A stretch of DNA of 64,000 nucleotides from Prevotella sp. (GTDB lineage Bacteria; Bacteroidota; Bacteroidia; Bacteroidales; Bacteroidaceae): contig JAFTGB010000072.1 of NCBI GenBank assembly GCA_017458125.1, positions 25,585 through 89,584 of the forward strand, read 5' to 3'. The translations under genes and the position numbers were made by a program. The notes below the pieces were generated by a model. It had not been told where the DNA came from and did no database searches. It saw only the letters and a list, made by a program, of their open reading frames with translations. Of the stretch, positions 1 to 64,000 are shown in pieces (position 1 is the first letter of the stretch; each line of letters opens with the position of its first letter).

Positions 1-773
1 AAGTGCCCGTTCTTCGCCGGGACGGCGGCCACTGCCGACGCCGTGTCGTGGCCGGGGACGGCAATGACAGGGACGGGACCTAAGCCCGTCAGCTGCTGCA
101 CCTCCTTGGTGAGCACGCCCACCTGCTCTCCAGGTTGCACCATGCGTCCGAAATGGCTACGCGTCAGCCCTACGCTCTCAAGGAGCCTCTCCGAGAGGTC
201 ACCCGTGCGGGGGTCCAGCAGCTGCGACGTCGAGGCAATGGTGTATTCGCACACGGCCTCGCCCGTCAGCATCCAGCTCAATGCATCGGGTACGAAAAGC
301 ACCTTGCTGCAGTTGCGCAGGGCGGCGTTGCCGTCCTGCCGCATGGCATAAAGCTGGAACAGCGAGTTGAAATTCATGAACTGTATGCCTGTGATGTCAT
401 AGACTTCACGACGGCCGACGACTTTTTCCAGATACTCCTCCATGCGCCCGAAGGTGTGGGGGTCGCGGTAGGCTATGGGGTTGCGCAGCAGGGCACCGTC
501 GTCGCCGACGAACACAAAATCGACACCCCACGTGTCAATGCCGACAGATGTGATGTCGATGCCGCGCTTACCCACAATCTGCAGGCCGCGAATCATCTCA
601 AAATACAGGGCATAGATGTCCCAGTAGAAGTGCCCGCCAGTCTGTACGAGGTTGTTGGCAAAACGCGTCAGTTCCTCCTGCTCCAAACGGCCACCGGACA
701 GCGTACCCAGAATAGTACGACCGCTCGTAGCACCTAAATCAACGGAAAAAAAATAATGCTTCTGCTCTGACAT
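1..773 (-). CDS. rhaB: Rhamnulokinase (N-terminal part, runs off window start)
   Basis: Reading the minus strand from the ATG at 773 gives about 257 residues beginning MSEQKHYFFSVDLGATSGRT, the sugar-kinase (FGGY) N-terminal phosphate-binding pattern. Further on come the conserved GIDTWGVDFVF segment and, near the cut end, VPGHDTASAVAA, both typical of L-rhamnulokinase. The enzyme phosphorylates L-rhamnulose in the cytoplasm, the second step of rhamnose catabolism. The C-terminal half lies outside the window. The gene diverges from the GH105 gene at 922 and has its own promoter. Its presence at the edge of a rhamnogalacturonan locus, with rhaM at 32437, fits rhamnose released from RG-I being metabolised. 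The family assignment is firm; the exact substrate is inferred from family and context. Confidence 0.93.
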   Translation of the reverse strand, partial: MSEQKHYFFSVDLGATSGRTILGTLSGGRLEQEELTRFANNLVQTGGHFYWDIYALYFEMIRGLQIVGKRGIDITSVGIDTWGVDFVFVGDDGALLRNPIAYRDPHTFGRMEEYLEKVVGRREVYDITGIQFMNFNSLFQLYAMRQDGNAALRNCSKVLFVPDALSWMLTGEAVCEYTIASTSQLLDPRTGDLSERLLESVGLTRSHFGRMVQPGEQVGVLTKEVQQLTGLGPVPVIAVPGHDTASAVAAVPAKNGH

Positions 774-803
774 AATTGTTTTAGTAGTTTTTCAAATGTC
801 CGG

Positions 804-835
804 CAAAGTTAAGCAATTCATCTGACACCGCCAAA
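804..835 (-). promoter_or_regulatory. Promoter of rhaB (Bacteroidetes type)
   Basis: On the minus strand TAACTTTG (811-804) is preceded after 20 nt by TTTG (835-832), matching the Bacteroidetes consensus TTTG-N19/20-TAnnTTTG. It lies about 30 bases upstream of the rhaB ATG. Confidence 0.75.
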
Positions 836-851
836 ATAATCTGAGGAAAAG

Positions 852-883
852 TTTGGAAATATCAAACGGAATGGGTATCTTTG
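852..883 (+). promoter_or_regulatory. Promoter of the GH105 gene at 922
   Basis: TTTG at 852-855, then 20 nt, then TATCTTTG at 876-883, a full match to the Bacteroidetes promoter form. It fires away from the rhaB promoter, so the 148-bp gap holds a divergent promoter pair. Confidence 0.78.
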
Positions 884-921
884 CAAAGAAGAAAACCTAC
901 AAATAAATAAAGCTAAGAACG

Positions 922-2310
922 ATGACTGCCAAATTACTTTACACTGTGCTACTGCTCGTCACGGCAATGAGCACACATGCTCAACAAGTAAACGATACCA
1001 ACACACCACTCCACCTGATGAAGCCCCAGTACAAGACTGGCTACGGTGTCGTCACGCCTCAGGAGGTAAAACAGAAAATGGACATGGTGCTTCACTATTT
1101 GGAGAAGGCTACACCCTGTACGCTGGAAGACCAGCGGAGTGGCAAAACAGTGCAACCGCAGCAGGCTGACATGCACACAAGGCTGCGCCCCGGCGACTTC
1201 AGGCTGACCAGCTACGAGTGGGGTGTCACCTATTCGGCCATGCTGGCCGCTGCCGAGACTACCGGCGACGAAGCCTACCGCCGCTATGCCTTAGAACGCA
1301 TGACCCTTCTGGCCCAGGCAGCTCCACAGTTCGAGATGCTCTACAAGAAAGGTACGGCCATTGACCCGCTGATGCGCAAGGTTGTTGACCCGCACGCCCT
1401 TGACGATGCCGGTGCCATCTGCGCTGCCATGATTAAGGCTCATATTGCCAACAACCAGTTAGACTACCGACCATGTATAGACCGGTATGCAGACTATATT
1501 ATAAATAAGGAGTATCGGCTGAAAGACGGTACCTTTGCTCGGCTGCGCCCACACAAGAACACAGTATGGCTCGATGACATGTTCATGGGTATACCTACCG
1601 TAGCCCTTATGGGACGGCTGACCGGCAACACCCACTATTACGACGATGCTACACAACAGATAGAGCTGTTCCGCAGCAGGATGTTTCTGGAAGGCAAAGG
1701 GCTCTTCCGTCATGGATGGGTAGAAGCCATGACACCCCACCCCGCCTTCCACTGGGGACGAGCCAACGGATGGGCTATGCTGACACTGTGTGAGGTGCTG
1801 GACGTGCTGCCTAACCGTCATCCAGACCGGCCACGTATTCTACAACTGCTGCAGGCTCACATTGCCGGCGTGGCCAGACTTCAACATCAGGACGGGTACT
1901 GGCACCAGCTGTTAGACCGCGACGACACCTACTTAGAGACGTCCTGTACTGCTATCTTTACCTATTGCATAGCACACGCCATCAACCAAGGATGGATAGA
2001 TGCGCTGGCCTATGGCCCCGTTGCGCTTTTAGGATGGCACGCCGTAGCCAACGCCATCAATCAGAAAGGACAGATAGAAAATGTCTGCGTGGGCACGGGC
2101 ATGGGATTCGATCCTGCATTTTACGCTTTCCGTCCTGTTCACGTAATGGCTGCTCACGGCTATGGCCCTGCCTTATGGGCTGGTGCCGAAACCATCAGAC
2201 TATTGAAGAGCCAACACCCCAAATCAAACGATTCTGCCGTTCAGTTCTACTCCGAAGAAGTCCCCACCGATGAACCGATTTTCAACTATGATGGCAAGAT
2301 TCGCTTTTAA
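922..2310 (+). CDS. GH105 unsaturated rhamnogalacturonyl hydrolase, secreted
   Basis: The 462-residue protein begins with a signal peptide ending near MSTHAQ. It shows the (alpha/alpha)6-barrel pattern of GH105 (YteR/YesR family): WGVTYSAMLAAAE, VWLDDMFMGIPTVA, HWGRANGWAM and ETSCTAIFTYCIA. Family members remove the 4,5-unsaturated galacturonate left at the non-reducing end of oligosaccharides by rhamnogalacturonan lyases. It is longer than the roughly 370 residues usual for the family; the extra length is mainly at the N- and C-terminal ends. It overlaps or nearly abuts the following lyase gene, so the two are probably one transcription unit. A second, shorter GH105 lies at 45955. Confidence 0.9.
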   Translation: MTAKLLYTVLLLVTAMSTHAQQVNDTNTPLHLMKPQYKTGYGVVTPQEVKQKMDMVLHYLEKATPCTLEDQRSGKTVQPQQADMHTRLRPGDFRLTSYEWGVTYSAMLAAAETTGDEAYRRYALERMTLLAQAAPQFEMLYKKGTAIDPLMRKVVDPHALDDAGAICAAMIKAHIANNQLDYRPCIDRYADYIINKEYRLKDGTFARLRPHKNTVWLDDMFMGIPTVALMGRLTGNTHYYDDATQQIELFRSRMFLEGKGLFRHGWVEAMTPHPAFHWGRANGWAMLTLCEVLDVLPNRHPDRPRILQLLQAHIAGVARLQHQDGYWHQLLDRDDTYLETSCTAIFTYCIAHAINQGWIDALAYGPVALLGWHAVANAINQKGQIENVCVGTGMGFDPAFYAFRPVHVMAAHGYGPALWAGAETIRLLKSQHPKSNDSAVQFYSEEVPTDEPIFNYDGKIRF

Positions 2311-5300
2311 AATACTGATGCTGTTGCTGGCACTACCCCTGTCGGCACAGTCCGGGCTGAACAAAAAAGATTTCAGCAAGTTCTGGTTTGTAGAATCAGA
2401 GTCACCTGACTACACCGTGAAGTTCCTCTCAGACACCTGCGAACTGACAGCACCAAAAGGACTGACACTTTGGCGCAGATTGCCCATGAGCGGCAACAGT
2501 GTCGTGGAATACGATGCCATGGTGGTAAACGAAGGCCATAAGAACGACCGTACCAGCGACCTGAACTGTTTTTGGATGGCCAGCGACCCACAGCACAAGG
2601 ACATCTGGGCAAGGACGGCGTGGCGCAACGGTATCTTCCCTAACTGCTACTCGCTACAAATGTACTACATGGGCTACGGTGGCAACTATAACACTACGAC
2701 ACGGTTCCGCCGATACACAGGAGACGAGCGTGGTGTCAGCGAAGCCGCCTACCGGCCAGCAATATTGAAAGAGTATACCGATGCTGACCACCTGCTGCGT
2801 CCCAACCGCTGGTATCATATCAAGATAGAGACCAAAGACGGGCGTACACGTTACTTCATGAATAATGAGCTGCTGATAGACTATCTGGACCCGGAACCGC
2901 TGGTAAAGGGTTGGTTTGGATTTCGCACCACACTCTCACGTACGCGCATCACCAACTTCCAGTACCGCACAACCGAAAACCACTCGCTCACGACAGGGAT
3001 TCCCCTGCACTGGGTAGGACAGCCACCACACACTCATCCCGTAACCTTCGGCGTTCCTTTCCGACAAGGAGAGTTGAAAGACGCCACGCTTTTAGCACTC
3101 TCTGACGGCACACCATCAGCAGCATGGGCTACGGCCTACTGGCCCGACGGTTCCATCAAGTGGGCCGCTATGTCTGCCGTAGTTAGAAACATAGCCCCCA
3201 ACGTTGTGCTCAACGTGAAAAACAAAAAAAAGACCAACGTAACATCTATCTCTATCAAAGAGTCAGACAACCAACTAACGGTCAATACTGGTCGGCTGAC
3301 GACGTATATCCCCAAAAACGGTACACTGCTGATAGACAGCATGATTCTCAATGGCTGCAAAGTAGGTAGTGCCGCCAGTCTTATAGCTACGACTACCAAG
3401 GGGATATTCACATCTCTGACAGAAAAGGTAATAGTGGAACGACAAAGCCCAGTAGATGCCGTCATCAAGATAGAAGGCCGTCATAGCGACGGCAACAGAC
3501 AATGGCTGCCGTTCTGCATACGCCTCTATTTCTGGAACGGCTGTGAACAGGTGAAGATGATGCATACATTCATCTACGACGGAGAACAGACCCAAGACTT
3601 CATCACCTCGCTGGGCGTACGTTTCGGAATACCCATGCGGACAGAGACATATAACCGTCATGTAGCCTTTTCCATGTCTCCCACGCAGACATGGGCAGAA
3701 CCCGTGCAACCACTCGACGGACGCCGGGAACTGCGACTATTGAAATCACCTCCCGAAGAAGGACGTGGCATTCGCCAGCAACAGAACATCCAGATGGAGC
3801 AAATGGAGGGCAGACGCATTCCACCCCGCGAGACGTTTGACACCATAGGACGCTCACTCATCGACAACTGGGCCCAATGGGACGGCTACCGGCTGTCACA
3901 GTTGACCGACAACGCCTTCTCTATCCGCAAACGAGCCACCAGCAAATCTCCATGGATAGGTACGTTGACAGGCGAACGTGCACTCGGCTATGCCTTTGCT
4001 GGCGACGTAGAAGGTGGACTGGGTGTCGGACTGAAGGATTTCTGGCAGTCCTATCCTTCCACCATCGAAATCTCCGATGCGCGCAGCCGTGAAGCACACC
4101 TGACCATGTACCTGTGGAGTCCTGAGGCAGAACCAATGAACCTTTGTCACTACGACAGCATTGCACATGGGCTGTTGGAGAGTTACGAAGACGTGCAGCC
4201 AGGAATGTCAACGCCCTATGGCATTGCACGTACCAGTGAACTGTGGATTCTGCCACAAAACAAATACCCTGGTAAGGAGGTCATCGCACAACAGGCACGT
4301 ACGATAGCAGAAAACGCACATCTTCTCCCCACACCTGAGTATCTGCACTCGCGTCGGGCCTTTGGCATTTGGTCATTGCCTACAGCTCAGCAGGACGTTG
4401 AAAAGCGGTTGGATGATTACATCAAGATTTACCAGACAGAAACCGAACGGCATAAATGGTACGGGTTCTGGAACTACGGTGATTTCATGCACGCCTACGA
4501 CCCTGAGCGCGACGAATGGCGCTACGACGTGGGCGGCTATGCGTGGGACAACACCGAACTGGCCTCCCCGCTGTGGCTGTGGGCAATGTTTCTGCGTTCC
4601 GGGCGTCACGACATCTGGAAAATGGCAGAAGCCATGACCCGTCATAATAGTGAAGTGGACACTTATCACATAGGGGCCTTTGCCCCCCTGGGCAGCCGCC
4701 ACAATGTGAGTCACTGGGGCTGCGGAGCCAAGGAGGCACGCATCTCGCAGGCTGCATTCCTTCGTTATTACTATTACCTGACAGCCGATGAGCGTACTGG
4801 CGACTTGATGCATGCCCAGACGGATGCCGACACACTGCTGTGGCATCTCGATCCCATGCGGCTGGCCGAACCTCGTGAAAAGTATCCCTGCACTGCTCCT
4901 GCCCGGCTGCGCATAGGTCCTGACTGGGTCGCCTATGCCGGCAACTGGATGACGGAATGGGAACGTACAGGCAATACGTTCTACCGCGATAAGATTATGA
5001 CTGGCATGCAGACGATAGCCACCCTCGACGATGGACTGTTCACCGGCAATAAAGCTCTTGGCTATAACCCGGCCACAGGAGCCATCAGCTATGACGGTCC
5101 GAAGGAGTTGCGCAACACCAACCACCTGCTGACCATCATGGGTGGTTTCGAGGTGATGAACGAACTGATGCCGATGATGAACTGCAAACCCTTTGACACT
5201 GTATGGCTCGACCATGCCAGACGCTACAAGGACATGGCCCTCAAAGTCAGCAAGAACCATTTCCCCGTACGACGCCTTGAAGCCTACGCTGCATGGAAAG

Positions 5301-5431
5301 ACAGGGACGCTGAACGCATGAATAGTCTATGGAAATCACTGACAGCGCCAGCAAAAGGGCTGTCTACAAACGAGGCAGCCCTTTGGTCGCTTGACGCTAT
5401 CTATACGTTGGAGGTCAGGGGAGTGAGGTAG
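2288..5431 (+). CDS. PcRGLX/YetA-type (PL26-like) exo-rhamnogalacturonan lyase with N-terminal DUF6250-like domain
   Basis: About 1047 residues. The ATG at 2288 is preferred because it is followed directly by a signal peptide (MMARFAFKILMLLLALPLSAQ region); an in-frame ATG at 2270 would also work, and both overlap the upstream GH105 gene. Residues ~20-220 look like the Bacteroidetes DUF6250 jelly-roll (FWFVESESPDYTVKF, LTLWRRLP). Residues ~240 onward carry the N-terminal RIFT-barrel pattern of PcRGLX/YetA proteins (PLHWVG, VTFGVPFRQGEL, PDGSIKWAA), followed by a helical catalytic region (WNYGDFMHAYDP, YAWDNTELASPLWLWAMFLR). Related enzymes cleave rhamnogalacturonan exolytically. Family membership is recognised by pattern; activity and the PL26 assignment are inferences supported by the neighbouring RG-I genes. 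Confidence 0.75.
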   Translation: MMARFAFKILMLLLALPLSAQSGLNKKDFSKFWFVESESPDYTVKFLSDTCELTAPKGLTLWRRLPMSGNSVVEYDAMVVNEGHKNDRTSDLNCFWMASDPQHKDIWARTAWRNGIFPNCYSLQMYYMGYGGNYNTTTRFRRYTGDERGVSEAAYRPAILKEYTDADHLLRPNRWYHIKIETKDGRTRYFMNNELLIDYLDPEPLVKGWFGFRTTLSRTRITNFQYRTTENHSLTTGIPLHWVGQPPHTHPVTFGVPFRQGELKDATLLALSDGTPSAAWATAYWPDGSIKWAAMSAVVRNIAPNVVLNVKNKKKTNVTSISIKESDNQLTVNTGRLTTYIPKNGTLLIDSMILNGCKVGSAASLIATTTKGIFTSLTEKVIVERQSPVDAVIKIEGRHSDGNRQWLPFCIRLYFWNGCEQVKMMHTFIYDGEQTQDFITSLGVRFGIPMRTETYNRHVAFSMSPTQTWAEPVQPLDGRRELRLLKSPPEEGRGIRQQQNIQMEQMEGRRIPPRETFDTIGRSLIDNWAQWDGYRLSQLTDNAFSIRKRATSKSPWIGTLTGERALGYAFAGDVEGGLGVGLKDFWQSYPSTIEISDARSREAHLTMYLWSPEAEPMNLCHYDSIAHGLLESYEDVQPGMSTPYGIARTSELWILPQNKYPGKEVIAQQARTIAENAHLLPTPEYLHSRRAFGIWSLPTAQQDVEKRLDDYIKIYQTETERHKWYGFWNYGDFMHAYDPERDEWRYDVGGYAWDNTELASPLWLWAMFLRSGRHDIWKMAEAMTRHNSEVDTYHIGAFAPLGSRHNVSHWGCGAKEARISQAAFLRYYYYLTADERTGDLMHAQTDADTLLWHLDPMRLAEPREKYPCTAPARLRIGPDWVAYAGNWMTEWERTGNTFYRDKIMTGMQTIATLDDGLFTGNKALGYNPATGAISYDGPKELRNTNHLLTIMGGFEVMNELMPMMNCKPFDTVWLDHARRYKDMALKVSKNHFPVRRLEAYAAWKDRDAERMNSLWKSLTAPAKGLSTNEAALWSLDAIYTLEVRGVR

Positions 5432-5439
5432 CTGGGTGC

Positions 5440-7122
5440 TCAGTTTTTCCTCAGATACTTAGCCAGCGGACTCTTGTTGGCACGCAGTCCTTTGGCTATA
5501 TTCTGGGCATTGGTCTTGGCACCTAAGAGCGAGGTGTGCGTGTGGTCGTGGTTGAAATACTTCATCGCCTTCTCCTTCTTACCGCACTTCTTGTCCAGGA
5601 AGTCGGCGGTCAGGTTGTGCAAGTCCACAAACTCCACACCCGTCTCTTTGGCCACTTCACGGTACCACTGGCCATAGGTGTCGTTGCGACGCTCTATTTT
5701 GCCATCCGTCCACTCGTTACGCGGGGTCAGCGAGACGAGGATGGGCGTGGCGCCCTTCTCGCGCACGTCCTGTATGAACTTCTTCAGGTACCAGCCAAAG
5801 GAGTAGACGACCTCGTAGCTGCCCACCTGCGTATTCGACTTCAGCTTCTGGTCGATGACGTTCTGCTTGGACTTGTCTTCCTTGGCTGCCTGCATGCGGT
5901 AGACGTGGCAGGTGTCCTTGGCCGTGGCTATGGCAGCGCGGTATTTGGGCTTGTCGATGGCTCCGATGTCGTTGTGCCCAAACTGGATGAGGACGAAGTC
6001 GCCGGGCTTCAGCGAGTTATACACCCGCTCCCAGCGCCCCTCGTTCAGGTAGGAGCGGCAGCTGCGCCCGGCCGTGGCGGCATTGACGATGCCAATCTTC
6101 GACTCGTCGAACACGGTGTTGGCCACGGCACCCCAGCCCCACATGCCATCGGGGTCGCTGTCGGAATTCTTCACCGTACTGTCGCCGGTGATAAAGACCA
6201 CGGGCCTGCCCCCGGTGCGGTCGACGTCGTAGACCGGCAGCTGCACGTTGCGCATCATGGCCTTCAGCGGGGTCAGTGCAGGGTTATGGCTGGCCATCAG
6301 CCCCTCAGCTGCCGAACGGGCATTCATCATGGCACCGAAGCGGCTGGTGTGTATCTTGTCAAGGAAGAAGTGATAGTCGGTCTTCCACGGACCGTAGCTT
6401 TCCAGCTTGCGGGCAGAAATCTCGTTCAGGTCAACGAAGGGCACGCCTTCCTCGGCAGCCACCTGCATCAGCCACTGCGTGTGGGGCTTGCGCACCACCT
6501 TGCCCTTGTCGTCATAGGCGTTGCGCGGGGTCAGCGACATCAGGATGGGGTTGCCGCCTCTCGCGCGAACATCATTAATATATCTACGCATGTAGCCGCC
6601 GTAGGTGTAGACGGTCTCATGCTCACCCGTCTCCTTGATGGTCACGTTCAGCGTATCGCAGCCGGTGCCGGGAATGCTGGCACGGGCACGTCCCGAGTCG
6701 TAGGGGCCGTTGTCGTTGTGGCCGATGGAGATGATGACCCAGTCGCCGGGGCGGATGGCATCACGGACGGGAGCCCACAGTTTGTTGTAGAATGTGCGGC
6801 TACTCATGCCACCCAGCGCCTGGTTCTCCACCGTGATGCGCGTGGGGTCGAAGTATTCGTGGGCATAGTAGCCCCATCCCCACTGGCCGTTGCTGCCGTT
6901 GCCTAACGTGCCGGTGCGCATGGTGGAGTTGCCGATGAGGAAGAGGACGGGATTGCTGCCCCTGCGGCTCGAACCGGGAACGGGACGGGCCGTCATGGCC
7001 TTGGCAATGCTGTCGGGGGTGTTGTCCACCACCCCGTTGACGTCTTTCGGGGCCTCGGCCACTTGTGCCCCTGCGGCAAGGGAAAATGTAGTGAATAGTG
7101 TAAAAAACAAACTTCTTTTCAT
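5440..7122 (-). CDS. Tandem SGNH rhamnogalacturonan acetylesterase (two CE12-like domains)
   Basis: The 560-residue secreted protein (signal peptide ending near SLAAGAQ) contains two complete SGNH hydrolase domains. Domain 1 (~55-270) has GNSTM (nucleophile Ser), GGMSSRT, GHND and DKIHTS. Domain 2 (~305-550) has GDSTV, AGRSCRS, GHND and DHTHTS. Each set supplies Ser, Gly, Asn and the Asp/His pair, so both look catalytically competent. CE12 relatives remove acetyl groups from galacturonate in RG-I, opening the backbone to lyases. The gene is convergent with the lyase at 2288 (8-bp gap) and divergent from the first susC. A single-domain relative is fused to GH43 at 34166. Confidence 0.88.
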   Translation of the reverse strand: MKRSLFFTLFTTFSLAAGAQVAEAPKDVNGVVDNTPDSIAKAMTARPVPGSSRRGSNPVLFLIGNSTMRTGTLGNGSNGQWGWGYYAHEYFDPTRITVENQALGGMSSRTFYNKLWAPVRDAIRPGDWVIISIGHNDNGPYDSGRARASIPGTGCDTLNVTIKETGEHETVYTYGGYMRRYINDVRARGGNPILMSLTPRNAYDDKGKVVRKPHTQWLMQVAAEEGVPFVDLNEISARKLESYGPWKTDYHFFLDKIHTSRFGAMMNARSAAEGLMASHNPALTPLKAMMRNVQLPVYDVDRTGGRPVVFITGDSTVKNSDSDPDGMWGWGAVANTVFDESKIGIVNAATAGRSCRSYLNEGRWERVYNSLKPGDFVLIQFGHNDIGAIDKPKYRAAIATAKDTCHVYRMQAAKEDKSKQNVIDQKLKSNTQVGSYEVVYSFGWYLKKFIQDVREKGATPILVSLTPRNEWTDGKIERRNDTYGQWYREVAKETGVEFVDLHNLTADFLDKKCGKKEKAMKYFNHDHTHTSLLGAKTNAQNIAKGLRANKSPLAKYLRKN

Positions 7123-7166
7123 GTCAATTGCTCAGATTAGTTTCATATTTTTTAATTATTTAAGTG

Positions 7167-7174
7167 CAAACTTA
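7167..7174 (-). promoter_or_regulatory. -7 promoter box for the tandem acetylesterase
   Basis: The minus strand reads TAAGTTTG at 7174-7167, about 45 bases upstream of the ATG at 7122. No clear -33 TTTG was seen at the expected distance, so only the -7 box is supported. Confidence 0.5.
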
Positions 7175-7223
7175 CATATTTTTTTTCAATTTCGGGCGAA
7201 AAGACAAAAAAACAAGGAAAAAA

Positions 7224-7255
7224 TTTCTTAAAATCCTAAAAATTCTTTATATTTG
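7224..7255 (+). promoter_or_regulatory. Promoter of the first susC/susD pair
   Basis: TATATTTG at 7248-7255 is a perfect -7 box, with TTTC at 7224-7227 twenty bases upstream as a near-match -33 element. It lies 43 bases before the chosen susC ATG at 7298, and inside the longer alternative reading frame, which argues for the 7298 start. Confidence 0.75.
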
Positions 7256-7297
7256 CACCGCTTTAGCGACCAAGTTGCAACTACTAATACAATATTT

Positions 7298-10200
7298 ATG
7301 AATAAAGCTAATCTTATTACAAGGACTGTCATGCCTATGGCACTGATGTGTTCTGTCATGCTCGTCATGCCCCCCGTGTTAGGGATGCAGACCGTTTCAG
7401 CAGCAGAACAGCAGCAAGGCAGCGTCAACGGAACCGTTGTCGACAGTCAGGGCGAACCAATTATCGGCGCCAGTGTGGTAATCTTAGGCGGTAAGACCGT
7501 TCAAGGCACTGTTACGGACTTTGACGGTAACTTCTCACTGAATGTTGCCCCCGGCACACAGTTGAAAATCTCTTATGTAGGCTACAAGGATCAGATTGTC
7601 AAGGCCGCCAAGGGCTTGAAGGTGACCCTCGAAGAGGAGTCCACCATGCTGCAGGGCGTAGAGGTTGTGGCATACGGCGTGCAGAAGAAAGTGACCGTGA
7701 CCGGTGCTATCTCCAGTATCAAGAGCGACGACCTGACGCGTACCTCCGTCGGTTCCGTCAACAACGTGCTCGGCGGACAGCTCTCCGGTGTGACCACCGT
7801 CCAGTATTCCGGTGAACCCGGTAGCGATGCTGCCGATATCTTCGTCCGTGGTAAAGCCACGTGGGACGACGAGGGTGCCAGACCGCTCATTCAGGTGGAC
7901 GGTGTGGAGCGTTCGATGTCGGACATCGACCCTAACGAAATCGAGAGCATCACCGTGCTGAAAGACGCTTCCGCAACTGCCGTATTCGGTGTGCGCGGTG
8001 CTAACGGTGTCGTGCTCATCACCACCAAGCGCGGTGCCGAAGGCAAGGCCAAGATTTCGTTCTCACTGTCGTTCTCGGCCCTTACCCCCACCAAGATGGT
8101 CGAGCAGGCCTCGTCCTACGACTACGCCCGCTTCTACAACCAGATGCGCATCAACGACGGCCAGGTGCCCACCTTCTCCGACGACATCATCGAGAAGTTC
8201 CGTACCGGCAGCGACCCGCTCCGTTTCCCGAACACCAAGTGGGCTGACTACATCATGAAGGACGTCACCCTGCAGCAGCAGCACAACGTCAACATCAGCG
8301 GCGGTACCGACAGGGTACGCTATTTCGTCAGTGCCGGTATGTATAAGCAGGGCGGACTGTTCAAGGAGTTCGACATGCCCTACGACTACGGCTACCAGTA
8401 TCAGCGCTTCAACTACCGTGCCAACCTGGACTTGAAAGCCACCAAGACGACGACCATCTCGTTCAACGTTGCCGGTAATGTCGGCGAGACGAACAAGCCG
8501 TACGGCGGCAGCGGCGGTAACGCAGGTACCATCATCAAGAACATCTACTACGCCACCCCGTTCTCCAGCCCGGGCATCGTAGACGGCAAGCTGGTGACCA
8601 CGACCACTGACTATACCGACGGACTGAACCTTCCCTTCACCGGCGGCACCGGTATGTTCTACTACGGTAACGGCTTCAGTCAGGTCAACACCAACAAGCT
8701 CCAGATGGACCTCCAGCTGGAGCAGAAGCTGGACTTCATCACCAAGGGCCTGACCTTCAAACTGAAAGGCTCTTACAACTCCCTCTACACCATTACCAAA
8801 AAAGGTAATTCAAGCGTAGCCACATACGCTCCCATCATCATGCCCATGCTCGACGCCAGCGGCAACGTGATGTACGACGACAAGGGGCAGATCATCTACA
8901 ACCCAGCCGACATCCAGTTCCGCAAGAGCGGCGAGACGACAAGACCCGCTTATGGTCATTCTCAGAACAAAGGCCGTGACTGGTACTTCGAGGGCAGCTT
9001 CTCCTACAGCCGCACCTTCGGAGACCATACCGTCAACGCACTCGCACTGTATAACCAGAGCAAGCAATACTACTTTGGCAGTGACGCCAACTACAGCGAC
9101 GTGCCCCGTAGCTACATCGGCTTCGTAGGCCGTGTGACCTATGACTACAAGAACCGCTACATGGCTGAGTTCAACATGGGTTACAACGGTTCCGAGAACT
9201 TCGCTCCCGGCAAGCGCTTCGGCGTCTTCCCCGCCGGTTCTATCGGATGGATTGTCAGTGAGGAGCCGTTCTTCAAGTCGATAAAGAAAGTCGTCAGCTT
9301 CCTGAAACTACGCGCCTCTGTCGGTCTCGTCGGTAACGACAAGACTTCGACGCGCCGCTTCATGTACCTGGCCGACCCCTTCTACATCAACTCCGGCAGC
9401 ATTGCCAGCAATGCCTACACCAACGCTGCCGACCACTACGCCTACCCCTTCGGCAACGGTGCACCGCAGGTGGACCCCGCCGCCATCAAGGGTGCCTACG
9501 AGTCAGCCAAGAACAACGCCGAGGTGGGCTGGGAGAAGGCCTTCAAGCAGGACTACGGTTTTGACATGAACTTCTTGGACGACCGCCTGCGCACCACTTT
9601 CGACTACTACACTGAAAAGCGTACCAACATCCTTCTGCTTGACGAGACCGTTCCTTCCATGATTGGTTTCACAGTGCCTTACGCTAACCTTGGTGAGGTG
9701 AAGAGCTGGGGTTGGGAAGTCTCGCTAAACTGGCAGGACAAGATTGGCAAGGACTTCCGCTACTGGGCTAAGCTGAACCTCTCCTACAACCAGAACGAAG
9801 TGATTGACAAGAAGGAAGCACCCAAGAACAACGAATATGAGTACCAGAAGGGACACCGTATCGGATCACGCCTCCAGTACAAGTTCTGGAAATTCTACGA
9901 GGGCGAGCAGACCAAGGCAGAATACGAGCAGACCTTCGGCTCTGCATGGCCTGAGAAGCAGCTGGTCGACGAGCTGAAACCCGGCGATGCCGTCTACGTC
10001 GACCTCGACAAGAACGGCGAGATTAACGTCAACGACATGAGCTACGACTACGGTTTCACCAACGACCCCGAGTACATGGCCGGTCTTTCCTTCGGATTTG
10101 CCTATAAGCGCCTCACCTTCAATGCACAGCTTACGGGTGCATGGAACGTATCGCGTGTCATCTCCGACGTCTTCCGTCAGCCGTTCCTCACCGCCGCAGG

Positions 10201-10561
10201 CGACCTGCGTGGCGGTCTGCTGCAGTACCACCTTGACAACACCTGGGATCCCAACAACCCCAGCCAGAGTGTTGAGTATCCTCGTGTCACCGAGACAAAC
10301 AAAGCCAACAACTACGCTGGTTCCACGCTGTACGAGAAAGATGCCAAGTACCTGCGCTTGAAGACGCTCTCTATTGGCTATGACTTCAACAACGCATGGT
10401 TCAAGAAAATCGGTTTCACTAAGTTTGAGCTCATGCTCAGCGGTTATAACCTGCTGACCTTCACGCCGTATCTGTGGGGCGACCCCGAGGCTGTTGCTTC
10501 CAATGCACCCTCCTATCCCTTGCAGCGTACTTACACCGTCAGTCTGAACGTTGGATTCTAA
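7298..10561 (+). CDS. SusC-type TonB-dependent oligosaccharide transporter (pair 1)
   Basis: About 1087 residues, starting at ATG 7298 (MNKANLITRTV) ahead of a signal peptide. A carboxypeptidase-D regulatory-like domain follows (~42-120: GTVVDSQGEPIIGASVV), then the plug (~125-240) with the SusC signature DPNEIESITVLKDASATAVF and RGANGVVLITTK, and a 22-strand-type barrel ending in the aromatic-terminated VSLNVGF. SusC proteins import oligosaccharides across the outer membrane using TonB energy, with a SusD lid. The susD partner follows after 46 bp. The surrounding enzymes suggest RG-I oligosaccharides as cargo; this is inference. Confidence 0.95.
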   Translation: MNKANLITRTVMPMALMCSVMLVMPPVLGMQTVSAAEQQQGSVNGTVVDSQGEPIIGASVVILGGKTVQGTVTDFDGNFSLNVAPGTQLKISYVGYKDQIVKAAKGLKVTLEEESTMLQGVEVVAYGVQKKVTVTGAISSIKSDDLTRTSVGSVNNVLGGQLSGVTTVQYSGEPGSDAADIFVRGKATWDDEGARPLIQVDGVERSMSDIDPNEIESITVLKDASATAVFGVRGANGVVLITTKRGAEGKAKISFSLSFSALTPTKMVEQASSYDYARFYNQMRINDGQVPTFSDDIIEKFRTGSDPLRFPNTKWADYIMKDVTLQQQHNVNISGGTDRVRYFVSAGMYKQGGLFKEFDMPYDYGYQYQRFNYRANLDLKATKTTTISFNVAGNVGETNKPYGGSGGNAGTIIKNIYYATPFSSPGIVDGKLVTTTTDYTDGLNLPFTGGTGMFYYGNGFSQVNTNKLQMDLQLEQKLDFITKGLTFKLKGSYNSLYTITKKGNSSVATYAPIIMPMLDASGNVMYDDKGQIIYNPADIQFRKSGETTRPAYGHSQNKGRDWYFEGSFSYSRTFGDHTVNALALYNQSKQYYFGSDANYSDVPRSYIGFVGRVTYDYKNRYMAEFNMGYNGSENFAPGKRFGVFPAGSIGWIVSEEPFFKSIKKVVSFLKLRASVGLVGNDKTSTRRFMYLADPFYINSGSIASNAYTNAADHYAYPFGNGAPQVDPAAIKGAYESAKNNAEVGWEKAFKQDYGFDMNFLDDRLRTTFDYYTEKRTNILLLDETVPSMIGFTVPYANLGEVKSWGWEVSLNWQDKIGKDFRYWAKLNLSYNQNEVIDKKEAPKNNEYEYQKGHRIGSRLQYKFWKFYEGEQTKAEYEQTFGSAWPEKQLVDELKPGDAVYVDLDKNGEINVNDMSYDYGFTNDPEYMAGLSFGFAYKRLTFNAQLTGAWNVSRVISDVFRQPFLTAAGDLRGGLLQYHLDNTWDPNNPSQSVEYPRVTETNKANNYAGSTLYEKDAKYLRLKTLSIGYDFNNAWFKKIGFTKFELMLSGYNLLTFTPYLWGDPEAVASNAPSYPLQRTYTVSLNVGF

Positions 10562-10607
10562 TCTGAGCGAGAACACCTATATATATTACAAATAAAAGAC
10601 AAGCACA

Positions 10608-12770
10608 ATGAAGTCAAATAAAATATTACTCGGAGTAGTCACCATGATGCTGGCAGGGTCAGCATTCGTGGGATGTACCGACGACGTCAAGTTCGGCGAC
10701 CCTGCACTTGACAAGCCAACCAGTTCCGAGGCTACCAAAGACACGGTATTCAGCAATGCTGAATATGCGCGCCAGTTCCTCGTGGGCATCTATTCCCGGC
10801 AGTATTACGGTCTGCCGTATGTCAACAGCACAGCACTCCCCCACTCATGCAACCCTTACGCAGGTAAGTTCGACGCACTGACCGACTGCTGGCAAATGGG
10901 CTGGACGGGCTCTGCCATCTTCGGACAGTATTATCAGGGCGCGCTGAGTTCCACCACGCTGCGTGCCGACGGACTGGACGGACCACTGTTCGGTTTCGAC
11001 AACGAACACGTATGGGAAGCCGTACGTGCCGGTAACATATTCTTAGAGAACATCGACAACGTCCCAGGCATGACCGATGCCGAGAAAGGCCGTCTGAAGG
11101 CTGAGGCACGCTGTCTCATTGCAGCCCGCATGTGGGACTGCTTCCAGCACTACGGCGGTATCCCCATCATTGACCACGCCCTGGAAGTCAGTGAGACCAC
11201 ACAGGATTTCCCCCGCCGTTCGGTGGAAGAGTGTATCGACTACATGGTAGGCCTGCTCGACGAGGCCATTGCCGACCCCAACTTCCCGTGGGTAACGGCC
11301 GACCCCGTCACCATGTCCGGACGCTGGACGCGTGCCGGTGCCCGTGCCCTGAAGGCAAAGATTCTGCAGATGGCCGCTTCGCCCATCTTCAACCCCAAGG
11401 ACGGTCAGCCCTATTACCAGGGAGCCTCCGAGGACGTCCTGCCCTACATCATGTATACCGATGCCTCCAAGTATCAGGAGCGCTGGGACCGTTTCTACAA
11501 GGCTTGCGAAGAGTTCTTCCAGGATTGGGAAGCCAACGGCTGGTACGCCATTGTCCAGGCCGAGAAGAAGACCGACCGCTACTACCGTCTGGCTTACAGA
11601 AAAGCCTACGCCCTGCGTGAGTCTACTGAGATTTTGCACTCTGTCCGTCATCAGGGCTACGACAGCTACACAGCCGGCCGCTACTGCTGGCACAGCTGGT
11701 ACACCGCCAGCGTTCCCCGTAACCTCTACTGGCCTACCGAGGAGTATGTGGAGCTGTTCCCCTGGTCTAACGGTGACCCCTTCGACTGGGACAAGGCTTG
11801 GGACTATGTCTATAACGAGGACGGCACGCTCAAGTACACCTCCAGCGGCACGCCCAACGCCAGTGCACGTGGTCTGAACAGCATGTTCATCCGTGGTACA
11901 GAGACTGCTCTGTCGCAGCTGCTCATCAACGTCACCTACACCCGCGACCCGCGTCTCTATGAGGAGTGCATCGTCAACGGCATGCAGAAGCACCTCGACT
12001 GGACGACCGCTGCCACCTCCGGCGACATCTGGGAACTGTGGGCCGGCGGTACGGACGGTCTGAAGGGCGTAACCGCCCAGACCGACATGTTCGGCACCGG
12101 TTATGGCTACAACAAATACTACATGGGTGACGGCACTACCAGCTCGGGCGACAACCAGCGTTACCAGACCCAGTGGGTTTACCTCTCTCTTAACGAAATG
12201 TACCTGATGTATGCCGAGGCTCTGCTGAAGAAGTCAACACCCGACATTCAGAAGGCTTGCGAGATGGTTGACGTCGTCCGCGCCCGTGTCGGCCTCGGTG
12301 GTCTGAAGCAGCGCGTCTTCGGCAACAAAGCCTACTCTGACCCTGTTTATACAGAGGTGAAGAACGCCGGTAAGATTTACGAGTCTACCGCCCTGCTTGA
12401 CGAGATACTGAACGAGCGCGCCCGCGAGCTTGGCTTGCAGAACATCCGCTGGTTCGACATGATCCGCTACAAGCGCACTGACTGGATGACCAAGCAGCTC
12501 CACCGTCTGGAGATGCACCGTCTGAAGCAGAACGCCAAGGGTGAATGGGTTGTCAGCGACACCCAGTGGACGAATGGCGACAAGAAGGACGACGCTTCTT
12601 CCCGTCAGCCCCACTACTTCACTTACGAGCGTAAGCCCATCGACGGCATCACGCGTGCTCTTTGGGGCGAAGACCCCCAGAGCAACAACGTCCGCAAGTG
12701 GCTGCTCACTCCATTCCCACAGGCCGAAGTTAACAAGGGCTATGGTATTATCCAGAATCCGGGATGGTAA
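10608..12770 (+). CDS. SusD/RagB-type surface glycan-binding lipoprotein (pair 1)
   Basis: The 720-residue protein has a lipoprotein signal with cysteine at FVGC, followed by acidic TDD, the usual lipoprotein export signal in Bacteroidetes. It carries SusD-like helical features: AEARCLIAARMWDCFQHYGGIP in the N-terminal SusD domain and NEMYLMYAEALL plus LNERARELGLQNIRWFDMIR in the RagB/SusD C-terminal domain. SusD covers the SusC barrel and binds the incoming glycan. It is longer than classical SusD (about 550 residues). It lies directly after its susC and before a second susC. Confidence 0.95.
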   Translation: MKSNKILLGVVTMMLAGSAFVGCTDDVKFGDPALDKPTSSEATKDTVFSNAEYARQFLVGIYSRQYYGLPYVNSTALPHSCNPYAGKFDALTDCWQMGWTGSAIFGQYYQGALSSTTLRADGLDGPLFGFDNEHVWEAVRAGNIFLENIDNVPGMTDAEKGRLKAEARCLIAARMWDCFQHYGGIPIIDHALEVSETTQDFPRRSVEECIDYMVGLLDEAIADPNFPWVTADPVTMSGRWTRAGARALKAKILQMAASPIFNPKDGQPYYQGASEDVLPYIMYTDASKYQERWDRFYKACEEFFQDWEANGWYAIVQAEKKTDRYYRLAYRKAYALRESTEILHSVRHQGYDSYTAGRYCWHSWYTASVPRNLYWPTEEYVELFPWSNGDPFDWDKAWDYVYNEDGTLKYTSSGTPNASARGLNSMFIRGTETALSQLLINVTYTRDPRLYEECIVNGMQKHLDWTTAATSGDIWELWAGGTDGLKGVTAQTDMFGTGYGYNKYYMGDGTTSSGDNQRYQTQWVYLSLNEMYLMYAEALLKKSTPDIQKACEMVDVVRARVGLGGLKQRVFGNKAYSDPVYTEVKNAGKIYESTALLDEILNERARELGLQNIRWFDMIRYKRTDWMTKQLHRLEMHRLKQNAKGEWVVSDTQWTNGDKKDDASSRQPHYFTYERKPIDGITRALWGEDPQSNNVRKWLLTPFPQAEVNKGYGIIQNPGW

Positions 12771-12782
12771 TTCTTTTATCAT

Positions 12783-12808
12783 TGAAAAATTGAAGAATTG
12801 AAAAACTG
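12783..12808 (+). repeat. Short TTGAAAAA-like repeats between susD and the second susC
   Basis: The 46-bp spacer 12771-12816 holds about four imperfect copies of an ATTGAAAA/AACTGAAA unit. No terminator or promoter box was seen in it, so the four sus genes may be one transcript. Confidence 0.5.
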
Positions 12809-12816
12809 AAACGAAT

Positions 12817-15678
12817 ATGAAAAAAAGAAATATCGTTGTGCTAACATTGCTCGCAGGCCTCAGCCTGCCTGCAATGGCGCAATATGAAATCATTGACTCG
12901 GTGGACTTCAAGTCCCAGACTGTCGATGTGGGTGCCAACCGCACGTTCACCCGTGAGCAGTCGTCAGCATCAGTCAGTGTCATCACCAACAAGGATGTCA
13001 ACCACCGTGGTGCCAGCAACATCGGCAACAACCTCATCGGACAAGGCAACGGCTTAGTTGCCCTGCAAGGTGCCGGCCTTTACAATGTGGCCAACCCCAC
13101 CTTCTATGTCCGAGGCTTGCAGACGCTGTCGACCAACACGCCGCTCATCCTGGTGGACGGCATCGAGCGTAGCATCGACAACGTCATCTCGGAAGACGTC
13201 GAGAGTGTCACCATCCTGAAGGATGCCGCCGCCACCGCCCTCTATGGTTACAAGGGTGCCAACGGAGCCATCCTCATTACCACCAAGCACGGTCAGTACA
13301 ACAGCCAGAGCATCACGTTCTCTTACGACCACGGCTTCAACTACCTTATTGACAAGCCTTCGTTCGTCGATGCCTACACCTACGGCATGGCGGTCAACGA
13401 GGCCATGCGTAACGAAGGCACTGCCGGCCGCTATAGCGATGCCGTGCTGCAGACCTACAAGGACGGCAGCAACCCGCTGTTCTATCCCAACATCAACTGG
13501 GCCGACCAGACGTTCCGCAACATCAGCCACACCAACAAGTTCAACCTTGAGTTCAAGGGCGGCAGCAAGAACTTCCGCTACTTCACCAACCTGAACCTGG
13601 TGACCAACAAAGGCTTCATCAAGAACTACGACGCCAACGACGGCTACAGCACGCAGGACAAATACACACGCGCTACCATCCGCAGCAATATGGACATGGA
13701 CCTTGGCCCCAAGACCAAGATGCACACCCACCTGTTCGGTCTGCTCACCGAGCAGTCACAGCCCGGCAGTCAGGCCGACCTGTGGGGCATGGTCTATACC
13801 GTGCCTGCCAACGCCTTCCCCGTCAAGGCTACTGACGATGTCTGGGGCGGCGATGCCACCTACACCACCAAGAACCCCGTGGCACAGAGTGCCGGCGCCG
13901 CTTACTACAAGAAACACCAGCGCGCCCTGTACGCCGACGTCGTTCTGGAGCAGGACCTGTCGGCCATCACCGAAGGACTCTCTGCACAGGCACAGTTAGG
14001 CTACGACACCTACAGCAACCTCTACGAGGACCACTCGCGCACCTACCGCTACGGCTACTACACCGTCGCTAACTACACCGGCGGCATTGTCGACCCGGCA
14101 GCAGCTACCCTGACCACCGACGGCGAGGACACCCCCATGGGCAAGGGTTCCAACAACGACGCATGGGCACGCCGTGCATTCTGGAACGTAGGCATCAACT
14201 ATGACCGCACCTTCGGCAAGCACGCCGTCTACGGACAGCTGAAGTACGACTACGAGTACAGCGACTATACCGGTGTCAACACCACCGTCTACCGCCAGAA
14301 CTACTCGCTGTTCGCACACTACGGCTACGACAACCGCTACATGGCCGACCTGGCATTGGTCTACTCCGGCAGTTCCCGCTTAGCCAAAGGCTCCAAGTGG
14401 GCACTCTCTCCCACGTTCTCCGCTTCGTGGAACATCCATAACGAGTCGTTCATGCAGGACGTCAAGTGGGTGGACTTCCTGAAGCTCCGTGCCTCCATAG
14501 GTATGATTCAGACTGACAATCTGCCCGGCGACAACGTGTGGACCTACTACGACCAGTTCTACGTCATGGACAGTGTCACCTACCCGTTCTACTCCTACGG
14601 TTCGGGCTTCGGCCGCACCTACATTGCACAGGCTGCCACCCAGAGCCTCGGACGCGAGAAAGCCATCAAGTACAACGTCGGCTTCGACGCCACACTCTTC
14701 AAGGGGCTGAACATCTCCTTCGACTACTACTTCCAGAACCGCAAGGACATCTGGGTGTCCACGGAGGGAGCCTACACCAGTGTCTTCGGTCTGACTACTC
14801 CGTACGAGAACCAGGGTAAGGTTCACAGCTACGGCTTCGAGTTTGCTGCCGACTACAGCAAGCAGATTGGCAAGGTTACCTTCAACATCGGCGGTAACAT
14901 CAACCTCAACAAGAACAAAATCAAGGAGCAGGCCGAAGAGCCCAAGCTCTACCAGAACCTCGTTTCTACCGGACTGCCCTACCAGCAGCTCTTCGGCTAC
15001 CAAGCCCTCGGTTTCTTCCAGAAGAGCGACGACCTCAACGGCGACGGCATCATCTCGGCTGACGAGTTTGCCTCTCTCGACTACCCCGTCCAGACCTTCA
15101 CCACCGTCCGTCCCGGCGATGTCCGCTATGCCGACATCAATGAAGACGGTGTCATCGACGCCAACGACCGTAAGGCCATCGGCTACAGCACCGTATGCCC
15201 TGAGCTGGTTTACAACGTCCACCTCGGAGCAGAGTGGAAAGGACTGGGCTTCGACGCTGTCTTCCAGGGCGTAGGCCGTTACTCCGGTGTGATGAACACC
15301 AACGGCATGTTCCGCTCGGCTGTCAGTACCAACACCCTCTCGCAGTATCTGTACGACAACAGCTGGTCGGCAGAGCGCGGCAACACCGAGAACGCCCTCT
15401 TCCCCCGTCTGAGCACAACGGCCAACACCAACAACGACCAGACCAGCACCCTCAACCTCTTCGACCGTGGCTACTTCAAGCTGCGCAGCGTGGAAATATT
15501 CTACAACCTGCCCACCGAGCTGGTTCAGAAGACCAAGTTCATGAAGAAAGCTAAGGTTTACGTGCGTGGTGTCGACCTCTTCACCGCCGACCATCTCAAG
15601 AACGGCGATGCCGGTTCATACGGAGCTGTCATGCCCCTCACCCGCAACGTGCAGATCGGTGCTTCTTTGACGTTCTAA
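12817..15678 (+). CDS. SusC-type TonB-dependent transporter lacking the N-terminal CPD domain (pair 2)
   Basis: The 953-residue protein has a signal peptide (cleavage after SLPAMAQ) and then goes almost straight into the plug: SSASVSVITNKDVNHRGASN, LVDGIERSIDN, DVESVTILKDAAATALYGYK and GANGAILITTK. The roughly 80-residue carboxypeptidase-D regulatory-like domain present in pair 1 is absent, which explains the shorter length. The barrel ends in QIGASLTF. It sits 46 bp after susD-1 and 33 bp before susD-2, so the two pairs are probably co-transcribed. The role is import of an RG-I-derived oligosaccharide, perhaps of a different length or decoration from that handled by pair 1 (inference). Confidence 0.94.
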   Translation: MKKRNIVVLTLLAGLSLPAMAQYEIIDSVDFKSQTVDVGANRTFTREQSSASVSVITNKDVNHRGASNIGNNLIGQGNGLVALQGAGLYNVANPTFYVRGLQTLSTNTPLILVDGIERSIDNVISEDVESVTILKDAAATALYGYKGANGAILITTKHGQYNSQSITFSYDHGFNYLIDKPSFVDAYTYGMAVNEAMRNEGTAGRYSDAVLQTYKDGSNPLFYPNINWADQTFRNISHTNKFNLEFKGGSKNFRYFTNLNLVTNKGFIKNYDANDGYSTQDKYTRATIRSNMDMDLGPKTKMHTHLFGLLTEQSQPGSQADLWGMVYTVPANAFPVKATDDVWGGDATYTTKNPVAQSAGAAYYKKHQRALYADVVLEQDLSAITEGLSAQAQLGYDTYSNLYEDHSRTYRYGYYTVANYTGGIVDPAAATLTTDGEDTPMGKGSNNDAWARRAFWNVGINYDRTFGKHAVYGQLKYDYEYSDYTGVNTTVYRQNYSLFAHYGYDNRYMADLALVYSGSSRLAKGSKWALSPTFSASWNIHNESFMQDVKWVDFLKLRASIGMIQTDNLPGDNVWTYYDQFYVMDSVTYPFYSYGSGFGRTYIAQAATQSLGREKAIKYNVGFDATLFKGLNISFDYYFQNRKDIWVSTEGAYTSVFGLTTPYENQGKVHSYGFEFAADYSKQIGKVTFNIGGNINLNKNKIKEQAEEPKLYQNLVSTGLPYQQLFGYQALGFFQKSDDLNGDGIISADEFASLDYPVQTFTTVRPGDVRYADINEDGVIDANDRKAIGYSTVCPELVYNVHLGAEWKGLGFDAVFQGVGRYSGVMNTNGMFRSAVSTNTLSQYLYDNSWSAERGNTENALFPRLSTTANTNNDQTSTLNLFDRGYFKLRSVEIFYNLPTELVQKTKFMKKAKVYVRGVDLFTADHLKNGDAGSYGAVMPLTRNVQIGASLTF

Positions 15679-15711
15679 TTTGAATACAGAAACAATAGCA
15701 ATTGAGAAACT

Positions 15712-17475
15712 ATGAAGATGAACAAATATATTTTAGGAGCTGTGGCTGGTCTTGCACTCTCATCGTGCAACAAGATGGACTACAACGAGTACACCGCATA
15801 CGACCACGCCTATATCGACCGAAACTTCGAGTACGTTGGCGGCTTCATGACCACCATTTACAACAATCTTGATACGGACTGGGGCAACTTCAGCGGTGCC
15901 ATGTTAGCATCGGCTACCGACGAGGCAGAGTACAGCACAGCCGGCAATGCCATCGAAGACTTCTACAACGGAGCGTGGAGTCCCGCCAACCCCCGCATGA
16001 CCATCTGGAACAACGCCTGGGCCGGCATCACGTACTGCAACGAGATGCTCGACAACTGGCAGGGGCTGACCTTCGACGAGTTCAAGCTGAACTCCGACTA
16101 CCTGAAGAAGCTCAACCAGTACAACAACTACCAGTATGAGTGCCGCTGGGCCCGTGCCTACTTCTACTTCACGCTGGTGCGCCAGTACGGCGACCTGCCT
16201 TTCAAGGAGCACAACATGAGCGGCGCCGAGGAGGCAGCACTGCCCCGCACGTCGTCAGACGAAATCTTCAACTTCATCGACAAGGAGTGTGCTGAGATAC
16301 AGGACAAGATTACCCGTGACTACACCGACCTTGGCGACCTGGCTACCGCCAACGTGGAGACTGGCCGCGCCAACCGTCTGGCCGTCATGGCCTTGCGCGC
16401 TCAGGCTGCCCTCTACCACGCCAGCCCGCTGTTCAACAAGAACAACGACAGCCAGCTCTGGTACAAGGCCGCCAAAGCCTGTCAGGCACTGGTCGACAGC
16501 TGCGCCAAGGACGGCAAGAAGCTGGCTTCCACCTACAGCAGCCTTTGGGCCAGCGACTTCTACTCCAACTCCGACCCTGCCGGTGAGATTATCTTCGCAC
16601 GCCGTACCGCCGCCTCCAACAGCTTCGAGGGCTACAACTTCCCCGTCGGCTACTCTTCAGGCAAGGGTGGCAACTGCCCCACGCAGGACATGGTCGATGC
16701 CTACAACATGACCAACGGCAAGATGATTGGCGATGCTGACTCTGGCTACAACCCGCAGGACCCCTACACCAACCGCGACCCGCGCTTCGGCATGACCATC
16801 GCCCACAACGGCGACGTATGGCCTAATGACATTACCAATACGGCCGTCACCTCCCTGCAGACCTTCACCGGCGGCTACCATGCCCGTCCGCGTGTGTCGT
16901 ACGCCACGCCCACCAGCTACTATCTGAAGAAATATTGCAACCCCTCGCAGATTCTCCGCTCGGGCTACTCCACCACCAGTGCCCATGGCTGGCTGACCTA
17001 CCGTCTTGGCGGTGCCTACCTCGACTATGCCGAGGCCCTTTTCCAGTATTTCAAGTCGCAGGGCAACAGCAACGCTGCCGACGCTACCAACAGCGAGTTT
17101 ACCAAGTCGGCCCGTCAGATGGCCAGCATGACCCGCCAGCGCGTCAACATGCCCGCACTGCCTACTGGTCTGAGCAACGACGAGTTCTGGACCCGCTACA
17201 AGAACGAGCGTCAGGTTGAGCTCGCCTTCGAGGACCACCGCTTCTACGACATCCGTCGCTGGAAGGAGGACGGCAACAAGTTCATGAATATCCACCGTAT
17301 GGTCATCACCCCCGTCTACGCTGAAGACGGTACCACCATAGCATCGTACACCTACCAGACCGTAGCCGTCACCCGCGGCAACGGCCAGTGGCAGGAGAAG
17401 TGGAATCTCTTCCCCATCTCCCAGACCGAGATTATGAAGTCGGGCGGTGCCTTAGAACAAAACCCCGGATGGTAA
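15712..17475 (+). CDS. SusD/RagB-type surface lipoprotein (pair 2)
   Basis: The 587-residue protein starts MKMNKYILGAVAGLALSSCNK, a short lipoprotein signal with Cys at about 19. SusD-like features are EMLDNWQGL, CRWARAYFYFTLVRQYGDLPF in the N-terminal domain, and LDYAEALFQY followed by NERQVELAFEDHRFYDIRRWK in the C-terminal domain. The ending ALEQNPGW resembles that of the pair-1 SusD (GIIQNPGW), as is usual in RagB/SusD proteins. It is followed by a strong terminator. Confidence 0.95.
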   Translation: MKMNKYILGAVAGLALSSCNKMDYNEYTAYDHAYIDRNFEYVGGFMTTIYNNLDTDWGNFSGAMLASATDEAEYSTAGNAIEDFYNGAWSPANPRMTIWNNAWAGITYCNEMLDNWQGLTFDEFKLNSDYLKKLNQYNNYQYECRWARAYFYFTLVRQYGDLPFKEHNMSGAEEAALPRTSSDEIFNFIDKECAEIQDKITRDYTDLGDLATANVETGRANRLAVMALRAQAALYHASPLFNKNNDSQLWYKAAKACQALVDSCAKDGKKLASTYSSLWASDFYSNSDPAGEIIFARRTAASNSFEGYNFPVGYSSGKGGNCPTQDMVDAYNMTNGKMIGDADSGYNPQDPYTNRDPRFGMTIAHNGDVWPNDITNTAVTSLQTFTGGYHARPRVSYATPTSYYLKKYCNPSQILRSGYSTTSAHGWLTYRLGGAYLDYAEALFQYFKSQGNSNAADATNSEFTKSARQMASMTRQRVNMPALPTGLSNDEFWTRYKNERQVELAFEDHRFYDIRRWKEDGNKFMNIHRMVITPVYAEDGTTIASYTYQTVAVTRGNGQWQEKWNLFPISQTEIMKSGGALEQNPGW

Positions 17476-17502
17476 ACCATCCATCATTTCCATCGAAGTT
17501 AG

Positions 17503-17534
17503 TCCCTGCACCCCCGCCGGTGCAGGGATTTTTT
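17503..17534 (+). terminator. Terminator after the two susCD pairs
   Basis: TCCCTGCA (17503-17510) pairs with TGCAGGGA (17521-17528), loop rich in C and G, followed by TTTTTT. A classic rho-independent terminator ending the sus operon. Confidence 0.9.
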
Positions 17535-17582
17535 AGTCAGCCTGCATCTGCAGACAAATCAACTGCAAAAAAACTTAATTAT

Positions 17583-17613
17583 TTTGGCATATTAAAATAA
17601 TTTTGTATCTTTG
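17583..17613 (+). promoter_or_regulatory. Promoter of the secreted protein gene at 17680
   Basis: TTTG at 17583-17586, 19 nt, TATCTTTG at 17606-17613. This is an exact Bacteroidetes promoter, about 65 bases upstream of the ATG. Confidence 0.82.
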
Positions 17614-17679
17614 CAGGCAAATACTAATCGACAATACATTATTAACAACTTATTTTACTAATTAAAAACGTTTTTATTT

Positions 17680-19770
17680 ATGAGAAAATTTACTCTATTG
17701 ACAGCAGTATTTGCGCTGTTCGCAACAGCAGCAAGTGCTGACACGAAGGTTATCTACCAAGATAACTATGCGGACAAGACCACGTCAATGGCCAACTGGA
17801 CAGACAACCGCTCTAATGGTGCCATCGACTTCATCAACACGCCTGACGGTAACTACATGCAGTTTAACCTGACTCTCAATGGCAACAACTTCAACGGTAC
17901 CCGCTTCAGCTCCATCTGGGGTTCTACACCGTGGGAAGGTATTACCCTGCCTGAGACGGGTTACAAGTACGAAGTTTCCTTCAACTTTGAAACTTTTGGT
18001 AACGACAGCAAGAATGCTGCCCAGCGTAATCATGAGATTGCCATCATTAGTGTTACAGAATCAGAAGACCAAGAAGCTGCAACCATCAATGAAGTTTTAG
18101 CAAATTATTGGGGTACAGCAGGCTCAACCAATGTAACTATCAATGCAGGCAAGGAGAATGAAAAACAAATTGATGTTTTCCCCAACTATCTGTTCAAGCT
18201 GTCACAGACAAAGACTGGCGAAGCTGCCGGTGAAGGAGGTTACGTTGGTAATGGTATGTGTGGTTTCACTATTAATAACGAAACAGAAGAAGTAAAGGTT
18301 GCTCAGGGTACTTGGTACAAGCTGACGCTCGAAGTAGTGGGTCAGACCGTTAAATACGACATCACTGACATCAGCGGCACTCCCCTGAAGGCTGGCAGCT
18401 ACACGCTTCCCGAAGGTGCCGACAACCGTGCCGGCGGTATGATTGTCTACGGTGCACGCTACGCCAGCAAGACCAACGTCGGTCTGGGTCTGAAGATTAC
18501 CTGCGAGTCTGACGAGGCTGTAGCCAACGAGCCCATTGTCGCTCTGAGCCAGGTGAAGGGTAACGACCGCGTCTACAAGGTGACTTTCGCCGAGGGCGAG
18601 ACGCTGCACTACGTGCTGCCCGGTGCTGAGGAGCAGACCCTCGACTACTGGGATGCTGAGGACGAGGCCGGCAACCCCGGTGTTGCTATGCTGACCGCTA
18701 CCCAGTCGGGCACGCTGCAGGCTTGGACCACCAAGGACGTTGCCGTCTCTCAGAAGGTAAACGTCGAGGTTACCGCTGGCTGGATTAAGCTGGTAGACCC
18801 CGTTGTGGCCATCTCTAACGTTTCCGAGGGCTTCGGCAAGTCCTTCACCGTGACGTTCAACGCCTCTGCTCCTGAGCACCTGCTGCCCGTCAATGCCGCC
18901 ATCACCTACACCATCGACGGCGGTGCCGAGCAGGAAGTAGCCCCCGGTGGTACCATCACCATGGACAAGGCCGGTACGCTGGTTGTCACTGTCAACCAGA
19001 TTCCTCAGGGCGGTCAGGAGTGGTATAAGCGCAGCTGCGTGACCTACAACAACGACGTGGAGTACGCAATAGCAACTACTTCTAACTTTGTCTTTACTCC
19101 TGCTGAGCTGGCCAGCAATACAGATCTGGAAGCTCCTACTGCTCTTGGCAATTCTGGCAGATCACAATGGGAGCGTGTTTACCAGATGCCTGGTGCTGAC
19201 GGAGGTGCACTGGAAGGACGAAATGCATGGGGACTGTGGAATGGCACTGACGATAAAGTCTGCGATATCTACAAAATTAAATTAGATGCTTTGGACAAAG
19301 TGCTTGACCCCCTGCGCGTAGCCGATACAGAACGTACTGAAGACCGCAACAACTACTATTTGTTCCCCTACGAGGGTATTGTGTACTATAGCACTGCCAA
19401 AGGAAACAACCACATAATATCGATTGACCCGAAGTACGTAACCGATGACGCTGCCAAGCCAAACTTCTATGTTCTGAATGTCACTGTATCATATGACCGT
19501 CCTGACAAAGCAGCTGAGAGCGTATTCCAAACCCACGTCATTAAGACAGATGCTACTTACTCTCAATATCGTTTTGACAATGCTATCAGCAAGGTACAGG
19601 TTCTGACCTACAAGGGCTTCGTTCCCGGCTCTACTGGCATCGAGGCTATCACCACCGTGAAGGAGGCTGACAAGAACGCTCCCATCTACACCATCGGTGG
19701 CGTACAGGTGAAGGATGCTTCTCAGAAGGGCATCTACATCCAGAACGGCAAGAAGTTTGTGGTGAAGTAA
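17680..19770 (+). CDS. Secreted multi-domain beta-sandwich protein of unknown function (possible surface glycan-binding protein)
   Basis: The 696-residue protein has a clear signal peptide (MRKFTLLTAVFALFATAASA). I do not recognise an enzyme family. Residues ~20-280 look like a jelly-roll/concanavalin-type sandwich rich in aromatic and Asn residues. Two related Ig-like modules follow (~285-370 beginning PIVALSQVKGNDRVYKVTF, ~370-450 beginning PVVAISNVSEGFGKSFTVTF), then another beta-rich part. The C-terminus is a short tail (IYTIGGVQVKD, GIYIQNGKKFVVK) shared with the PL11 proteins and with the small protein at 57976, likely a surface-anchoring or secretion tail. It has its own promoter and terminator. 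Its place after susCD suggests a SusE/F-like glycan-binding role; this is context only. Confidence 0.7.
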   Translation: MRKFTLLTAVFALFATAASADTKVIYQDNYADKTTSMANWTDNRSNGAIDFINTPDGNYMQFNLTLNGNNFNGTRFSSIWGSTPWEGITLPETGYKYEVSFNFETFGNDSKNAAQRNHEIAIISVTESEDQEAATINEVLANYWGTAGSTNVTINAGKENEKQIDVFPNYLFKLSQTKTGEAAGEGGYVGNGMCGFTINNETEEVKVAQGTWYKLTLEVVGQTVKYDITDISGTPLKAGSYTLPEGADNRAGGMIVYGARYASKTNVGLGLKITCESDEAVANEPIVALSQVKGNDRVYKVTFAEGETLHYVLPGAEEQTLDYWDAEDEAGNPGVAMLTATQSGTLQAWTTKDVAVSQKVNVEVTAGWIKLVDPVVAISNVSEGFGKSFTVTFNASAPEHLLPVNAAITYTIDGGAEQEVAPGGTITMDKAGTLVVTVNQIPQGGQEWYKRSCVTYNNDVEYAIATTSNFVFTPAELASNTDLEAPTALGNSGRSQWERVYQMPGADGGALEGRNAWGLWNGTDDKVCDIYKIKLDALDKVLDPLRVADTERTEDRNNYYLFPYEGIVYYSTAKGNNHIISIDPKYVTDDAAKPNFYVLNVTVSYDRPDKAAESVFQTHVIKTDATYSQYRFDNAISKVQVLTYKGFVPGSTGIEAITTVKEADKNAPIYTIGGVQVKDASQKGIYIQNGKKFVVK

Positions 19771-19823
19771 TGTTTTACACTAAACATTAAGAATTAAAGA
19801 TCAAACTTTAATATTAAACTATC

Positions 19824-19859
19824 AATCCCCGCCCCCACCATGGGAGCGGGGATTTTTTT
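19824..19859 (+). terminator. Terminator after the gene at 17680
   Basis: AATCCCCGC (19824-19832) pairs with GCGGGGATT (19846-19854), followed by a T-run. The inner part CCCACCATGGG can extend the stem. Confidence 0.88.
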
Positions 19860-19892
19860 GCAAAAAAACATGCTATTTGTGTAACAAAAAAA

Positions 19893-19957
19893 CTACCTGC
19901 ACCCACAGCACCCACAGCACCCAAGTTAAGTGTTGTGGGTGCAGTGGGTGCAGGTAG
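19893..19957. repeat. Large imperfect hairpin made of CACCCACAG-type repeats
   Basis: The left arm begins CTACCTGCACCCAC at 19893 and the right arm ends GTGGGTGCAGGTAG at 19957. The outer 14 bp pair perfectly, then one A-A mismatch, 9 more pairs, a G-T wobble and a few pairs around a loop of about ten bases. The left arm contains two direct GCACCCACA units. There is no T-run behind it, so it is not an ordinary terminator. It lies between a terminator and the next promoter and has no coding role that I can see. Confidence 0.8.
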
Positions 19958-20033
19958 AAAAAATCATTCACTATCCTACTATATCATACGCAAAGAAGCA
20001 AGAACACAAAGCCAAATGGTTAAAGACTTTGCG

Positions 20034-20088
20034 TCTGATGCTCATCACAAAAATTCCCACCATGGGAATTTTTGTGATGAGCATCAGA
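20034..20088. repeat. Perfect 26-bp palindrome with 3-nt loop
   Basis: Positions 20034-20059 are exactly complementary to 20063-20088, with CCA as the loop. The arms start TCTGATGCTCATCAC. As RNA or cruciform this would be a very stable hairpin. It is much longer than the terminators in this window and is not followed directly by a T-run. Confidence 0.92.
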
Positions 20089-20089
20089 A

Positions 20090-20137
20090 TTTCCGTCATC
20101 AGCATGAGGATGACGACGGAAAGCATTTTGTTTTTTT
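20090..20137 (+). terminator. Imperfect hairpin plus T-run, possible terminator
   Basis: TTTCCG-TCATC (20090-20100) pairs with GATGA-CGA-CGGAAA (20109-20122) with a 3-nt bulge, followed shortly by a run of seven T (20131-20137). The same T-run supplies the -33 TTTG of the next promoter. Confidence 0.5.
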
Positions 20138-20166
20138 GGTAGTTCAAAGATATTTTTATACCTTTG
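20135..20166 (+). promoter_or_regulatory. Promoter of the giant PL11 gene
   Basis: TTTG at 20135-20138, 20 nt, TACCTTTG at 20159-20166. It lies 76 bases before the ATG at 20242. Confidence 0.8.
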
Positions 20167-20241
20167 CAGCTGATATGACGACAACTCGTTGTGAAACCTG
20201 AAATAACGAAAAAGAAATATCAAACTACTAATACATATTCA

Positions 20242-23200
20242 ATGATGAAAAAAGCCTTTTTTCTTTCATTCCTCCTGCTGGCATCGTGCCTGACGGCCTT
20301 CGGCCAGCGGAAGACGGACCGGCTGGACCGCGGCCTCGTAGCCATCCAGACCACCAACGGCGTCTACTGTTCCTGGCGCATCTTAGGCGAGGAGTATTAC
20401 GACGTGAAGTACAACCTGTATCGCGACGGTACGAAGATAGCCAGCGACCTGGACGTGTCCAACTACACCGACGCCTCGGGCTCCGCCGGCAGCCGCTACA
20501 CGGTGAAGGCCGTGGTGCGCGGCACGGAGCAGGCCGCCAGCAAGGAAGCCACGGTGTGGAACCAGAACTACCTGGAGATTACGCCCGACCACGGTTCGCT
20601 GACATCGACCTACATTCCTAACGACGCCTGTATGGCTGACGTGGACGGCGACGGCGAACTGGAGATACTGATGAAGTTCGACAATGCCAGTTGGGCCAAC
20701 ACCAGCTACCAGAAAGCCGGATACAACGGCGAATACTTCATCATGGAGGTGTTCAAGCTCAACGGCAAGAAGCTGTGGTGGGTAGACTTCGGCCCCAACA
20801 TGGCCGACTTCCAGAACAACGAGCAGAACATCGTAGCCTACGACTGGGATCAGGACGGCAAGGCCGAAGCCCTAATGCGCGCTTCGGACGGCACGGTTAT
20901 CCACATGGCCGACGGCACCACACAGACCATCGGCGACGGCTCGAAGAACTATTTAGCTCCTACCAGCAGCGGCCAGTGGTTTGTTCATGACGGCAACGAG
21001 TACCTTGTCTACATGAACGGCGAGACGGGCAAGCCCTACCAGGTGATGGAGTACCCGCTGAAGCGCTTGGAGGCCGGCGAGACCAACCTCAAGACAGCTT
21101 GGGGCGATGACTACGGCCACCGCTCGACGAAGCACTTCTTCGGTGCACCCTACTTAGACGGTCGCAAGCCCAGCATCTTCTTAGCACGCGGCATCTACAC
21201 CCGACACAAAATGATTGCGCTCGACGTCGACCCCGCCACCCACCAGCTGAGCGTGCGCTGGCGCTGGAACTGCAACGACAGCAGCTCGCCCTGGTACGGC
21301 AACGGCTACCATAACTACGCCATTGCCGACGTCGACTGGGACGGCCGCGACGAGATATGCTTCGGCTCGATGGTCATCGACGACAACGGCAAGGGTCTGT
21401 CCACCACGGGCTACGGCCACGGCGACGCCCAGCACCACGGCGACTTCAACCCCTACGTGCACGGACACGAGATTTTCGCCTGCTTGGAGGACTACCCCAG
21501 CTGGGGCAACAACTACCGCGACGCCACCACCAGCAAAGTGTACTATAAGTTCACGTCGGGACGCGACGACGGCCGCTGCATGGCCGGCAACTTCTCGAAC
21601 GACTACCCCGGCGCCATGGCCTTCTCGGGCTACGACGAGCCTATCAGCTGCGTCACTGCCGACCACATTCCCGGCATGGACAAGGGCAATATCCCCGACA
21701 ACTTTCGCATCTACTGGGACGGTGACCTCTGCGAGGAGGGCCTCAACACGAATGGCTACGCACTCAATAGCACTACCTATATCGTTGGTTCGGGCATCAT
21801 CCTGAAGTACAAAAAAGGAACCATAGAGACGCTGACAGGCTCGCTGACCAACAACCATACCAAGGCCACGCCCTGCTATCAGGGCGACCTCTTCGGCGAC
21901 TGGCGCGAGGAGGTCATCATGCGCACAGCTGACAACAAAATCCGCATCTACACCACCACCATCCCCACCCCGTGGCGCAACTACACGCTGTGGCACGACA
22001 TGCAGTACCGCAACGCCATGGTATGGCAGATGTGCGGCTACAACCAGCCACCCCACACCAGCTACTTCCTCGGCGAGTTAGAAGGCATCACCGTGGCTCC
22101 CCCCGCACTGACCATGACCGACCGCACGGAGGTCAGCAACGGCGGCAGCATCGGCACGTCGCTGAACGACAAACAGGTGCTGATGGCCGAGACGGGCGAC
22201 ATGACCGTCAGCGTGACCAACGGCGCAGCACCCTACATATTCTTCGACAACGCTCCCTCGTGGGTGCAGGGCACCGACGTGGACGGCACCAGCGCCATGA
22301 ACCCCGACATCAAGTACGCATACTACACGCACACGCTGACGGGCGGCGCCTTCACGGGCAACATGCGCTTAGTGAAGCAGGGCGACGGCACCTTGGTGCT
22401 GCCAAAGGTCACCCAGACCTACAAGGGCAACACCGACGTATGGGCCGGCACGCTGCAGTTCGACGGCACCATGGAGAGCAGCCCCCTGTGGTTGAACCGC
22501 CACACCAGCCTCATCTCGGACGGCGGCAACTTCAAGGGCGGCATCAAGGCCGACTACAACGCCACCATCTATGTCGGCGGCAAGGACAAGGCCGGCCAGC
22601 TGACGACGACGACACTGGCCTTAGGCTTCGGTTCGCGCGTAACGTTTGACATGTTTGGCGACGGTACTGCCGACCAGCTGACGGCCACTCTGCTGACCAT
22701 CGAGAAGAAGGACTGGCAGTATGGTCCGCAGTATTCTACACCCGTCATCGAGATTGTACCCCACTTCGCCACTGGCAGCAACAAACTGCCCGCCGGCAAG
22801 CACCTGCTGGCCAACATCGGCAGCATTACCGGCAGCATTGACGACATCAAGATAGAGGGCATCAGCGCCCAGAAGCCTACGCTCAGCTATGAGGACGGCA
22901 AGCTATACATCAACCTGGCCGACATGCGCGACGCCACCAGCATCACATGGGACGGCGGCACGGACGGCATCTGGGACTTTGCCGACACCAAGAACTTCAA
23001 GCTGAGCGACGGCCAGAGCGAGGTCTTCGTGACGGGCGACGACGTGGTGTTCAACGACCAGGCCACCATCACCGACATCAAGGTGGAAGGCGAGCTGACG
23101 CCGAACAGCGTAACCTTCGCCAACAACACCAAGGCCTACACCCTCAGCGGCGAGGGCAGCATCATCGGCAACGCCACGCTGAACATAAACGGCGAGGGGC

Positions 23201-24747
23201 AGGTGACCATCAACAACGTCAACAGCATGACGGGCGGCGTCAACCTGAACAAGGGCACGCTGACTGTCGGCACACTGGCCAACAACATCGGCACTGAGCT
23301 GGGTGCCTTAGGCCCCGTGGCTAACACCATCTACATGGACGGCGGCACGCTGGCCTTAAGCGGTGACATCACCACAGGCCACGCCATCGCACTGTCAGCA
23401 AAGGGCGGCAGCGTCAACGTACCCAGCGGAGCCACCATGAAGCAGCAGGGGGCTATTGAAAGACAGGCCACCTCCAGCACTGCCGCCCTGCACAAGAAGG
23501 GTGCCGGAACACTGGAGTTAGGCACTGGCAACAACTTTGCAGTGCTCTCCGTCGACGAGGGTACGGTGAGACTCAGCGAGCTAAAGAACGTGATGAACGG
23601 CCCGGACAAGATAGTCTTCAACGGCTCGAATGTCAAGGTGTACGATGCCGACGACGCCTACTCCTACTCCTCCAACCGCATCAACTACGAAGTCGCCGAG
23701 GGTGCTACGGGACTGCTCTATTTAGACAGCCGCTGCGACTACTACGGAAAACTGACGGGCAAGGGCACGCTGACTGTCGTCTCACGCTTCACCCGCGGCA
23801 ACCTGTACGGCAACTGGAGCGAGTTCGAGGGTATTCTCGTCTGCGACCAAAACGGACAGGAATTCCGCTGGTTCAACACCTACGGACTGCCAAAGGGCAC
23901 AATGAACATCCCCGCCGGGTCGACCGTCAACGCCGAGTCGCGCTCGTTCACGTTAGGCAACCTGACGGGTGGCGGCACGCTGGCCACCAGCGGAACGGTG
24001 ACCATCGGTTCGCTGAACCAAGACATCAACTACACGGGAACCTTCTCGGGCACCACCGTCATCAAGACGGGAACTGGCTCGTGGACCTTCACGCGTCCGG
24101 TCAGCGGTGTCAACTCCTACACCTTCAAGGGTGGCGACATCCAGCTGAACAGCACCAACAGCACGCCGCTCTTCGGCTCGTCATTAGCCACCGTGGAGAA
24201 CGAGGCCGTGCTGAAGGGCACCGGCACCGTGGCCGCACTGGCCTTCCAGAGCGGAGGCACACTGATGCCGGGCAGCTACACGTCGTCGCGCCGCTATGGA
24301 GCTATCACTTCCACGGGCACGGTCAGCCTGTACGCCGGCTCCAAGCTGTACCTTGCAGTCTACAACAAGAACAACAACAACACGTCGCGTTCCTACCTGA
24401 CCATCGGCGGCGACCTGAAGCTCTACGGCGACATCTACATCGAGTTAGGCAGCAGCTACACGCCGGCAGCAGGCGACGAAATCATCTTCTGGACGGTAGC
24501 TAAGGAGGTGACGGGCAATCCCGTGCTCCACCTGCCCGAGCTGCCCGCCGGACTCTACTGGGATGCCACCGGCCTGCTGACCAAGGAAGGCAAGCTGCGC
24601 GTCACCGACCAGCCCACCGGCATCAACGCCGTGGAGGCCGACCAGCTGAACGGCGGCAACTACTATACCCTTGACGGCATGCGCATCGACAAGCCCACCA
24701 AGAAGGGCATCTACATCCGCAACGGCAAGAAGGTCGTCATCAAGTAA
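20242..24747 (+). CDS. PL11 rhamnogalacturonan lyase with long autotransporter-type beta-repeat extension
   Basis: About 1501 residues from ATG 20242, chosen because the signal peptide MMKKAFFLSFLLLASCLTAFG follows; an in-frame ATG at 20191 would put 17 charged residues in front. Residues ~22-110 form the N-terminal RGL11 beta-sandwich (RLDRGLVAIQTTNGVYCSWR). Residues ~115-620 are the eight-bladed PL11 propeller with calcium-type loops (MADVDGDGELEILMK, YDWDQDGKAEALMR, VDWDGRDEICFG, QGDLFGDWREEVIMR) and end near QPPHTSYFLGELEG. A normal PL11 would stop soon after. Here ~630-1440 are Gly/Thr/Asn-rich repeats of the autotransporter-associated beta-strand type (GTLTVGTLANN, WDGGTDGIWD), followed by the shared C-terminal tail GIYIRNGKKVVIK. 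The enzyme cuts the GalA-Rha bond in RG-I; the extension suggests surface display. Confidence 0.9.
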   Translation: MMKKAFFLSFLLLASCLTAFGQRKTDRLDRGLVAIQTTNGVYCSWRILGEEYYDVKYNLYRDGTKIASDLDVSNYTDASGSAGSRYTVKAVVRGTEQAASKEATVWNQNYLEITPDHGSLTSTYIPNDACMADVDGDGELEILMKFDNASWANTSYQKAGYNGEYFIMEVFKLNGKKLWWVDFGPNMADFQNNEQNIVAYDWDQDGKAEALMRASDGTVIHMADGTTQTIGDGSKNYLAPTSSGQWFVHDGNEYLVYMNGETGKPYQVMEYPLKRLEAGETNLKTAWGDDYGHRSTKHFFGAPYLDGRKPSIFLARGIYTRHKMIALDVDPATHQLSVRWRWNCNDSSSPWYGNGYHNYAIADVDWDGRDEICFGSMVIDDNGKGLSTTGYGHGDAQHHGDFNPYVHGHEIFACLEDYPSWGNNYRDATTSKVYYKFTSGRDDGRCMAGNFSNDYPGAMAFSGYDEPISCVTADHIPGMDKGNIPDNFRIYWDGDLCEEGLNTNGYALNSTTYIVGSGIILKYKKGTIETLTGSLTNNHTKATPCYQGDLFGDWREEVIMRTADNKIRIYTTTIPTPWRNYTLWHDMQYRNAMVWQMCGYNQPPHTSYFLGELEGITVAPPALTMTDRTEVSNGGSIGTSLNDKQVLMAETGDMTVSVTNGAAPYIFFDNAPSWVQGTDVDGTSAMNPDIKYAYYTHTLTGGAFTGNMRLVKQGDGTLVLPKVTQTYKGNTDVWAGTLQFDGTMESSPLWLNRHTSLISDGGNFKGGIKADYNATIYVGGKDKAGQLTTTTLALGFGSRVTFDMFGDGTADQLTATLLTIEKKDWQYGPQYSTPVIEIVPHFATGSNKLPAGKHLLANIGSITGSIDDIKIEGISAQKPTLSYEDGKLYINLADMRDATSITWDGGTDGIWDFADTKNFKLSDGQSEVFVTGDDVVFNDQATITDIKVEGELTPNSVTFANNTKAYTLSGEGSIIGNATLNINGEGQVTINNVNSMTGGVNLNKGTLTVGTLANNIGTELGALGPVANTIYMDGGTLALSGDITTGHAIALSAKGGSVNVPSGATMKQQGAIERQATSSTAALHKKGAGTLELGTGNNFAVLSVDEGTVRLSELKNVMNGPDKIVFNGSNVKVYDADDAYSYSSNRINYEVAEGATGLLYLDSRCDYYGKLTGKGTLTVVSRFTRGNLYGNWSEFEGILVCDQNGQEFRWFNTYGLPKGTMNIPAGSTVNAESRSFTLGNLTGGGTLATSGTVTIGSLNQDINYTGTFSGTTVIKTGTGSWTFTRPVSGVNSYTFKGGDIQLNSTNSTPLFGSSLATVENEAVLKGTGTVAALAFQSGGTLMPGSYTSSRRYGAITSTGTVSLYAGSKLYLAVYNKNNNNTSRSYLTIGGDLKLYGDIYIELGSSYTPAAGDEIIFWTVAKEVTGNPVLHLPELPAGLYWDATGLLTKEGKLRVTDQPTGINAVEADQLNGGNYYTLDGMRIDKPTKKGIYIRNGKKVVIK

Positions 24748-24770
24748 GTCAACCTGACGCACACTCATAA

Positions 24771-24807
24771 AAAAGAGAGGCTCACCAGCAGATGAGCCTC
24801 TCTTTTT
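24771..24807. terminator. Bidirectional terminator between the convergent PL11 genes
   Basis: AAAAGAGAGGCTCA (24771-24784) pairs with TGAGCCTCTCTTTT (24793-24806). A-run on one side and T-run on the other let it work for both converging transcripts. Confidence 0.92.
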
Positions 24808-24822
24808 ACGGGTGTCGTCGTG

Positions 24823-27800
24823 TCACTTGGAGTATTTCACACCGTTCTTAATATAGACACCGTGCTCAGGCTCACGACTCAGCCGCACGCCCTGTAGGGT
24901 GTAGATGGCATCGGAAGCGTTGCGCTGGTCGTCAGCAAGCCGCTCGCTAATGGCTGTCGCCTCATCCTGAAAGCCAAAGACATAAGACTCGGCACCGGGC
25001 AGACCGTTTCTGCCAAAGAAAGCGAATGCCTCGCCGCCCTTGACGGTGACGTTGCCGTAAGTGCGGTAGAAGCCTACCCCCCTGTTGCCGTTACGGAACT
25101 CGTATGCAAACTTGATGTCGCTCTGGTCGGTCACCAGGCTGTCACAGTAGTAGCCGCTGAGCCAGCTGGCACTGACGGTAACGTTAGCAGCGAAAGAGGT
25201 GGGCGCAAAGCGCGGTGCGCTGGTTGCCGAATTAAAGACAATGGCACGGTCGGCGGGGATGATTTGTCCAGGTGTGAGCGTAGCATACTTCAGCGTGTCC
25301 TGCACACCGGCCACATTGGTGATGGACCATGCCGTGACACCCTCGGGAATGATGACGGGGTACGTCGTGTAGAGCGACCCCCAATAGTTGCCGGGCAAAT
25401 GGCTCTTCATGTTGCTGGCATCTGCCTCGAACGTTCTGGGCGACAGACTCTTCTCAGTACGCGGGTCATAGCTGACGTGCGGAGGCTGGTTGTAGCCGTC
25501 GTTCTGGCTGATGACCTGTGCCCTGTAGGCGAAATCGTCCATGAGGTGCGGCAGCGTGTAGAGTGTCTCGTAGTTAGTGGCGTTGATGACGAGCTGGTAG
25601 TTGCCGTCAGCCTCTGTCCACGTGACTATCTCCTCGCGCCAGTCGCCCAGCAGGTCGCCCAGCACGCAGGGATTATATTTGGTGCTGTTGTTCAGCGTGC
25701 CTATGGTATAGTTGCCATTGTTGACCTGCATGCGTTCAAAGTTCATCGTCGTGGGATTGAAGCGCTCCAGCACGCTCTTGTCGTAGTAGTCGTCGGCCAG
25801 CGTCTCATTCCAGAAGACGCGGTTGTTGAGCGATGCCCCGCCGCCATGTGACACCTGACTGGTGATGAGGTTCTGCTGTGTGTCGTAAAGGTTACTCAGG
25901 TTGATACTGGTCTGCCAGTAGGCATCTTCCGACTCTGGGTTGAAATGCGCCATAATGCCGCGTCCTGTATCATCAGAGGCCGTGATGCGGAATAATATTT
26001 CTCCCGTCCTGGCATCGCGCAGGTTGGCACCGTAGGGCTTGTGCTCTAACGACATGAAGAACTCCTGTCCCGGACGGGAGGGGATGAAGTCGCCTAAGTG
26101 CAGGGCGTCGCCATGCTCCAGACCCGTGCGGTAGAGGGTAGTGCCGTCGGCGTTCAGCGCGCCGGAACCGTAGTGTATCTCCTGCTTGCCGTCGCCGGTG
26201 ACGTCGCCGACACTAATCCAGTGGGCACCCTCGCCATAGACCGTTTTGCTTAGGTTCGTCTTCGAGCCGTCGGCATAGGTCACGGTACCCTTGGTGGCAC
26301 TCTCGCCACTGTGCAGCCAGCGCAAGGTCAGATTGGTGCCGTCCCAGTCGTAAGCGCCGATGCGGCATCCACTGTAGTAGCCGCGTGCAAAGATGGCCGA
26401 CGGGTTGGCATCCTCACCGTCCAACCACGCTATGCAGGCCAGATAGCGCTCCGAGCGGTTCTGGTTGCTGTCGCCCCAAAACGACTCCGACACGTCTCCG
26501 TAGGCTGTGTGATACTTGATGGTCTTCAGCTCAGCTCCCGTCATGCCGTCGAACACGGTGATATACTCCGGTCCGCTAACCTGCTTGCCACGTCCGTTTT
26601 TCCAGTTGGCCGTGGGGTCGTCATCGCCCATGATGACATAGTTGCCCTCACCGTCCACGGCTCCAGGTGCCGTCTTCACCATAAACTCACCGAACCCGTC
26701 ACCATCCAGGTCCCAGGCTATGAAAGGCGTGGTATGAGCCGAGTTGAACATGTTGGGTCCCGTGTGCAGCATCCACAGGCGGCGGCCATCCATCTTGTAG
26801 CAGGAGTAGAAGGCAGGCGACGTCGTACCGCTGCTGGCAGCGTCCTTCTCGTTGGAAGGAGCCCACTTGAGAATAATCTCGTACTCACCGTCACCATCCA
26901 TGTCGCAGTAGGAGGCATCGTTAGGCGTATAGGTGGCACCGGCCGGCGTGGGGTCTTTGGGCGCACCGCCCTCCAGGGTGATGTACTTAGTCTGGCTGTC
27001 CCAGGTGGGACCGCTAACCTCGTTCTCTATCACCTTTCCCTGCTCGTCGATGACCTCTAAACGGTAGTAGTGGCTCACGGTGCCGCTGACATCACGGAAG
27101 TTTGTTCTGCCGACAATGGCGTTACCCTTGTTAAGCGGTGTGGTCTGCTCGCTGGCGTTGTCACCTCTATAGAGCTTAAAGCGGTAGTTGCGCGAGTCGG
27201 ACTTGCGTGCCCGCCACGACACCAGGTTGCCGTTGGAGTGCAAGGACATCAGGCCGCGCTTCAAGGCTACGGCAGTGCCCTTGGACTGACTGCTGGTGAC
27301 GCTGAAAATGATGGAGAACTGGAACTCAGTGGCTCCGCCCTTCCTGGCGATACCGACCTGTGCCGTGTTGTTAGATGCCTCATAGCTGACGGTGGCCTCA
27401 TGACTACCAGCCAGTGCGGGCTGCAGCGTGGCTACAAAGTCCGTGGGCACGGCATAAAGCTTGGTGGCAAAACGGGCACTCTCGCCATTCTTCAAGCCTT
27501 TCACCAAGTCGTATAGGCTGACGGTGGCGTCTGCCGTGCCAGTCTTTGCCGTACAGGTCAACCCTGAGAGATAGTGAGCCGCGTTGAATACCTCCTCATC
27601 CATGACACCTTCCACGACGACGTTGCGGAAACCCATGGATTTGGGACTCTCTGTGTCCACACCGTTGAGGTTGTAGATGGAGATGACCAGACTGATGCCG
27701 TTCTCGTCGGCAACCAGGTCGGCAATGGTGAACTCGTTGTGTCCGTAGCCCTCGCTGTTGCCGGCCGCAATCTTATTGCGCAGCACGGTGACGGGAGCCA

Positions 27801-28239
27801 GTGTCTGCAGCGTCGTACTGCCCTGTCTGACCACGGCATCGACACCACCTCCGTCAGTTCCCACCTTAACACAGTCGAAACTGACCTTGGTAATCTTCAG
27901 TTTGTGACCTGCTGCTGGTTTGATGCCGAAGGTCAGGTCGTGGCCTGGCGTGGCACTGCTGACCTTGGTGGCAGGGGTAAACGCGGCAAAAGGCGGCTCA
28001 TAGTCCACCGCCGTGTAGCCCGTGTCGGCTCCGCTCTTGCTCAGTGTCGTCACCTTGGCCAGTCCCTGTCCCTGCTGGAAGGTGGTCGTGAGCAGTGAGG
28101 TGAAGCCCTCGTCACCTGTCAGCTGAGTGTTAGCGAGGTTGGATACATCACTCATCTCCCACTTCACCTTCACCGCCTGGGCCTGAATACCCACGACATA
28201 CAGGCATAGGAGAGATAACGTCAAATAAATCTTTCTCAT
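24823..28239 (-). CDS. PL11 rhamnogalacturonan lyase, second copy, with N-terminal accessory domains
   Basis: About 1138 residues from the ATG at 28239 (MRKIYLTLSLLCLYVVGIQAQ signal peptide). Residues ~25-320 are two beta-rich accessory domains unlike those of the first PL11. The lyase starts at ~330 (ALKRGLMSLHSNGNLVSWR, the RGL11 N-terminal sandwich). The propeller has DMDGDGEYEIILK, WDLDGDGFGEFMVK, VGDVTGDGKQEIHYG and LGDLLGDWREEIVTW and ends at QPPHVSYDPRT. A C-terminal region with the shared tail (IYTLQGVRL, GVYIKNGVKYSK) follows. It is the last gene of the minus-strand RG-I operon. Different accessory domains suggest that the two PL11 enzymes act on different presentations of RG-I. Confidence 0.9.
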   Translation of the reverse strand: MRKIYLTLSLLCLYVVGIQAQAVKVKWEMSDVSNLANTQLTGDEGFTSLLTTTFQQGQGLAKVTTLSKSGADTGYTAVDYEPPFAAFTPATKVSSATPGHDLTFGIKPAAGHKLKITKVSFDCVKVGTDGGGVDAVVRQGSTTLQTLAPVTVLRNKIAAGNSEGYGHNEFTIADLVADENGISLVISIYNLNGVDTESPKSMGFRNVVVEGVMDEEVFNAAHYLSGLTCTAKTGTADATVSLYDLVKGLKNGESARFATKLYAVPTDFVATLQPALAGSHEATVSYEASNNTAQVGIARKGGATEFQFSIIFSVTSSQSKGTAVALKRGLMSLHSNGNLVSWRARKSDSRNYRFKLYRGDNASEQTTPLNKGNAIVGRTNFRDVSGTVSHYYRLEVIDEQGKVIENEVSGPTWDSQTKYITLEGGAPKDPTPAGATYTPNDASYCDMDGDGEYEIILKWAPSNEKDAASSGTTSPAFYSCYKMDGRRLWMLHTGPNMFNSAHTTPFIAWDLDGDGFGEFMVKTAPGAVDGEGNYVIMGDDDPTANWKNGRGKQVSGPEYITVFDGMTGAELKTIKYHTAYGDVSESFWGDSNQNRSERYLACIAWLDGEDANPSAIFARGYYSGCRIGAYDWDGTNLTLRWLHSGESATKGTVTYADGSKTNLSKTVYGEGAHWISVGDVTGDGKQEIHYGSGALNADGTTLYRTGLEHGDALHLGDFIPSRPGQEFFMSLEHKPYGANLRDARTGEILFRITASDDTGRGIMAHFNPESEDAYWQTSINLSNLYDTQQNLITSQVSHGGGASLNNRVFWNETLADDYYDKSVLERFNPTTMNFERMQVNNGNYTIGTLNNSTKYNPCVLGDLLGDWREEIVTWTEADGNYQLVINATNYETLYTLPHLMDDFAYRAQVISQNDGYNQPPHVSYDPRTEKSLSPRTFEADASNMKSHLPGNYWGSLYTTYPVIIPEGVTAWSITNVAGVQDTLKYATLTPGQIIPADRAIVFNSATSAPRFAPTSFAANVTVSASWLSGYYCDSLVTDQSDIKFAYEFRNGNRGVGFYRTYGNVTVKGGEAFAFFGRNGLPGAESYVFGFQDEATAISERLADDQRNASDAIYTLQGVRLSREPEHGVYIKNGVKYSK

Positions 28240-28290
28240 GTTCTCTGTTGTTATTAAGTTAACTATCAATAATTCTCATGTCTTGGCTGT

Positions 28291-29610
28291 TCAGAGGTAC
28301 ACCTTGGGGGCGTCAGCGGGTTTGGCCTCCGAGAAGGTGGAGAAGTCGATGGGCTTGCCGTCCAGGGTGAAGTCCAGCAGCTCGTACTTGTCGCTGGACT
28401 TCACGTCTAACAGGGTCTTCGTTTCCATCTTGATGTTGCGCAGCGTAATGTTGTTGCAGCGCGACAGCGGCATGTCCTTGCGGTCGCCGGGTTTGAAGAA
28501 CTGCGTCCAGGGATGGATGAAGAGGAAGCGTCCGCAGTGACCGGTGATGTTCTCGACAGTCACGTACTCATAGTGCTGCGGCGTGTCGGGGCGCATCTTG
28601 AGCCACAGCACACGGTCGGCACGCTCGGAGTAGCAGTTGCGCAGGATGATATTGCGGTCGTGCAGCGACTCAGAGCCTAAGGTCAGACAGCCGTGCACGC
28701 GGCCGTAGCGGCAGTTCTGGATGAGGATGCGCTCGCAGGCACCGTTGGTCTCGTCCTTGTCGGCCCATGTGCCCTTGCCACCCTTCAGCACCACGGCATC
28801 GTCGTTGACGTGCATGAAGCAACCGTCAATCAGCACGTCGGTGCACACGTCGATGTCGATGGCGTCCGACGACGGTGCGCCACGCTTGGGGTCCGGCGCA
28901 AAGACGTTCTCGGTGGGCGCAAAGATGTAGCAGCCCAAGTAGCGCACATGGTCGCTCTTATAGACGTGGTTGGTCCAGAATGGCGAGTTGATGAGGTGCA
29001 CGTCCTGTATGGTCACGTTCTTGCAGTTGGAGATATAGGTCAAGCGCGGGCGCTGGGCATCCTTGTTGGTGCACTGCGGGTTCCAGCGGCGGCGTATCCA
29101 GAACTCCTGCCAGTATTTCAGTCCGTTGCCGTCGATGGTGCCCTTGCCGCTGATGGTGAAGCCGTCCAGTCCGTCGGCATTGATGAGTGCCGAGAAGTAT
29201 TTGCATGTCTCACCCTCGATGCGCGTCATGAGGATGGGGTAGTCGATGATGCGCTCCGAACCTTTCAGCGTGCCACCCTCCTGAATGTGCAGGTGCGTGC
29301 CCTGCTTAAAGAAGAGTGCACCGGTCATAAACGTGCCCTGCGGCACGACGACCACTCCCCCGCCCTCCTGAGCACAGCGGTCGATGACGGCCTGTATCTT
29401 CTCCGTCTGCAGCTCGGGGCTGCCTATCAGCACACCGTAGTCGGTCAGCACATACTGCCGCCCCAAGGTGGATGGGTCTATCTTCTGCGTGTTCAGGAAC
29501 CACGCGTCCATCGGCGTACCGTCTGGCCACGTCTCTGCTTTCTTCGCCTTCGGCTTGGCCGTGGCCGACAATGTCAGCACAGCCAGCAACAATAATACAA
29601 TTTTTCTCAT
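28291..29610 (-). CDS. GH28 polygalacturonase/rhamnogalacturonan hydrolase, secreted
   Basis: The 439-residue protein has a signal peptide and a right-handed beta-helix typical of GH28. Motifs are APSSDAIDID (first catalytic Asp region), HVNDDAVVLKGG (the DD pair) and GRVHGCLTLGSE (the His-Gly motif), spaced as in the family. GH28 enzymes hydrolyse alpha-1,4 galacturonic links, or GalA-Rha links in the rhamnogalacturonase branch. Its place, 5 bp after a GH2 gene and 51 bp before PL11, in an RG-I operon favours an RG-I-directed activity, but the exact specificity cannot be read from the sequence. Confidence 0.9.
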   Translation of the reverse strand: MRKIVLLLLAVLTLSATAKPKAKKAETWPDGTPMDAWFLNTQKIDPSTLGRQYVLTDYGVLIGSPELQTEKIQAVIDRCAQEGGGVVVVPQGTFMTGALFFKQGTHLHIQEGGTLKGSERIIDYPILMTRIEGETCKYFSALINADGLDGFTISGKGTIDGNGLKYWQEFWIRRRWNPQCTNKDAQRPRLTYISNCKNVTIQDVHLINSPFWTNHVYKSDHVRYLGCYIFAPTENVFAPDPKRGAPSSDAIDIDVCTDVLIDGCFMHVNDDAVVLKGGKGTWADKDETNGACERILIQNCRYGRVHGCLTLGSESLHDRNIILRNCYSERADRVLWLKMRPDTPQHYEYVTVENITGHCGRFLFIHPWTQFFKPGDRKDMPLSRCNNITLRNIKMETKTLLDVKSSDKYELLDFTLDGKPIDFSTFSEAKPADAPKVYL

Positions 29611-29615
29611 CGTTC

Positions 29616-32396
29616 TTAATTATTTAATTTTGGCTTTAATTCATCTGGCGACTCATTAGTAAACATATCCACCTTGGGCGTTTCGCACTCATAAAGGTGA
29701 CGAATAGTGGCCACAGGCACTTCCACGACAGGCTTAAAGTCAGGTGACTGCATATAGTGCAAGATGCTGTAACGCAACTGGCGGGCCACAGGGCGACGGT
29801 CAAGCCCGTTCACAATATCCATCGTCGTCATCAACAGGCGTCCATTCAGCACCCTTGCCTCTATCATCATCCCTAACTTACGGCTTATATGCCAGGTATC
29901 AATAGGCTGCACTATGGGCTGATAGTCGGCAGGAAACTCGCTCAGGTTCATGACCTGCGCACGATGGGTCAGTTCCCACCAGTTCAGGTTCTGCCAGTCA
30001 TCGGTCGGGAAGTGGCGGAACACGGGGTGGCCGTTCTGGATATAGGCTCCCGTCGTATGCGGCGGACGCATCTTAAACCACGAAGTATTCCAGAAGACGG
30101 GCAGGAAGTTATGCTTCACATCATTGCCATAGCGCACCTTTCCTGCTGCCGTGAGCAGCACGTCGCCACCATTCTTCAAGACATCAATGGCCGATGAGTC
30201 AAGAGTGTCGGTCTCATAGACGGTCGTTACAGGCATGTCCATTTGCTGCGGATATACCCAGTATTCCCATGAATTATGAAACGCCGGTGCATTGTCGGAC
30301 GTGACGGTCACCACCAGCTTCATTTTCTTTGGCGTAGTCCATGTCTTAGACAACGCCGGATGTATCGTCAGCACGTTGGCATTACGTCCCTGTTGCAGAG
30401 TCATCGGCTCTGACCGGCCGTCCATGTCCGTCCCTTCTACTGTCCACGAGAGGCGGGCATTGCGAAGCGGCTCCTTCCAAGCATTATAGACGTCAATAGG
30501 TATGTCTATATCGGTATCAGTGAAGACAAACTTCGGAAACTTGGCCAACGGCACTACAGGGGCACAGAATTGCGTCCAGTCATCTGCCGTGCAGTAGCCT
30601 TTCTCAAGCCAATGGACATTAAGCGGACCCACCAGTGCCGTACCCTGTCCGCTGTAGTCGTTCAGTGCCAGCAACTGGAAACCGGCATAGTCCTGCGTAC
30701 GCAGGTTGCGCTCTATCTCGTACTTATAGCACAGTACCTGCAACCTGCCACTGGACATCAGAAAGTGCTCGGCTTGCGACTGCATGCCGTGGTCGCGCAA
30801 CAAATCCTGGAACAGTTCAAAGTTACGCGCTTTGTAAACTCCCGTATATTGCGGTATCTCCTTAAAGTCAGGGAACGCACACCACTGTCCCAGCTCATGG
30901 GCAATGATGGGCGAGCGGTTGGGTTCCGTACCCTTATAGTTGCGCGGGAAAAGAAGCTGCTGGTAGTAGTCGTCATCAGAGTGAGGAGCCTGTTTGTCCC
31001 AATCCAACCCGCGTGCCCCGGCCTTGACATGATACTCCGAACCGTCATCCCATGCCCAGCCGCCACCCACAGAGGCGCCACAATAGATCCGGGTGGGGTC
31101 ATAGTCCTTCATGGCCTTCACCCAGTCGCGACAATAAGCCACCCAGTCGCCTGCCGGTTCGTTGCCTGCTGCCATCATTGTAAAGGAGGGATGGTTGCCA
31201 TAGACATCGAGCATCCTCCGTCCCTCGTCCAGCAAGTATTGGTCTATTGGCATTCCACGGCGCAACTTGACCCCATGGTTAGGCCACGACGGGCCTTCAG
31301 GCTGAAGGTAAAGCCCCAGGCGGTCAGCTACGTTGAAGGCGGCCTCTGGTGGACAATAGGAATGGAAGCGGACATGATTGATGCCATAGCTCTTGCATTT
31401 ACGCAGAATGCGTTCCCAGGAAACTTCGTCCGTAGGGGGATAACCCGTCTCAGGGAAACAGCAGTTACCCACCGTTCCACGCATCCATACAGGCTTGCCG
31501 TTCAGCAAGAGCTGACTACCGTCAACCGTCATCTGGCGCATACCAAACGTAGTATGCACGGTATCACCGTCACAGACAGCAAAGAGCGTATAGAGCTGAG
31601 GAGTGAACTCATCCCAGAGCTGTGCGCCTGCCATAGGCAGAATAACAGCATAGTCACGGGTAACGACGGCCTTGCGTCCTTCCACCCATACCTTTATCTT
31701 AGCATCGTGTGGCTTCTTCACTGCCACCCGAATGTTCATCTCCTTCACGTCAGGATAGACGCGCAACTGCCGGATGCAGTTCTTGGCGCGGGCCTGCAGT
31801 TCCATACGCCCTGCTATGCCGTTCCAGTTGCCTTGGGTCTGATCAGTTACACTATGCGAGTCCTGCCCTACCCCCACGTTCTCAATGCCATTATACACCT
31901 CAATGCTGATGGTGTTCTCACCGCCATACACTATATAAGGTGTCAGGTCATACTCATGCGGTACGGAGAGTGACAGCTGATGTCCCGCCGCATGGTTATT
32001 CACCGTGACCGTAGTCTCAATGTGCGGACGCTCCAGAAAGAGGATGACACGACGCCCTTTCCACGACTTGGGGACAATGACCTTACGTTCATACCAGGCA
32101 CGGCCTACGTAATGACGTTCTGGCGTCAGGAAGAAGGGAAACTTCATCTGACCCTCCACGCGGTATTTCTCCATGTAGGGGTTGAAGAAATAGGAGGAGT
32201 CGTAAAGCGATCCCGTCCACTGCGTCTTCACATTGACAAGGTCACCTTTGCCGTTGGTCAGCATGGAGCCTGGCAATACGACACTTCCCTGCTCGCGTTC
32301 CGACCTGAACTGCCATTGTCCTGACAGGTCAATTTGCCGTTGTGCCTGAATACTCAAGACCCATGGCAATAACAAAACCGTAATGACTTTCCGCAT
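29616..32396 (-). CDS. GH2-family glycoside hydrolase, secreted (beta-galactosidase-like)
   Basis: About 926 residues from ATG 32396, preferred because MRKVITVLLLPWVLSIQAQ is a good signal peptide; the frame is open to 32426. Residues ~20-190 form the GH2 sugar-binding jelly-roll (GRAWYERKVIVP, VILFLERPHIETTVTVNN). The TIM barrel contains RGTVGNCCFPETGYPP, NHVRFHSYCPPEAAF, the acid/base motif FTMMAAGNEPAGDW, and a candidate nucleophile in PIIAHELGQWCAFPD. It probably removes a beta-linked sugar (galactose or glucuronate) from pectin side chains; specificity in GH2 is broad and is not settled here. It is the fifth gene of the minus-strand operon, 41 bp downstream of rhaM. Confidence 0.85.
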   Translation of the reverse strand: MRKVITVLLLPWVLSIQAQRQIDLSGQWQFRSEREQGSVVLPGSMLTNGKGDLVNVKTQWTGSLYDSSYFFNPYMEKYRVEGQMKFPFFLTPERHYVGRAWYERKVIVPKSWKGRRVILFLERPHIETTVTVNNHAAGHQLSLSVPHEYDLTPYIVYGGENTISIEVYNGIENVGVGQDSHSVTDQTQGNWNGIAGRMELQARAKNCIRQLRVYPDVKEMNIRVAVKKPHDAKIKVWVEGRKAVVTRDYAVILPMAGAQLWDEFTPQLYTLFAVCDGDTVHTTFGMRQMTVDGSQLLLNGKPVWMRGTVGNCCFPETGYPPTDEVSWERILRKCKSYGINHVRFHSYCPPEAAFNVADRLGLYLQPEGPSWPNHGVKLRRGMPIDQYLLDEGRRMLDVYGNHPSFTMMAAGNEPAGDWVAYCRDWVKAMKDYDPTRIYCGASVGGGWAWDDGSEYHVKAGARGLDWDKQAPHSDDDYYQQLLFPRNYKGTEPNRSPIIAHELGQWCAFPDFKEIPQYTGVYKARNFELFQDLLRDHGMQSQAEHFLMSSGRLQVLCYKYEIERNLRTQDYAGFQLLALNDYSGQGTALVGPLNVHWLEKGYCTADDWTQFCAPVVPLAKFPKFVFTDTDIDIPIDVYNAWKEPLRNARLSWTVEGTDMDGRSEPMTLQQGRNANVLTIHPALSKTWTTPKKMKLVVTVTSDNAPAFHNSWEYWVYPQQMDMPVTTVYETDTLDSSAIDVLKNGGDVLLTAAGKVRYGNDVKHNFLPVFWNTSWFKMRPPHTTGAYIQNGHPVFRHFPTDDWQNLNWWELTHRAQVMNLSEFPADYQPIVQPIDTWHISRKLGMMIEARVLNGRLLMTTMDIVNGLDRRPVARQLRYSILHYMQSPDFKPVVEVPVATIRHLYECETPKVDMFTNESPDELKPKLNN

Positions 32397-32436
32397 GATG
32401 GACATTAGACACCAAATTCGCCGCATCTTTTTGAGA

Positions 32437-32754
32437 TTAATCTAAGTGGAACACCTCCTGAACAGGGATGGTGACGGGAGAGTTGTCAGGGTTGACCTCC
32501 ATGATGTCGGCCATCATGTCCCACCACTTCTGCGTGATGGGGTCCACGCTATCCGTGTCCTGCGAACTGCCTTCGCCCTCGCACTCCTGATAGCCGAACA
32601 GGATGTTGGTATCGCGGTCCCAGAAGATGCTGTAGTTGCTCACGCCGGCAGCCTTAATCATCTCCACCAGTTCAGGCCAGATAGCGGCATGCCGTTTCTC
32701 GTACTCTTTCTCACAACCTGGTTTCAGGTACATCTTAAATGCAAAACGCTTCAT
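32437..32754 (-). CDS. rhaM: L-rhamnose mutarotase
   Basis: The 105-residue cytoplasmic protein matches the RhaM/YiiL family along its whole length: MKRFAFKMYLKPGCEKEYEK, HAAIWPELVEMIKAAGVSNYSI (with the family His), LFGYQECE and WWDMMADIM. It interconverts alpha and beta anomers of L-rhamnose, feeding rhamnose isomerase. It lies between uxuA and a GH2 gene in the RG-I operon, matching rhaB at the left edge of the window. Confidence 0.95.
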   Translation of the reverse strand: MKRFAFKMYLKPGCEKEYEKRHAAIWPELVEMIKAAGVSNYSIFWDRDTNILFGYQECEGEGSSQDTDSVDPITQKWWDMMADIMEVNPDNSPVTIPVQEVFHLD

Positions 32755-32755
32755 T

Positions 32756-32808
32756 TATTTACGATTTACGATTTACGATTTTCTATTTTCGATTGACGAT
32801 TTTCAATT
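32756..32808. repeat. ATTTACG-type heptamer repeats in the rhaM-uxuA spacer
   Basis: The spacer is almost entirely made of ATTTACG / ATTTTCT / ATTGACG-like heptamers. The same units recur in the spacers at 34070-34165 and 36245-36369 of the same operon. Confidence 0.75.
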
Positions 32809-32809
32809 T

Positions 32810-34069
32810 TCAGTCAAAAAAGCCCGGCTGCTTGTAGGGTATGCCCAACTCACGGTCGACGGTGGCCAAGATGCCCTGCACCTGTGCCATGGCGAACATA
32901 CGGCCCAACAGGGTATAGCCGGCATTGTGTCCGTGACTCGACTCGTCGAAGATGCCACCCGGCTCGTCGGTGAACGTCATACCGTGGTCTACGCGCATGG
33001 GGAGAGCAGGATTTTCCTGTTCAAAGATGCGTGCCAGCTCGATGAGGTCGGCGCGTCCGCCCAAGTGGCTGGCCTCAGTGAAGTCGCCGTTAGGGAAGAT
33101 GTGGCACGAGCGCAGGTGCACGAAGTGGGTGCGCGACGCAAACTTACGGGCCAGTTCAACGACATTGTTGTAGGCTCCGGCCGACAGGCTTCCTGCACAG
33201 AAAGTCAACCCGTTGTGCTTGTTGGGTACAGCGTCGAGGAACCAGCGGATATCGTCCTCGGTGCGCACGATGCGCGGCAGGCCCAAGATTTCGATAGGCG
33301 GGTCGTCGGGGTGTACGCACATGTTCATGTCGCACTCCTCGCAGACGGGCATGATAGCCTCCAGGAAGTTTTTCATGTTCTGCCGCAGCTGTTCCTTGTC
33401 AATGCCTTTATAGAGGTCGAGGAACTCGCGGAACTTCTGCACCGGAGCCTCGTCGTTCTCCGAGAAGTTGCCACTGACGAAGCCCTGCGTCTTGATGACG
33501 ATGTTCTCCACCAGCTTGTGGTCTTTCTCGGGCGTCATCGTCTTGGCCAGCTCGTCACACTCCTGCAGCACGTTTCTGTCTATCTTTTCTCCCTTCTCGT
33601 TTCTCATCTCAAAGGCCGCCCACTCCTCGCGAGCGCCTTCCCGCTTCAGGATGTAGATGTCGAAGTAGGCAAACTCGGCATAGTTGAAGTACAGGTTCGT
33701 GGCGCCGTTAGGATTGGCGTGCAGCAGGTCGGTGCGTGCCCAGTCGAGTACGGGCATAAAGTTGTAGCAAATGGTATGGATGCCTTCCGCCGACAGGTTG
33801 CGCAGCGACTGCTTATACACCTCTATCTGCTCGTCGCGGTCGGGGCCGCCATACTTGATGGTCTCCACCACGGGCAGACTCTCCACCACGCTCCATCGCA
33901 TGCCGAAGCTCTCGATGTACTCCCGCAGTTCACGAATCTTCTCGCGTGTCCACACCTGTCCCAGCGGCACGTCATGCAGTGCGGTGACGATGCCTTCTAC
34001 TCCAATTTGTCTCAGCATGGCAAGCGTTATCTTGTCCTTCTTGCCAAACCATCTCCATGTTTTTTCCAT
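32810..34069 (-). CDS. uxuA: D-mannonate dehydratase
   Basis: The 419-residue cytoplasmic protein opens MEKTWRWFGKKDKITLAMLR, the classic UxuA start. It carries GIVTALHDVPLGQVW, the metal-binding MCVHPDDPP, TFCAGSLSAGAYNN, HFVHLRS and MRVDHGMTF. It dehydrates D-mannonate to 2-keto-3-deoxygluconate, a step in glucuronate catabolism (galacturonate would use altronate dehydratase instead). Its presence among RG-I genes, with a GH115 alpha-glucuronidase just across the divergent promoter, suggests that glucuronate side groups are taken off and metabolised. Confidence 0.95.
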   Translation of the reverse strand: MEKTWRWFGKKDKITLAMLRQIGVEGIVTALHDVPLGQVWTREKIRELREYIESFGMRWSVVESLPVVETIKYGGPDRDEQIEVYKQSLRNLSAEGIHTICYNFMPVLDWARTDLLHANPNGATNLYFNYAEFAYFDIYILKREGAREEWAAFEMRNEKGEKIDRNVLQECDELAKTMTPEKDHKLVENIVIKTQGFVSGNFSENDEAPVQKFREFLDLYKGIDKEQLRQNMKNFLEAIMPVCEECDMNMCVHPDDPPIEILGLPRIVRTEDDIRWFLDAVPNKHNGLTFCAGSLSAGAYNNVVELARKFASRTHFVHLRSCHIFPNGDFTEASHLGGRADLIELARIFEQENPALPMRVDHGMTFTDEPGGIFDESSHGHNAGYTLLGRMFAMAQVQGILATVDRELGIPYKQPGFFD

Positions 34070-34165
34070 AATTATTATTTTCTATTTACGATTTTCTATT
34101 TACGATTTAGAGGCACAAGAGAAATCATATTTCTCATTTCTCAACTCTCATCTCTCAACTATGAA
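34070..34165. repeat. Heptamer-repeat spacer between uxuA and GH43-CE12
   Basis: Two CTATTTACGATTTT-like units lie at the uxuA side, then a small perfect hairpin (AGAAAT-CAT-ATTTCT) and CTC(A/T)-rich repeats of TCTCAACT type. No promoter box was found. Confidence 0.6.
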
Positions 34166-36244
34166 CTAATTCCCATCCGGCTTCGTCAGGTTGCTGCCCG
34201 AAGCGGTGTACCATACGAAGGTGTCAGGATTGTCGGGACGTGCCGGGTCGAAGTCCTGCCAGTCGGCACGCAGATGTCCGACCAACGGCGAGTTCATCTG
34301 CTTCAGTCCCATCACGATCATCTTGGCTATCTCCCACGCGCCGAAGGGGTTGAAGTGGGTGTTGTCGGCCAGCGGCTTGGGCTGGTTGGGGAACGTGTTG
34401 GCAGCATAATGCACCAGAGCTTTCTTGGAGCCTTCCTCGCCCAACGCCTCGAAGAACGTCGTCGACATCGTATTCAGGTCGATGACGGGCACGCCCTCGC
34501 GCTTGGCCACCGTCTTCATGGCCTCGGGGTATTCGTCGTGTGTGTTGCGCATCGTGCGATGGTCATCATTAAACAGGCGGCGTGCCGTCGGTGTGACAAA
34601 GATGATGTTTCCGCCTTTCTCGCGCACACGGTCGGCAAATATCTTCAGGTTTCGTGTGTAGCTGTACCATGCGCCGTCGCCGGCACGCTTCTCTTTCTCG
34701 TCGTTATGGCCGAACTCGCAGATGACGTAGTCACCCTTGCGCAGCTGCGTCAGTATCTTGTCCAACCGCAACTGAGCCAGAAACGTCGTGGCCGACAGTC
34801 CACTCTCAGCGTAGTTGGCCACCACGACACCGTCGTCCATCCACCGGGTAAACATCTGTCCCCACGACGCCCACGGCTCGTCCTCCTGGTCCACCACGGT
34901 ACTGTTGCCGCAGAGGAACACCGTCGTTGCCACAGTGTCAGGCTCAATGCGTATGCTCTTGACGGCAGGCGACGGTCCGCAGAAGGTCAGCGTCAGCGAG
35001 TCGTCCCAATTTTTGTACCCCACCTCGCGGGGCTTCAGCTTGACACGGCTCTTGCCGTCGATGCGCGGGGCATGCTTGTTGACCACGAAGGTCAACGTTT
35101 CGTAGCGCCCTTTCTTCGTCGTCACCACGTCGGCGTAGTGGCGGCGGCTCTCCGCCCTGACCACGGTCTGGGCAGCACGACGCTTCGAGCCCAGCGTAAC
35201 GGTCACGCGGTAGTTGCCGTCGGGCACTGGCACGCTGTAGCTGAAGGGCTTGTCGCTGGCACGGTCGAGCGTCACGGCCAAGGGTTTCATCTGCCGATAG
35301 ATGCCTGCCGTCGGGAAGGCGGCAAGGAGACGCTGGTACTCGTCGCGTGTTATCTGCATGACGGTGCCGTGACGCGGTGTGAAGTCGCCCTCGGTCTTGG
35401 TGTTCTGCACAAAGGTGAAGCGGCGCAGGTCGTTGCTCCTGGTGAACTGGTAGTGGTGGTCGCGGTAGCAGTCGTACATCAGACACCAGCCGCCGCCGAT
35501 GAGCGGAAACACGCCCGCTCCTTCCACGTCGCTCTTCGTCGTCTCGCAGAAGCCGTCCAAAAGCGTCCACGTCTCCGCGCGGTGCAGGTCTTTTACCAAA
35601 TACTGGCGTATGCCTTTGTGCTGGCCGTCGGCCTCGGTCTTGAAGAAGAGGTGCAGCTGTCCCTTGCCGTCCTTCACGATGTCGGTGTCGATGGCTGGTG
35701 CACCGAAGTCAAACAGCACCTTCGGCTCCGTCTCCAAGGTGCTGAAGTCGTCGTCAGCGTAGCACCAGTAGACGCGGTCGTAGGGTATGCTGCCGTCGTT
35801 GGTCAACAGCGAGAAGTACACCATATATTTGCCTGCTTTCTCGTCGTAGAACGTCTGCGGTGCCCACACCCTTGTGACGTTGGCAAACGACGTACCGGCG
35901 AAGCGCTCGGGGAAGTGCACCGTGTGGTGCTCCCAGTGTACGAGGTCGCGCGAGCGCATGAGCACCAGTCCGCGGTTGCTGTCCCAGCCCTGCCGACAGC
36001 GCATGTCAGTGACCGTCATGCGGAACCAGCCGTCGCTGCATCGCAGGATGTGGGGGTCGCGCACGCCCTTGGCCCTCGCAATGGTGTCGCTGCCAATGAT
36101 GGGCTGTCCGCCGTTCAGCGGGGTGTAGTTGAAGCCGTCGTCGCTCACGGCATAGCAGATTTGTTCTTTCTCCGGGGCATTGCCCGTAAAGTAGACGAAA
36201 AGGTAGTTGGTGGCCGTCAAGACCAATGCTAATAACAAACTCAT
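34166..36244 (-). CDS. GH43-CE12 fusion: arabinan/galactan-type glycosidase with rhamnogalacturonan acetylesterase
   Basis: The 692-residue protein has a short hydrophobic N-terminus (signal peptide). Residues ~18-315 are a GH43 five-bladed propeller with KGVRDPHILR, RVWAPQTFYDE, APAIDTDIVKD and the general-acid motif KSDVEGAGVF. A linker and beta-sandwich (~330-430, GNYRVTVTLGSK) resembles the domain that precedes CE12 esterases. Residues ~440-675 are SGNH/CE12: CGNSTV, AESGLSATT, EFGHNDEK and DNTHFNPFGA give a full catalytic set. One polypeptide could therefore trim an arabinose or galactose side residue and deacetylate the backbone. It is the second gene of the minus-strand operon. Confidence 0.9.
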   Translation of the reverse strand: MSLLLALVLTATNYLFVYFTGNAPEKEQICYAVSDDGFNYTPLNGGQPIIGSDTIARAKGVRDPHILRCSDGWFRMTVTDMRCRQGWDSNRGLVLMRSRDLVHWEHHTVHFPERFAGTSFANVTRVWAPQTFYDEKAGKYMVYFSLLTNDGSIPYDRVYWCYADDDFSTLETEPKVLFDFGAPAIDTDIVKDGKGQLHLFFKTEADGQHKGIRQYLVKDLHRAETWTLLDGFCETTKSDVEGAGVFPLIGGGWCLMYDCYRDHHYQFTRSNDLRRFTFVQNTKTEGDFTPRHGTVMQITRDEYQRLLAAFPTAGIYRQMKPLAVTLDRASDKPFSYSVPVPDGNYRVTVTLGSKRRAAQTVVRAESRRHYADVVTTKKGRYETLTFVVNKHAPRIDGKSRVKLKPREVGYKNWDDSLTLTFCGPSPAVKSIRIEPDTVATTVFLCGNSTVVDQEDEPWASWGQMFTRWMDDGVVVANYAESGLSATTFLAQLRLDKILTQLRKGDYVICEFGHNDEKEKRAGDGAWYSYTRNLKIFADRVREKGGNIIFVTPTARRLFNDDHRTMRNTHDEYPEAMKTVAKREGVPVIDLNTMSTTFFEALGEEGSKKALVHYAANTFPNQPKPLADNTHFNPFGAWEIAKMIVMGLKQMNSPLVGHLRADWQDFDPARPDNPDTFVWYTASGSNLTKPDGN

Positions 36245-36369
36245 AGATCTATTTGACTATTTTACTATTTGACTAGTTTACTATTTGATGATTTGAAGTA
36301 TTTTCGATTTACGATTTTCAATTTTCGATTTTTGAGGCAAAAGTTATCATAATTTTTATATTTTATTTT
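36245..36369. repeat. AT-rich repeat spacer between GH2 and GH43-CE12
   Basis: Contains about five ACTATTTG/ACTATTTT-type units followed by TTTTCGATTTACGATTTTCAATTTTCGA-like heptamers. On the minus strand there is a TAACTTTTG, one base longer than a proper -7 box, so an internal promoter is possible but not supported. Confidence 0.6.
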
Positions 36370-39345
36370 TTATTTATTATTTACAATGAATTCTGCCTCG
36401 ACGATGCGGAGCTCGCTGCGCGGCTGGTCGCCGTCCTTGGCCTTGTAGAGGTCCAGTTCGCCTGCGGCAGGCTGCGCCACCTCCACGATGCCACCAAAAG
36501 CGTCCTTGTCCGTGCCTGCTCCTTTGAGGCGGATGGTCACCTCGTCCGTGCGCACTGGCTTCACTGGTTTCAGGTGGACGTAGCCCAAGCTGCGCTCCGT
36601 CTCACCGCTCCAGATGAGCTGCCGCCCGGCGTAGACCTCCAACGGATAGCTGCGCAGGCGCCATCCCGTCAGCTTCAGACAGATGTCGCTGACCACGGCC
36701 TTGCGCGCCAGACGGTATGTTATCCAACCGGTAGACAGCCGTCCGTCGTTCTTCCATTCCGTCAACTCGTTGTCGTCGTAGCTGTTAGCGGCCTGCTGGC
36801 TGTCATAACCAGCCCGAGCAGACACGATGGGGATGGCCTGCGCACGCTGGATGAACGACGGAGTCTGCAGCGTCTCGCCACGGTCCAGCCTGCCTTTCAG
36901 CGTCAGCTGGGGCAGGTAGTGCGCCGCATCAACGCTATGAGTCTTCAGTTCCAAGTAGGCCGGTTTCAGTCCGTCAGCACACGCCGACAGGCAGATGGTG
37001 CCCGCATTCACCGTGCTGCGCACCAGCACGCGGTTGACACCACAGGCCACGGGCAGCGTCGTTGCGCCGACGTAGTTGTCGGGGGCACCCTTGCCGATGC
37101 CGCCCAGCCAGCGTCCTTCGCCCCACAAGGCAAAGTTGACCATGCGGTCGTCCAACGGGCAGCGCCGTCCCTCACGGTCCAGCACCTCCACCTCGACCAA
37201 GGCCATATCCGCCCCGTCGGCCTTCATGCCCTCGGGGTTCTCCGTGGCGGTGAGCTTCAGCTGGTAGGGTTCGCCCGCCGTCTCCACCCGGTAGCGGCTG
37301 CCGTCGGAGCCTGCGGCCTCCAGCACGCCCGGCTCGTAGGGCACGTCGTCGAACGTGAACAGGTAGTGGTGGCTGCGCCGTCCCTTGCCCATGCTCCTGC
37401 CGTTGAGCAGCAGTTCCACCTCGTCAGCCGTAGAGACGACATAGACGGGTTTCACCGTTCCTGCGGGGTAGTTCCAGTGACCTATTATATAAGTACGCGC
37501 AGCCTCATCGTCCACCCAGCCGCTCCACATCACCTGATGGGCGTAGAAGGCATCCTTGGGTATGCGCATGGCGTCGGTCACGCCGCTGGTGCGGTAGTTC
37601 GACTCGCCCCGGTGGTGCGTGTTGGTGTCGGAGAAGACAATCTTGACGCCACCCGCCGACACGCGCGTGCCCGTGCCGGGACGCTCGCACCAGTAGTCGT
37701 ACCAGCGTCGTACCATCTCGACGGCCAACTGGTCCATGTTACGATTGTAGTCTGTTGCAGGCTTGCCGCGATAGAGCGGACCGTCGCCTTCCTTGTGGAA
37801 GGGGTAGCTGTAGGCGTCCCAATAGTTGCGCAGTCCTTCGTCGCGGCAGTATTCCATGGCCCACATGGGGTGTTTGTGCGACTTGTTGATGTAGAGCATC
37901 TCGCCGCCATACTCCGCCTCGTCAATGTCGAGCATCTCGCGGCTGCCTATGGCACGTCCGCCCGACGGGTCGTAAGTGTCGCGTATCTTTTTCATCTCCA
38001 GCATGTGTTCGCGGCTGATGCTCTCGTTGCCGCACTCGTAGAACAGTATGCTGGGATTGTTGCGGTTGTAGATGATGGCATCCCGCATCAGCGCCGTGCG
38101 CTGCTGCCAGCGCGGGCCCTCCACGTCCTTTTCGGCATCGCCTGCCGGCATGGCCTGTATGAGTCCCACGCGGTCGCACGACTCGATGTCCTGTTTCCAT
38201 GGCGTGACGTGCATCCATCGCACCACGTTGCCGCCCGACTCCACCATCAGGGCGTTGGAGTAGTCGCTGAGCCATGCCGGCACGGACAGCCCCACTGCCG
38301 GCCACTCGTTCGACGTGCGCTGGGCGTAGCCGTGCACCATCAGCACGCGGTCGTTGAGCCACACTTTGCCCTCGCCGAAGCGCGTCTTGCGGAAACCGGT
38401 GCGTGTGGTGACGCAGTCGCCGCGTGTCGTTCCCTCTTGCAGGCTGGTCTTGACGGTATACAGGTAGCCGTAGCCCCACGACCAGAAGTGCAGGCCGTCC
38501 ACAGCCTGCGCCGCCGTCACCGTCCGCGTCTCGCCGGGTTGCAGCGTGACGCTCTCGCCATGGAAGCGTGCCACCTCGCTGCCGTCGGCATCCGTCACCA
38601 ACGCCTGGTAGGTGAAGGTGCGTGGCCGTGTGTCGTCGTTTCTCACCTGCGACTCAGCATGTATCACAGCCTTGCGGGCAGCAATGTCGAAGTCAGTGGC
38701 ATAGATATAGGTTCCCGTCGTACCGAGGCTGGAGTAGAGGGGCAGCGTCTGGTAGAGCCTGTCGGTCAGATGCAGGAAGACGTTCTTGGAAATGCCGCCG
38801 TAGTTGGCGTTGAAGTTGCGGTCGTTCCACTGGTAGCGGCTGTCGTACTGTCGTGAGCGGTACGTCCAGCTGTTGTCGCAGCGCACGGCAATGACGTTCT
38901 GGCCGCTCCTTACGTATGGTGTCAGGTCGAAACCGCAGGCCATCACGCCGTTCTCGCTGTAGCCTACATGGCGACCGTTCACGTAGACGTCGGCACCCTG
39001 ACGAACTCCCTCGAACTCTACGAACACCTTTGCTTCCACCACGTCGGGCAGCACAAAGTGCTTGCGGTACCAGACTATCGTGTCCGTCAGGTCCGCAATG
39101 TCGCGGCGGAACGCCTCACTGCCGTTGAAAGCGTAGGGCAGCGTGACGGGGAGCCAGTCGCGGTCGTCATAGTCGGCACCGCCAGCCTCGGCCACGTCGC
39201 CGACGGCCAGCAGCCAGTCGGCGTTGAAGTTCAGCTTCTGGCGTTCAAAAGCCTCTGCCGCCACAGCACTGGCCACCATCAGCATGACCGTCAGCAAACG
39301 CTGTCCCCAGCGTAGTCTGACCGCATTTTTCATCATTGCCATCAT
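36370..39345 (-). CDS. GH2-family beta-galactosidase-like enzyme, secreted, with C-terminal beta domains
   Basis: The 991-residue protein could start at the ATG at 39345 (MMAMMKN) or 39333; a signal peptide follows in either case. Residues ~35-210 are the GH2 sugar-binding domain (TIVWYRKHFVLP, VFVEFEGVRQGADVYVNG). The barrel region has ENGVMACG, WNDRNFNANYGGI, VVRWMHVTPWKQD and the acid/base motif ILFYECGNESIS. A DUF4982-like domain (~640-690, ADEVELLLNGRSMGKG) and Ig-like and discoidin-like domains follow to the C-terminus (SARAGYDSQQAANSYDDNEL). It leads the minus-strand operon behind a clear promoter. A galactan side-chain role is likely but not proven. Confidence 0.87.
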   Translation of the reverse strand: MMAMMKNAVRLRWGQRLLTVMLMVASAVAAEAFERQKLNFNADWLLAVGDVAEAGGADYDDRDWLPVTLPYAFNGSEAFRRDIADLTDTIVWYRKHFVLPDVVEAKVFVEFEGVRQGADVYVNGRHVGYSENGVMACGFDLTPYVRSGQNVIAVRCDNSWTYRSRQYDSRYQWNDRNFNANYGGISKNVFLHLTDRLYQTLPLYSSLGTTGTYIYATDFDIAARKAVIHAESQVRNDDTRPRTFTYQALVTDADGSEVARFHGESVTLQPGETRTVTAAQAVDGLHFWSWGYGYLYTVKTSLQEGTTRGDCVTTRTGFRKTRFGEGKVWLNDRVLMVHGYAQRTSNEWPAVGLSVPAWLSDYSNALMVESGGNVVRWMHVTPWKQDIESCDRVGLIQAMPAGDAEKDVEGPRWQQRTALMRDAIIYNRNNPSILFYECGNESISREHMLEMKKIRDTYDPSGGRAIGSREMLDIDEAEYGGEMLYINKSHKHPMWAMEYCRDEGLRNYWDAYSYPFHKEGDGPLYRGKPATDYNRNMDQLAVEMVRRWYDYWCERPGTGTRVSAGGVKIVFSDTNTHHRGESNYRTSGVTDAMRIPKDAFYAHQVMWSGWVDDEAARTYIIGHWNYPAGTVKPVYVVSTADEVELLLNGRSMGKGRRSHHYLFTFDDVPYEPGVLEAAGSDGSRYRVETAGEPYQLKLTATENPEGMKADGADMALVEVEVLDREGRRCPLDDRMVNFALWGEGRWLGGIGKGAPDNYVGATTLPVACGVNRVLVRSTVNAGTICLSACADGLKPAYLELKTHSVDAAHYLPQLTLKGRLDRGETLQTPSFIQRAQAIPIVSARAGYDSQQAANSYDDNELTEWKNDGRLSTGWITYRLARKAVVSDICLKLTGWRLRSYPLEVYAGRQLIWSGETERSLGYVHLKPVKPVRTDEVTIRLKGAGTDKDAFGGIVEVAQPAAGELDLYKAKDGDQPRSELRIVEAEFIVNNK

Positions 39346-39377
39346 GTGCTTTTTCTCGCGTTTTTAGTCTTGGTTGG

Positions 39378-39408
39378 CAAAAGTACGAAAAAAAGCGCGC
39401 AACACAAA
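39378..39408 (-). promoter_or_regulatory. Promoter of the seven-gene minus-strand RG-I operon
   Basis: The minus strand reads TTTG (39408-39405), 19 nt, TACTTTTG (39385-39378), a full match. It starts 33 bases upstream of the GH2 ATG. Confidence 0.8.
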
Positions 39409-39444
39409 ATAAATTCATTTGTTTTTATTATAAGAATAATGTCG

Positions 39445-39452
39445 TACCTTTG
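39445..39452 (+). promoter_or_regulatory. -7 promoter box of the GH115 gene
   Basis: TACCTTTG at 39445-39452, 22 bases before the ATG at 39475. The nearest upstream TTTG (39418-39421) is 23 nt away, slightly long. It is paired divergently with the operon promoter. Confidence 0.65.
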
Positions 39453-39474
39453 CAATCGGAAAAACGAAGAAACG

Positions 39475-41751
39475 ATGAAGAAACGCCTATTGTACGTCAT
39501 AGCCGCCGTGCTGGCTATGGCTTGCGGCCCGACGACGGCCTCAGCAGCAGAAGTGGTGTGGTTCGACGGCAGCCACCCCGTCACCTATAGTCTGCCACGG
39601 ACGGTGGAGCCCGTGGTGAGCGCAGCCTTGGAGATGTGGAAGGACGACATGCGACAGGTGACAGGTCTGGTGCCACAGCCCGCCAAGGACGCCGCCATCC
39701 GCATCGTCACTGCTCAGGGCGGCGACGACGGTTTCCGCCTCAGCGTGAGCAACAGCCAGGTCGTCGTCTGCGGGTTCAGCCCGCGCGGCACGGCCTACGC
39801 TCTGTTAGAGCTGTCGCGCATGGCGGGCGTGTCGCCCTGGATATGGTGGGGCGACGTGGTGCCGGAGCGCAAGAGCCGCCTGTCCATGGCCGCCGACTTC
39901 ACCATGGAACATCACCCCAGCGTCGAGTACCGGGGCATCTTTCTCAACGACGAAGACTGGTCGCTGCGACCGTGGAGCAGCCTGACTTACGAGCCGGGGG
40001 CCAAGGGGCGCATAGGCACGCAGACCTACCGCCGCATCTTCCAGCTGCTGCTGCGCCTGCGGGCCAACGCCGTGTGGCCGGCCATGCACGAGGGCACCAC
40101 GGCATTCTTCCAGCTGCCGGGGGCTAAAGCCGTGGCCGACAGCTTCGGCATCGTCATCGGCACCAGCCACTGCGAACCGCTGTTGCGCAACAATGTCGGC
40201 GAGTGGGACACGGCCGTGCGCGGCCGCTTCAACTACCGCACCAACCGCCAGACCGTGCACGACTACTGGACGGAACGGTTGCGCGAGGTCAGCACGTCGC
40301 AAGGCAATATGTTCACCATTGGCATGCGCGGCATCCACGACAGTTCGATGGAGGGCTACACGACGGACGAAGAGAAACTGGAGGCCCTACAACAGGTCAT
40401 CGACGACCAGCAGCAGCTGCTGCGCCGCCACGTCGGCGACCCGTCAGGACTGATGCAGGTATTCGTGCCCTACAAGGAGGTGCTGCAGCTCTACGAGCGC
40501 GGTCTCCGCGTGCCCGACTACGTGACGCTGCTGTGGTGCGACGACAACTACGGCTACATGACGCGCTTCTCGTCGGCCGCCGAACAGCGGCGCACGGGCG
40601 GCGGTGGCGTCTACTACCACCTGAGCTACTGGGGACGCCCGCACGACTACCTATGGCTGACGACCACCCAGCCGGGACTCATCTACAACGAGATGCGCCA
40701 GGCCTACGACCACGGCATGCGCCGCCTGTGGATAGCCAACGTGCACGACCCCAAGGTGGCCGCCTACGACCTGGAACTGTTTCTCGACATGGCGTGGGAC
40801 ATCGACGCCGTCAGCGGCGCAACGCTCACCAACCACTACCGCCGCTGGCTCTGCCGCCAGTTCGGCGAGGAGGCCGGACGCCTGCTGCTGCCTGTCATGC
40901 ACGACTTCTTCCGCCTCTGCGCCGTGCGCCGCCCGGAGTTCATGGGGTGGACACAGGTGGAGCTGGACAAAAAGAAATATGCCCGCGGACTGTCTCCCGT
41001 CACCACCGTCGGCCTGACGCGCCAGGAGGCAGACGTGCGGATGGCGGCGTTCGACAGCATCGCGGCCGTCGTCAAACAGGCCGCCACGCTGGTACGTCCT
41101 GAGCTGAGCGACGCCTTCTTTGCCGCCATCACCTACCCCGTCATGGCCACGGCGGCCATGAACCGCAAGCTGCTCAGCACCGGCACCGCCAGCCACGAGG
41201 CCTACGAGGAGATACGGTCGCTGACGCGCCGCTACAACGAGATGTGTCACGGCAAGTGGCGCCACCTGATGGATGCCGCCCCGCGCCGACTGCCCGTCTT
41301 CGGCGACGTCAGTGCCACGCTGGCTCCCGACACGCTGGCAGGGCGCACGGTGGTGACGCACAACGCCTGCGACTACGCCGAGGCCACCACGGGCACGGCG
41401 GTCGTCCAGATGCTGGGCCACTCCATGCAGGCCGTCGCCATGCCCAAGGACGGCACGCTGACTTACCGCTTCAGCGTGGACCGCGAGGGTGACTATACGC
41501 TCACCACGGCTCTCGTACCCACCCACCCTGCCGACAACGGCGACCTGCGCTACAGCGTCGCTGTCGACGGCGGTCAGCCCACCGTGTTCTCGCTGAAAGA
41601 GCCTTTCCGCTCCGAGCGCTGGAAACAGAACGTGCTCAACTGCCAGACGCGCCGCAGCCTGTCCGTTCACCTCACCGCCGGCACCCACACGCTTGCGCTC
41701 CACGCCTTGGATGCGCACGTCGTCTTCGACCAGTGGATGCTCGTTTTTTAG
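39475..41751 (+). CDS. GH115 alpha-glucuronidase, secreted
   Basis: About 758 residues from ATG 39475; an open frame extends upstream to 39346 but runs through the promoter box, so the later start is used. A signal peptide (MKKRLLYVIAAVLAMACGPTTASA) is followed by an alpha/beta domain (SNSQVVVCGFSPRGTAYALL), the GH115 hallmark YRGIFLNDEDWSLRPW, RANAVWPAMHEGTTAFF, GIVIGTSHCEPLLRNN, VTLLWCDDNYGYM and HLSYWGRPHDYLWL, and a C-terminal beta domain. It is a little shorter than typical GH115 (around 800-950). GH115 enzymes remove glucuronate or 4-O-methylglucuronate from xylan or arabinogalactan. In this RG-I locus the target may be glucuronate on galactan or arabinogalactan side chains (inference), which fits uxuA across the divergent promoter. 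Confidence 0.9.
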   Translation: MKKRLLYVIAAVLAMACGPTTASAAEVVWFDGSHPVTYSLPRTVEPVVSAALEMWKDDMRQVTGLVPQPAKDAAIRIVTAQGGDDGFRLSVSNSQVVVCGFSPRGTAYALLELSRMAGVSPWIWWGDVVPERKSRLSMAADFTMEHHPSVEYRGIFLNDEDWSLRPWSSLTYEPGAKGRIGTQTYRRIFQLLLRLRANAVWPAMHEGTTAFFQLPGAKAVADSFGIVIGTSHCEPLLRNNVGEWDTAVRGRFNYRTNRQTVHDYWTERLREVSTSQGNMFTIGMRGIHDSSMEGYTTDEEKLEALQQVIDDQQQLLRRHVGDPSGLMQVFVPYKEVLQLYERGLRVPDYVTLLWCDDNYGYMTRFSSAAEQRRTGGGGVYYHLSYWGRPHDYLWLTTTQPGLIYNEMRQAYDHGMRRLWIANVHDPKVAAYDLELFLDMAWDIDAVSGATLTNHYRRWLCRQFGEEAGRLLLPVMHDFFRLCAVRRPEFMGWTQVELDKKKYARGLSPVTTVGLTRQEADVRMAAFDSIAAVVKQAATLVRPELSDAFFAAITYPVMATAAMNRKLLSTGTASHEAYEEIRSLTRRYNEMCHGKWRHLMDAAPRRLPVFGDVSATLAPDTLAGRTVVTHNACDYAEATTGTAVVQMLGHSMQAVAMPKDGTLTYRFSVDREGDYTLTTALVPTHPADNGDLRYSVAVDGGQPTVFSLKEPFRSERWKQNVLNCQTRRSLSVHLTAGTHTLALHALDAHVVFDQWMLVF

Positions 41752-41795
41752 GCAAGGAAATTCGCGTCTCTAACCATTTCATATTCACCGCATTA

Positions 41796-41839
41796 GAATT
41801 TTATGCCCCGCGGCACCGAATTTTATGCCCCACGGCACC
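41796..41839 (+). repeat. Two tandem 22-bp repeats downstream of GH115
   Basis: Units 41796-41817 and 41818-41839 (GAATTTTATGCCCC[G/A]CGGCACC) differ at one base. Confidence 0.85.
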
Positions 41840-41975
41840 AAAAAGTATCATCCGTTGTGGTAAATCGGCTAATCAAATTTGGAACCGCCGGCAATCAAAT
41901 TCGCCACCGTCGCTGATACTTTTTACCACCGTCGCTGATGTTTTACCATCGCGCCGCTGACACTTTCTGTTTGTT
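41840..41975. repeat. Degenerate direct and inverted repeat cluster before the toxin-antitoxin pair
   Basis: AAAAAGTATCA (41840-41850) is inverted as TGATACTTTTT (41914-41924). From about 41904 there are three tandem, degenerate units of CACCGTCGCTGATACTTTTTAC type. Between them GGCTAATCAAATTTGGAACC and GGCAATCAAATTCGCCACC form another imperfect pair. The stretch has no convincing reading frame and no terminator with a T-run. Confidence 0.7.
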
Positions 41976-42032
41976 TGGTTGAAAAAACAGCATAACTAAT
42001 GTCATTTTCCTTGTTCATTATTTCGATATTTG

Positions 42033-42063
42033 TTTGTTTTTTCAATAATTTTACCTAACTTTG
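42033..42063 (+). promoter_or_regulatory. Promoter of the YafQ-type toxin-antitoxin pair
   Basis: TTTG (42033-42036), 19 nt, TAACTTTG (42056-42063), an exact consensus promoter 26 bases before the antitoxin ATG at 42090. Confidence 0.82.
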
Positions 42064-42089
42064 CAGCAGAATTTAAAACTTACTCATTT

Positions 42090-42293
42090 ATGGCAACAGC
42101 TACATTGGAGCATATCTCACTCGAAGTTCCCTCTTTTGAGGTGGCATTTCTCCGCACACTGTCCAAGAAGATGGGATGGACTATGAAAAGACAGCGGAAA
42201 AGCGGTTTGCAGCAGGCAATAGAAGATGTTGAGGCGGGCCGCGTGTATGAGGCGAAGAGCGTGGAGGACCTGATGGAGCAACTGAATGCATGA
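42090..42293 (+). CDS. Antitoxin of a YafQ-type pair
   Basis: 67 residues from ATG 42090 (MATATLEHISLEVPSFEVAF); the open frame upstream covers the promoter, so the longer start is rejected. It is small and charged with an acidic C-terminal half (EDVEAGRVYEAKSVEDLMEQ), as in toxin-neutralising tails. The N-terminus could form a short beta-strand/helix DNA-binding fold, but no named antitoxin domain is obvious. It overlaps the toxin start by 4 bp (ATGA), the usual coupling in type II modules. It probably represses its own promoter. Confidence 0.8.
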   Translation: MATATLEHISLEVPSFEVAFLRTLSKKMGWTMKRQRKSGLQQAIEDVEAGRVYEAKSVEDLMEQLNA

Positions 42294-42565
42294 AATATAC
42301 CATTCATTACTCTGGACGATTTAAGAAATCGTACAAACTCTGCAAACGACGCGGACTGAACATCGACAATTTCGAGCAAGTAGTGCGTCTGCTGGCAGCA
42401 ACTGGAAAATTGCCCGCAAAATATCAGCCACACATCCTTTCTGTTAAATATGCCGGCATCTGGGAATGTCATATAGAACCCAACTGGCTACTGCTCTGGA
42501 AACAAAACGATACAGAACTGACGCTACTCCTGCTTGACACGGGTACTCACTCCGATGTGTTCTAA
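42290..42565 (+). CDS. YafQ/RelE-superfamily mRNA interferase toxin
   Basis: The 91-residue protein has YafQ-family features: IHYSGRFKKSYKLCKRRGLN, LPAKYQPHILS, GIWECHIEPNWLLLWK and the C-terminal LLLLDTGTHSDVF, which contains the conserved THS(D/E) catalytic-His region. RelE-fold toxins cut mRNA on the ribosome. It is translationally coupled to the antitoxin. The pair sits between the two arms of the RG-I locus, where it may stabilise the region (inference). Confidence 0.9.
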   Translation: MKYTIHYSGRFKKSYKLCKRRGLNIDNFEQVVRLLAATGKLPAKYQPHILSVKYAGIWECHIEPNWLLLWKQNDTELTLLLLDTGTHSDVF

Positions 42566-42624
42566 ACAAACGGTTATTCTCAAACAAACTATACCCATCT
42601 GATTTCACTAAAACTACTAAAAAC

Positions 42625-43566
42625 ATGGATTACTACTTGGCAAACGAACAACGCTACGACAACGGAATGCAATACGAGCGGTGCGGACGCACAGGCGTGC
42701 TGCTGCCCAAGGTCAGCTTGGGACTGTGGCATAACTTCGGAGGCGTGGACCCCTACGAGCGTTCACGGCAAATCATCAGGTATGCCTTCGACCACGGCAT
42801 CACCCACTTGGACCTGGCCAACAACTACGGGCCGCCCTACGGCTCAGCGGAGCAGACGCTGGGCCGCATCATGGACGACGACCTGAAACCCTACCGCGAC
42901 GAGCTTTTCATATCGACCAAGGCGGGCTACGACATGTGGCCCGGCCCCTACGGCAACTGGGGCTCGCGCAAGTACCTCATGGCCAGCCTCGACCAGTCGC
43001 TCAGACGCATGCACTTGGAATATGTCGACCTGTTCTACTCGCACCGCTACGACCCCGACACACCGCTTGAGGAGACGCTGCAGGCACTTGTCGACGTCGT
43101 CCGCCAGGGCAAAGCACTCTACGTGGGCATCTCGCGCTGGCCGTTGGAGGCCACACGGACAGCCATCAGCTACCTGCGCCAGCGCGACGTGCCACTGCTG
43201 ATATACCAGGGACGGCTGAACATGTTGGACCGCGAACCGCAGGACGAAGGCATCCTGCAATTGTGCCATGAGGAGGGCGTGGGCTTCATCTCGTTCTCGC
43301 CGTTAGCCCAGGGCCTGCTGACCGACCGCTACCTGAACGGCATACCGCAGGACTCACGCATGGCCAAAGAGAAATTTCTGCGCCACGAGATGCTGACTCC
43401 CGAACTGCTGCAACAGCTGAAGGCATGGAACGCCGAAGCCCAGGGTGAGGGTCGCACGCTGGCCGAGTATGCCCTGCGCTGGATTCTGAAGCAGCAGGGC
43501 GTGACCTCGGTGCTGGTGGGAGCCAGCAGTACCGAGCAACTGGCCAAGAACCTCAAGTGCGTATAA
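42625..43566 (+). CDS. Aldo/keto reductase, YghZ (AKR14)-like, short C-terminus
   Basis: The 313-residue cytoplasmic protein closely follows YghZ-type reductases: YERCGRTGVLLPKVSLGLW, FDHGITHLDLANNYGPPYGSAE, FISTKAGYDMWPGPYG, YVDLFYSHRYDPDTPLEE (catalytic His region), and SFSPLAQGLLTDRYL with nucleotide-binding VLVGASSTEQL. The protein stops at LAKNLKCV, whereas relatives usually continue for some 20-30 residues that help close the active site. YghZ reduces L-glyceraldehyde 3-phosphate and other aldehydes. It is 18 bp upstream of a GH2 gene and likely co-transcribed with it. A role in handling lactaldehyde or related sugar products is possible, not shown. Confidence 0.88.
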   Translation: MDYYLANEQRYDNGMQYERCGRTGVLLPKVSLGLWHNFGGVDPYERSRQIIRYAFDHGITHLDLANNYGPPYGSAEQTLGRIMDDDLKPYRDELFISTKAGYDMWPGPYGNWGSRKYLMASLDQSLRRMHLEYVDLFYSHRYDPDTPLEETLQALVDVVRQGKALYVGISRWPLEATRTAISYLRQRDVPLLIYQGRLNMLDREPQDEGILQLCHEEGVGFISFSPLAQGLLTDRYLNGIPQDSRMAKEKFLRHEMLTPELLQQLKAWNAEAQGEGRTLAEYALRWILKQQGVTSVLVGASSTEQLAKNLKCV

Positions 43567-43584
43567 ACACAACACCAACAGACT

Positions 43585-45945
43585 ATGAAACGAATTATAT
43601 GCATGACACTGACGGCTCTCGTGGCCGTCAACGCCGCACAGGCACAGCGCAACACGGAGACGCTGAACTTCGGCTGGCAGTTTGCCACCGACTCGCTGTT
43701 CACCAACGCACGCACCGTGGACCTTCCCCACGACTTCCAGATAGAACAACCGTGGATACCGCCCGCAGCTGACGAGAAAGCCGACAACAGCGACGTGGCT
43801 GCCAACATCAAGAGTCGCCTGTCGGCCCGTGGTTTCAAGGAGATGGGCTGCGGCTGGTACCGGAAGACGCTGAACATCAACAAAAATAAGAACACGCGCG
43901 TGCTGCTCGACTTCGAGGGCATGATGCTGGTGGGCGACGTCTACCTGAACGGACACCGCATAGGCGGCACGGACTACGGCTACGTAGGTTTCGAGATTGA
44001 CGTCACCTCGCTGCTGCGCCCGGGCGACAACGTGCTGACGGTCAAGACGTCGACGATGAAGGAGAATAACTCGCGCTGGTACACCGGCGGCGGACTGATG
44101 CGCAACGTCAGTCTGGTAACAACACCCGCCGACCTCTACTTCGGACGGCATCCGCTGACCATCACCACGCGCGACAACCGCTACGTCAGCATCAAGGCCG
44201 AGGTGGCCAACCGCACGCGGGCGAAGGTCGTAGCCGCACAGGTCAGACTGTTTGCACCCGACGGCAGCATGGTGTATGAACACACCGACAGCCTGCGGCG
44301 CACCACGCCGGCACGGCTGATGGAGGCCTCGCTGGCCGACATCGAGGTGGCCAACCCGCTGCTGTGGGACACCGAGCACCCACACCTCTACAAGGCCGTG
44401 GTGACACTGCTGCGTCCGGACGGCACCGCCGCCGACCAGGTGGAAGAGCACTTCGGCATCCGCACCATAGAGACTGACCCCGCCTACGGTCTGAGACTGA
44501 ACGGCCGCAAGGTGCTGCTGAAGGGCTACGCCAATCACCACACCCTGGGTGCCTTAGGCGCTGCCGCCTATCCGCGTGCCATCGAGAAGCGGCTGCAGCT
44601 GATGAAGCAGTTCGGCATCAACCACATACGCACCAGCCACAATCCCTACAGCCGCGACTTCATCCAGTTGTGCGACAAGTACGGCATACTGGTCGTGGAC
44701 GAACTGTACGACAAGTGGACCGACCAGCACACGGGAGGCCGCGCACCGTTCATGAACCACTGGGCTCAGGACGTGACGGAGTGGGTCAAGCGCGACCGCA
44801 ACTCGCCCAGCGTCGTGCTGTGGAGCTTAGGCAACGAATTGCAACAGGACCCCAACCAGCCGTTCAACGACTTCGGCGTGACGTGCTACAAGATGATGCG
44901 ACCCGTCGTAGCCCGCTACGATTCGACACGACTGGTCACCGTGGCCATGCACCCCAGATACCGCAACTGGCAGACCGACTCGCTGCCCTGCGACCTGACT
45001 ATGCAGACCGACGTGCAGTCTTACAACTACCGCTACATGTACTTCCCCGGCGACGGCCGACGCTTCCCCTGGATGAAGTTCTACCAGAGCGAGGCCTCCA
45101 CGGCTGCCATGGGTCCCAACTTCTTTGAGATGAACCTCGACAAGGTGATAGGACTGGCCTATTGGGGAGCCATTGACTACTTAGGCGAGTCACAGGGCTG
45201 GCCCGCCAAGGGCTGGGCACAGGGCGTGTTCGACATTGCGCTGACGCCGAAACCCAAGGCTTACTTCATGAAGAGCTTCTTCAGCGACGAGCCGCTGGTA
45301 CGCATCACGGTGGTCGAGGACAAAAACAGCGGCATCATGTGGAACGGCATCGTCACCGGCACCGACCGCCAGTCGGAACTGTGGAACCGTCCGGAAGGGT
45401 CGAAGGCCAACCTGCTGGTCTACACCAACGCCGACGAAGTGGAACTGCTGCTCAACGGCAAGAGCTTAGGACGCAAGAGCAACCCGAAGGACGCCAAGAA
45501 GCGCAACCAAATCAGCTGGAACGACGTGACCTACCAGAAAGGCAGGCTGACGGCCATTGCCTACAAGGACGGCAAGGCCGTGGCCCGTCACCAGCTGGAG
45601 ACCACGGGCAAGGCCGTGCGCCTTGTGGCCGAACCTGACAACGCCAACTGGAAGGCTGACGGCATGGACTTGCAGCACGTGCGCATCACGGCTGTCGACT
45701 CAAAGGGCCGCAAGGTCATCACCGCTACCGGCGAACTGAAGTTCGAGGTGGAGGGCGACGCCAGGATTGTGGCCGTCACCAACGGCGACATCAACAGCAA
45801 CGAACTGAACGTCACCGACCGCCGCAGCCTGTGGCAGGGTCAGGCCATGGTCATCCTGCGTAGCGGACGCCAGCCTTCGAAGATCACCCTCAAGACCACT
45901 ACCCCCGAGTTTAAGAACGTTACCACAAAACTTGAAACAAAATAA
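43585..45945 (+). CDS. GH2-family beta-galactosidase with DUF4982-type domain, secreted
   Basis: The 786-residue protein has a signal peptide (MKRIICMTLTALVAVNAAQAQ). The sugar-binding domain (~25-200) has ARTVDLPHDFQIEQPW and GCGWYRKTL. The barrel has GYANHHTLGALGAAAYPRA, HIRTSHNPYSRDFIQLCD, the acid/base motif VVLWSLGNELQ, and a nucleophile candidate in KFYQSEAST. After the barrel comes a DUF4982-like domain (NADEVELLLNGKSLGRK) and an Ig-like domain. It is closest in design to Bacteroidetes beta-galactosidases of pectin loci. It is third from the end of the plus-strand arm and lies 9 bp before the GH105 gene. Confidence 0.9.
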   Translation: MKRIICMTLTALVAVNAAQAQRNTETLNFGWQFATDSLFTNARTVDLPHDFQIEQPWIPPAADEKADNSDVAANIKSRLSARGFKEMGCGWYRKTLNINKNKNTRVLLDFEGMMLVGDVYLNGHRIGGTDYGYVGFEIDVTSLLRPGDNVLTVKTSTMKENNSRWYTGGGLMRNVSLVTTPADLYFGRHPLTITTRDNRYVSIKAEVANRTRAKVVAAQVRLFAPDGSMVYEHTDSLRRTTPARLMEASLADIEVANPLLWDTEHPHLYKAVVTLLRPDGTAADQVEEHFGIRTIETDPAYGLRLNGRKVLLKGYANHHTLGALGAAAYPRAIEKRLQLMKQFGINHIRTSHNPYSRDFIQLCDKYGILVVDELYDKWTDQHTGGRAPFMNHWAQDVTEWVKRDRNSPSVVLWSLGNELQQDPNQPFNDFGVTCYKMMRPVVARYDSTRLVTVAMHPRYRNWQTDSLPCDLTMQTDVQSYNYRYMYFPGDGRRFPWMKFYQSEASTAAMGPNFFEMNLDKVIGLAYWGAIDYLGESQGWPAKGWAQGVFDIALTPKPKAYFMKSFFSDEPLVRITVVEDKNSGIMWNGIVTGTDRQSELWNRPEGSKANLLVYTNADEVELLLNGKSLGRKSNPKDAKKRNQISWNDVTYQKGRLTAIAYKDGKAVARHQLETTGKAVRLVAEPDNANWKADGMDLQHVRITAVDSKGRKVITATGELKFEVEGDARIVAVTNGDINSNELNVTDRRSLWQGQAMVILRSGRQPSKITLKTTTPEFKNVTTKLETK

Positions 45946-45954
45946 CCTATCAAC

Positions 45955-47058
45955 ATGAAACGACTCATCATCCTTTGCATGACATGCTGCGCACTGACCG
46001 CAGCATACGCACAGGCCGACGTGCTGAAGGCAGCACAGCTAACCAACGACTACTTCATGTCGAAGTACAGTGACCCCACACAGCCTACCTTTGTCAAGAA
46101 ACAGCGGCCGTCGTCGCTTTGGACACGCGCCGTGTACTACGAGGGACTGATGGCCCTGTATGCCGTGGACAAGCAGCAGCGTTACTTGGACTACACGGCC
46201 AAGTGGGCCGACTTCCACAAGTGGACACCACGCAACGGCACGAAGACCACTGACGCCGACGACCAGTGCTGCGAACAGACGTACATAGAGTACAACCTGG
46301 CCACGGGCAAGGGCACGCTGGAGCCCACCAAGGAGAACCTGGAGAAGCAGATGGCCTCGGGACGCACCGACTACTGGACATGGATTGACGCCATACAGAT
46401 GGCCATGCCCGTATATGTGAAGATGTATGCCATCACCAACGACCAGCGCTACTTGGACTATGCCATGCAGAGCTACCGCTGGACGCGCAACGAGTGCGGC
46501 GGCGGATGCTTCAACGTGAAGGAGGGACTGTGGTGGCGCGACAAGGACTACGTGGCACCCTACAAGGAGAAGGACGGCAAAAACTGCTACTGGAGCCGCG
46601 GCAACGGCTGGGTGTATGCCGCCCTGCTGCGCTCCATGGAGGTGCTTCCCGCCAAGAGCAAGGCCTACAAGGAGCTGAAGAAGGACTTCCTGCTGATGAG
46701 CGAGGCACTGCTGAAGTGCCAGCATGAGGACGGTTTCTGGCACGCCAGCTTAGTAAGTGACGCCGACTACCCCACCCCGGAGATGACGGGTACGGCACTG
46801 TTCCTCTACGGCATGGCATGGGGCATACAGCAGGGACTGCTGAAAGAGAAAGTGTACCGCCCTGCTTGCGACAAGGCATGGTCGGCTCTGAAGAGCTGCC
46901 TGCACAAGGACGGCTTCTTAGGCTGGAACCAAGGAACGGGCAAAGACCCGTCGGCCGGACAGCCCGTCACCTTCACCAGCGTTCCCGACTTCGAGGACTA
47001 CGGCACGGGCTGCTACCTGTTAGGACTGACAGAATACTATAAACTGCTGAAGAGATGA
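45955..47058 (+). CDS. GH105 unsaturated rhamnogalacturonyl hydrolase, second copy
   Basis: The 367-residue secreted protein (signal peptide ending AAYAQA) has standard GH105 length. Diagnostic stretches are LWTRAVYYEGLMALY, DYWTWIDAIQMAMPVY (catalytic Asp region), YWSRGNGWVYAALL, CQHEDGFWHASL and EMTGTALFLYGMAWGI. It removes 4,5-unsaturated galacturonate from lyase products. The stop overlaps the start of the GH106 gene by 4 bp (ATGA), so the two are translationally coupled; removing the unsaturated cap exposes rhamnose for GH106. Confidence 0.92.
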   Translation: MKRLIILCMTCCALTAAYAQADVLKAAQLTNDYFMSKYSDPTQPTFVKKQRPSSLWTRAVYYEGLMALYAVDKQQRYLDYTAKWADFHKWTPRNGTKTTDADDQCCEQTYIEYNLATGKGTLEPTKENLEKQMASGRTDYWTWIDAIQMAMPVYVKMYAITNDQRYLDYAMQSYRWTRNECGGGCFNVKEGLWWRDKDYVAPYKEKDGKNCYWSRGNGWVYAALLRSMEVLPAKSKAYKELKKDFLLMSEALLKCQHEDGFWHASLVSDADYPTPEMTGTALFLYGMAWGIQQGLLKEKVYRPACDKAWSALKSCLHKDGFLGWNQGTGKDPSAGQPVTFTSVPDFEDYGTGCYLLGLTEYYKLLKR

Positions 47059-49529
47059 AACGTACACTCGCCCTTTGTATAGCATGCTGCAGCATGGCAG
47101 CAGCAATGGCGCAGGCGTGGCCCACACCGCAACCGGAGGCCAAGGCAGGCACGCGCTGGTGGTGGTTGGGCTCAGCCGTAGACCGCCAGAACCTGGAGTG
47201 GAACCTTGACCAGTATGCCCGCACGGGCATAGGAGCCGTAGAGATTACGCCGCTCTACGGTGTGCAGGGCAACGACAAGAACAACATCCCGTTCCTGTCG
47301 CCACAGTGGATGCAGGCCCTGAAGATGGTGGAGGACATTGCCGCCAAGAAAGGCATTGAGGTGGACATGAACTGTGGGACGGGATGGCCTTTCGGCGGAC
47401 CGCACGTCTCGTTAGAGCAGGCGGCCTGCAAGGCTATTTTCAAGGACACCGTCATCAACGGCAACACCGTTTACAGCGTGGAGATAGGACGCACGAAGCA
47501 GAAGGTGAAGCGCGCTGCACCGGGCGGCGAGGGCTGGGTGGTCGACCACTTCGACCGCGAGGCCGTTCGCAACTATTTAGACCGCTTTGAGCGTGCCTTC
47601 GCGGAGTCGGGTGTTCCCTACCCCCACACGTTCTTCAACGACAGCTACGAGGTGTATAAAGCCAACTGGACGCCGTCGCTGTTCGACGAGTTTCAGAAAC
47701 GGCGCGGCTACGACCTGCGCCAGAAACTGCCTGAACTGTTGGGCGTGGTGGACGATGGAAACCAGGTGCTCTGCGACTACCGTGAAACGCTGAGCGACCT
47801 GCTGTTGGAGAACTTCACGCAGCAGTGGGTAGACTGGGCACACAGCCACGGCGTGAAGGTGCGCAACCAGGCGCACGGCTCACCGGCCAACCTGCTGGAC
47901 CTCTATGCTGCCGTGGACATTCCAGAGATTGAGGGCTTCGGACTCTCGGAGTTCGGCATCAAGGGACTGCGCACCGACCCCGGCAAGACGAAGAAGAACT
48001 TCAGCGACGTGTCGATGCTGAAGTACGCCCCGTCAGCCGCCCACGTCACGGGCAAGCCGCTGACGTCGAGCGAGACGTTCACATGGCTCACCGAGCACTT
48101 CCGCACCAGCCTGTCGCAGATGAAGCCCGACCTCGACCTGATGTTCACCTGCGGCGTCAACCATGTCTACTTCCACGGCTCGTGCTACACGCCGAAGAAC
48201 GACCCGTGGCCGGGGTGGAAGTTCTATGCTTCTATTGACATGAGCCCGACGAACAGCATCTGGCGCGACGCACCCTTCCTGATGCAATATATAGAAAGGT
48301 GTCAGAGTTTCCTGCAATTAGGACAGCCCGACAACGACTTCCTGGTCTACCTGCCCGTACGCGACATGTGGCACCAGCGCGGTCCACGCAACGACGACGC
48401 CAAGTGGGAGAGCAAGGACCGCCGGGGCGGCGAGGACCTGCTGATGCAGTTCGACATCCACACCATGGACGAGAAGGCACCGCAGTTCATTCGCAGCATC
48501 CTGAAGATTGACAGCTTAGGCTACGACTGCGACTACATCAGCGACCGCCAACTGGCTAAGGTGCGCGTGGAGGACGGCAGACTGGTCACCGAGGGCGGCA
48601 CGCGCTACCGTGCCATCATCGTACCGTCGGGGACGACTGTCGACAGCCGTCTGCAGGCTCTGCTGAAACCTGTCAGCAGCTACGTCATCAACGGCGAGGA
48701 CACTGAGGCCATGGCCCGCTACGCCAAGGCTGAGTCCATGAAGCACGTACTCGGGCTGCGCGCCATACGCCGCAAGACGGACAGCGGTCACCACTACTTC
48801 ATTGCTAACCTGACTCCGCGTGACATCGAGGCCGACGTGCCGCTATCCGTCAGCTGCAAGAGCGGCACATGGTACAACCCCATGAACGGCGACATCACAC
48901 CGGCAACGGTCAGCGAAGGCATGGTGCACATCGCACTGCGCTCGGGCGAGAGCGCCATACTGCAGGTCAGCGACAAGGTTCAGGGACAGCACACGACACC
49001 CGTTCCGTCAGCACTGGCCACAGAGGTCGCCCTCAACGGACCGTGGACGCTCGCATTCACCGAAGAAGCGCCCAAGGTGGAGCGTACCTTCCAGTTGGCC
49101 AAGCCCCAGACCTGGGAGACGCTGGACGACGACAGCGTGAAGGTGACCATGGGTACTGGCGTCTATACCACCCATATCAAGCTGAAGGCTAAAGACCTGA
49201 AGGACGTCAAGCGGTGGCAGATAGACCTGGGCGACGTGCGCGAGTCGGCACGCGTCTACATCAACGGACAGTTCATCGGATGCGCTTGGGCCGTGCCCTT
49301 CGTGCTCGACTGCCACAACACACTGCGCAAAGGCGACAACGAGATACGCATAGAGGTGACCAACCTGCCCGCCAACCGCATTGCCGACCTGGACCGCAGG
49401 GGGGTGAAATGGCGCAAGATGAAGGAAATCAACGTCGTTGACATCAACTACAAGAAGACAACCTACGGCGACTGGGCACCCATGCCCAGCGGACTGAACA
49501 GCGAGGTGAAGCTGACGGCGTACCGATAG
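47055..49529 (+). CDS. GH106 alpha-L-rhamnosidase, secreted
   Basis: The 824-residue protein begins with a signal peptide (MAAAMAQA) and then PEAKAGTRWWWLGSAVDRQ, a GH106 hallmark. The (beta/alpha)8 part contains GIGAVEITPLYGVQGND, IEVDMNCGTGWPFGGP, TFFNDSYEVYKANWTP and VRNQAHGSPANLLDLY, with HVTGKPLTSSETFTW. A C-terminal jelly-roll (VRESARVYINGQFIGCAW) closes it. GH106 enzymes release terminal alpha-L-rhamnose from RG-I oligosaccharides. It is shorter than many GH106 proteins (about 1000-1100). It is last gene of the plus-strand arm and is followed by a terminator. Confidence 0.93.
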   Translation: MKRTLALCIACCSMAAAMAQAWPTPQPEAKAGTRWWWLGSAVDRQNLEWNLDQYARTGIGAVEITPLYGVQGNDKNNIPFLSPQWMQALKMVEDIAAKKGIEVDMNCGTGWPFGGPHVSLEQAACKAIFKDTVINGNTVYSVEIGRTKQKVKRAAPGGEGWVVDHFDREAVRNYLDRFERAFAESGVPYPHTFFNDSYEVYKANWTPSLFDEFQKRRGYDLRQKLPELLGVVDDGNQVLCDYRETLSDLLLENFTQQWVDWAHSHGVKVRNQAHGSPANLLDLYAAVDIPEIEGFGLSEFGIKGLRTDPGKTKKNFSDVSMLKYAPSAAHVTGKPLTSSETFTWLTEHFRTSLSQMKPDLDLMFTCGVNHVYFHGSCYTPKNDPWPGWKFYASIDMSPTNSIWRDAPFLMQYIERCQSFLQLGQPDNDFLVYLPVRDMWHQRGPRNDDAKWESKDRRGGEDLLMQFDIHTMDEKAPQFIRSILKIDSLGYDCDYISDRQLAKVRVEDGRLVTEGGTRYRAIIVPSGTTVDSRLQALLKPVSSYVINGEDTEAMARYAKAESMKHVLGLRAIRRKTDSGHHYFIANLTPRDIEADVPLSVSCKSGTWYNPMNGDITPATVSEGMVHIALRSGESAILQVSDKVQGQHTTPVPSALATEVALNGPWTLAFTEEAPKVERTFQLAKPQTWETLDDDSVKVTMGTGVYTTHIKLKAKDLKDVKRWQIDLGDVRESARVYINGQFIGCAWAVPFVLDCHNTLRKGDNEIRIEVTNLPANRIADLDRRGVKWRKMKEINVVDINYKKTTYGDWAPMPSGLNSEVKLTAYR

Positions 49530-49550
49530 ACGCTGCAGCGCGAAGCGAAG

Positions 49551-49593
49551 AACCGACAAAACGACATAAAGAACTGCCGTTTTGTCGGTTTTT
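49551..49593 (+). terminator. Terminator after the GH106 gene
   Basis: AACCGACAAAACG (49551-49563) pairs perfectly with CGTTTTGTCGGTT (49578-49590), then T-run. It marks the right boundary of the RG-I region. Confidence 0.9.
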
Positions 49594-49644
49594 CGTTGTT
49601 CGGCACATCATTTGTGCGCATAGCAGCAGAAAACATTAAACATT

Positions 49645-49650
49645 AGGAGG
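49645..49650 (+). promoter_or_regulatory. Strong Shine-Dalgarno before clpB
   Basis: AGGAGG eight bases before ATG 49659. Perfect Shine-Dalgarno sequences are rare in this window, so this one supports the start and suggests high translation. No consensus -7 box was found in the 65 bases between the preceding terminator and clpB. Confidence 0.75.
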
Positions 49651-49658
49651 ACAAACGT

Positions 49659-52193
49659 ATGACATTAGACAAGTTTACAATCAAAGCACAGGAAGCCGTA
49701 CAAGAGGCCGTCAACACGGCACAGCGCGGCGGACAGCAGATGATAGAGCCCATACACCTGCTGGCAGGCGTAATGGCCAAGGCCAAGGACGTCACCAACT
49801 ACCTGTTTCAGAAACTGGGCATCAACGGACAGCAGATAGAGACGCTCGTCCAGAGCGAACTGCAGCACCTGCCCCGTGTGACGGGCGGCGAACCGTACCT
49901 CTCGGGAGACACCAACAAGGTGTTGCTCAAGGCACAGGACTATACCCAGAAGATGGGCGACGAATTCGTCAGCGTGGAGCCGCTGCTGCTGGCGCTGCTC
50001 ACCGACGGCGGAACGGCAGGGCGCATCATGAAGGATGCAGGCATGACGGAGAAGGAACTGCGCGCCGCCATAGCCGCCCTCAGGCAGGGACAGAAGGTGC
50101 AGTCGCAGTCGGCCGACGACAACTACCAGTCGTTGGAGAAGTACGCCAAGAACCTCGTCCTGCTGGCACGCCAGGGCAAGCTCGACCCCGTCATAGGCCG
50201 CGACGACGAGATACGCCGTCTGTTGCAGATTCTGAGTCGACGCACCAAGAACAATCCTATATTAATAGGTGAACCGGGAACGGGTAAGACGGCCATCGTC
50301 GAGGGACTGGCTGGACGTATTGTGCGCGGCGACGTGCCAGAGAACCTGAAGGACAAGCAGCTCTACTCGTTAGATATGGGTGCACTGGTGGCCGGTGCCA
50401 AGTACAAAGGTGAATTTGAGGAGCGACTGAAGAGCGTCATCAACGAGGTGACGAAGGCCGATGGGCGCATCATCCTCTTCATCGACGAGATACACACGCT
50501 GGTGGGAGCAGGCGGCGGCGAGGGTGCCATGGATGCCGCCAACATCCTGAAACCGGCACTGGCCCGTGGCGAGCTGCGGGCTATCGGCGCCACCACGCTG
50601 AACGAATATCAGAAGTATTTCGAGAAGGACAAAGCCTTGGAGCGACGCTTCCAGACGGTCATGGTGGACGAACCCGACGAGCTGTCGGCCATCAGCATCC
50701 TGCGCGGACTGAAGGAACGTTATGAGAACCACCACAAGGTGCGCATACAGGACGATGCCTGTATTGCTGCCGTGCAGCTGTCGGAGCGTTACATCACAGA
50801 GCGCTTCCTGCCCGACAAGGCCATCGACCTGATGGACGAGGCGGCAGCCAAGCTGCGCATGGAGCGCGACAGCGTGCCCGAGGAGTTAGACGAGATAACC
50901 CGCCGACTGGCTCAACTGGAGATTGAGCGTGAAAGCATCAAAAGGGAAGCCCCCCTGTCATCCCCCGAGGGGGACACGAATATCCATTCCTCGAAGATGG
51001 AACAGATGGAGAAGCAGATTGCCGAGTTGCGTGAACAGGAGACGCAGATGCGTGCCCAATGGGAAAGCGAGAAGTCACTCTCAGACAAGTTCCAACAGGT
51101 GAAAGAAAGCATAGAGCAACTGAGATTTGAAGCTGAGCGTGCCGAACACGAGGGCAACTACGGACGGGTGGCCGAGATACGCTATGGACTGTTGAAGCAA
51201 AAGGAAGAAGAGCTGAACGCCCTGCAAGCCCAAATAAAAGCCTCCCCTCGGGGAGGTTTGGAGGGGGCCGTCACTGCCGACGACATTGCCGAGGTGGTAA
51301 GCCGCTGGACGGGCATACCGGTCAGCCGCATGCTGCAAAGCGAACGCGAAAAGCTGCTGCACTTGGAGGAAGAGCTGCACAAACGCGTCATCGGACAAGA
51401 CGAAGCCATACAGGCCGTCAGCGATGCCGTACGCCGCAGCCGCGCAGGACTGCAAGACCCGAAACGCCCCATTGCCTCGTTCATATTCCTTGGCACCACG
51501 GGCGTCGGTAAGACGGAGCTGGCCAAGGCTCTGGCCGAATACCTGTTCAACGACGAGCAGATGATGACGCGTATCGACATGTCGGAGTATCAGGAGAAGC
51601 ACACCGTCAGCCGACTGGTCGGTGCTCCTCCGGGCTACGTGGGCTACGATGAGGGCGGCCAGCTGACGGAGGCCGTGCGACGGAAGCCGTACAGCGTGGT
51701 ACTGTTCGACGAGATAGAGAAGGCACACCCTGACGTGTTCAACATCCTGCTGCAGGTGTTAGACGACGGACGGCTGACGGACAACAAGGGACGCACGGCC
51801 AACTTCAAGAACACCATCATCATCATGACCAGCAACGCCACGCGTGAACAGCTGCGCATGACCATGCGACCGGAGTTCCTGAACCGCATAGACGAAACCA
51901 TCACCTTCCAACAGCTGACGCAGCAACAGATAGCCGACGTGGTGCGGCTGCAGATGAAGCGCCTCTGCGACATGCTGGAACCGCAGGGTATCAAACTGCA
52001 AATCACCGACCAGGCCGTCAACTTCCTGGCTCAGGAGGGCTACGACCCTGACTTCGGAGCACGTCCGGTGAAGAGGGCCATACAGCATCTGGTACTCAAC
52101 GACTTGTCACGCAAGATACTGGCCGACCAGATAGACCGCTCGAAACCCATCATCATCGACGAGTTCGGCGAGGGTCTGGTGTTCCGCAACTAA
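49659..52193 (+). CDS. clpB: ClpB disaggregase with altered M-domain edges
   Basis: The 844-residue AAA+ chaperone reactivates aggregated proteins with DnaK. The N-domain (~1-145) is followed by D1 with Walker A GEPGTGKT (~204), Walker [10 protein letters not shown] and the RRFQTV region. The coiled-coil M-domain is at ~405-525, and D2 has [10 protein letters not shown] and [13 protein letters not shown], ending GEGLVFRN. Three oddities: around residue 430 (50947-50984) and residue 527 (51237-51271) the frame runs through C/G-rich palindromes that look inserted (APLSSPEGD and ASPRGGLEG), and after the D2 sensor Asn (MTSN, ~726) only [10 protein letters not shown] precedes RPEFLNRID, about 20-25 residues fewer than usual. 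All nucleotide-binding motifs remain intact, so it is probably functional. Confidence 0.96.
50947..50984. repeat. Palindromic C/G-rich element inside clpB (first)
   Basis: A stretch of AGCCCCCC type precedes TCCCCC-GA-GGGGGA, a perfect 6-bp stem. It reads through in frame within the start of the M-domain. It looks like an intergenic palindrome inserted into the gene. Confidence 0.6.
51237..51271. repeat. Palindromic C/G-rich element inside clpB (second)
   Basis: CCTCCCC-TC-GGGGAGG (51241-51256) is a perfect 7-bp stem followed by TTTGGAGGGGG, resembling extragenic palindromes of Bacteroidetes genomes. It encodes [11 protein letters not shown] at the M-domain/D2 junction. Confidence 0.65.
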
Positions 52194-52207
52194 GTCCCGC
52201 AGGACCC

Positions 52208-52246
52208 AAGCACCTCAGCGCATTGAAGCCTGAGGTGCTTTTTCTT
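52208..52246 (+). terminator. Terminator after clpB
   Basis: AAGCACCTCAG (52208-52218) pairs with CTGAGGTGCTT (52230-52240), followed by TTTC-TTTT. Confidence 0.9.
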
Positions 52247-52328
52247 TTACTACCCGTCATTTTATCAGAGAGTGATGCAATAATAGGGCGAAAAGGTAGT
52301 TATATTATTATAGACAGACTGTTTGCTT

Positions 52329-53405
52329 ATGACAATATATCTACTCGGTGCCTTTTTGTTGAGCTTAATATGTGGGTTTGTGTTCACGCCCATCATCCTT
52401 GATTTCTGTAAACGGAAGAAGCTATACGACATTCCCAACGAACGCAAGGTACACAAGAATGCCGTGCCCAGACTGGGCGGCATCTCCTTCTTTCCCAGCA
52501 TGCTGACAGCCTTCATCGTGGTGCTGACGTTCTTGCCCTTGCAGGAGCAGCACACATTGCCTGTCAATATCTGGAGCGCCGTGTTCCTGATAGGTTTGAT
52601 GATTATCTACGTGACGGGCATCATTGACGACCTGCTCGGACTGAACGCCACGACCAAGTTCACCATTCAGATTGCTGCCGCCTGTCTGCCGCCTTTCGCA
52701 GGACTTCACATCAACAACCTGTACGGACTGTTCGGCATCGAGGCCATACCAGCCTACGTGGGCATACCGCTGACCATCTTCATCATCGTGTTTATCGTCA
52801 ACGCCATCAACCTCATCGACGGTATTGACGGACTGGCTGCGGGACTCTCGCTGATAGCCTTGGGCGGATTTCTGGCCTACTTCATCCATTACGGCGTGTT
52901 CACGAACACCTACTCCATCCTTGCCGCAGGACTGATAGGTGCACTGATCGCTTTCTGCTACTTCAACCTGTTTGGCAGCACCGAGCGCAACACCAAGATA
53001 TTCATGGGCGACTCAGGAAGCCTCTCATTAGGATTTACACTGGGCTTCCTGGCCATCAAGTGCGCGTCGGACAACACAGCCATCTGGCCCACCCGACCGG
53101 AGGCCATCATCGTGCCGCTGACCCTGCTCTTCGTGCCTACGGCCGACGTGGTCAGGGTGACACTGTACCGCATGCGCCACCACAAACCGCTGTTCATCGC
53201 CGACAAGAACCACATCCATCACAAACTGATGCAGGCAGGACTGACACAGCACCAGACGCTGGCCGTCATCACGGTGCTGGCACTGTGCTACATAGCCATC
53301 AACAGTCTGCTCTACCCCATACTGCCACAGACAGCCATCGTCATCATAGACATCCTGCTCTTCTGCAGCGTCAACGTCTGCATCAACATCAAGAAAAAAC
53401 AATAG
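52329..53405 (+). CDS. WecA/MraY-family undecaprenyl-phosphate sugar-1-phosphate transferase
   Basis: About 358 residues from ATG 52329 (an in-frame TTG at 52323 is possible). It is a polytopic inner-membrane protein with roughly ten hydrophobic segments. Family motifs are ERKVHKNAVPRLGG, VTGIIDDLLGLN (the Asp pair that binds Mg), NAINLIDGIDGLAAGL, FMGDSGSLSLGF and the HIHHKLMQAGLTQHQ loop typical of the WecA/TagO branch. These enzymes load a sugar phosphate, usually GlcNAc, onto undecaprenyl phosphate to start cell-envelope glycan synthesis. The gene ends 6 bp before the sugar transferase-Wzi fusion. No consensus promoter was seen in the gap after the clpB terminator. Confidence 0.92.
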   Translation: MTIYLLGAFLLSLICGFVFTPIILDFCKRKKLYDIPNERKVHKNAVPRLGGISFFPSMLTAFIVVLTFLPLQEQHTLPVNIWSAVFLIGLMIIYVTGIIDDLLGLNATTKFTIQIAAACLPPFAGLHINNLYGLFGIEAIPAYVGIPLTIFIIVFIVNAINLIDGIDGLAAGLSLIALGGFLAYFIHYGVFTNTYSILAAGLIGALIAFCYFNLFGSTERNTKIFMGDSGSLSLGFTLGFLAIKCASDNTAIWPTRPEAIIVPLTLLFVPTADVVRVTLYRMRHHKPLFIADKNHIHHKLMQAGLTQHQTLAVITVLALCYIAINSLLYPILPQTAIVIIDILLFCSVNVCINIKKKQ

Positions 53406-53411
53406 TACCGC

Positions 53412-55460
53412 ATGAAACGCGTTCTCGATATCATCATCTCGGCTTTGTGCCTCATCCTCTTCTCACCGCTAATGCTCCTGTGCTTTCTGGCCATCAAGAT
53501 AGGAGGCGGACCAGCCATCTACCGGCAGGAACGCATAGGACTGGGCGGACGCCCGTTCTACATCCTGAAATTCCGCACCATGGTGGTGGACGCCGAGAAG
53601 GAGGGGGAGGAACTGCTGCAGCAGGAGAACGACCCGAGGCTGACCAAGATAGGGCGCTTCCTGCGCAACCACCATTTAGACGAACTGCCCCAGCTGTGGA
53701 ACGTGCTGGTGGGCGACATGGCCTTCGTGGGGCCGCGGCCGGAGCGGAAATACTACATCGACCAGATTATGAAACGCGACCCGCGCTACGAACGGCTCTA
53801 CGTCCTGCGGCCGGGCGTCACCAGCTATGCCACACTCAAGAACGGCTATACCGACACCATCGACAAGATGCTGGTGAGGCTGGAGATGGACCTCTACTAC
53901 TTGGAACACCAATCACTCGTAACAGACATGAAAATACTCTTTATGACCTTTGGAAAGATTGTCTCTGGACGTATCTTCATCCTTGCCGCCTGCATGCTGC
54001 TCTCACCGGCAGCAGAGGCACAGGACTCGCTACGTACGCACGTCAGCTATGACCTGACGGCAGAGACCGCCGTGGGCACGGGCGACTACACCGCTTACCA
54101 GTTGGTGACCAACCGCCACCACACACTGGCCACCAGAGCCAACACGGCCTACGTGCGCGGGGCTGTCAGCATTGAACACGCCTTCAGCAAAGACTGGAAA
54201 CTGACGGGGGCCGTGGACGCCATTGCCGCCGTGCACGCCGACCACAAGGCGTACCTGCAGCAGTGCTACGCCAACGTGCAGTGGAAACACTTCTTCCTGG
54301 AAGTAGGCAGCAGGGAGCAGCAGCAGGTGGTGCGCGACAACCTGCTCTCCATCGGCTCCTTCATCAAAGGCACCAACGCCAAGCCCATCCCGCAAGTGCA
54401 CTTCGGCACTGACGGCTTCTGGGACGTGCCCTTCACCAAGCAGTGGGTGCAGATAGACTTCGACTTCGGCTATGGCAAGTTCATAGACAGCAACTACCGC
54501 AAAGACGTATTCCAACAGTCGGGCAACGCCAACTACCAGTACGCCACGGGAGCCTACTACCACCAGAAGCACCTCTACATCCGCTCCAACCCCAACAAGC
54601 GTTTCTTCGTCACCGTGGGCATTGAGCATGCCGCACAGTTTGGCGGCACCAACTACAGCTACATTGACGGTGTGCTGACACCGAAGGAGAAACCGCACAA
54701 CCTGAAAGCCTTCTGGAAGGTGATACTGCCCATCGGCGACAGCAACTATTTCGAGAACAACGCACTGGAAGACTGGGTCTACGGCAATCATATCGGCGTG
54801 ATGACCTACCAGTTAGGATGGAACATCAACAAAGACCACCAGCTGCAGGTCTACTTGGACAACCCCTTCGAGGATGGTTCCGGCGTGCGCAAAGGCAACG
54901 GCTTCGACGGCCTGTGGGGCATGCAGTACAGCAACAAGGCCCAAGGCAGGCAGTATGTGCGCGGTGCCGTGTTCGAGTATTTCCAGAGCACCAACCAGAG
55001 CGGTCCCCTGCACTGGGACAGCGGCGACTATCCTGAACCTGCACGCAGCCAGATTACCGACAAGGTGACGGGCAACGACAACTACTACAACCACGGGTTC
55101 TACGACAGCTATGCCCACTACGGCATGACACCGGGCATAGCACTCATCACCTCACCTATATATAATAAGGATGGCCAAAGCTCGTACCGCGACAACCGCG
55201 TCAAGGCATGGCATGTGGGCATCAACGGCGAACTGACCGACCACCTCTCCTACGTCGTCAAGGGTTCTTACCGCCAAGGATGGGGCACCTACAACCACCC
55301 CCTGCCGGAAAAGAACCACTCCTTCGACGCCATGGTACAAGGACTCTACCACCAAGGGCCGTGGCAGTTTGGTGCCGCCTTTGCCTTCGACAAGGGCAAC
55401 ATTTACGGTGACTGTACTACGTTCAACTTCAAAATAGGCTATCATGGAAAGATTCTATAA
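53412..55460 (+). CDS. In-frame fusion: initiating sugar transferase (PglC/WbaP-like) + Wzi-type outer-membrane barrel
   Basis: 682 residues in one uninterrupted frame. Residues 1-188 are a complete bacterial sugar transferase: N-terminal membrane segment (IIISALCLILFSPLMLLCFL), IYRQERIGLGG, KFRTMV, DPRLTKIGRFLR, DELPQLWNVLVGDMAFVGPR and RPGVTSYA, ending at the usual C-terminus KILFMTFGKIVSG. This runs straight into RIFILAACMLLSPAAEAQ (~187-204), a near-perfect signal peptide, and then a Wzi/capsule-assembly-type beta-barrel (~205-682). The first part acts at the cytoplasmic face of the inner membrane and the second in the outer membrane, so processing at AEA-Q by signal peptidase is the simplest reconciliation. 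The internal ATGs at 53928 and 53943 have no Shine-Dalgarno sequence. Confidence 0.85.
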   Translation: MKRVLDIIISALCLILFSPLMLLCFLAIKIGGGPAIYRQERIGLGGRPFYILKFRTMVVDAEKEGEELLQQENDPRLTKIGRFLRNHHLDELPQLWNVLVGDMAFVGPRPERKYYIDQIMKRDPRYERLYVLRPGVTSYATLKNGYTDTIDKMLVRLEMDLYYLEHQSLVTDMKILFMTFGKIVSGRIFILAACMLLSPAAEAQDSLRTHVSYDLTAETAVGTGDYTAYQLVTNRHHTLATRANTAYVRGAVSIEHAFSKDWKLTGAVDAIAAVHADHKAYLQQCYANVQWKHFFLEVGSREQQQVVRDNLLSIGSFIKGTNAKPIPQVHFGTDGFWDVPFTKQWVQIDFDFGYGKFIDSNYRKDVFQQSGNANYQYATGAYYHQKHLYIRSNPNKRFFVTVGIEHAAQFGGTNYSYIDGVLTPKEKPHNLKAFWKVILPIGDSNYFENNALEDWVYGNHIGVMTYQLGWNINKDHQLQVYLDNPFEDGSGVRKGNGFDGLWGMQYSNKAQGRQYVRGAVFEYFQSTNQSGPLHWDSGDYPEPARSQITDKVTGNDNYYNHGFYDSYAHYGMTPGIALITSPIYNKDGQSSYRDNRVKAWHVGINGELTDHLSYVVKGSYRQGWGTYNHPLPEKNHSFDAMVQGLYHQGPWQFGAAFAFDKGNIYGDCTTFNFKIGYHGKIL

Positions 55461-55833
55461 ACACATCCTCGTCTTATTGACAACTTGCTGCTTCGTAACA
55501 CTCAGCTCCTGCCAGGAAGGCAGCGAGGCCGGCGACCTGTTAGGACAATGGCGCATGACGGGTTCCGACACCCACTTCATCAGCTTCTCCGGCACGGTGA
55601 GCGGGTTCAGAATCATCAACGAAGCAGAAGTGTTCGGCAAGTTCCAACACAGCGGCGACAGCCTCTTCATACAGTGCGTCTCCATCAACGGCACTAAGAA
55701 GGACACCACCGTGGTGGAGGAGATATACGGCATGAAACCCTTCACCAACATACGGCTGAAGATAGAGACGCTGAACAGCGACCGACTGGAACTGAGCAAG
55801 GGCAGTCAGCGCTGGAGCTTCTACAAATACTGA
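55444..55833 (+). CDS. Lipocalin-like lipoprotein
   Basis: The 129-residue protein starts MERFYKHILVLLTTCCFVTLSSCQEG, a lipoprotein signal with Cys at ~23. The rest is a small beta-barrel-like domain (LLGQWRMTGSD, FGKFQHSGDSLFIQC, IRLKIETLNSDRLEL, GSQRWSFYKY) resembling the lipocalin-like domains common in Bacteroidetes. Its start overlaps the end of the fusion gene by 17 bp, implying coupled expression and a role beside the Wzi-like barrel, perhaps in surface polysaccharide handling. The function is unknown. Confidence 0.8.
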   Translation: MERFYKHILVLLTTCCFVTLSSCQEGSEAGDLLGQWRMTGSDTHFISFSGTVSGFRIINEAEVFGKFQHSGDSLFIQCVSINGTKKDTTVVEEIYGMKPFTNIRLKIETLNSDRLELSKGSQRWSFYKY

Positions 55834-55857
55834 GTCAACCTGCGCAGGCATAACGAT

Positions 55858-55898
55858 AGAAATAGAGGCTGTTTCATTTTACACAGCCTCTGTTTCTA
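55858..55898. terminator. Terminator after the envelope-polysaccharide cluster
   Basis: AGAGGCTGT (55864-55872) pairs with ACAGCCTCT (55883-55891), with AGAAAT/GTTTCT able to extend the stem. Confidence 0.8.
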
Positions 55899-55937
55899 TA
55901 TATAACTACTAAAAAAGTATAATAGTGTTAAAGAATG

Positions 55938-55969
55938 TTTGGCATTTGATTACATTTTTGCTAATTTTG
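55938..55969 (+). promoter_or_regulatory. Promoter of the hydrolase operon
   Basis: TTTG (55938-55941), 20 nt, TAATTTTG (55962-55969), 20 bases before ATG 55990. The promoter lies inside the longer open frame that begins at 55939, so 55990 is used as the start. Confidence 0.8.
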
Positions 55970-55989
55970 CAGGCGGAAACAAATTTATA

Positions 55990-57948
55990 ATGAACGCCAC
56001 TACAAAGAACAAAGCTGTTTGGATGCTTTTTCATGCTCTGGCCTTTTGTGCAGTGTTACTAACTTCATGCACAGACAAGGGAGGGGAAGATGAAAGACAA
56101 GAGGGCACACCTCTTGTTCCTACTGTTGCGGACAAATCAACATACACGCTGACTGTTTCTGCCGCTAAGGCTGGCTTACCATCAGCATCGTTCGCCAAAG
56201 GCGAAGCGATGGAAATGTACTGGCAAGACGACAACAAGGACTACCAGCATTTAGGAACACTGACGGCCCTGAGCGAAGGAAAAGCTACAATACTGACTGG
56301 AGAGCTGTCACTCCCTGCTGCCCTGACAAAAGCCAACAAAAGCGGTACTGTCACACTGCTTGGCTATTCCCCTACGGTTCAGTGGGACATTACAGGACAA
56401 GACGGAACACAGGAGACGCTCTCACAACACTACTTCTTCAGCACAGCGGAAATCAATATCCCTGCCAACGGGCTGGATGAGCAGCAGAAAAACGTGGTGC
56501 TACCCAACACGACATACACCCTGACACACGCACTGCCCATCGTACACTACACGCTACGAGACCATTCAGGCAATGCCATTGCTGCCAACAGGCTGGTAGT
56601 GTCGTCAGCCACAGCGCAAGGAGAAGAGGCTATCAGCATCAAAGGAAACTGGCAGCAAGGAGCCCAAGAGCAAGGAGCTGTTGACATCACGGCCAATAAA
56701 GCAGCCAGCGACTTCTGGGTAGCACTTTCCTGACAAGGAGGCGAGGCTGCACCATATACCATTACGGCTTATACCGACAGCGAGGTCTTTGTCTGCCATC
56801 TGGAAAACGCGGCTTACAGCCCGGAAGGCTACCATGAGGAAACGCTCACGATGAACCGCATCACTGAAGCCTGCATCACGGGGAAAGTCGTGTACCCCAA
56901 CTACCCTAACCTCACCAACTACAACTTCGTCTATCCCTCGACAGGACCTTTTGGTGAACCCGTCATGCTGTCCGGCACCATGACGATGGGGCGCGAGATG
57001 CTGCCCGGCACCAAAGGACGTGGACTGATATTATACAACCACTATACCGTCTGCAAGGCCGACGAATGTCCTTCCGCCGGAAAGCTGGACATGCAGCAGC
57101 TGCTGGGACTCATGATTCCCAACAGTAAGCTCATCACCATTTCTGCCGACTACTACGGTTTTGGCGAGACGGGAGACAAATTGCAAGCCTACTGCATTCC
57201 AAGCATCAATGCGCGGGCATCGCTTGATGCACTCATGGCTGGCAGACAGCTATTGAAGGAAGAAGGCTTCATCTGGGATGAGGACGAACTGCTGAACATC
57301 GGCTATTCGCAGGGCGCGCAGACGGCCATTGCCGTACAGCGACTCGTTGACGAGCACTATCCGGACATCCACATCACACGTACCATGGCTGGCGGAGGCC
57401 CCTATGACATGGAAGAGACCTACAGACAGTTCGTCACCTCAGGGAAGAGCGGAATGCCATCCACGGTGATCAGCGTGCTGTTGACCTACAACGAATACTT
57501 CCGGCTTGGACTACCATTAAGCAGCATGTTTATCGAGCCAACGCTGAGTCATATTGACGAATGGATAACCAGCAAGCAACTGACCAGTACGGAGATAGAC
57601 AAGAATGTGGGTACACAAGAACTCAAGGCGCTCGTAGCACCGGCCTTGCTCGACCTTGACTCTGACATCTCCCGAAAAGTGATGGCAGCACTCAGCAAGG
57701 AAACCCTCTGCCGGGGATGGGTTCCAAACAAAGACGACGACATTCTGCTGGTTCATCACGAGAAGGACAGCACCGTCCCCGTAGAGAACACGCAGAGTCT
57801 ATACCGGTTCCTTCAGGAGCAAGGCGTCAGAAACGTAGAACTGAAGGTCGGCAACTTCTTCTCCTTAGGACAGCAGGATCACCTCAGCGGAGCAACCGTA
57901 TTCTTATCGCTCGTCTACAAGTGGACACGAGAACACTATGGTTATTAA
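55990..57948 (+). pseudogene. Secreted alpha/beta-hydrolase lipoprotein interrupted by an in-frame TGA
   Basis: The reading frame from ATG 55990 to the stop at 57946-57948 would encode about 652 residues, but codon 248 (56731-56733) is TGA. The frame continues unchanged on the other side (QGGEAAPYTITAYTDSEV), so a single substitution explains it. The N-terminal part is a lipoprotein (VLLTSCTDKGG) with a fimbrillin-like beta domain. The C-terminal part (from ~295) is an alpha/beta hydrolase with nucleophile elbow IGYSQGAQ, Asp in HHEKDSTVP and His in GQQDHLSGA, paralogous to the enzyme at 58336. A restart at ATG 56851 has no Shine-Dalgarno and no signal peptide. It is probably a broken gene; recoding or a base-call error are alternatives. 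Confidence 0.8.
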
Positions 57949-57975
57949 ATTTTATAAACATAATATTATTGAACA

Positions 57976-58323
57976 ATGAAAAAGAAACTGACATGGATGA
58001 CTGCCGCCATTCTGATCTGCGGCACGACAACGGTTTCTGCTCAGAAAGCAGAAAACGTTCTGAACGGCAAGACCGTCAAGACCATCTCGTTCACACGCGA
58101 GAACGTAGACATCATCTATGCTGATGGCACGAAAGACGAGAATGTAGACTATGTTCTCATCCGCCCAAAGTCTGAAACAACAGCAATCAAAGGCGTCAAG
58201 CAGTCCACGACAACTCCCGGATGGTACACACTGGACGGTCGCCGCATGCAGACGGCTCCAAAAGCCAAAGGCATCTACGTAGTGAAAGACGGGAACAAAG
58301 TGCGCAAAACCATCAAGAAGTAA
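57976..58323 (+). CDS. Small secreted protein consisting mostly of the shared C-terminal tail
   Basis: The 115-residue protein has a signal peptide (MKKKLTWMTAAILICGTTTVSAQ). A 45-residue beta-like part (VKTISFTRENVDIIYADGTK) follows, then a tail (WYTLDGRRMQT, GIYVVKDGNKVRKTIKK) of the same kind as the C-termini of the PL11 proteins and the protein at 17680. The middle part resembles the N-terminus of the next gene product (IKITMSGGYTKVYASSQL). I do not recognise a named family. It sits 27 bp after the broken hydrolase and 12 bp before the intact one. Confidence 0.75.
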   Translation: MKKKLTWMTAAILICGTTTVSAQKAENVLNGKTVKTISFTRENVDIIYADGTKDENVDYVLIRPKSETTAIKGVKQSTTTPGWYTLDGRRMQTAPKAKGIYVVKDGNKVRKTIKK

Positions 58324-58328
58324 GGAGG
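58323..58328 (+). promoter_or_regulatory. Shine-Dalgarno before the intact hydrolase
   Basis: AGGAGG seven bases before ATG 58336, overlapping the stop of the preceding gene. Unusual for this genome and decisive for the start. Confidence 0.7.
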
Positions 58329-58335
58329 GCTGATT

Positions 58336-60174
58336 ATGAAAAAACTATTATTCGCGTTATTGGCTTTGACTTTCTGCATGGTTGCCAATGCAAAAGTCAT
58401 CAAAATCACGATGTCCGGTGGTTATACCAAGGTGTATGCCTCCAGCCAGCTGGAGTCCATCAACTTCAACGATGACGGAACCATCACCGTGATGGGCTAC
58501 GACTACAAAGTGCTGGAAACACTGGACCCCGAGCTCGTCGAAATCGAGATTGACGACGAGGAGGAAACCTATGAATACCGCAACCAAACCGTGGAGTTCA
58601 GCCTGGAATTGGCGAACTTAGGCGACGGTCCGCTGTTCACTCGTACCGTACGCCGCATCAACTTCGTCTACCCGAGCACTGACCCCTTCGGCGACCCCAT
58701 CACCCTTAGCGGCACCATTCTCATCCCGTTTAACATCTGGAGGGGGGAGGCCAAGAGCGAAGGTATCCTGCTGTTCAACCACTTCACCGTGTTCAACAAA
58801 GACGAAGCACCCTCGCGAGGCTATGCATACCTGGAGGGCATGTTCCTGGCCAATCCGCTGAACCCCAACTACATCGTCGTTGAGAGCGACTACTATGGTT
58901 TTGGTGTAACCGAACGCTTCCCACAGGCATACATACAAGGTACGGTCAATGCTCGTGCCAACCTGGACTGCCTGCTGGCTGCACGCCGTCTGCTAAAGGA
59001 TATCGGCGTAAAAGCCGGTCCGCTGACGTTCAACTTAGGCTACTCAAGCGGCGGCTTCGAGGCTTTGGCCACACAGAAGCTCCGCGACATGGAGTATGCT
59101 GACCAAATCAGCTTCGACAAGACCTTTGCCGGCGGTTCGCCTTCCGACATCAGGGAGTGCTACCGTCAGTACGTCGAAATCAACCACACGGCCTACAATG
59201 CCGTACCGCCCCTGCTGATGGTGTCTACTAACGAAATCCAACAGCTGGGCAAGACCTACGAGGAAATCTTCGTACCGGAGGTTGCCGACAACGTCGACAA
59301 ATACATCAATTCAAAGATGTACACCTCATGGGAGGTGTGCGACATGATTGGACGCGAAAAGAACGTGGACGAAATTCTGACAGCGGAATACTGCAACCTG
59401 GAGAGCAGCAACAGCAAGGAAATACAAGACGTGCTGCACAACATCAGCATCACCAACGATGACGACTGGACACCTGACCCCAGTCAGAAAATCTATGTGA
59501 TGCACTCGCGTGACGACGACTATGTGCCCGTCCAGTCGGCCCGTCCCATCATCCCCTACCTGCAGGAGCGCGGATACGAACCCAGCATCATCCCGGGACT
59601 GACCAATCTGCAAACCAACTTCGTCATTCCCAAGCTGGGTCACCTGTCGGCTACAGCCGTCTATCTGGTGCAGAGTCTGGCCGCTGTTGCAGCATGGCCG
59701 CTCATGTATAAGAACGGTGAAATGATTTCCCCATACAAAGAGCTTCTTCAGGTGGCCGCCACCGACCCTGTCTCCATCCTACGCTACCTTGACTCCCAGG
59801 GAATGGACTGCCGCGCCCTCATCAATGAGTTCGCCCAGCGTATTTCCAGCATGATGGAAAGCGGAGGTGGCAGCATTTCCATTGACCCGGCTAAATTGCA
59901 GACCATTCTTCAGCAGATTAGCGAGAAGTTAGGTTTCACGCTCAGCGACCTGAACGAGATGCTGTCCGACTCTGGCATTGACATGATGAAACTCTTCTCA
60001 GACTTTGTCGAGTACATGAATGAGCATCCCGAAGAGGTTATTGTGGAGCCTGAGCCCGCACCCGTGGCTCCTGCCATGCTTCGTGCTGCCAAAGTCAAGC
60101 AGCAGACACCCGCTCAGGAATATGAGCAGCAGCTCTACGACTGGCTGTCGGCCAACGGCGTCAAGACCAAGTAA
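58336..60174 (+). CDS. Secreted alpha/beta hydrolase (esterase/lipase-like)
   Basis: The 612-residue protein has a signal peptide (MKKLLFALLALTFCMVANA), a short beta domain (~20-80), then an alpha/beta hydrolase: FVYPSTDPFGDPITLSGTI, ILLFNHFTVFNKDEAPS, ESDYYGFGVTERFPQAY, nucleophile elbow LGYSSGGFEALA (Ser ~237), acid in HSRDDDYVP (~393) and base in KLGHLSAT (~436). A C-terminal extension (~480-612) is helical and ends in a Pro/Ala/Glu linker. It is a close relative of the interrupted protein just upstream, so it may have taken over the function. Substrate unknown; secreted lipase or carbohydrate esterase are both possible. Confidence 0.83.
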   Translation: MKKLLFALLALTFCMVANAKVIKITMSGGYTKVYASSQLESINFNDDGTITVMGYDYKVLETLDPELVEIEIDDEEETYEYRNQTVEFSLELANLGDGPLFTRTVRRINFVYPSTDPFGDPITLSGTILIPFNIWRGEAKSEGILLFNHFTVFNKDEAPSRGYAYLEGMFLANPLNPNYIVVESDYYGFGVTERFPQAYIQGTVNARANLDCLLAARRLLKDIGVKAGPLTFNLGYSSGGFEALATQKLRDMEYADQISFDKTFAGGSPSDIRECYRQYVEINHTAYNAVPPLLMVSTNEIQQLGKTYEEIFVPEVADNVDKYINSKMYTSWEVCDMIGREKNVDEILTAEYCNLESSNSKEIQDVLHNISITNDDDWTPDPSQKIYVMHSRDDDYVPVQSARPIIPYLQERGYEPSIIPGLTNLQTNFVIPKLGHLSATAVYLVQSLAAVAAWPLMYKNGEMISPYKELLQVAATDPVSILRYLDSQGMDCRALINEFAQRISSMMESGGGSISIDPAKLQTILQQISEKLGFTLSDLNEMLSDSGIDMMKLFSDFVEYMNEHPEEVIVEPEPAPVAPAMLRAAKVKQQTPAQEYEQQLYDWLSANGVKTK

Positions 60175-60201
60175 ACATAAAAAGAATATTGTTCATTATA
60201 G

Positions 60202-60242
60202 GGATTTCCCCCACCAAGTGTAGGGGAAATCCTTTCTTTTTG
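60202..60242 (+). terminator. Terminator after the hydrolase operon
   Basis: GGATTTCCCC (60202-60211) pairs with GGGGAAATCC (60223-60232), followed by TTTCTTTTT. Confidence 0.9.
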
Positions 60243-60264
60243 CCCTCTTTTCTTCCTACTTTTG
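60233..60264 (+). promoter_or_regulatory. Promoter of the low-complexity secreted protein
   Basis: TACTTTTG (60257-60264) is a full -7 match. TTTC at 60233-60236, 20 nt upstream, is a weak -33 element that overlaps the preceding terminator's T-run. Confidence 0.65.
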
Positions 60265-60316
60265 CATCGTGAAAACAAATGTACTGAACGTATAACACTA
60301 AAAAAAAGATAGAATC

Positions 60317-61435
60317 ATGAAGAAGATGATGATGGCCCTGACAATGATGCTGCTGACGGCAGCCACGGGCAAGGCAATGAGCTACGAGCAGGCACGCAAC
60401 GAGGCCCTGTTCCTGACGGACAAGATGGCCTATGAGCTGAACCTGACCGACGAGCAGTATGAGGCCGCTTACGAAATCAACCTCGACTACCTGATGGGAG
60501 TGACCAGCTACGACGACGTCTTCGGCACCTACTGGGAGCGCCGCAACCTGGACCTGAGCTACATTCTGTTAGACTGGCAGTGGCAGTCGTTCTGCGCCGC
60601 CACCTACTTCTACCGCCCACTCTACTGGGAGGCTGGCTACTGGCACTTCGGCATTTACGCCCGCTATCCGCACCGCGACTACTTTTTCTTCGGGCGCCCG
60701 GTGTTCTACGCCAGCTATCGCGGCGGACACGCCTGGCACATTGTGGGAGGTCACGGCTACTACTACGGCCGTCGCGACCACTTCCGCCCCGCAGTAGGAC
60801 GTTCGCACTTCGGCATGCTGGACCGCTGGAACCGCGGTGACTACCGCCACTACCACAATGGCCGCACCTATCGCAACTTCGGCGGCAACCGCAACAGCTC
60901 CACGCGTACTACGGTGGGCAACGGCCGGAGCTTCGGACACAACAGCAGCGGCAGCTTCGGCAACGGCAATCGTGGCAACGGAATTAGCAACGGAATGGGG
61001 AACGGCAACAGCGGCATGGGGAACGGCAGCAACGGCAGGACGTTCGGCACAAGACCCAGCCAAAGCTCCTACAGCCGCAGCAGCGACATGCGGAGCCTGC
61101 CTGAGCGCAGCAGCTACAACCGCAGCAGCTACAACCGCAGCAACACCTACGCCACCCCGCGCAGCAGCAGTGCTGCCAGTTCCTACAGCAGAGCCAACAG
61201 CACCAGTTCCTACAGCAGGAGCAGCGGCTCGTTCAGCAGGGCCAACAGCGGATCCTTCAACAGAAGCAGCGGATCGTTCGGCGGCAGCTCAGTCAGAAGC
61301 AGCGGTTCGTTCGGCGGCAGCTCAGTCAGAAGCGGAGGCTCGTTCACCCGAGGCGGAGGCTCATTCGGCGGAGGCCACGGTGGCGGCGGAGGCCACAGCG
61401 CAAGCGGAGGCCGCTCGTTCGGCGGACACCGTTAA
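60317..61435 (+). CDS. Secreted Gly/Ser/Arg/Asn-rich low-complexity protein
   Basis: The 372-residue protein has a Met-rich signal peptide (MMMALTMMLLTAATGKA). A folded N-terminal part (~20-170) contains EALFLTDKMAYELNLTDEQY and many Tyr/Trp/His residues (YYYGRRDHFRPAVGR). The last 200 residues are low-complexity Gly/Ser/Asn/Arg (GNGNRGNGISNGMGNG; repeated SGSFGGSSVRS). The family is not recognised. Because of its last 75 bp it overlaps the histidine phosphatase gene on the other strand. Confidence 0.78.
   Translation: MKKMMMALTMMLLTAATGKAMSYEQARNEALFLTDKMAYELNLTDEQYEAAYEINLDYLMGVTSYDDVFGTYWERRNLDLSYILLDWQWQSFCAATYFYRPLYWEAGYWHFGIYARYPHRDYFFFGRPVFYASYRGGHAWHIVGGHGYYYGRRDHFRPAVGRSHFGMLDRWNRGDYRHYHNGRTYRNFGGNRNSSTRTTVGNGRSFGHNSSGSFGNGNRGNGISNGMGNGNSGMGNGSNGRTFGTRPSQSSYSRSSDMRSLPERSSYNRSSYNRSNTYATPRSSSAASSYSRANSTSSYSRSSGSFSRANSGSFNRSSGSFGGSSVRSSGSFGGSSVRSGGSFTRGGGSFGGGHGGGGGHSASGGRSFGGHR
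61265..61330 (+). repeat. Two 33-bp tandem repeats in the coding region
   Basis: Units 61265-61297 and 61298-61330 are near-identical and encode SSGSFGGSSVR twice. The multiple-of-three length keeps the frame. Confidence 0.85.
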
Positions 61436-61933
61436 GACACGCACCTCAGCATTCATCATACGCTGCACCTCTCGCATAGTACACTGGGCATAGCAGGCTA
61501 AGATAGCCTTGTTGATGATACCATGACCTACGGCCACCACCCGTTGTCCCGGGTAGGTGGCCGTCATGTATTGCAGGAAGCGGCGTGCACGCCGCAACAG
61601 GGCCTCTTCGCTCTCGATGTCGTCCGGCCAGACCTCGCCGCGCAGGTCAGGGATGAAACGGCCCGTGAAACTGCCCCAGTCGCGCTCGCGCAGCAGCGGC
61701 GTCGTCGTCACCGTCAAGCCATGAGGGCGGGCAATGTACTCTGCCGTCTGCACTGCCCTGTGCAGGTCGCTGGCTACGACAGCCTCCACCCGCTCCACTG
61801 CTAACCGCTCAGCCACCGCAAGCGCCTGCCCCGTGCCCCGCTCGTTCAGACAGCCCTGTGTCTGCCCCTGCATAATCTGCCGTGCGTTATCCACAGTCTC
61901 ACCGTGCCGCACAAGAAAAATAATGGTCTCCAT
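61361..61933 (-). CDS. Histidine phosphatase (phosphoglycerate mutase-like)
   Basis: 190 residues from ATG 61933 (METIIFLVRHGETVDN); the frame is open further upstream but that part lies in the repeat and promoter. RHG motif LVRHGETVDN carries the phospho-His; ERDWGSFTGR holds the acid; AVGHGIINKAI holds the second His. The C-terminal ~19 residues (AERAASACAVASAATVAS) are an antisense reading of the Gly/Ser repeats of the convergent gene, so the natural end was probably near VRVLTV. Members range from phosphoglycerate mutases to broad phosphatases; the substrate is unknown. Confidence 0.88.
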   Translation of the reverse strand: METIIFLVRHGETVDNARQIMQGQTQGCLNERGTGQALAVAERLAVERVEAVVASDLHRAVQTAEYIARPHGLTVTTTPLLRERDWGSFTGRFIPDLRGEVWPDDIESEEALLRRARRFLQYMTATYPGQRVVAVGHGIINKAILACYAQCTMREVQRMMNAEVRVLTVSAERAASACAVASAATVASAE

Positions 61934-61938
61934 AGCTG

Positions 61939-61969
61939 CAAAGTTACGGAAAGTCGAGAGCAAAACAAA
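61939..61969 (-). promoter_or_regulatory. Promoter of the histidine phosphatase, embedded in the repeat
   Basis: The minus strand reads TTTG (61969-61966), 19 nt, TAACTTTG (61946-61939), then only 5 bases to the ATG at 61933. Transcription would start almost at the start codon, giving a leaderless or nearly leaderless message. A second promoter of the same form (TTTG 62050-62047, TAACTTTG 62027-62020) lies 81 bp upstream in the next repeat module. Confidence 0.72.
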
Positions 61970-62116
61970 AGAATTTATTCTTTTTTTGCCGAGACGGAGT
62001 AATTTCGCGACTTTTGTCGCAAAGTTACGGAAAAACGAGAGAAATGCAAAAGGAAAGCTTGCTTTTCTGCTCATTTCCGAGTGACAGTAACTTCTCCGAA
62101 GGAAAAGTTACGGAAA
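61939..62116 (-). repeat. Promoter-bearing repeat, left copy (modules X then Y)
   Basis: Module X (about 61941-62005) and module Y (about 62020-62116) both begin AAGTTACGGAAA. X includes GTCGAGAGCAAAACAAAAGA and the GCCGAGACGGAG stretch. Y includes AACGAGAGAAATGCAAAAGG and ends in a hairpin around GTAACTTCTCCGAAGG. Both recur inverted at 63010-63165. Confidence 0.85.
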
Positions 62117-62247
62117 AGCACTGATACTTCACACACTTTTCAAAAGATTAACGCAGTTCGGCCTTAAAATGAGAGCAATAAAGTCTTTTCACCTAAATAA
62201 AATAAAAAAAGGTTGGGGCAAAGAGAACAAAATCTCAAAAAAAATTG
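62117..62247. other. AT-rich spacer before the DUF4160 gene
   Basis: No gene. A frame open from 62169 into the DUF4160 gene passes through poly-A stretches and the -7 box and is not believed coding. Confidence 0.5.
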
Positions 62248-62255
62248 TATATTTG
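62248..62255 (+). promoter_or_regulatory. -7 promoter box of the DUF4160/DUF2442 pair
   Basis: TATATTTG at 62248-62255, 21 bases before ATG 62277. No clear -33 TTTG at the expected distance. Confidence 0.6.
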
Positions 62256-62276
62256 CGGCTGATAAACCAGAGCATT

Positions 62277-62573
62277 ATGCCAAAGATACTCCTCTACATA
62301 ACAGCCAAAGTCATCTGGAATTTCCTATTCTGGAACACCGACTATCATGAGAATCGGGCGCATGTCCATGTGGGCAAGCGCAGTACGGAGCATTTGTGCA
62401 AAATTTGGCTGGTGCCTATCGTGGAACTCGACAAACAAGGTGACTTGACCGATGCACAGGTGAAAGAAGTCTTGGCGATAGCCACTCAATATCGCGAAAA
62501 GTTACTCCATCAATGGAGTCTTTTCAAGCAGGGTAAAGCAATTAGAATAATAAAAGTAAAAAAAAAGAAATAG
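62277..62573 (+). CDS. DUF4160 protein (putative toxin-antitoxin-like partner)
   Basis: 98 residues from ATG 62277. The core NTDYHENRAHVHVGKR matches the DUF4160 signature, in which a (D/E)H...PHxHV-type patch is conserved. The C-terminus is very basic (IRIIKVKKKK). DUF4160 genes are frequently paired with DUF2442 genes, and such pairs have been proposed as toxin-antitoxin-like modules; no activity can be read from the sequence. It is 3 bp upstream of its partner and flanked by inverted repeats. Confidence 0.8.
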   Translation: MPKILLYITAKVIWNFLFWNTDYHENRAHVHVGKRSTEHLCKIWLVPIVELDKQGDLTDAQVKEVLAIATQYREKLLHQWSLFKQGKAIRIIKVKKKK

Positions 62574-62576
62574 TGT

Positions 62577-62858
62577 ATGTATAAGACAGAAGGATATTGG
62601 AATGTGGAGCCGAAGATTAAACGGCTGTCGTTCCCCAAGCGGGGAAAGTTTCAGGTGGACTTGCAGGACGGACGCTCTATTGTGATGCCAGTCTCTGCCT
62701 TTCCCTCGCTGAAACGTGTGCCAGTCAGCGAACGGCCTAAATGGTATCTTATGGGGGGCGGCGTAACGTGGGACTCATGTCCCGAGGTCATTCATATCGA
62801 GCAGATATTGGGCAACTATCAGAACTATGCCCATGAGACTGCAAAATGTCAACAATAA
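62577..62858 (+). CDS. DUF2442 protein, partner of DUF4160
   Basis: The 93-residue protein has the DUF2442-type core: VEPKIKRLSFPKRGKFQVDL, LQDGRSIVMPVSAFPSLKRV and GGGVTWDSCPEVIHIEQIL. DUF2442 is a small fold associated with DUF4160 and with XRE-type regulators. Its function is unknown. Separated from the upstream gene by 3 bp and followed by a strong terminator. Confidence 0.8.
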   Translation: MYKTEGYWNVEPKIKRLSFPKRGKFQVDLQDGRSIVMPVSAFPSLKRVPVSERPKWYLMGGGVTWDSCPEVIHIEQILGNYQNYAHETAKCQQ

Positions 62859-62906
62859 TGAAGAGAAGAACCGACCATACAGTTCAAACTCCATCAGCCT
62901 AATCGT

Positions 62907-62957
62907 AAAGTGTGCCAACGGCAGGCACACAGGGTGCCCGCCGTTGGCACACTTTTT
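62907..62957 (+). terminator. Strong terminator after the DUF pair
   Basis: A 16-bp perfect stem, AAAGTGTGCCAACGGC (62907-62922) with GCCGTTGGCACACTTT (62940-62955), ending in TTTTT. The loop contains a smaller GGCAC/GTGCC palindrome. Confidence 0.9.
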
Positions 62958-63009
62958 CATTGCCGTGATGACGACCAGCGTCCTTGGTCCGTTTTTGTCA
63001 AGAATATCG

Positions 63010-63165
63010 CAGTGTTTCTACTCCGTCTCGGCAAAAAAAAGAATAAAATCTTTTGTTTTGCTCTCGACTTTCCGTAACTTTTCCTTCGGAGAAGTTACGG
63101 TCACTCGGAAATGAAAGAAAAGCAAGCTTTCCTTTTGCATTTCTCTCGTTTTTCCGTAACTTTGG
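63010..63165 (+). repeat. Promoter-bearing repeat, right copy (inverted, permuted)
   Basis: The reverse complement of this block reads module Y then module X, whereas the left copy at 61939-62116 reads X then Y. Module Y matches over about 96 bases with roughly three differences; module X over about 60 bases with about two. The block carries TTTG-19-TAACTTTT (63052-63082, last base off) and TTTG-19-TAACTTTG (63134-63164). Confidence 0.85.
63134..63164 (+). promoter_or_regulatory. Outward promoter at the right repeat end
   Basis: TTTG (63134-63137), 19 nt, TAACTTTG (63157-63164), a perfect consensus pointing right into 63166-63490, where no convincing plus-strand gene is seen. Confidence 0.7.
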
Positions 63166-63490
63166 AAGAATTCGCAGGATTTCTTTATATAAAGGCAGTT
63201 TGGGAGATTGAGGATTTTGAGGGTTCTTGCTTAGGCAAGCGGCAAAGCCGAGTCCGGATAAGAGACCGTTCTAATCTCCTTGTTCTGCTATGAATTGCTT
63301 AAAAGAACACCCGATGACATGCCACCAGCCGTTTTAGTGACTCGCCATCGGGTGCATAAGGTAAGCATTTCTTCTCAGACGACCAAAACATTGAGGCGCT
63401 TATTTCATCAAGCTACGTTTTCTACCCTTTCCCTATTGCCCAAATTGGTTCTTGATTCACACCTGCCCGATGACAAACTGTCAGGGCGGG
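63166..63490 (+). other. Non-coding stretch behind the repeat promoter; possible structured RNA
   Basis: No supported gene. Complementary segments are GGAGATT (63203-63209) with AATCTCC (63273-63279), CTTGC-TTAG-GCAAG within 63225-63240, and CACCCGATG (63308-63316) with CATCGGGTG (63346-63354). An 89-codon frame at 63280 runs into mazF on the other strand and is not believed. It could be a small RNA or debris of a mobile element. Confidence 0.35.
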
Positions 63491-63811
63491 CTACTCACAA
63501 AACATCTGCCGGAGCACGTCTTGCAGCGATTCAGTCTCATCGGCAGTAAGCGTCGCGATTCGGTTCTTCAGACGCCGTTTGTCGATGGTGCGTATCTGGT
63601 CGGTGGCCATCTCGCCGTCACGACCCATGATATGACAACGCACGCGGTAGGGATAGCCATGAATGGCCGACGTGACGGGAACGATAATCACCGTGTCGAG
63701 ATGAGCGTTCAGTTCCTTGGGACTGACGATGACGCACGGCCGAATCTTCTGCATCTCTGCGCCGACGGTGGGGTTAAGGTCAACCCAATAGACATCGAAC
63801 TGGTTTACCAT
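63491..63811 (-). CDS. MazF/PemK-family endoribonuclease toxin
   Basis: 106 residues beginning MVNQFDVYWVDLNPTVGAEM, with the MazF core QKIRPCVIVSPKELN, TVIIVPVTSAIHGYPYRV, and DQIRTIDKRRLKNRIATL. These motifs place the catalytic Arg (KIRPCVIVS) and Thr/Ser of the RNase. MazF toxins cut RNA at short sequences. The gene starts inside the end of the preceding antitoxin gene (7-bp overlap), so the two are coupled. Confidence 0.93.
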   Translation of the reverse strand: MVNQFDVYWVDLNPTVGAEMQKIRPCVIVSPKELNAHLDTVIIVPVTSAIHGYPYRVRCHIMGRDGEMATDQIRTIDKRRLKNRIATLTADETESLQDVLRQMFCE

Positions 63812-64000
63812 TTCCAGTCCTCCATCTTTTCGTCTTCAAACACATCGGCAGCCATCAGTGTGTCCTCACCATCAGCGTGGGCCTGCATGGCAGCAGTTGC
63901 CCATCCGTCACGGGGAGCAAGGCCCGCCTCTTTTTTCTGGGCGATAACTAAACCTTTAACAAAGGCTATTACCTTCTCCATCGCTGCCTCGCTGTCGAGC
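63805..64000 (-). CDS. Antitoxin of the MazF pair (C-terminal part, runs off window end)
   Basis: The minus-strand frame that ends in TAA at 63807-63805 reads 64 residues, including VIAFVKGLVIAQKKEAGLAP, RDGWATAAMQAHADGEDTL and the acidic end DVFEDEKMEDWKW. Its length, acidic and Trp-rich tail and the 7-bp overlap with mazF mark it as the antitoxin, whose tail normally plugs the toxin. The DNA-binding N-terminus is probably outside the window. Confidence 0.82.
   Translation of the reverse strand, partial: LDSEAAMEKVIAFVKGLVIAQKKEAGLAPRDGWATAAMQAHADGEDTLMAADVFEDEKMEDWKW

Follow-up and report, generated by a model that had tools for sequence, protein, structure and literature searches.

An in-frame fusion of a monotopic phosphoglycosyl transferase to a Wzi-type outer-membrane barrel in Prevotella, a predicted precursor for two membranes

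The window is a 64,000-nucleotide stretch of Prevotella sp. DNA in which a single open frame of 682 amino acids, running from ATG to TAA, joins a phosphoglycosyl transferase (PGT) to an outer-membrane barrel. The features of the locus are given in Table 1. The gene in front of the fusion encodes a second, polytopic PGT, which we take to be WecA-type. A homologue of the 129-residue gene that follows the fusion lies downstream of the barrel gene in 11 of 12 fetched neighbourhoods. Directly upstream of the cassette (window 49659-53411) is a gene that is ClpB-like by eye, and several relatives have genes at this position that look glycosyltransferase-like by eye. Farther downstream, adjacent genes at 56851-57948 and 58336-60174 share similar stretches (NFVYPST.PFG.P, by eye) and are probably tandem secreted hydrolase paralogues.

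Table 1. Coordinates of the fusion, its parts and the flanking genes in the window.
Feature	Position	Strand	Remark
Whole fusion	53412..55460	+	Order: complete monotopic PGT, signal-peptide-like segment, Wzi-type barrel
Monotopic PGT, aa 1-189	53412..53978	+	
PGT tail as predicted signal n-region (aa 173-187) with h-/c-region (aa 188-203)	53928..54020	+	
Internal ATG, codon 173	53928..53930	+	Candidate second barrel start
Predicted mature Wzi-type outer-membrane barrel, aa 204-682, with stop codon	54021..55460	+	
WecA/MraY-type polytopic PGT gene	52329..53405	+	Separate in the window; PF00953 in fused homologues
129-aa gene, lipoprotein-like by eye	55444..55833	+	17-nt overlap with the barrel gene

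The first part of the frame is a monotopic PGT of the small-PGT core by both domain and fold. The bacterial sugar transferase profile (PF02397) covers residues 2-184, matching profile positions 1-178 of 179 at 211 bits against a cut-off of 27. A helix pair (2-16 and 18-30) is broken at S18-P19, the D90-E91 and GPRPE motifs are in place, and the re-entrant membrane helix and the PglC/WbaP catalytic fold are both present. These catalytic-looking motifs are intact in the fused proteins, for which transfer of sugar-1-phosphate to undecaprenyl phosphate is putative. A Wzi-like barrel fold was found for the second part. The Wzi profile (PF14052) has no match in the window barrel or in the fused protein P0003. 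It scores 65.2 bits on the fused P0002 against a gathering score of 30.1, and 13 of 15 aligned barrel sequences match it at E<=0.01. When the barrel alignment was searched against PDB sequences, nothing matched at E<=1.

The fusion recurs in other species. A full-length, stop-free frame was found in four of 299 Prevotella genomes searched, and a draw of 398 genomes of the genus, overlapping the 299, contained it in six species: the window genome (G000), G374, G138, G095, G413 and G203. Any match at E<=1e-200 was present in 67 of the 398. Among 399 family and 295 order genomes no further fusion appeared at E<=1e-100, a threshold that distant fusions could escape. For comparison of junctions we used the six fused loci and 33 distinct split loci with adjacent PGT and barrel genes, requiring at least 55% barrel identity; six distinct loci whose halves lie farther apart or align only in part were left out of the count.

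In all six fused species, 51 nucleotides without stop or indel separate codon 187 from the first aligned barrel residue (D205), an interval that spans 62-229 nucleotides in the 33 adjacent split loci. The fused frames have 682 or 683 codons, and the extra codon is located outside the junction. The split PGTs end invariably in [IK]F-stop (33/33), so the natural end of the PGT is F189, and codon 190 (53979) occupies the position of the missing stop. One split locus (L039) already ends in GRIF-stop. The split barrels examined all have an in-frame ATG upstream of the mature part (41/41), and in most of them this ATG opens a brief n-region of basic character (for example MTNK, MRYK or MKYK); the fusions lack both. 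Because the stop, the spacer, the barrel ATG and the n-region are all gone, the event was a short deletion or its equivalent and not stop loss alone. A preliminary description of the window had read the frame as a true in-frame fusion with a remarkably exact junction, and both points hold: the frame is open over 682 codons, five other species have the fusion, and a junction of 51 nucleotides in all six is beyond chance. Its detail needs correction in three respects. The PGT does not end at KIVSG; the signal peptide that it called intact has neither its own ATG nor its own basic n-region, for which two residues of the PGT tail, K182 and R187, substitute; and the loss of a stop codon between neighbouring genes, which it offered as the simpler alternative, is too simple.

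Both halves of the fusion are under purifying selection in these comparisons, and the frame appears to have been maintained for a long time. Across 15 pairs of fusions, pN is 0.02-0.17 against a pS of 0.25-0.94 in the PGT, and 0.04-0.27 against 0.31-0.83 in barrel residues 206-320. It is highly improbable that the frame reflects a recently lost stop codon, a decaying gene or an error of sequencing or assembly. The six fused genomes are indeed drafts of about 40-270 contigs, and two are metagenome-assembled. Against error or decay stand the recurrence in six species with equal junction length, the lack of any stop or frameshift over 682-683 codons, a PGT pS of at least 0.73 in 13 of the 15 pairs, and the conserved catalytic-looking motifs. 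Assembly error, or stop loss by itself, is ruled out by the identical junction of the six species together with the missing spacer and ATG. The earlier suggestion to search for fused as against split genomes has its answer in the five further fused species, and the proposed refutation by a want of fused homologues falls away. The fusion is confirmed and is no assembly accident.

The segment that joins the two halves has the composition of a signal peptide. Its positive charges in the window come from the PGT tail (K182 and R187), and the net charge of codons 173-188 is +2 or +3 in all six fusions. The best 12-residue hydropathy is 2.4-2.5 in the six. The presumed signal-peptidase cut lies between A203 and Q204, after AEA. 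Alanine at -1 and glutamine at +1 are found in all six fusions, and the -3 residues are A, A, L, S, A and V, the leucine being that of G138. Thus a hydrophobic core, a small residue at -1 and Gln at +1, the marks of a signal peptidase I substrate, are present in 6/6. Of the 41 split barrels, 31 likewise have Q at the equivalent +1 position. Signal peptidase I substrates of the Bacteroidetes habitually carry Gln directly behind the cleavage site, a pattern described as the Q-rule (PMC5837995; PMC10653852). Codons 188-205 change rapidly, with pN reaching 0.54, which is usual for signal peptides and gives weak evidence of constraint. Confidence in the AlphaFold model is low around the junction, with pLDDT below 50 at 189-191 and 193-206.

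A remnant in another genome provides indirect evidence, at the level of sequence, that the PGT tail and this segment can act alone as a signal peptide. In G282 the barrel gene (L021:1522-3060) is preceded by a TAG and two codons, then reads MKILFKTFEYIVSGSYLCIAFAILCTNNAMA followed by QDSL. Its barrel frame is intact. In front of the barrel stand the closing residues of a PGT tail and then a G374-like signal segment, with the body of the PGT absent. Roughly 1 kb upstream there is a separate, complete PGT gene with 67% identity. The ATG at codon 173 could serve this gene as its start. By eye, the gene upstream of the G282 barrel begins like the gene that precedes the three-part fusion of G138, described below.

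We propose that the frame is a fixed gene fusion which probably encodes a two-membrane precursor cut by signal peptidase I. The ribosome would make the PGT first, and its re-entrant helix would seat it on the cytoplasmic face of the inner membrane. To Sec, the next ~30 residues would then look like a signal peptide within the chain: the PGT tail would be its n-region, about 10-12 hydrophobic residues its core, and A-x-A followed by Q its end. The barrel would be exported and signal peptidase I would cut before Q204. The PGT would stay in the inner membrane, extended by a short stub at its C-terminus, and the barrel would be released for outer-membrane assembly. Such export and cleavage are expected if the PGT lies on the cytoplasmic face, since the charges precede the hydrophobic stretch and the hydrophobic core is short. 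Every complete PGT chain must carry the barrel, because no stop lies between the halves. The earlier proposals that the parts are destined for two membranes and that the barrel is oriented into the periplasm are supported, and the cut then placed after AEA coincides with a conserved site of signal-peptidase-I type (Ala-Gln in 6/6) at which cleavage is predicted. The further idea of a regulatory tie between glycan initiation and surface assembly is conjecture; the frame itself implies no more than equal synthesis of the two parts.

That the fusion stays uncut, and works or fails as a single chain held at the inner membrane, seems very unlikely. The Ala-Gln pair has been retained in all six species despite a divergent signal segment, and a tethered barrel could hardly reach the outer membrane, yet the barrel is under purifying selection.

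The fused genomes offer no evident substitute for either half. No second barrel match was found in the window genome, a draft, at E<=1e-3, or in the other five fused genomes, likewise drafts, at E<=1e-10; a second barrel gene may have been missed because the drafts are about 85-95% complete. With no other match, the barrel, if it is used, probably comes from the fusion gene. Other PGT matches in these genomes are distant (32-51% identity over the whole or part of the PGT). Neither a separate second barrel nor a close PGT copy was found in the fused drafts.

The barrel could also be made separately, a possibility absent from the preliminary description, since five of the six fusions have a rather start-like ATG in the PGT tail. 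We used a start-site model built from 29 window genes, which is sensitive to A+T content, and scored the genes by leave-one-out. ATG 173 or 177 ranks within the top 2-10% of the internal ATGs of its own locus in these five fusions. In the window, the score of ATG 173 is reached by 3.3% of 398 internal ATGs. The fusion of G138 has no ATG 173, and its ATG 177 scores 8.0, which is typical of real starts. Among split relatives, whose scores are lower on the whole, an ATG occurs in codons 165-182 in 34 of 64, with a median best score of -7.0, and in G282 ATG 173 is the first ATG of the stand-alone barrel frame. These points favour a reading in which two overlapping genes share one frame, the barrel being made mainly from codon 173 or 177 and the full-length fusion being a by-product or degraded. 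Several observations weaken it. The fusion of G203 has no start-like ATG, for its codon 171 scores -10.8, a value reached by 71% of its internal ATGs (TTG 176 was unscored). The five start-like cases may count as one, because they share a branch of the PGT tree (support 94). The scores overlap with those of the split loci, where 4 of the 34 ATGs score above -2 and the best, at 1.3, exceeds three of the start-like fusions. In the window genome, ATG 173 falls below 83% of the leave-one-out gene starts (n=29). A methionine in codons 171-178 is shared by 34 of 64 split PGTs and is therefore of little use as a sign of an internal start. Finally, no stop codon closes the PGT in the fusions, and translation of the PGT must therefore yield the fusion protein each time. 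Taken as the main source of the barrel, an internal start is rather unlikely. It is quite possible that the barrel is also made separately, in addition to the precursor or in its place, with the fusion protein still being made.

The WecA-type gene is joined to the same frame in two of the fused species, a three-part form that the preliminary description did not have. In the window this gene reads in the frame of the PGT and closes with a single TAG, which leaves two codons up to the PGT start (53403-53414). The WecA-type and PGT genes stand at a distance of 29 with an ATGA overlap in 14 of the 22 distinct split loci that have a WecA-type gene directly upstream, and the same distance and overlap are seen in the two-part fusions of G095 and G413. 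The corresponding distance is 30 in G374 and G138, where one frame continues into the other as ..VCINQWIDSNY[M/L]KRA.., placing the WecA-type gene in frame with the PGT-barrel fusion in proteins of 1042 residues (L129:5565-8693 and L128:5413-8541). PF00953 and PF02397 are found in both, and PF14052 in that of G374. In G138 the codon at the position of the usual PGT start is TTG, within the WecA-PGT frame. A WecA-PGT fusion by itself, with 550 codons and a TAA at the usual PGT end, occurs in G218 (L163); the nearest barrel match there (32%) is nearby on the opposite strand. In G203 no WecA-type neighbour was found within the 14 kb fetched, and a second, distant PGT (36%; L132:7719-8327) lies directly upstream of the fusion in place of the WecA-type gene. 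The frames of G374 and G138 may represent a polyprotein for a glycan pathway spanning both membranes, in which two initiating enzymes and a surface barrel are synthesised in equal numbers and then separated by signal peptidase I, a reading to which we would give a little less than an even chance.

We compared phylogenies of the two halves after dropping rows below 55% identity or 85% length, rows containing stops and identical rows. In the PGT tree five fusions, without that of G203, fall on one branch (SH-aLRT 94, not starred), and a single clade of all six is narrowly not rejected (AU p 0.063). The full barrel rejects a single clade, with p 1.6e-49 for the six and 1.8e-5 for the five, and the first 110 barrel residues do not (p 0.167). 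We read this conflict as recombination in the barrel, because the nearest neighbours switch along the barrel in several rows. A single origin with later barrel recombination, or at least two fusion events, may account for the distribution; both fit the data. Barrel halves of several loci (L001, L021, L122 and others) look mosaic, with a nearest neighbour that shifts between segments in a recombination-like manner. In G226 (L015) the barrel closest in the tree to that of G138 has its own signal peptide and lies about 1.2 kb from a less related PGT.

Should the proposed synthesis and cleavage of the precursor take place, one bacterial gene would supply, at a fixed ratio, an enzyme of the inner membrane and a barrel of the outer membrane, and the C-terminus of a cytoplasmic enzyme would have been converted into a working signal peptide. 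The fusion would make it possible to test the way in which Sec and signal peptidase I deal with a signal peptide that follows a membrane-bound enzyme in the same chain. The series of split, two-part, three-part and remnant loci suggests how such fusions may arise and dissolve. Among open-licence papers, searched by their titles and the openings of their abstracts, none describing a PGT-barrel fusion, alone or behind a WecA-type enzyme, turned up.

Close relatives of the fusion are the 33 split PGT/barrel loci of the genus, with which it shares gene order and about 60-84% identity per protein in the loci compared. Unlike the fusion, these have a stop after F189 (33/33) and a barrel with its own ATG (31/31 examined). 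The barrel resembles Wzi (PF14052; PDB 2ynk) in family, by way of its relatives, and in fold. E. coli Wzi is described in part of PMC9601211 as having an N-terminal helical bundle that closes the periplasmic side. The fused barrel has no room for such a bundle, as its strand 209-223 starts five residues past the presumed cut; the bundle is a feature of E. coli Wzi and is not established as defining the whole family. The fused barrel further differs from Wzi in having no start codon or n-region of its own. A role like that of Wzi, which anchors capsule at the cell surface, is putative for it.

Two known arrangements combine functions in a comparable way. The known partners of monotopic PGTs in Bi-PGTs are cytoplasmic sugar enzymes. 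As defined in PMC10942596, Bi-PGTs have a monoPGT core that is extended by another domain at one terminus or the other. The present proteins, in six species, likewise carry an additional domain in frame with a monoPGT core. They differ in what is added: an outer-membrane barrel that follows a predicted internal signal peptide and, in two species, a polytopic PGT in front. A Bi-PGT keeps both activities in one mature polypeptide, which the cleavage predicted here would break. In FbcH of Bradyrhizobium japonicum, the precursor of cytochrome b/c1, the cut falls at a signal sequence inside the chain. FbcH shares with the PGT-barrel fusion one frame for two proteins, an internal signal peptide and a cut by signal peptidase, which is a prediction in the present case. 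The products of FbcH belong to one inner-membrane complex, whereas the parts of the PGT-barrel fusion belong to different membranes. Bi-PGTs and internally cut precursors are already known.
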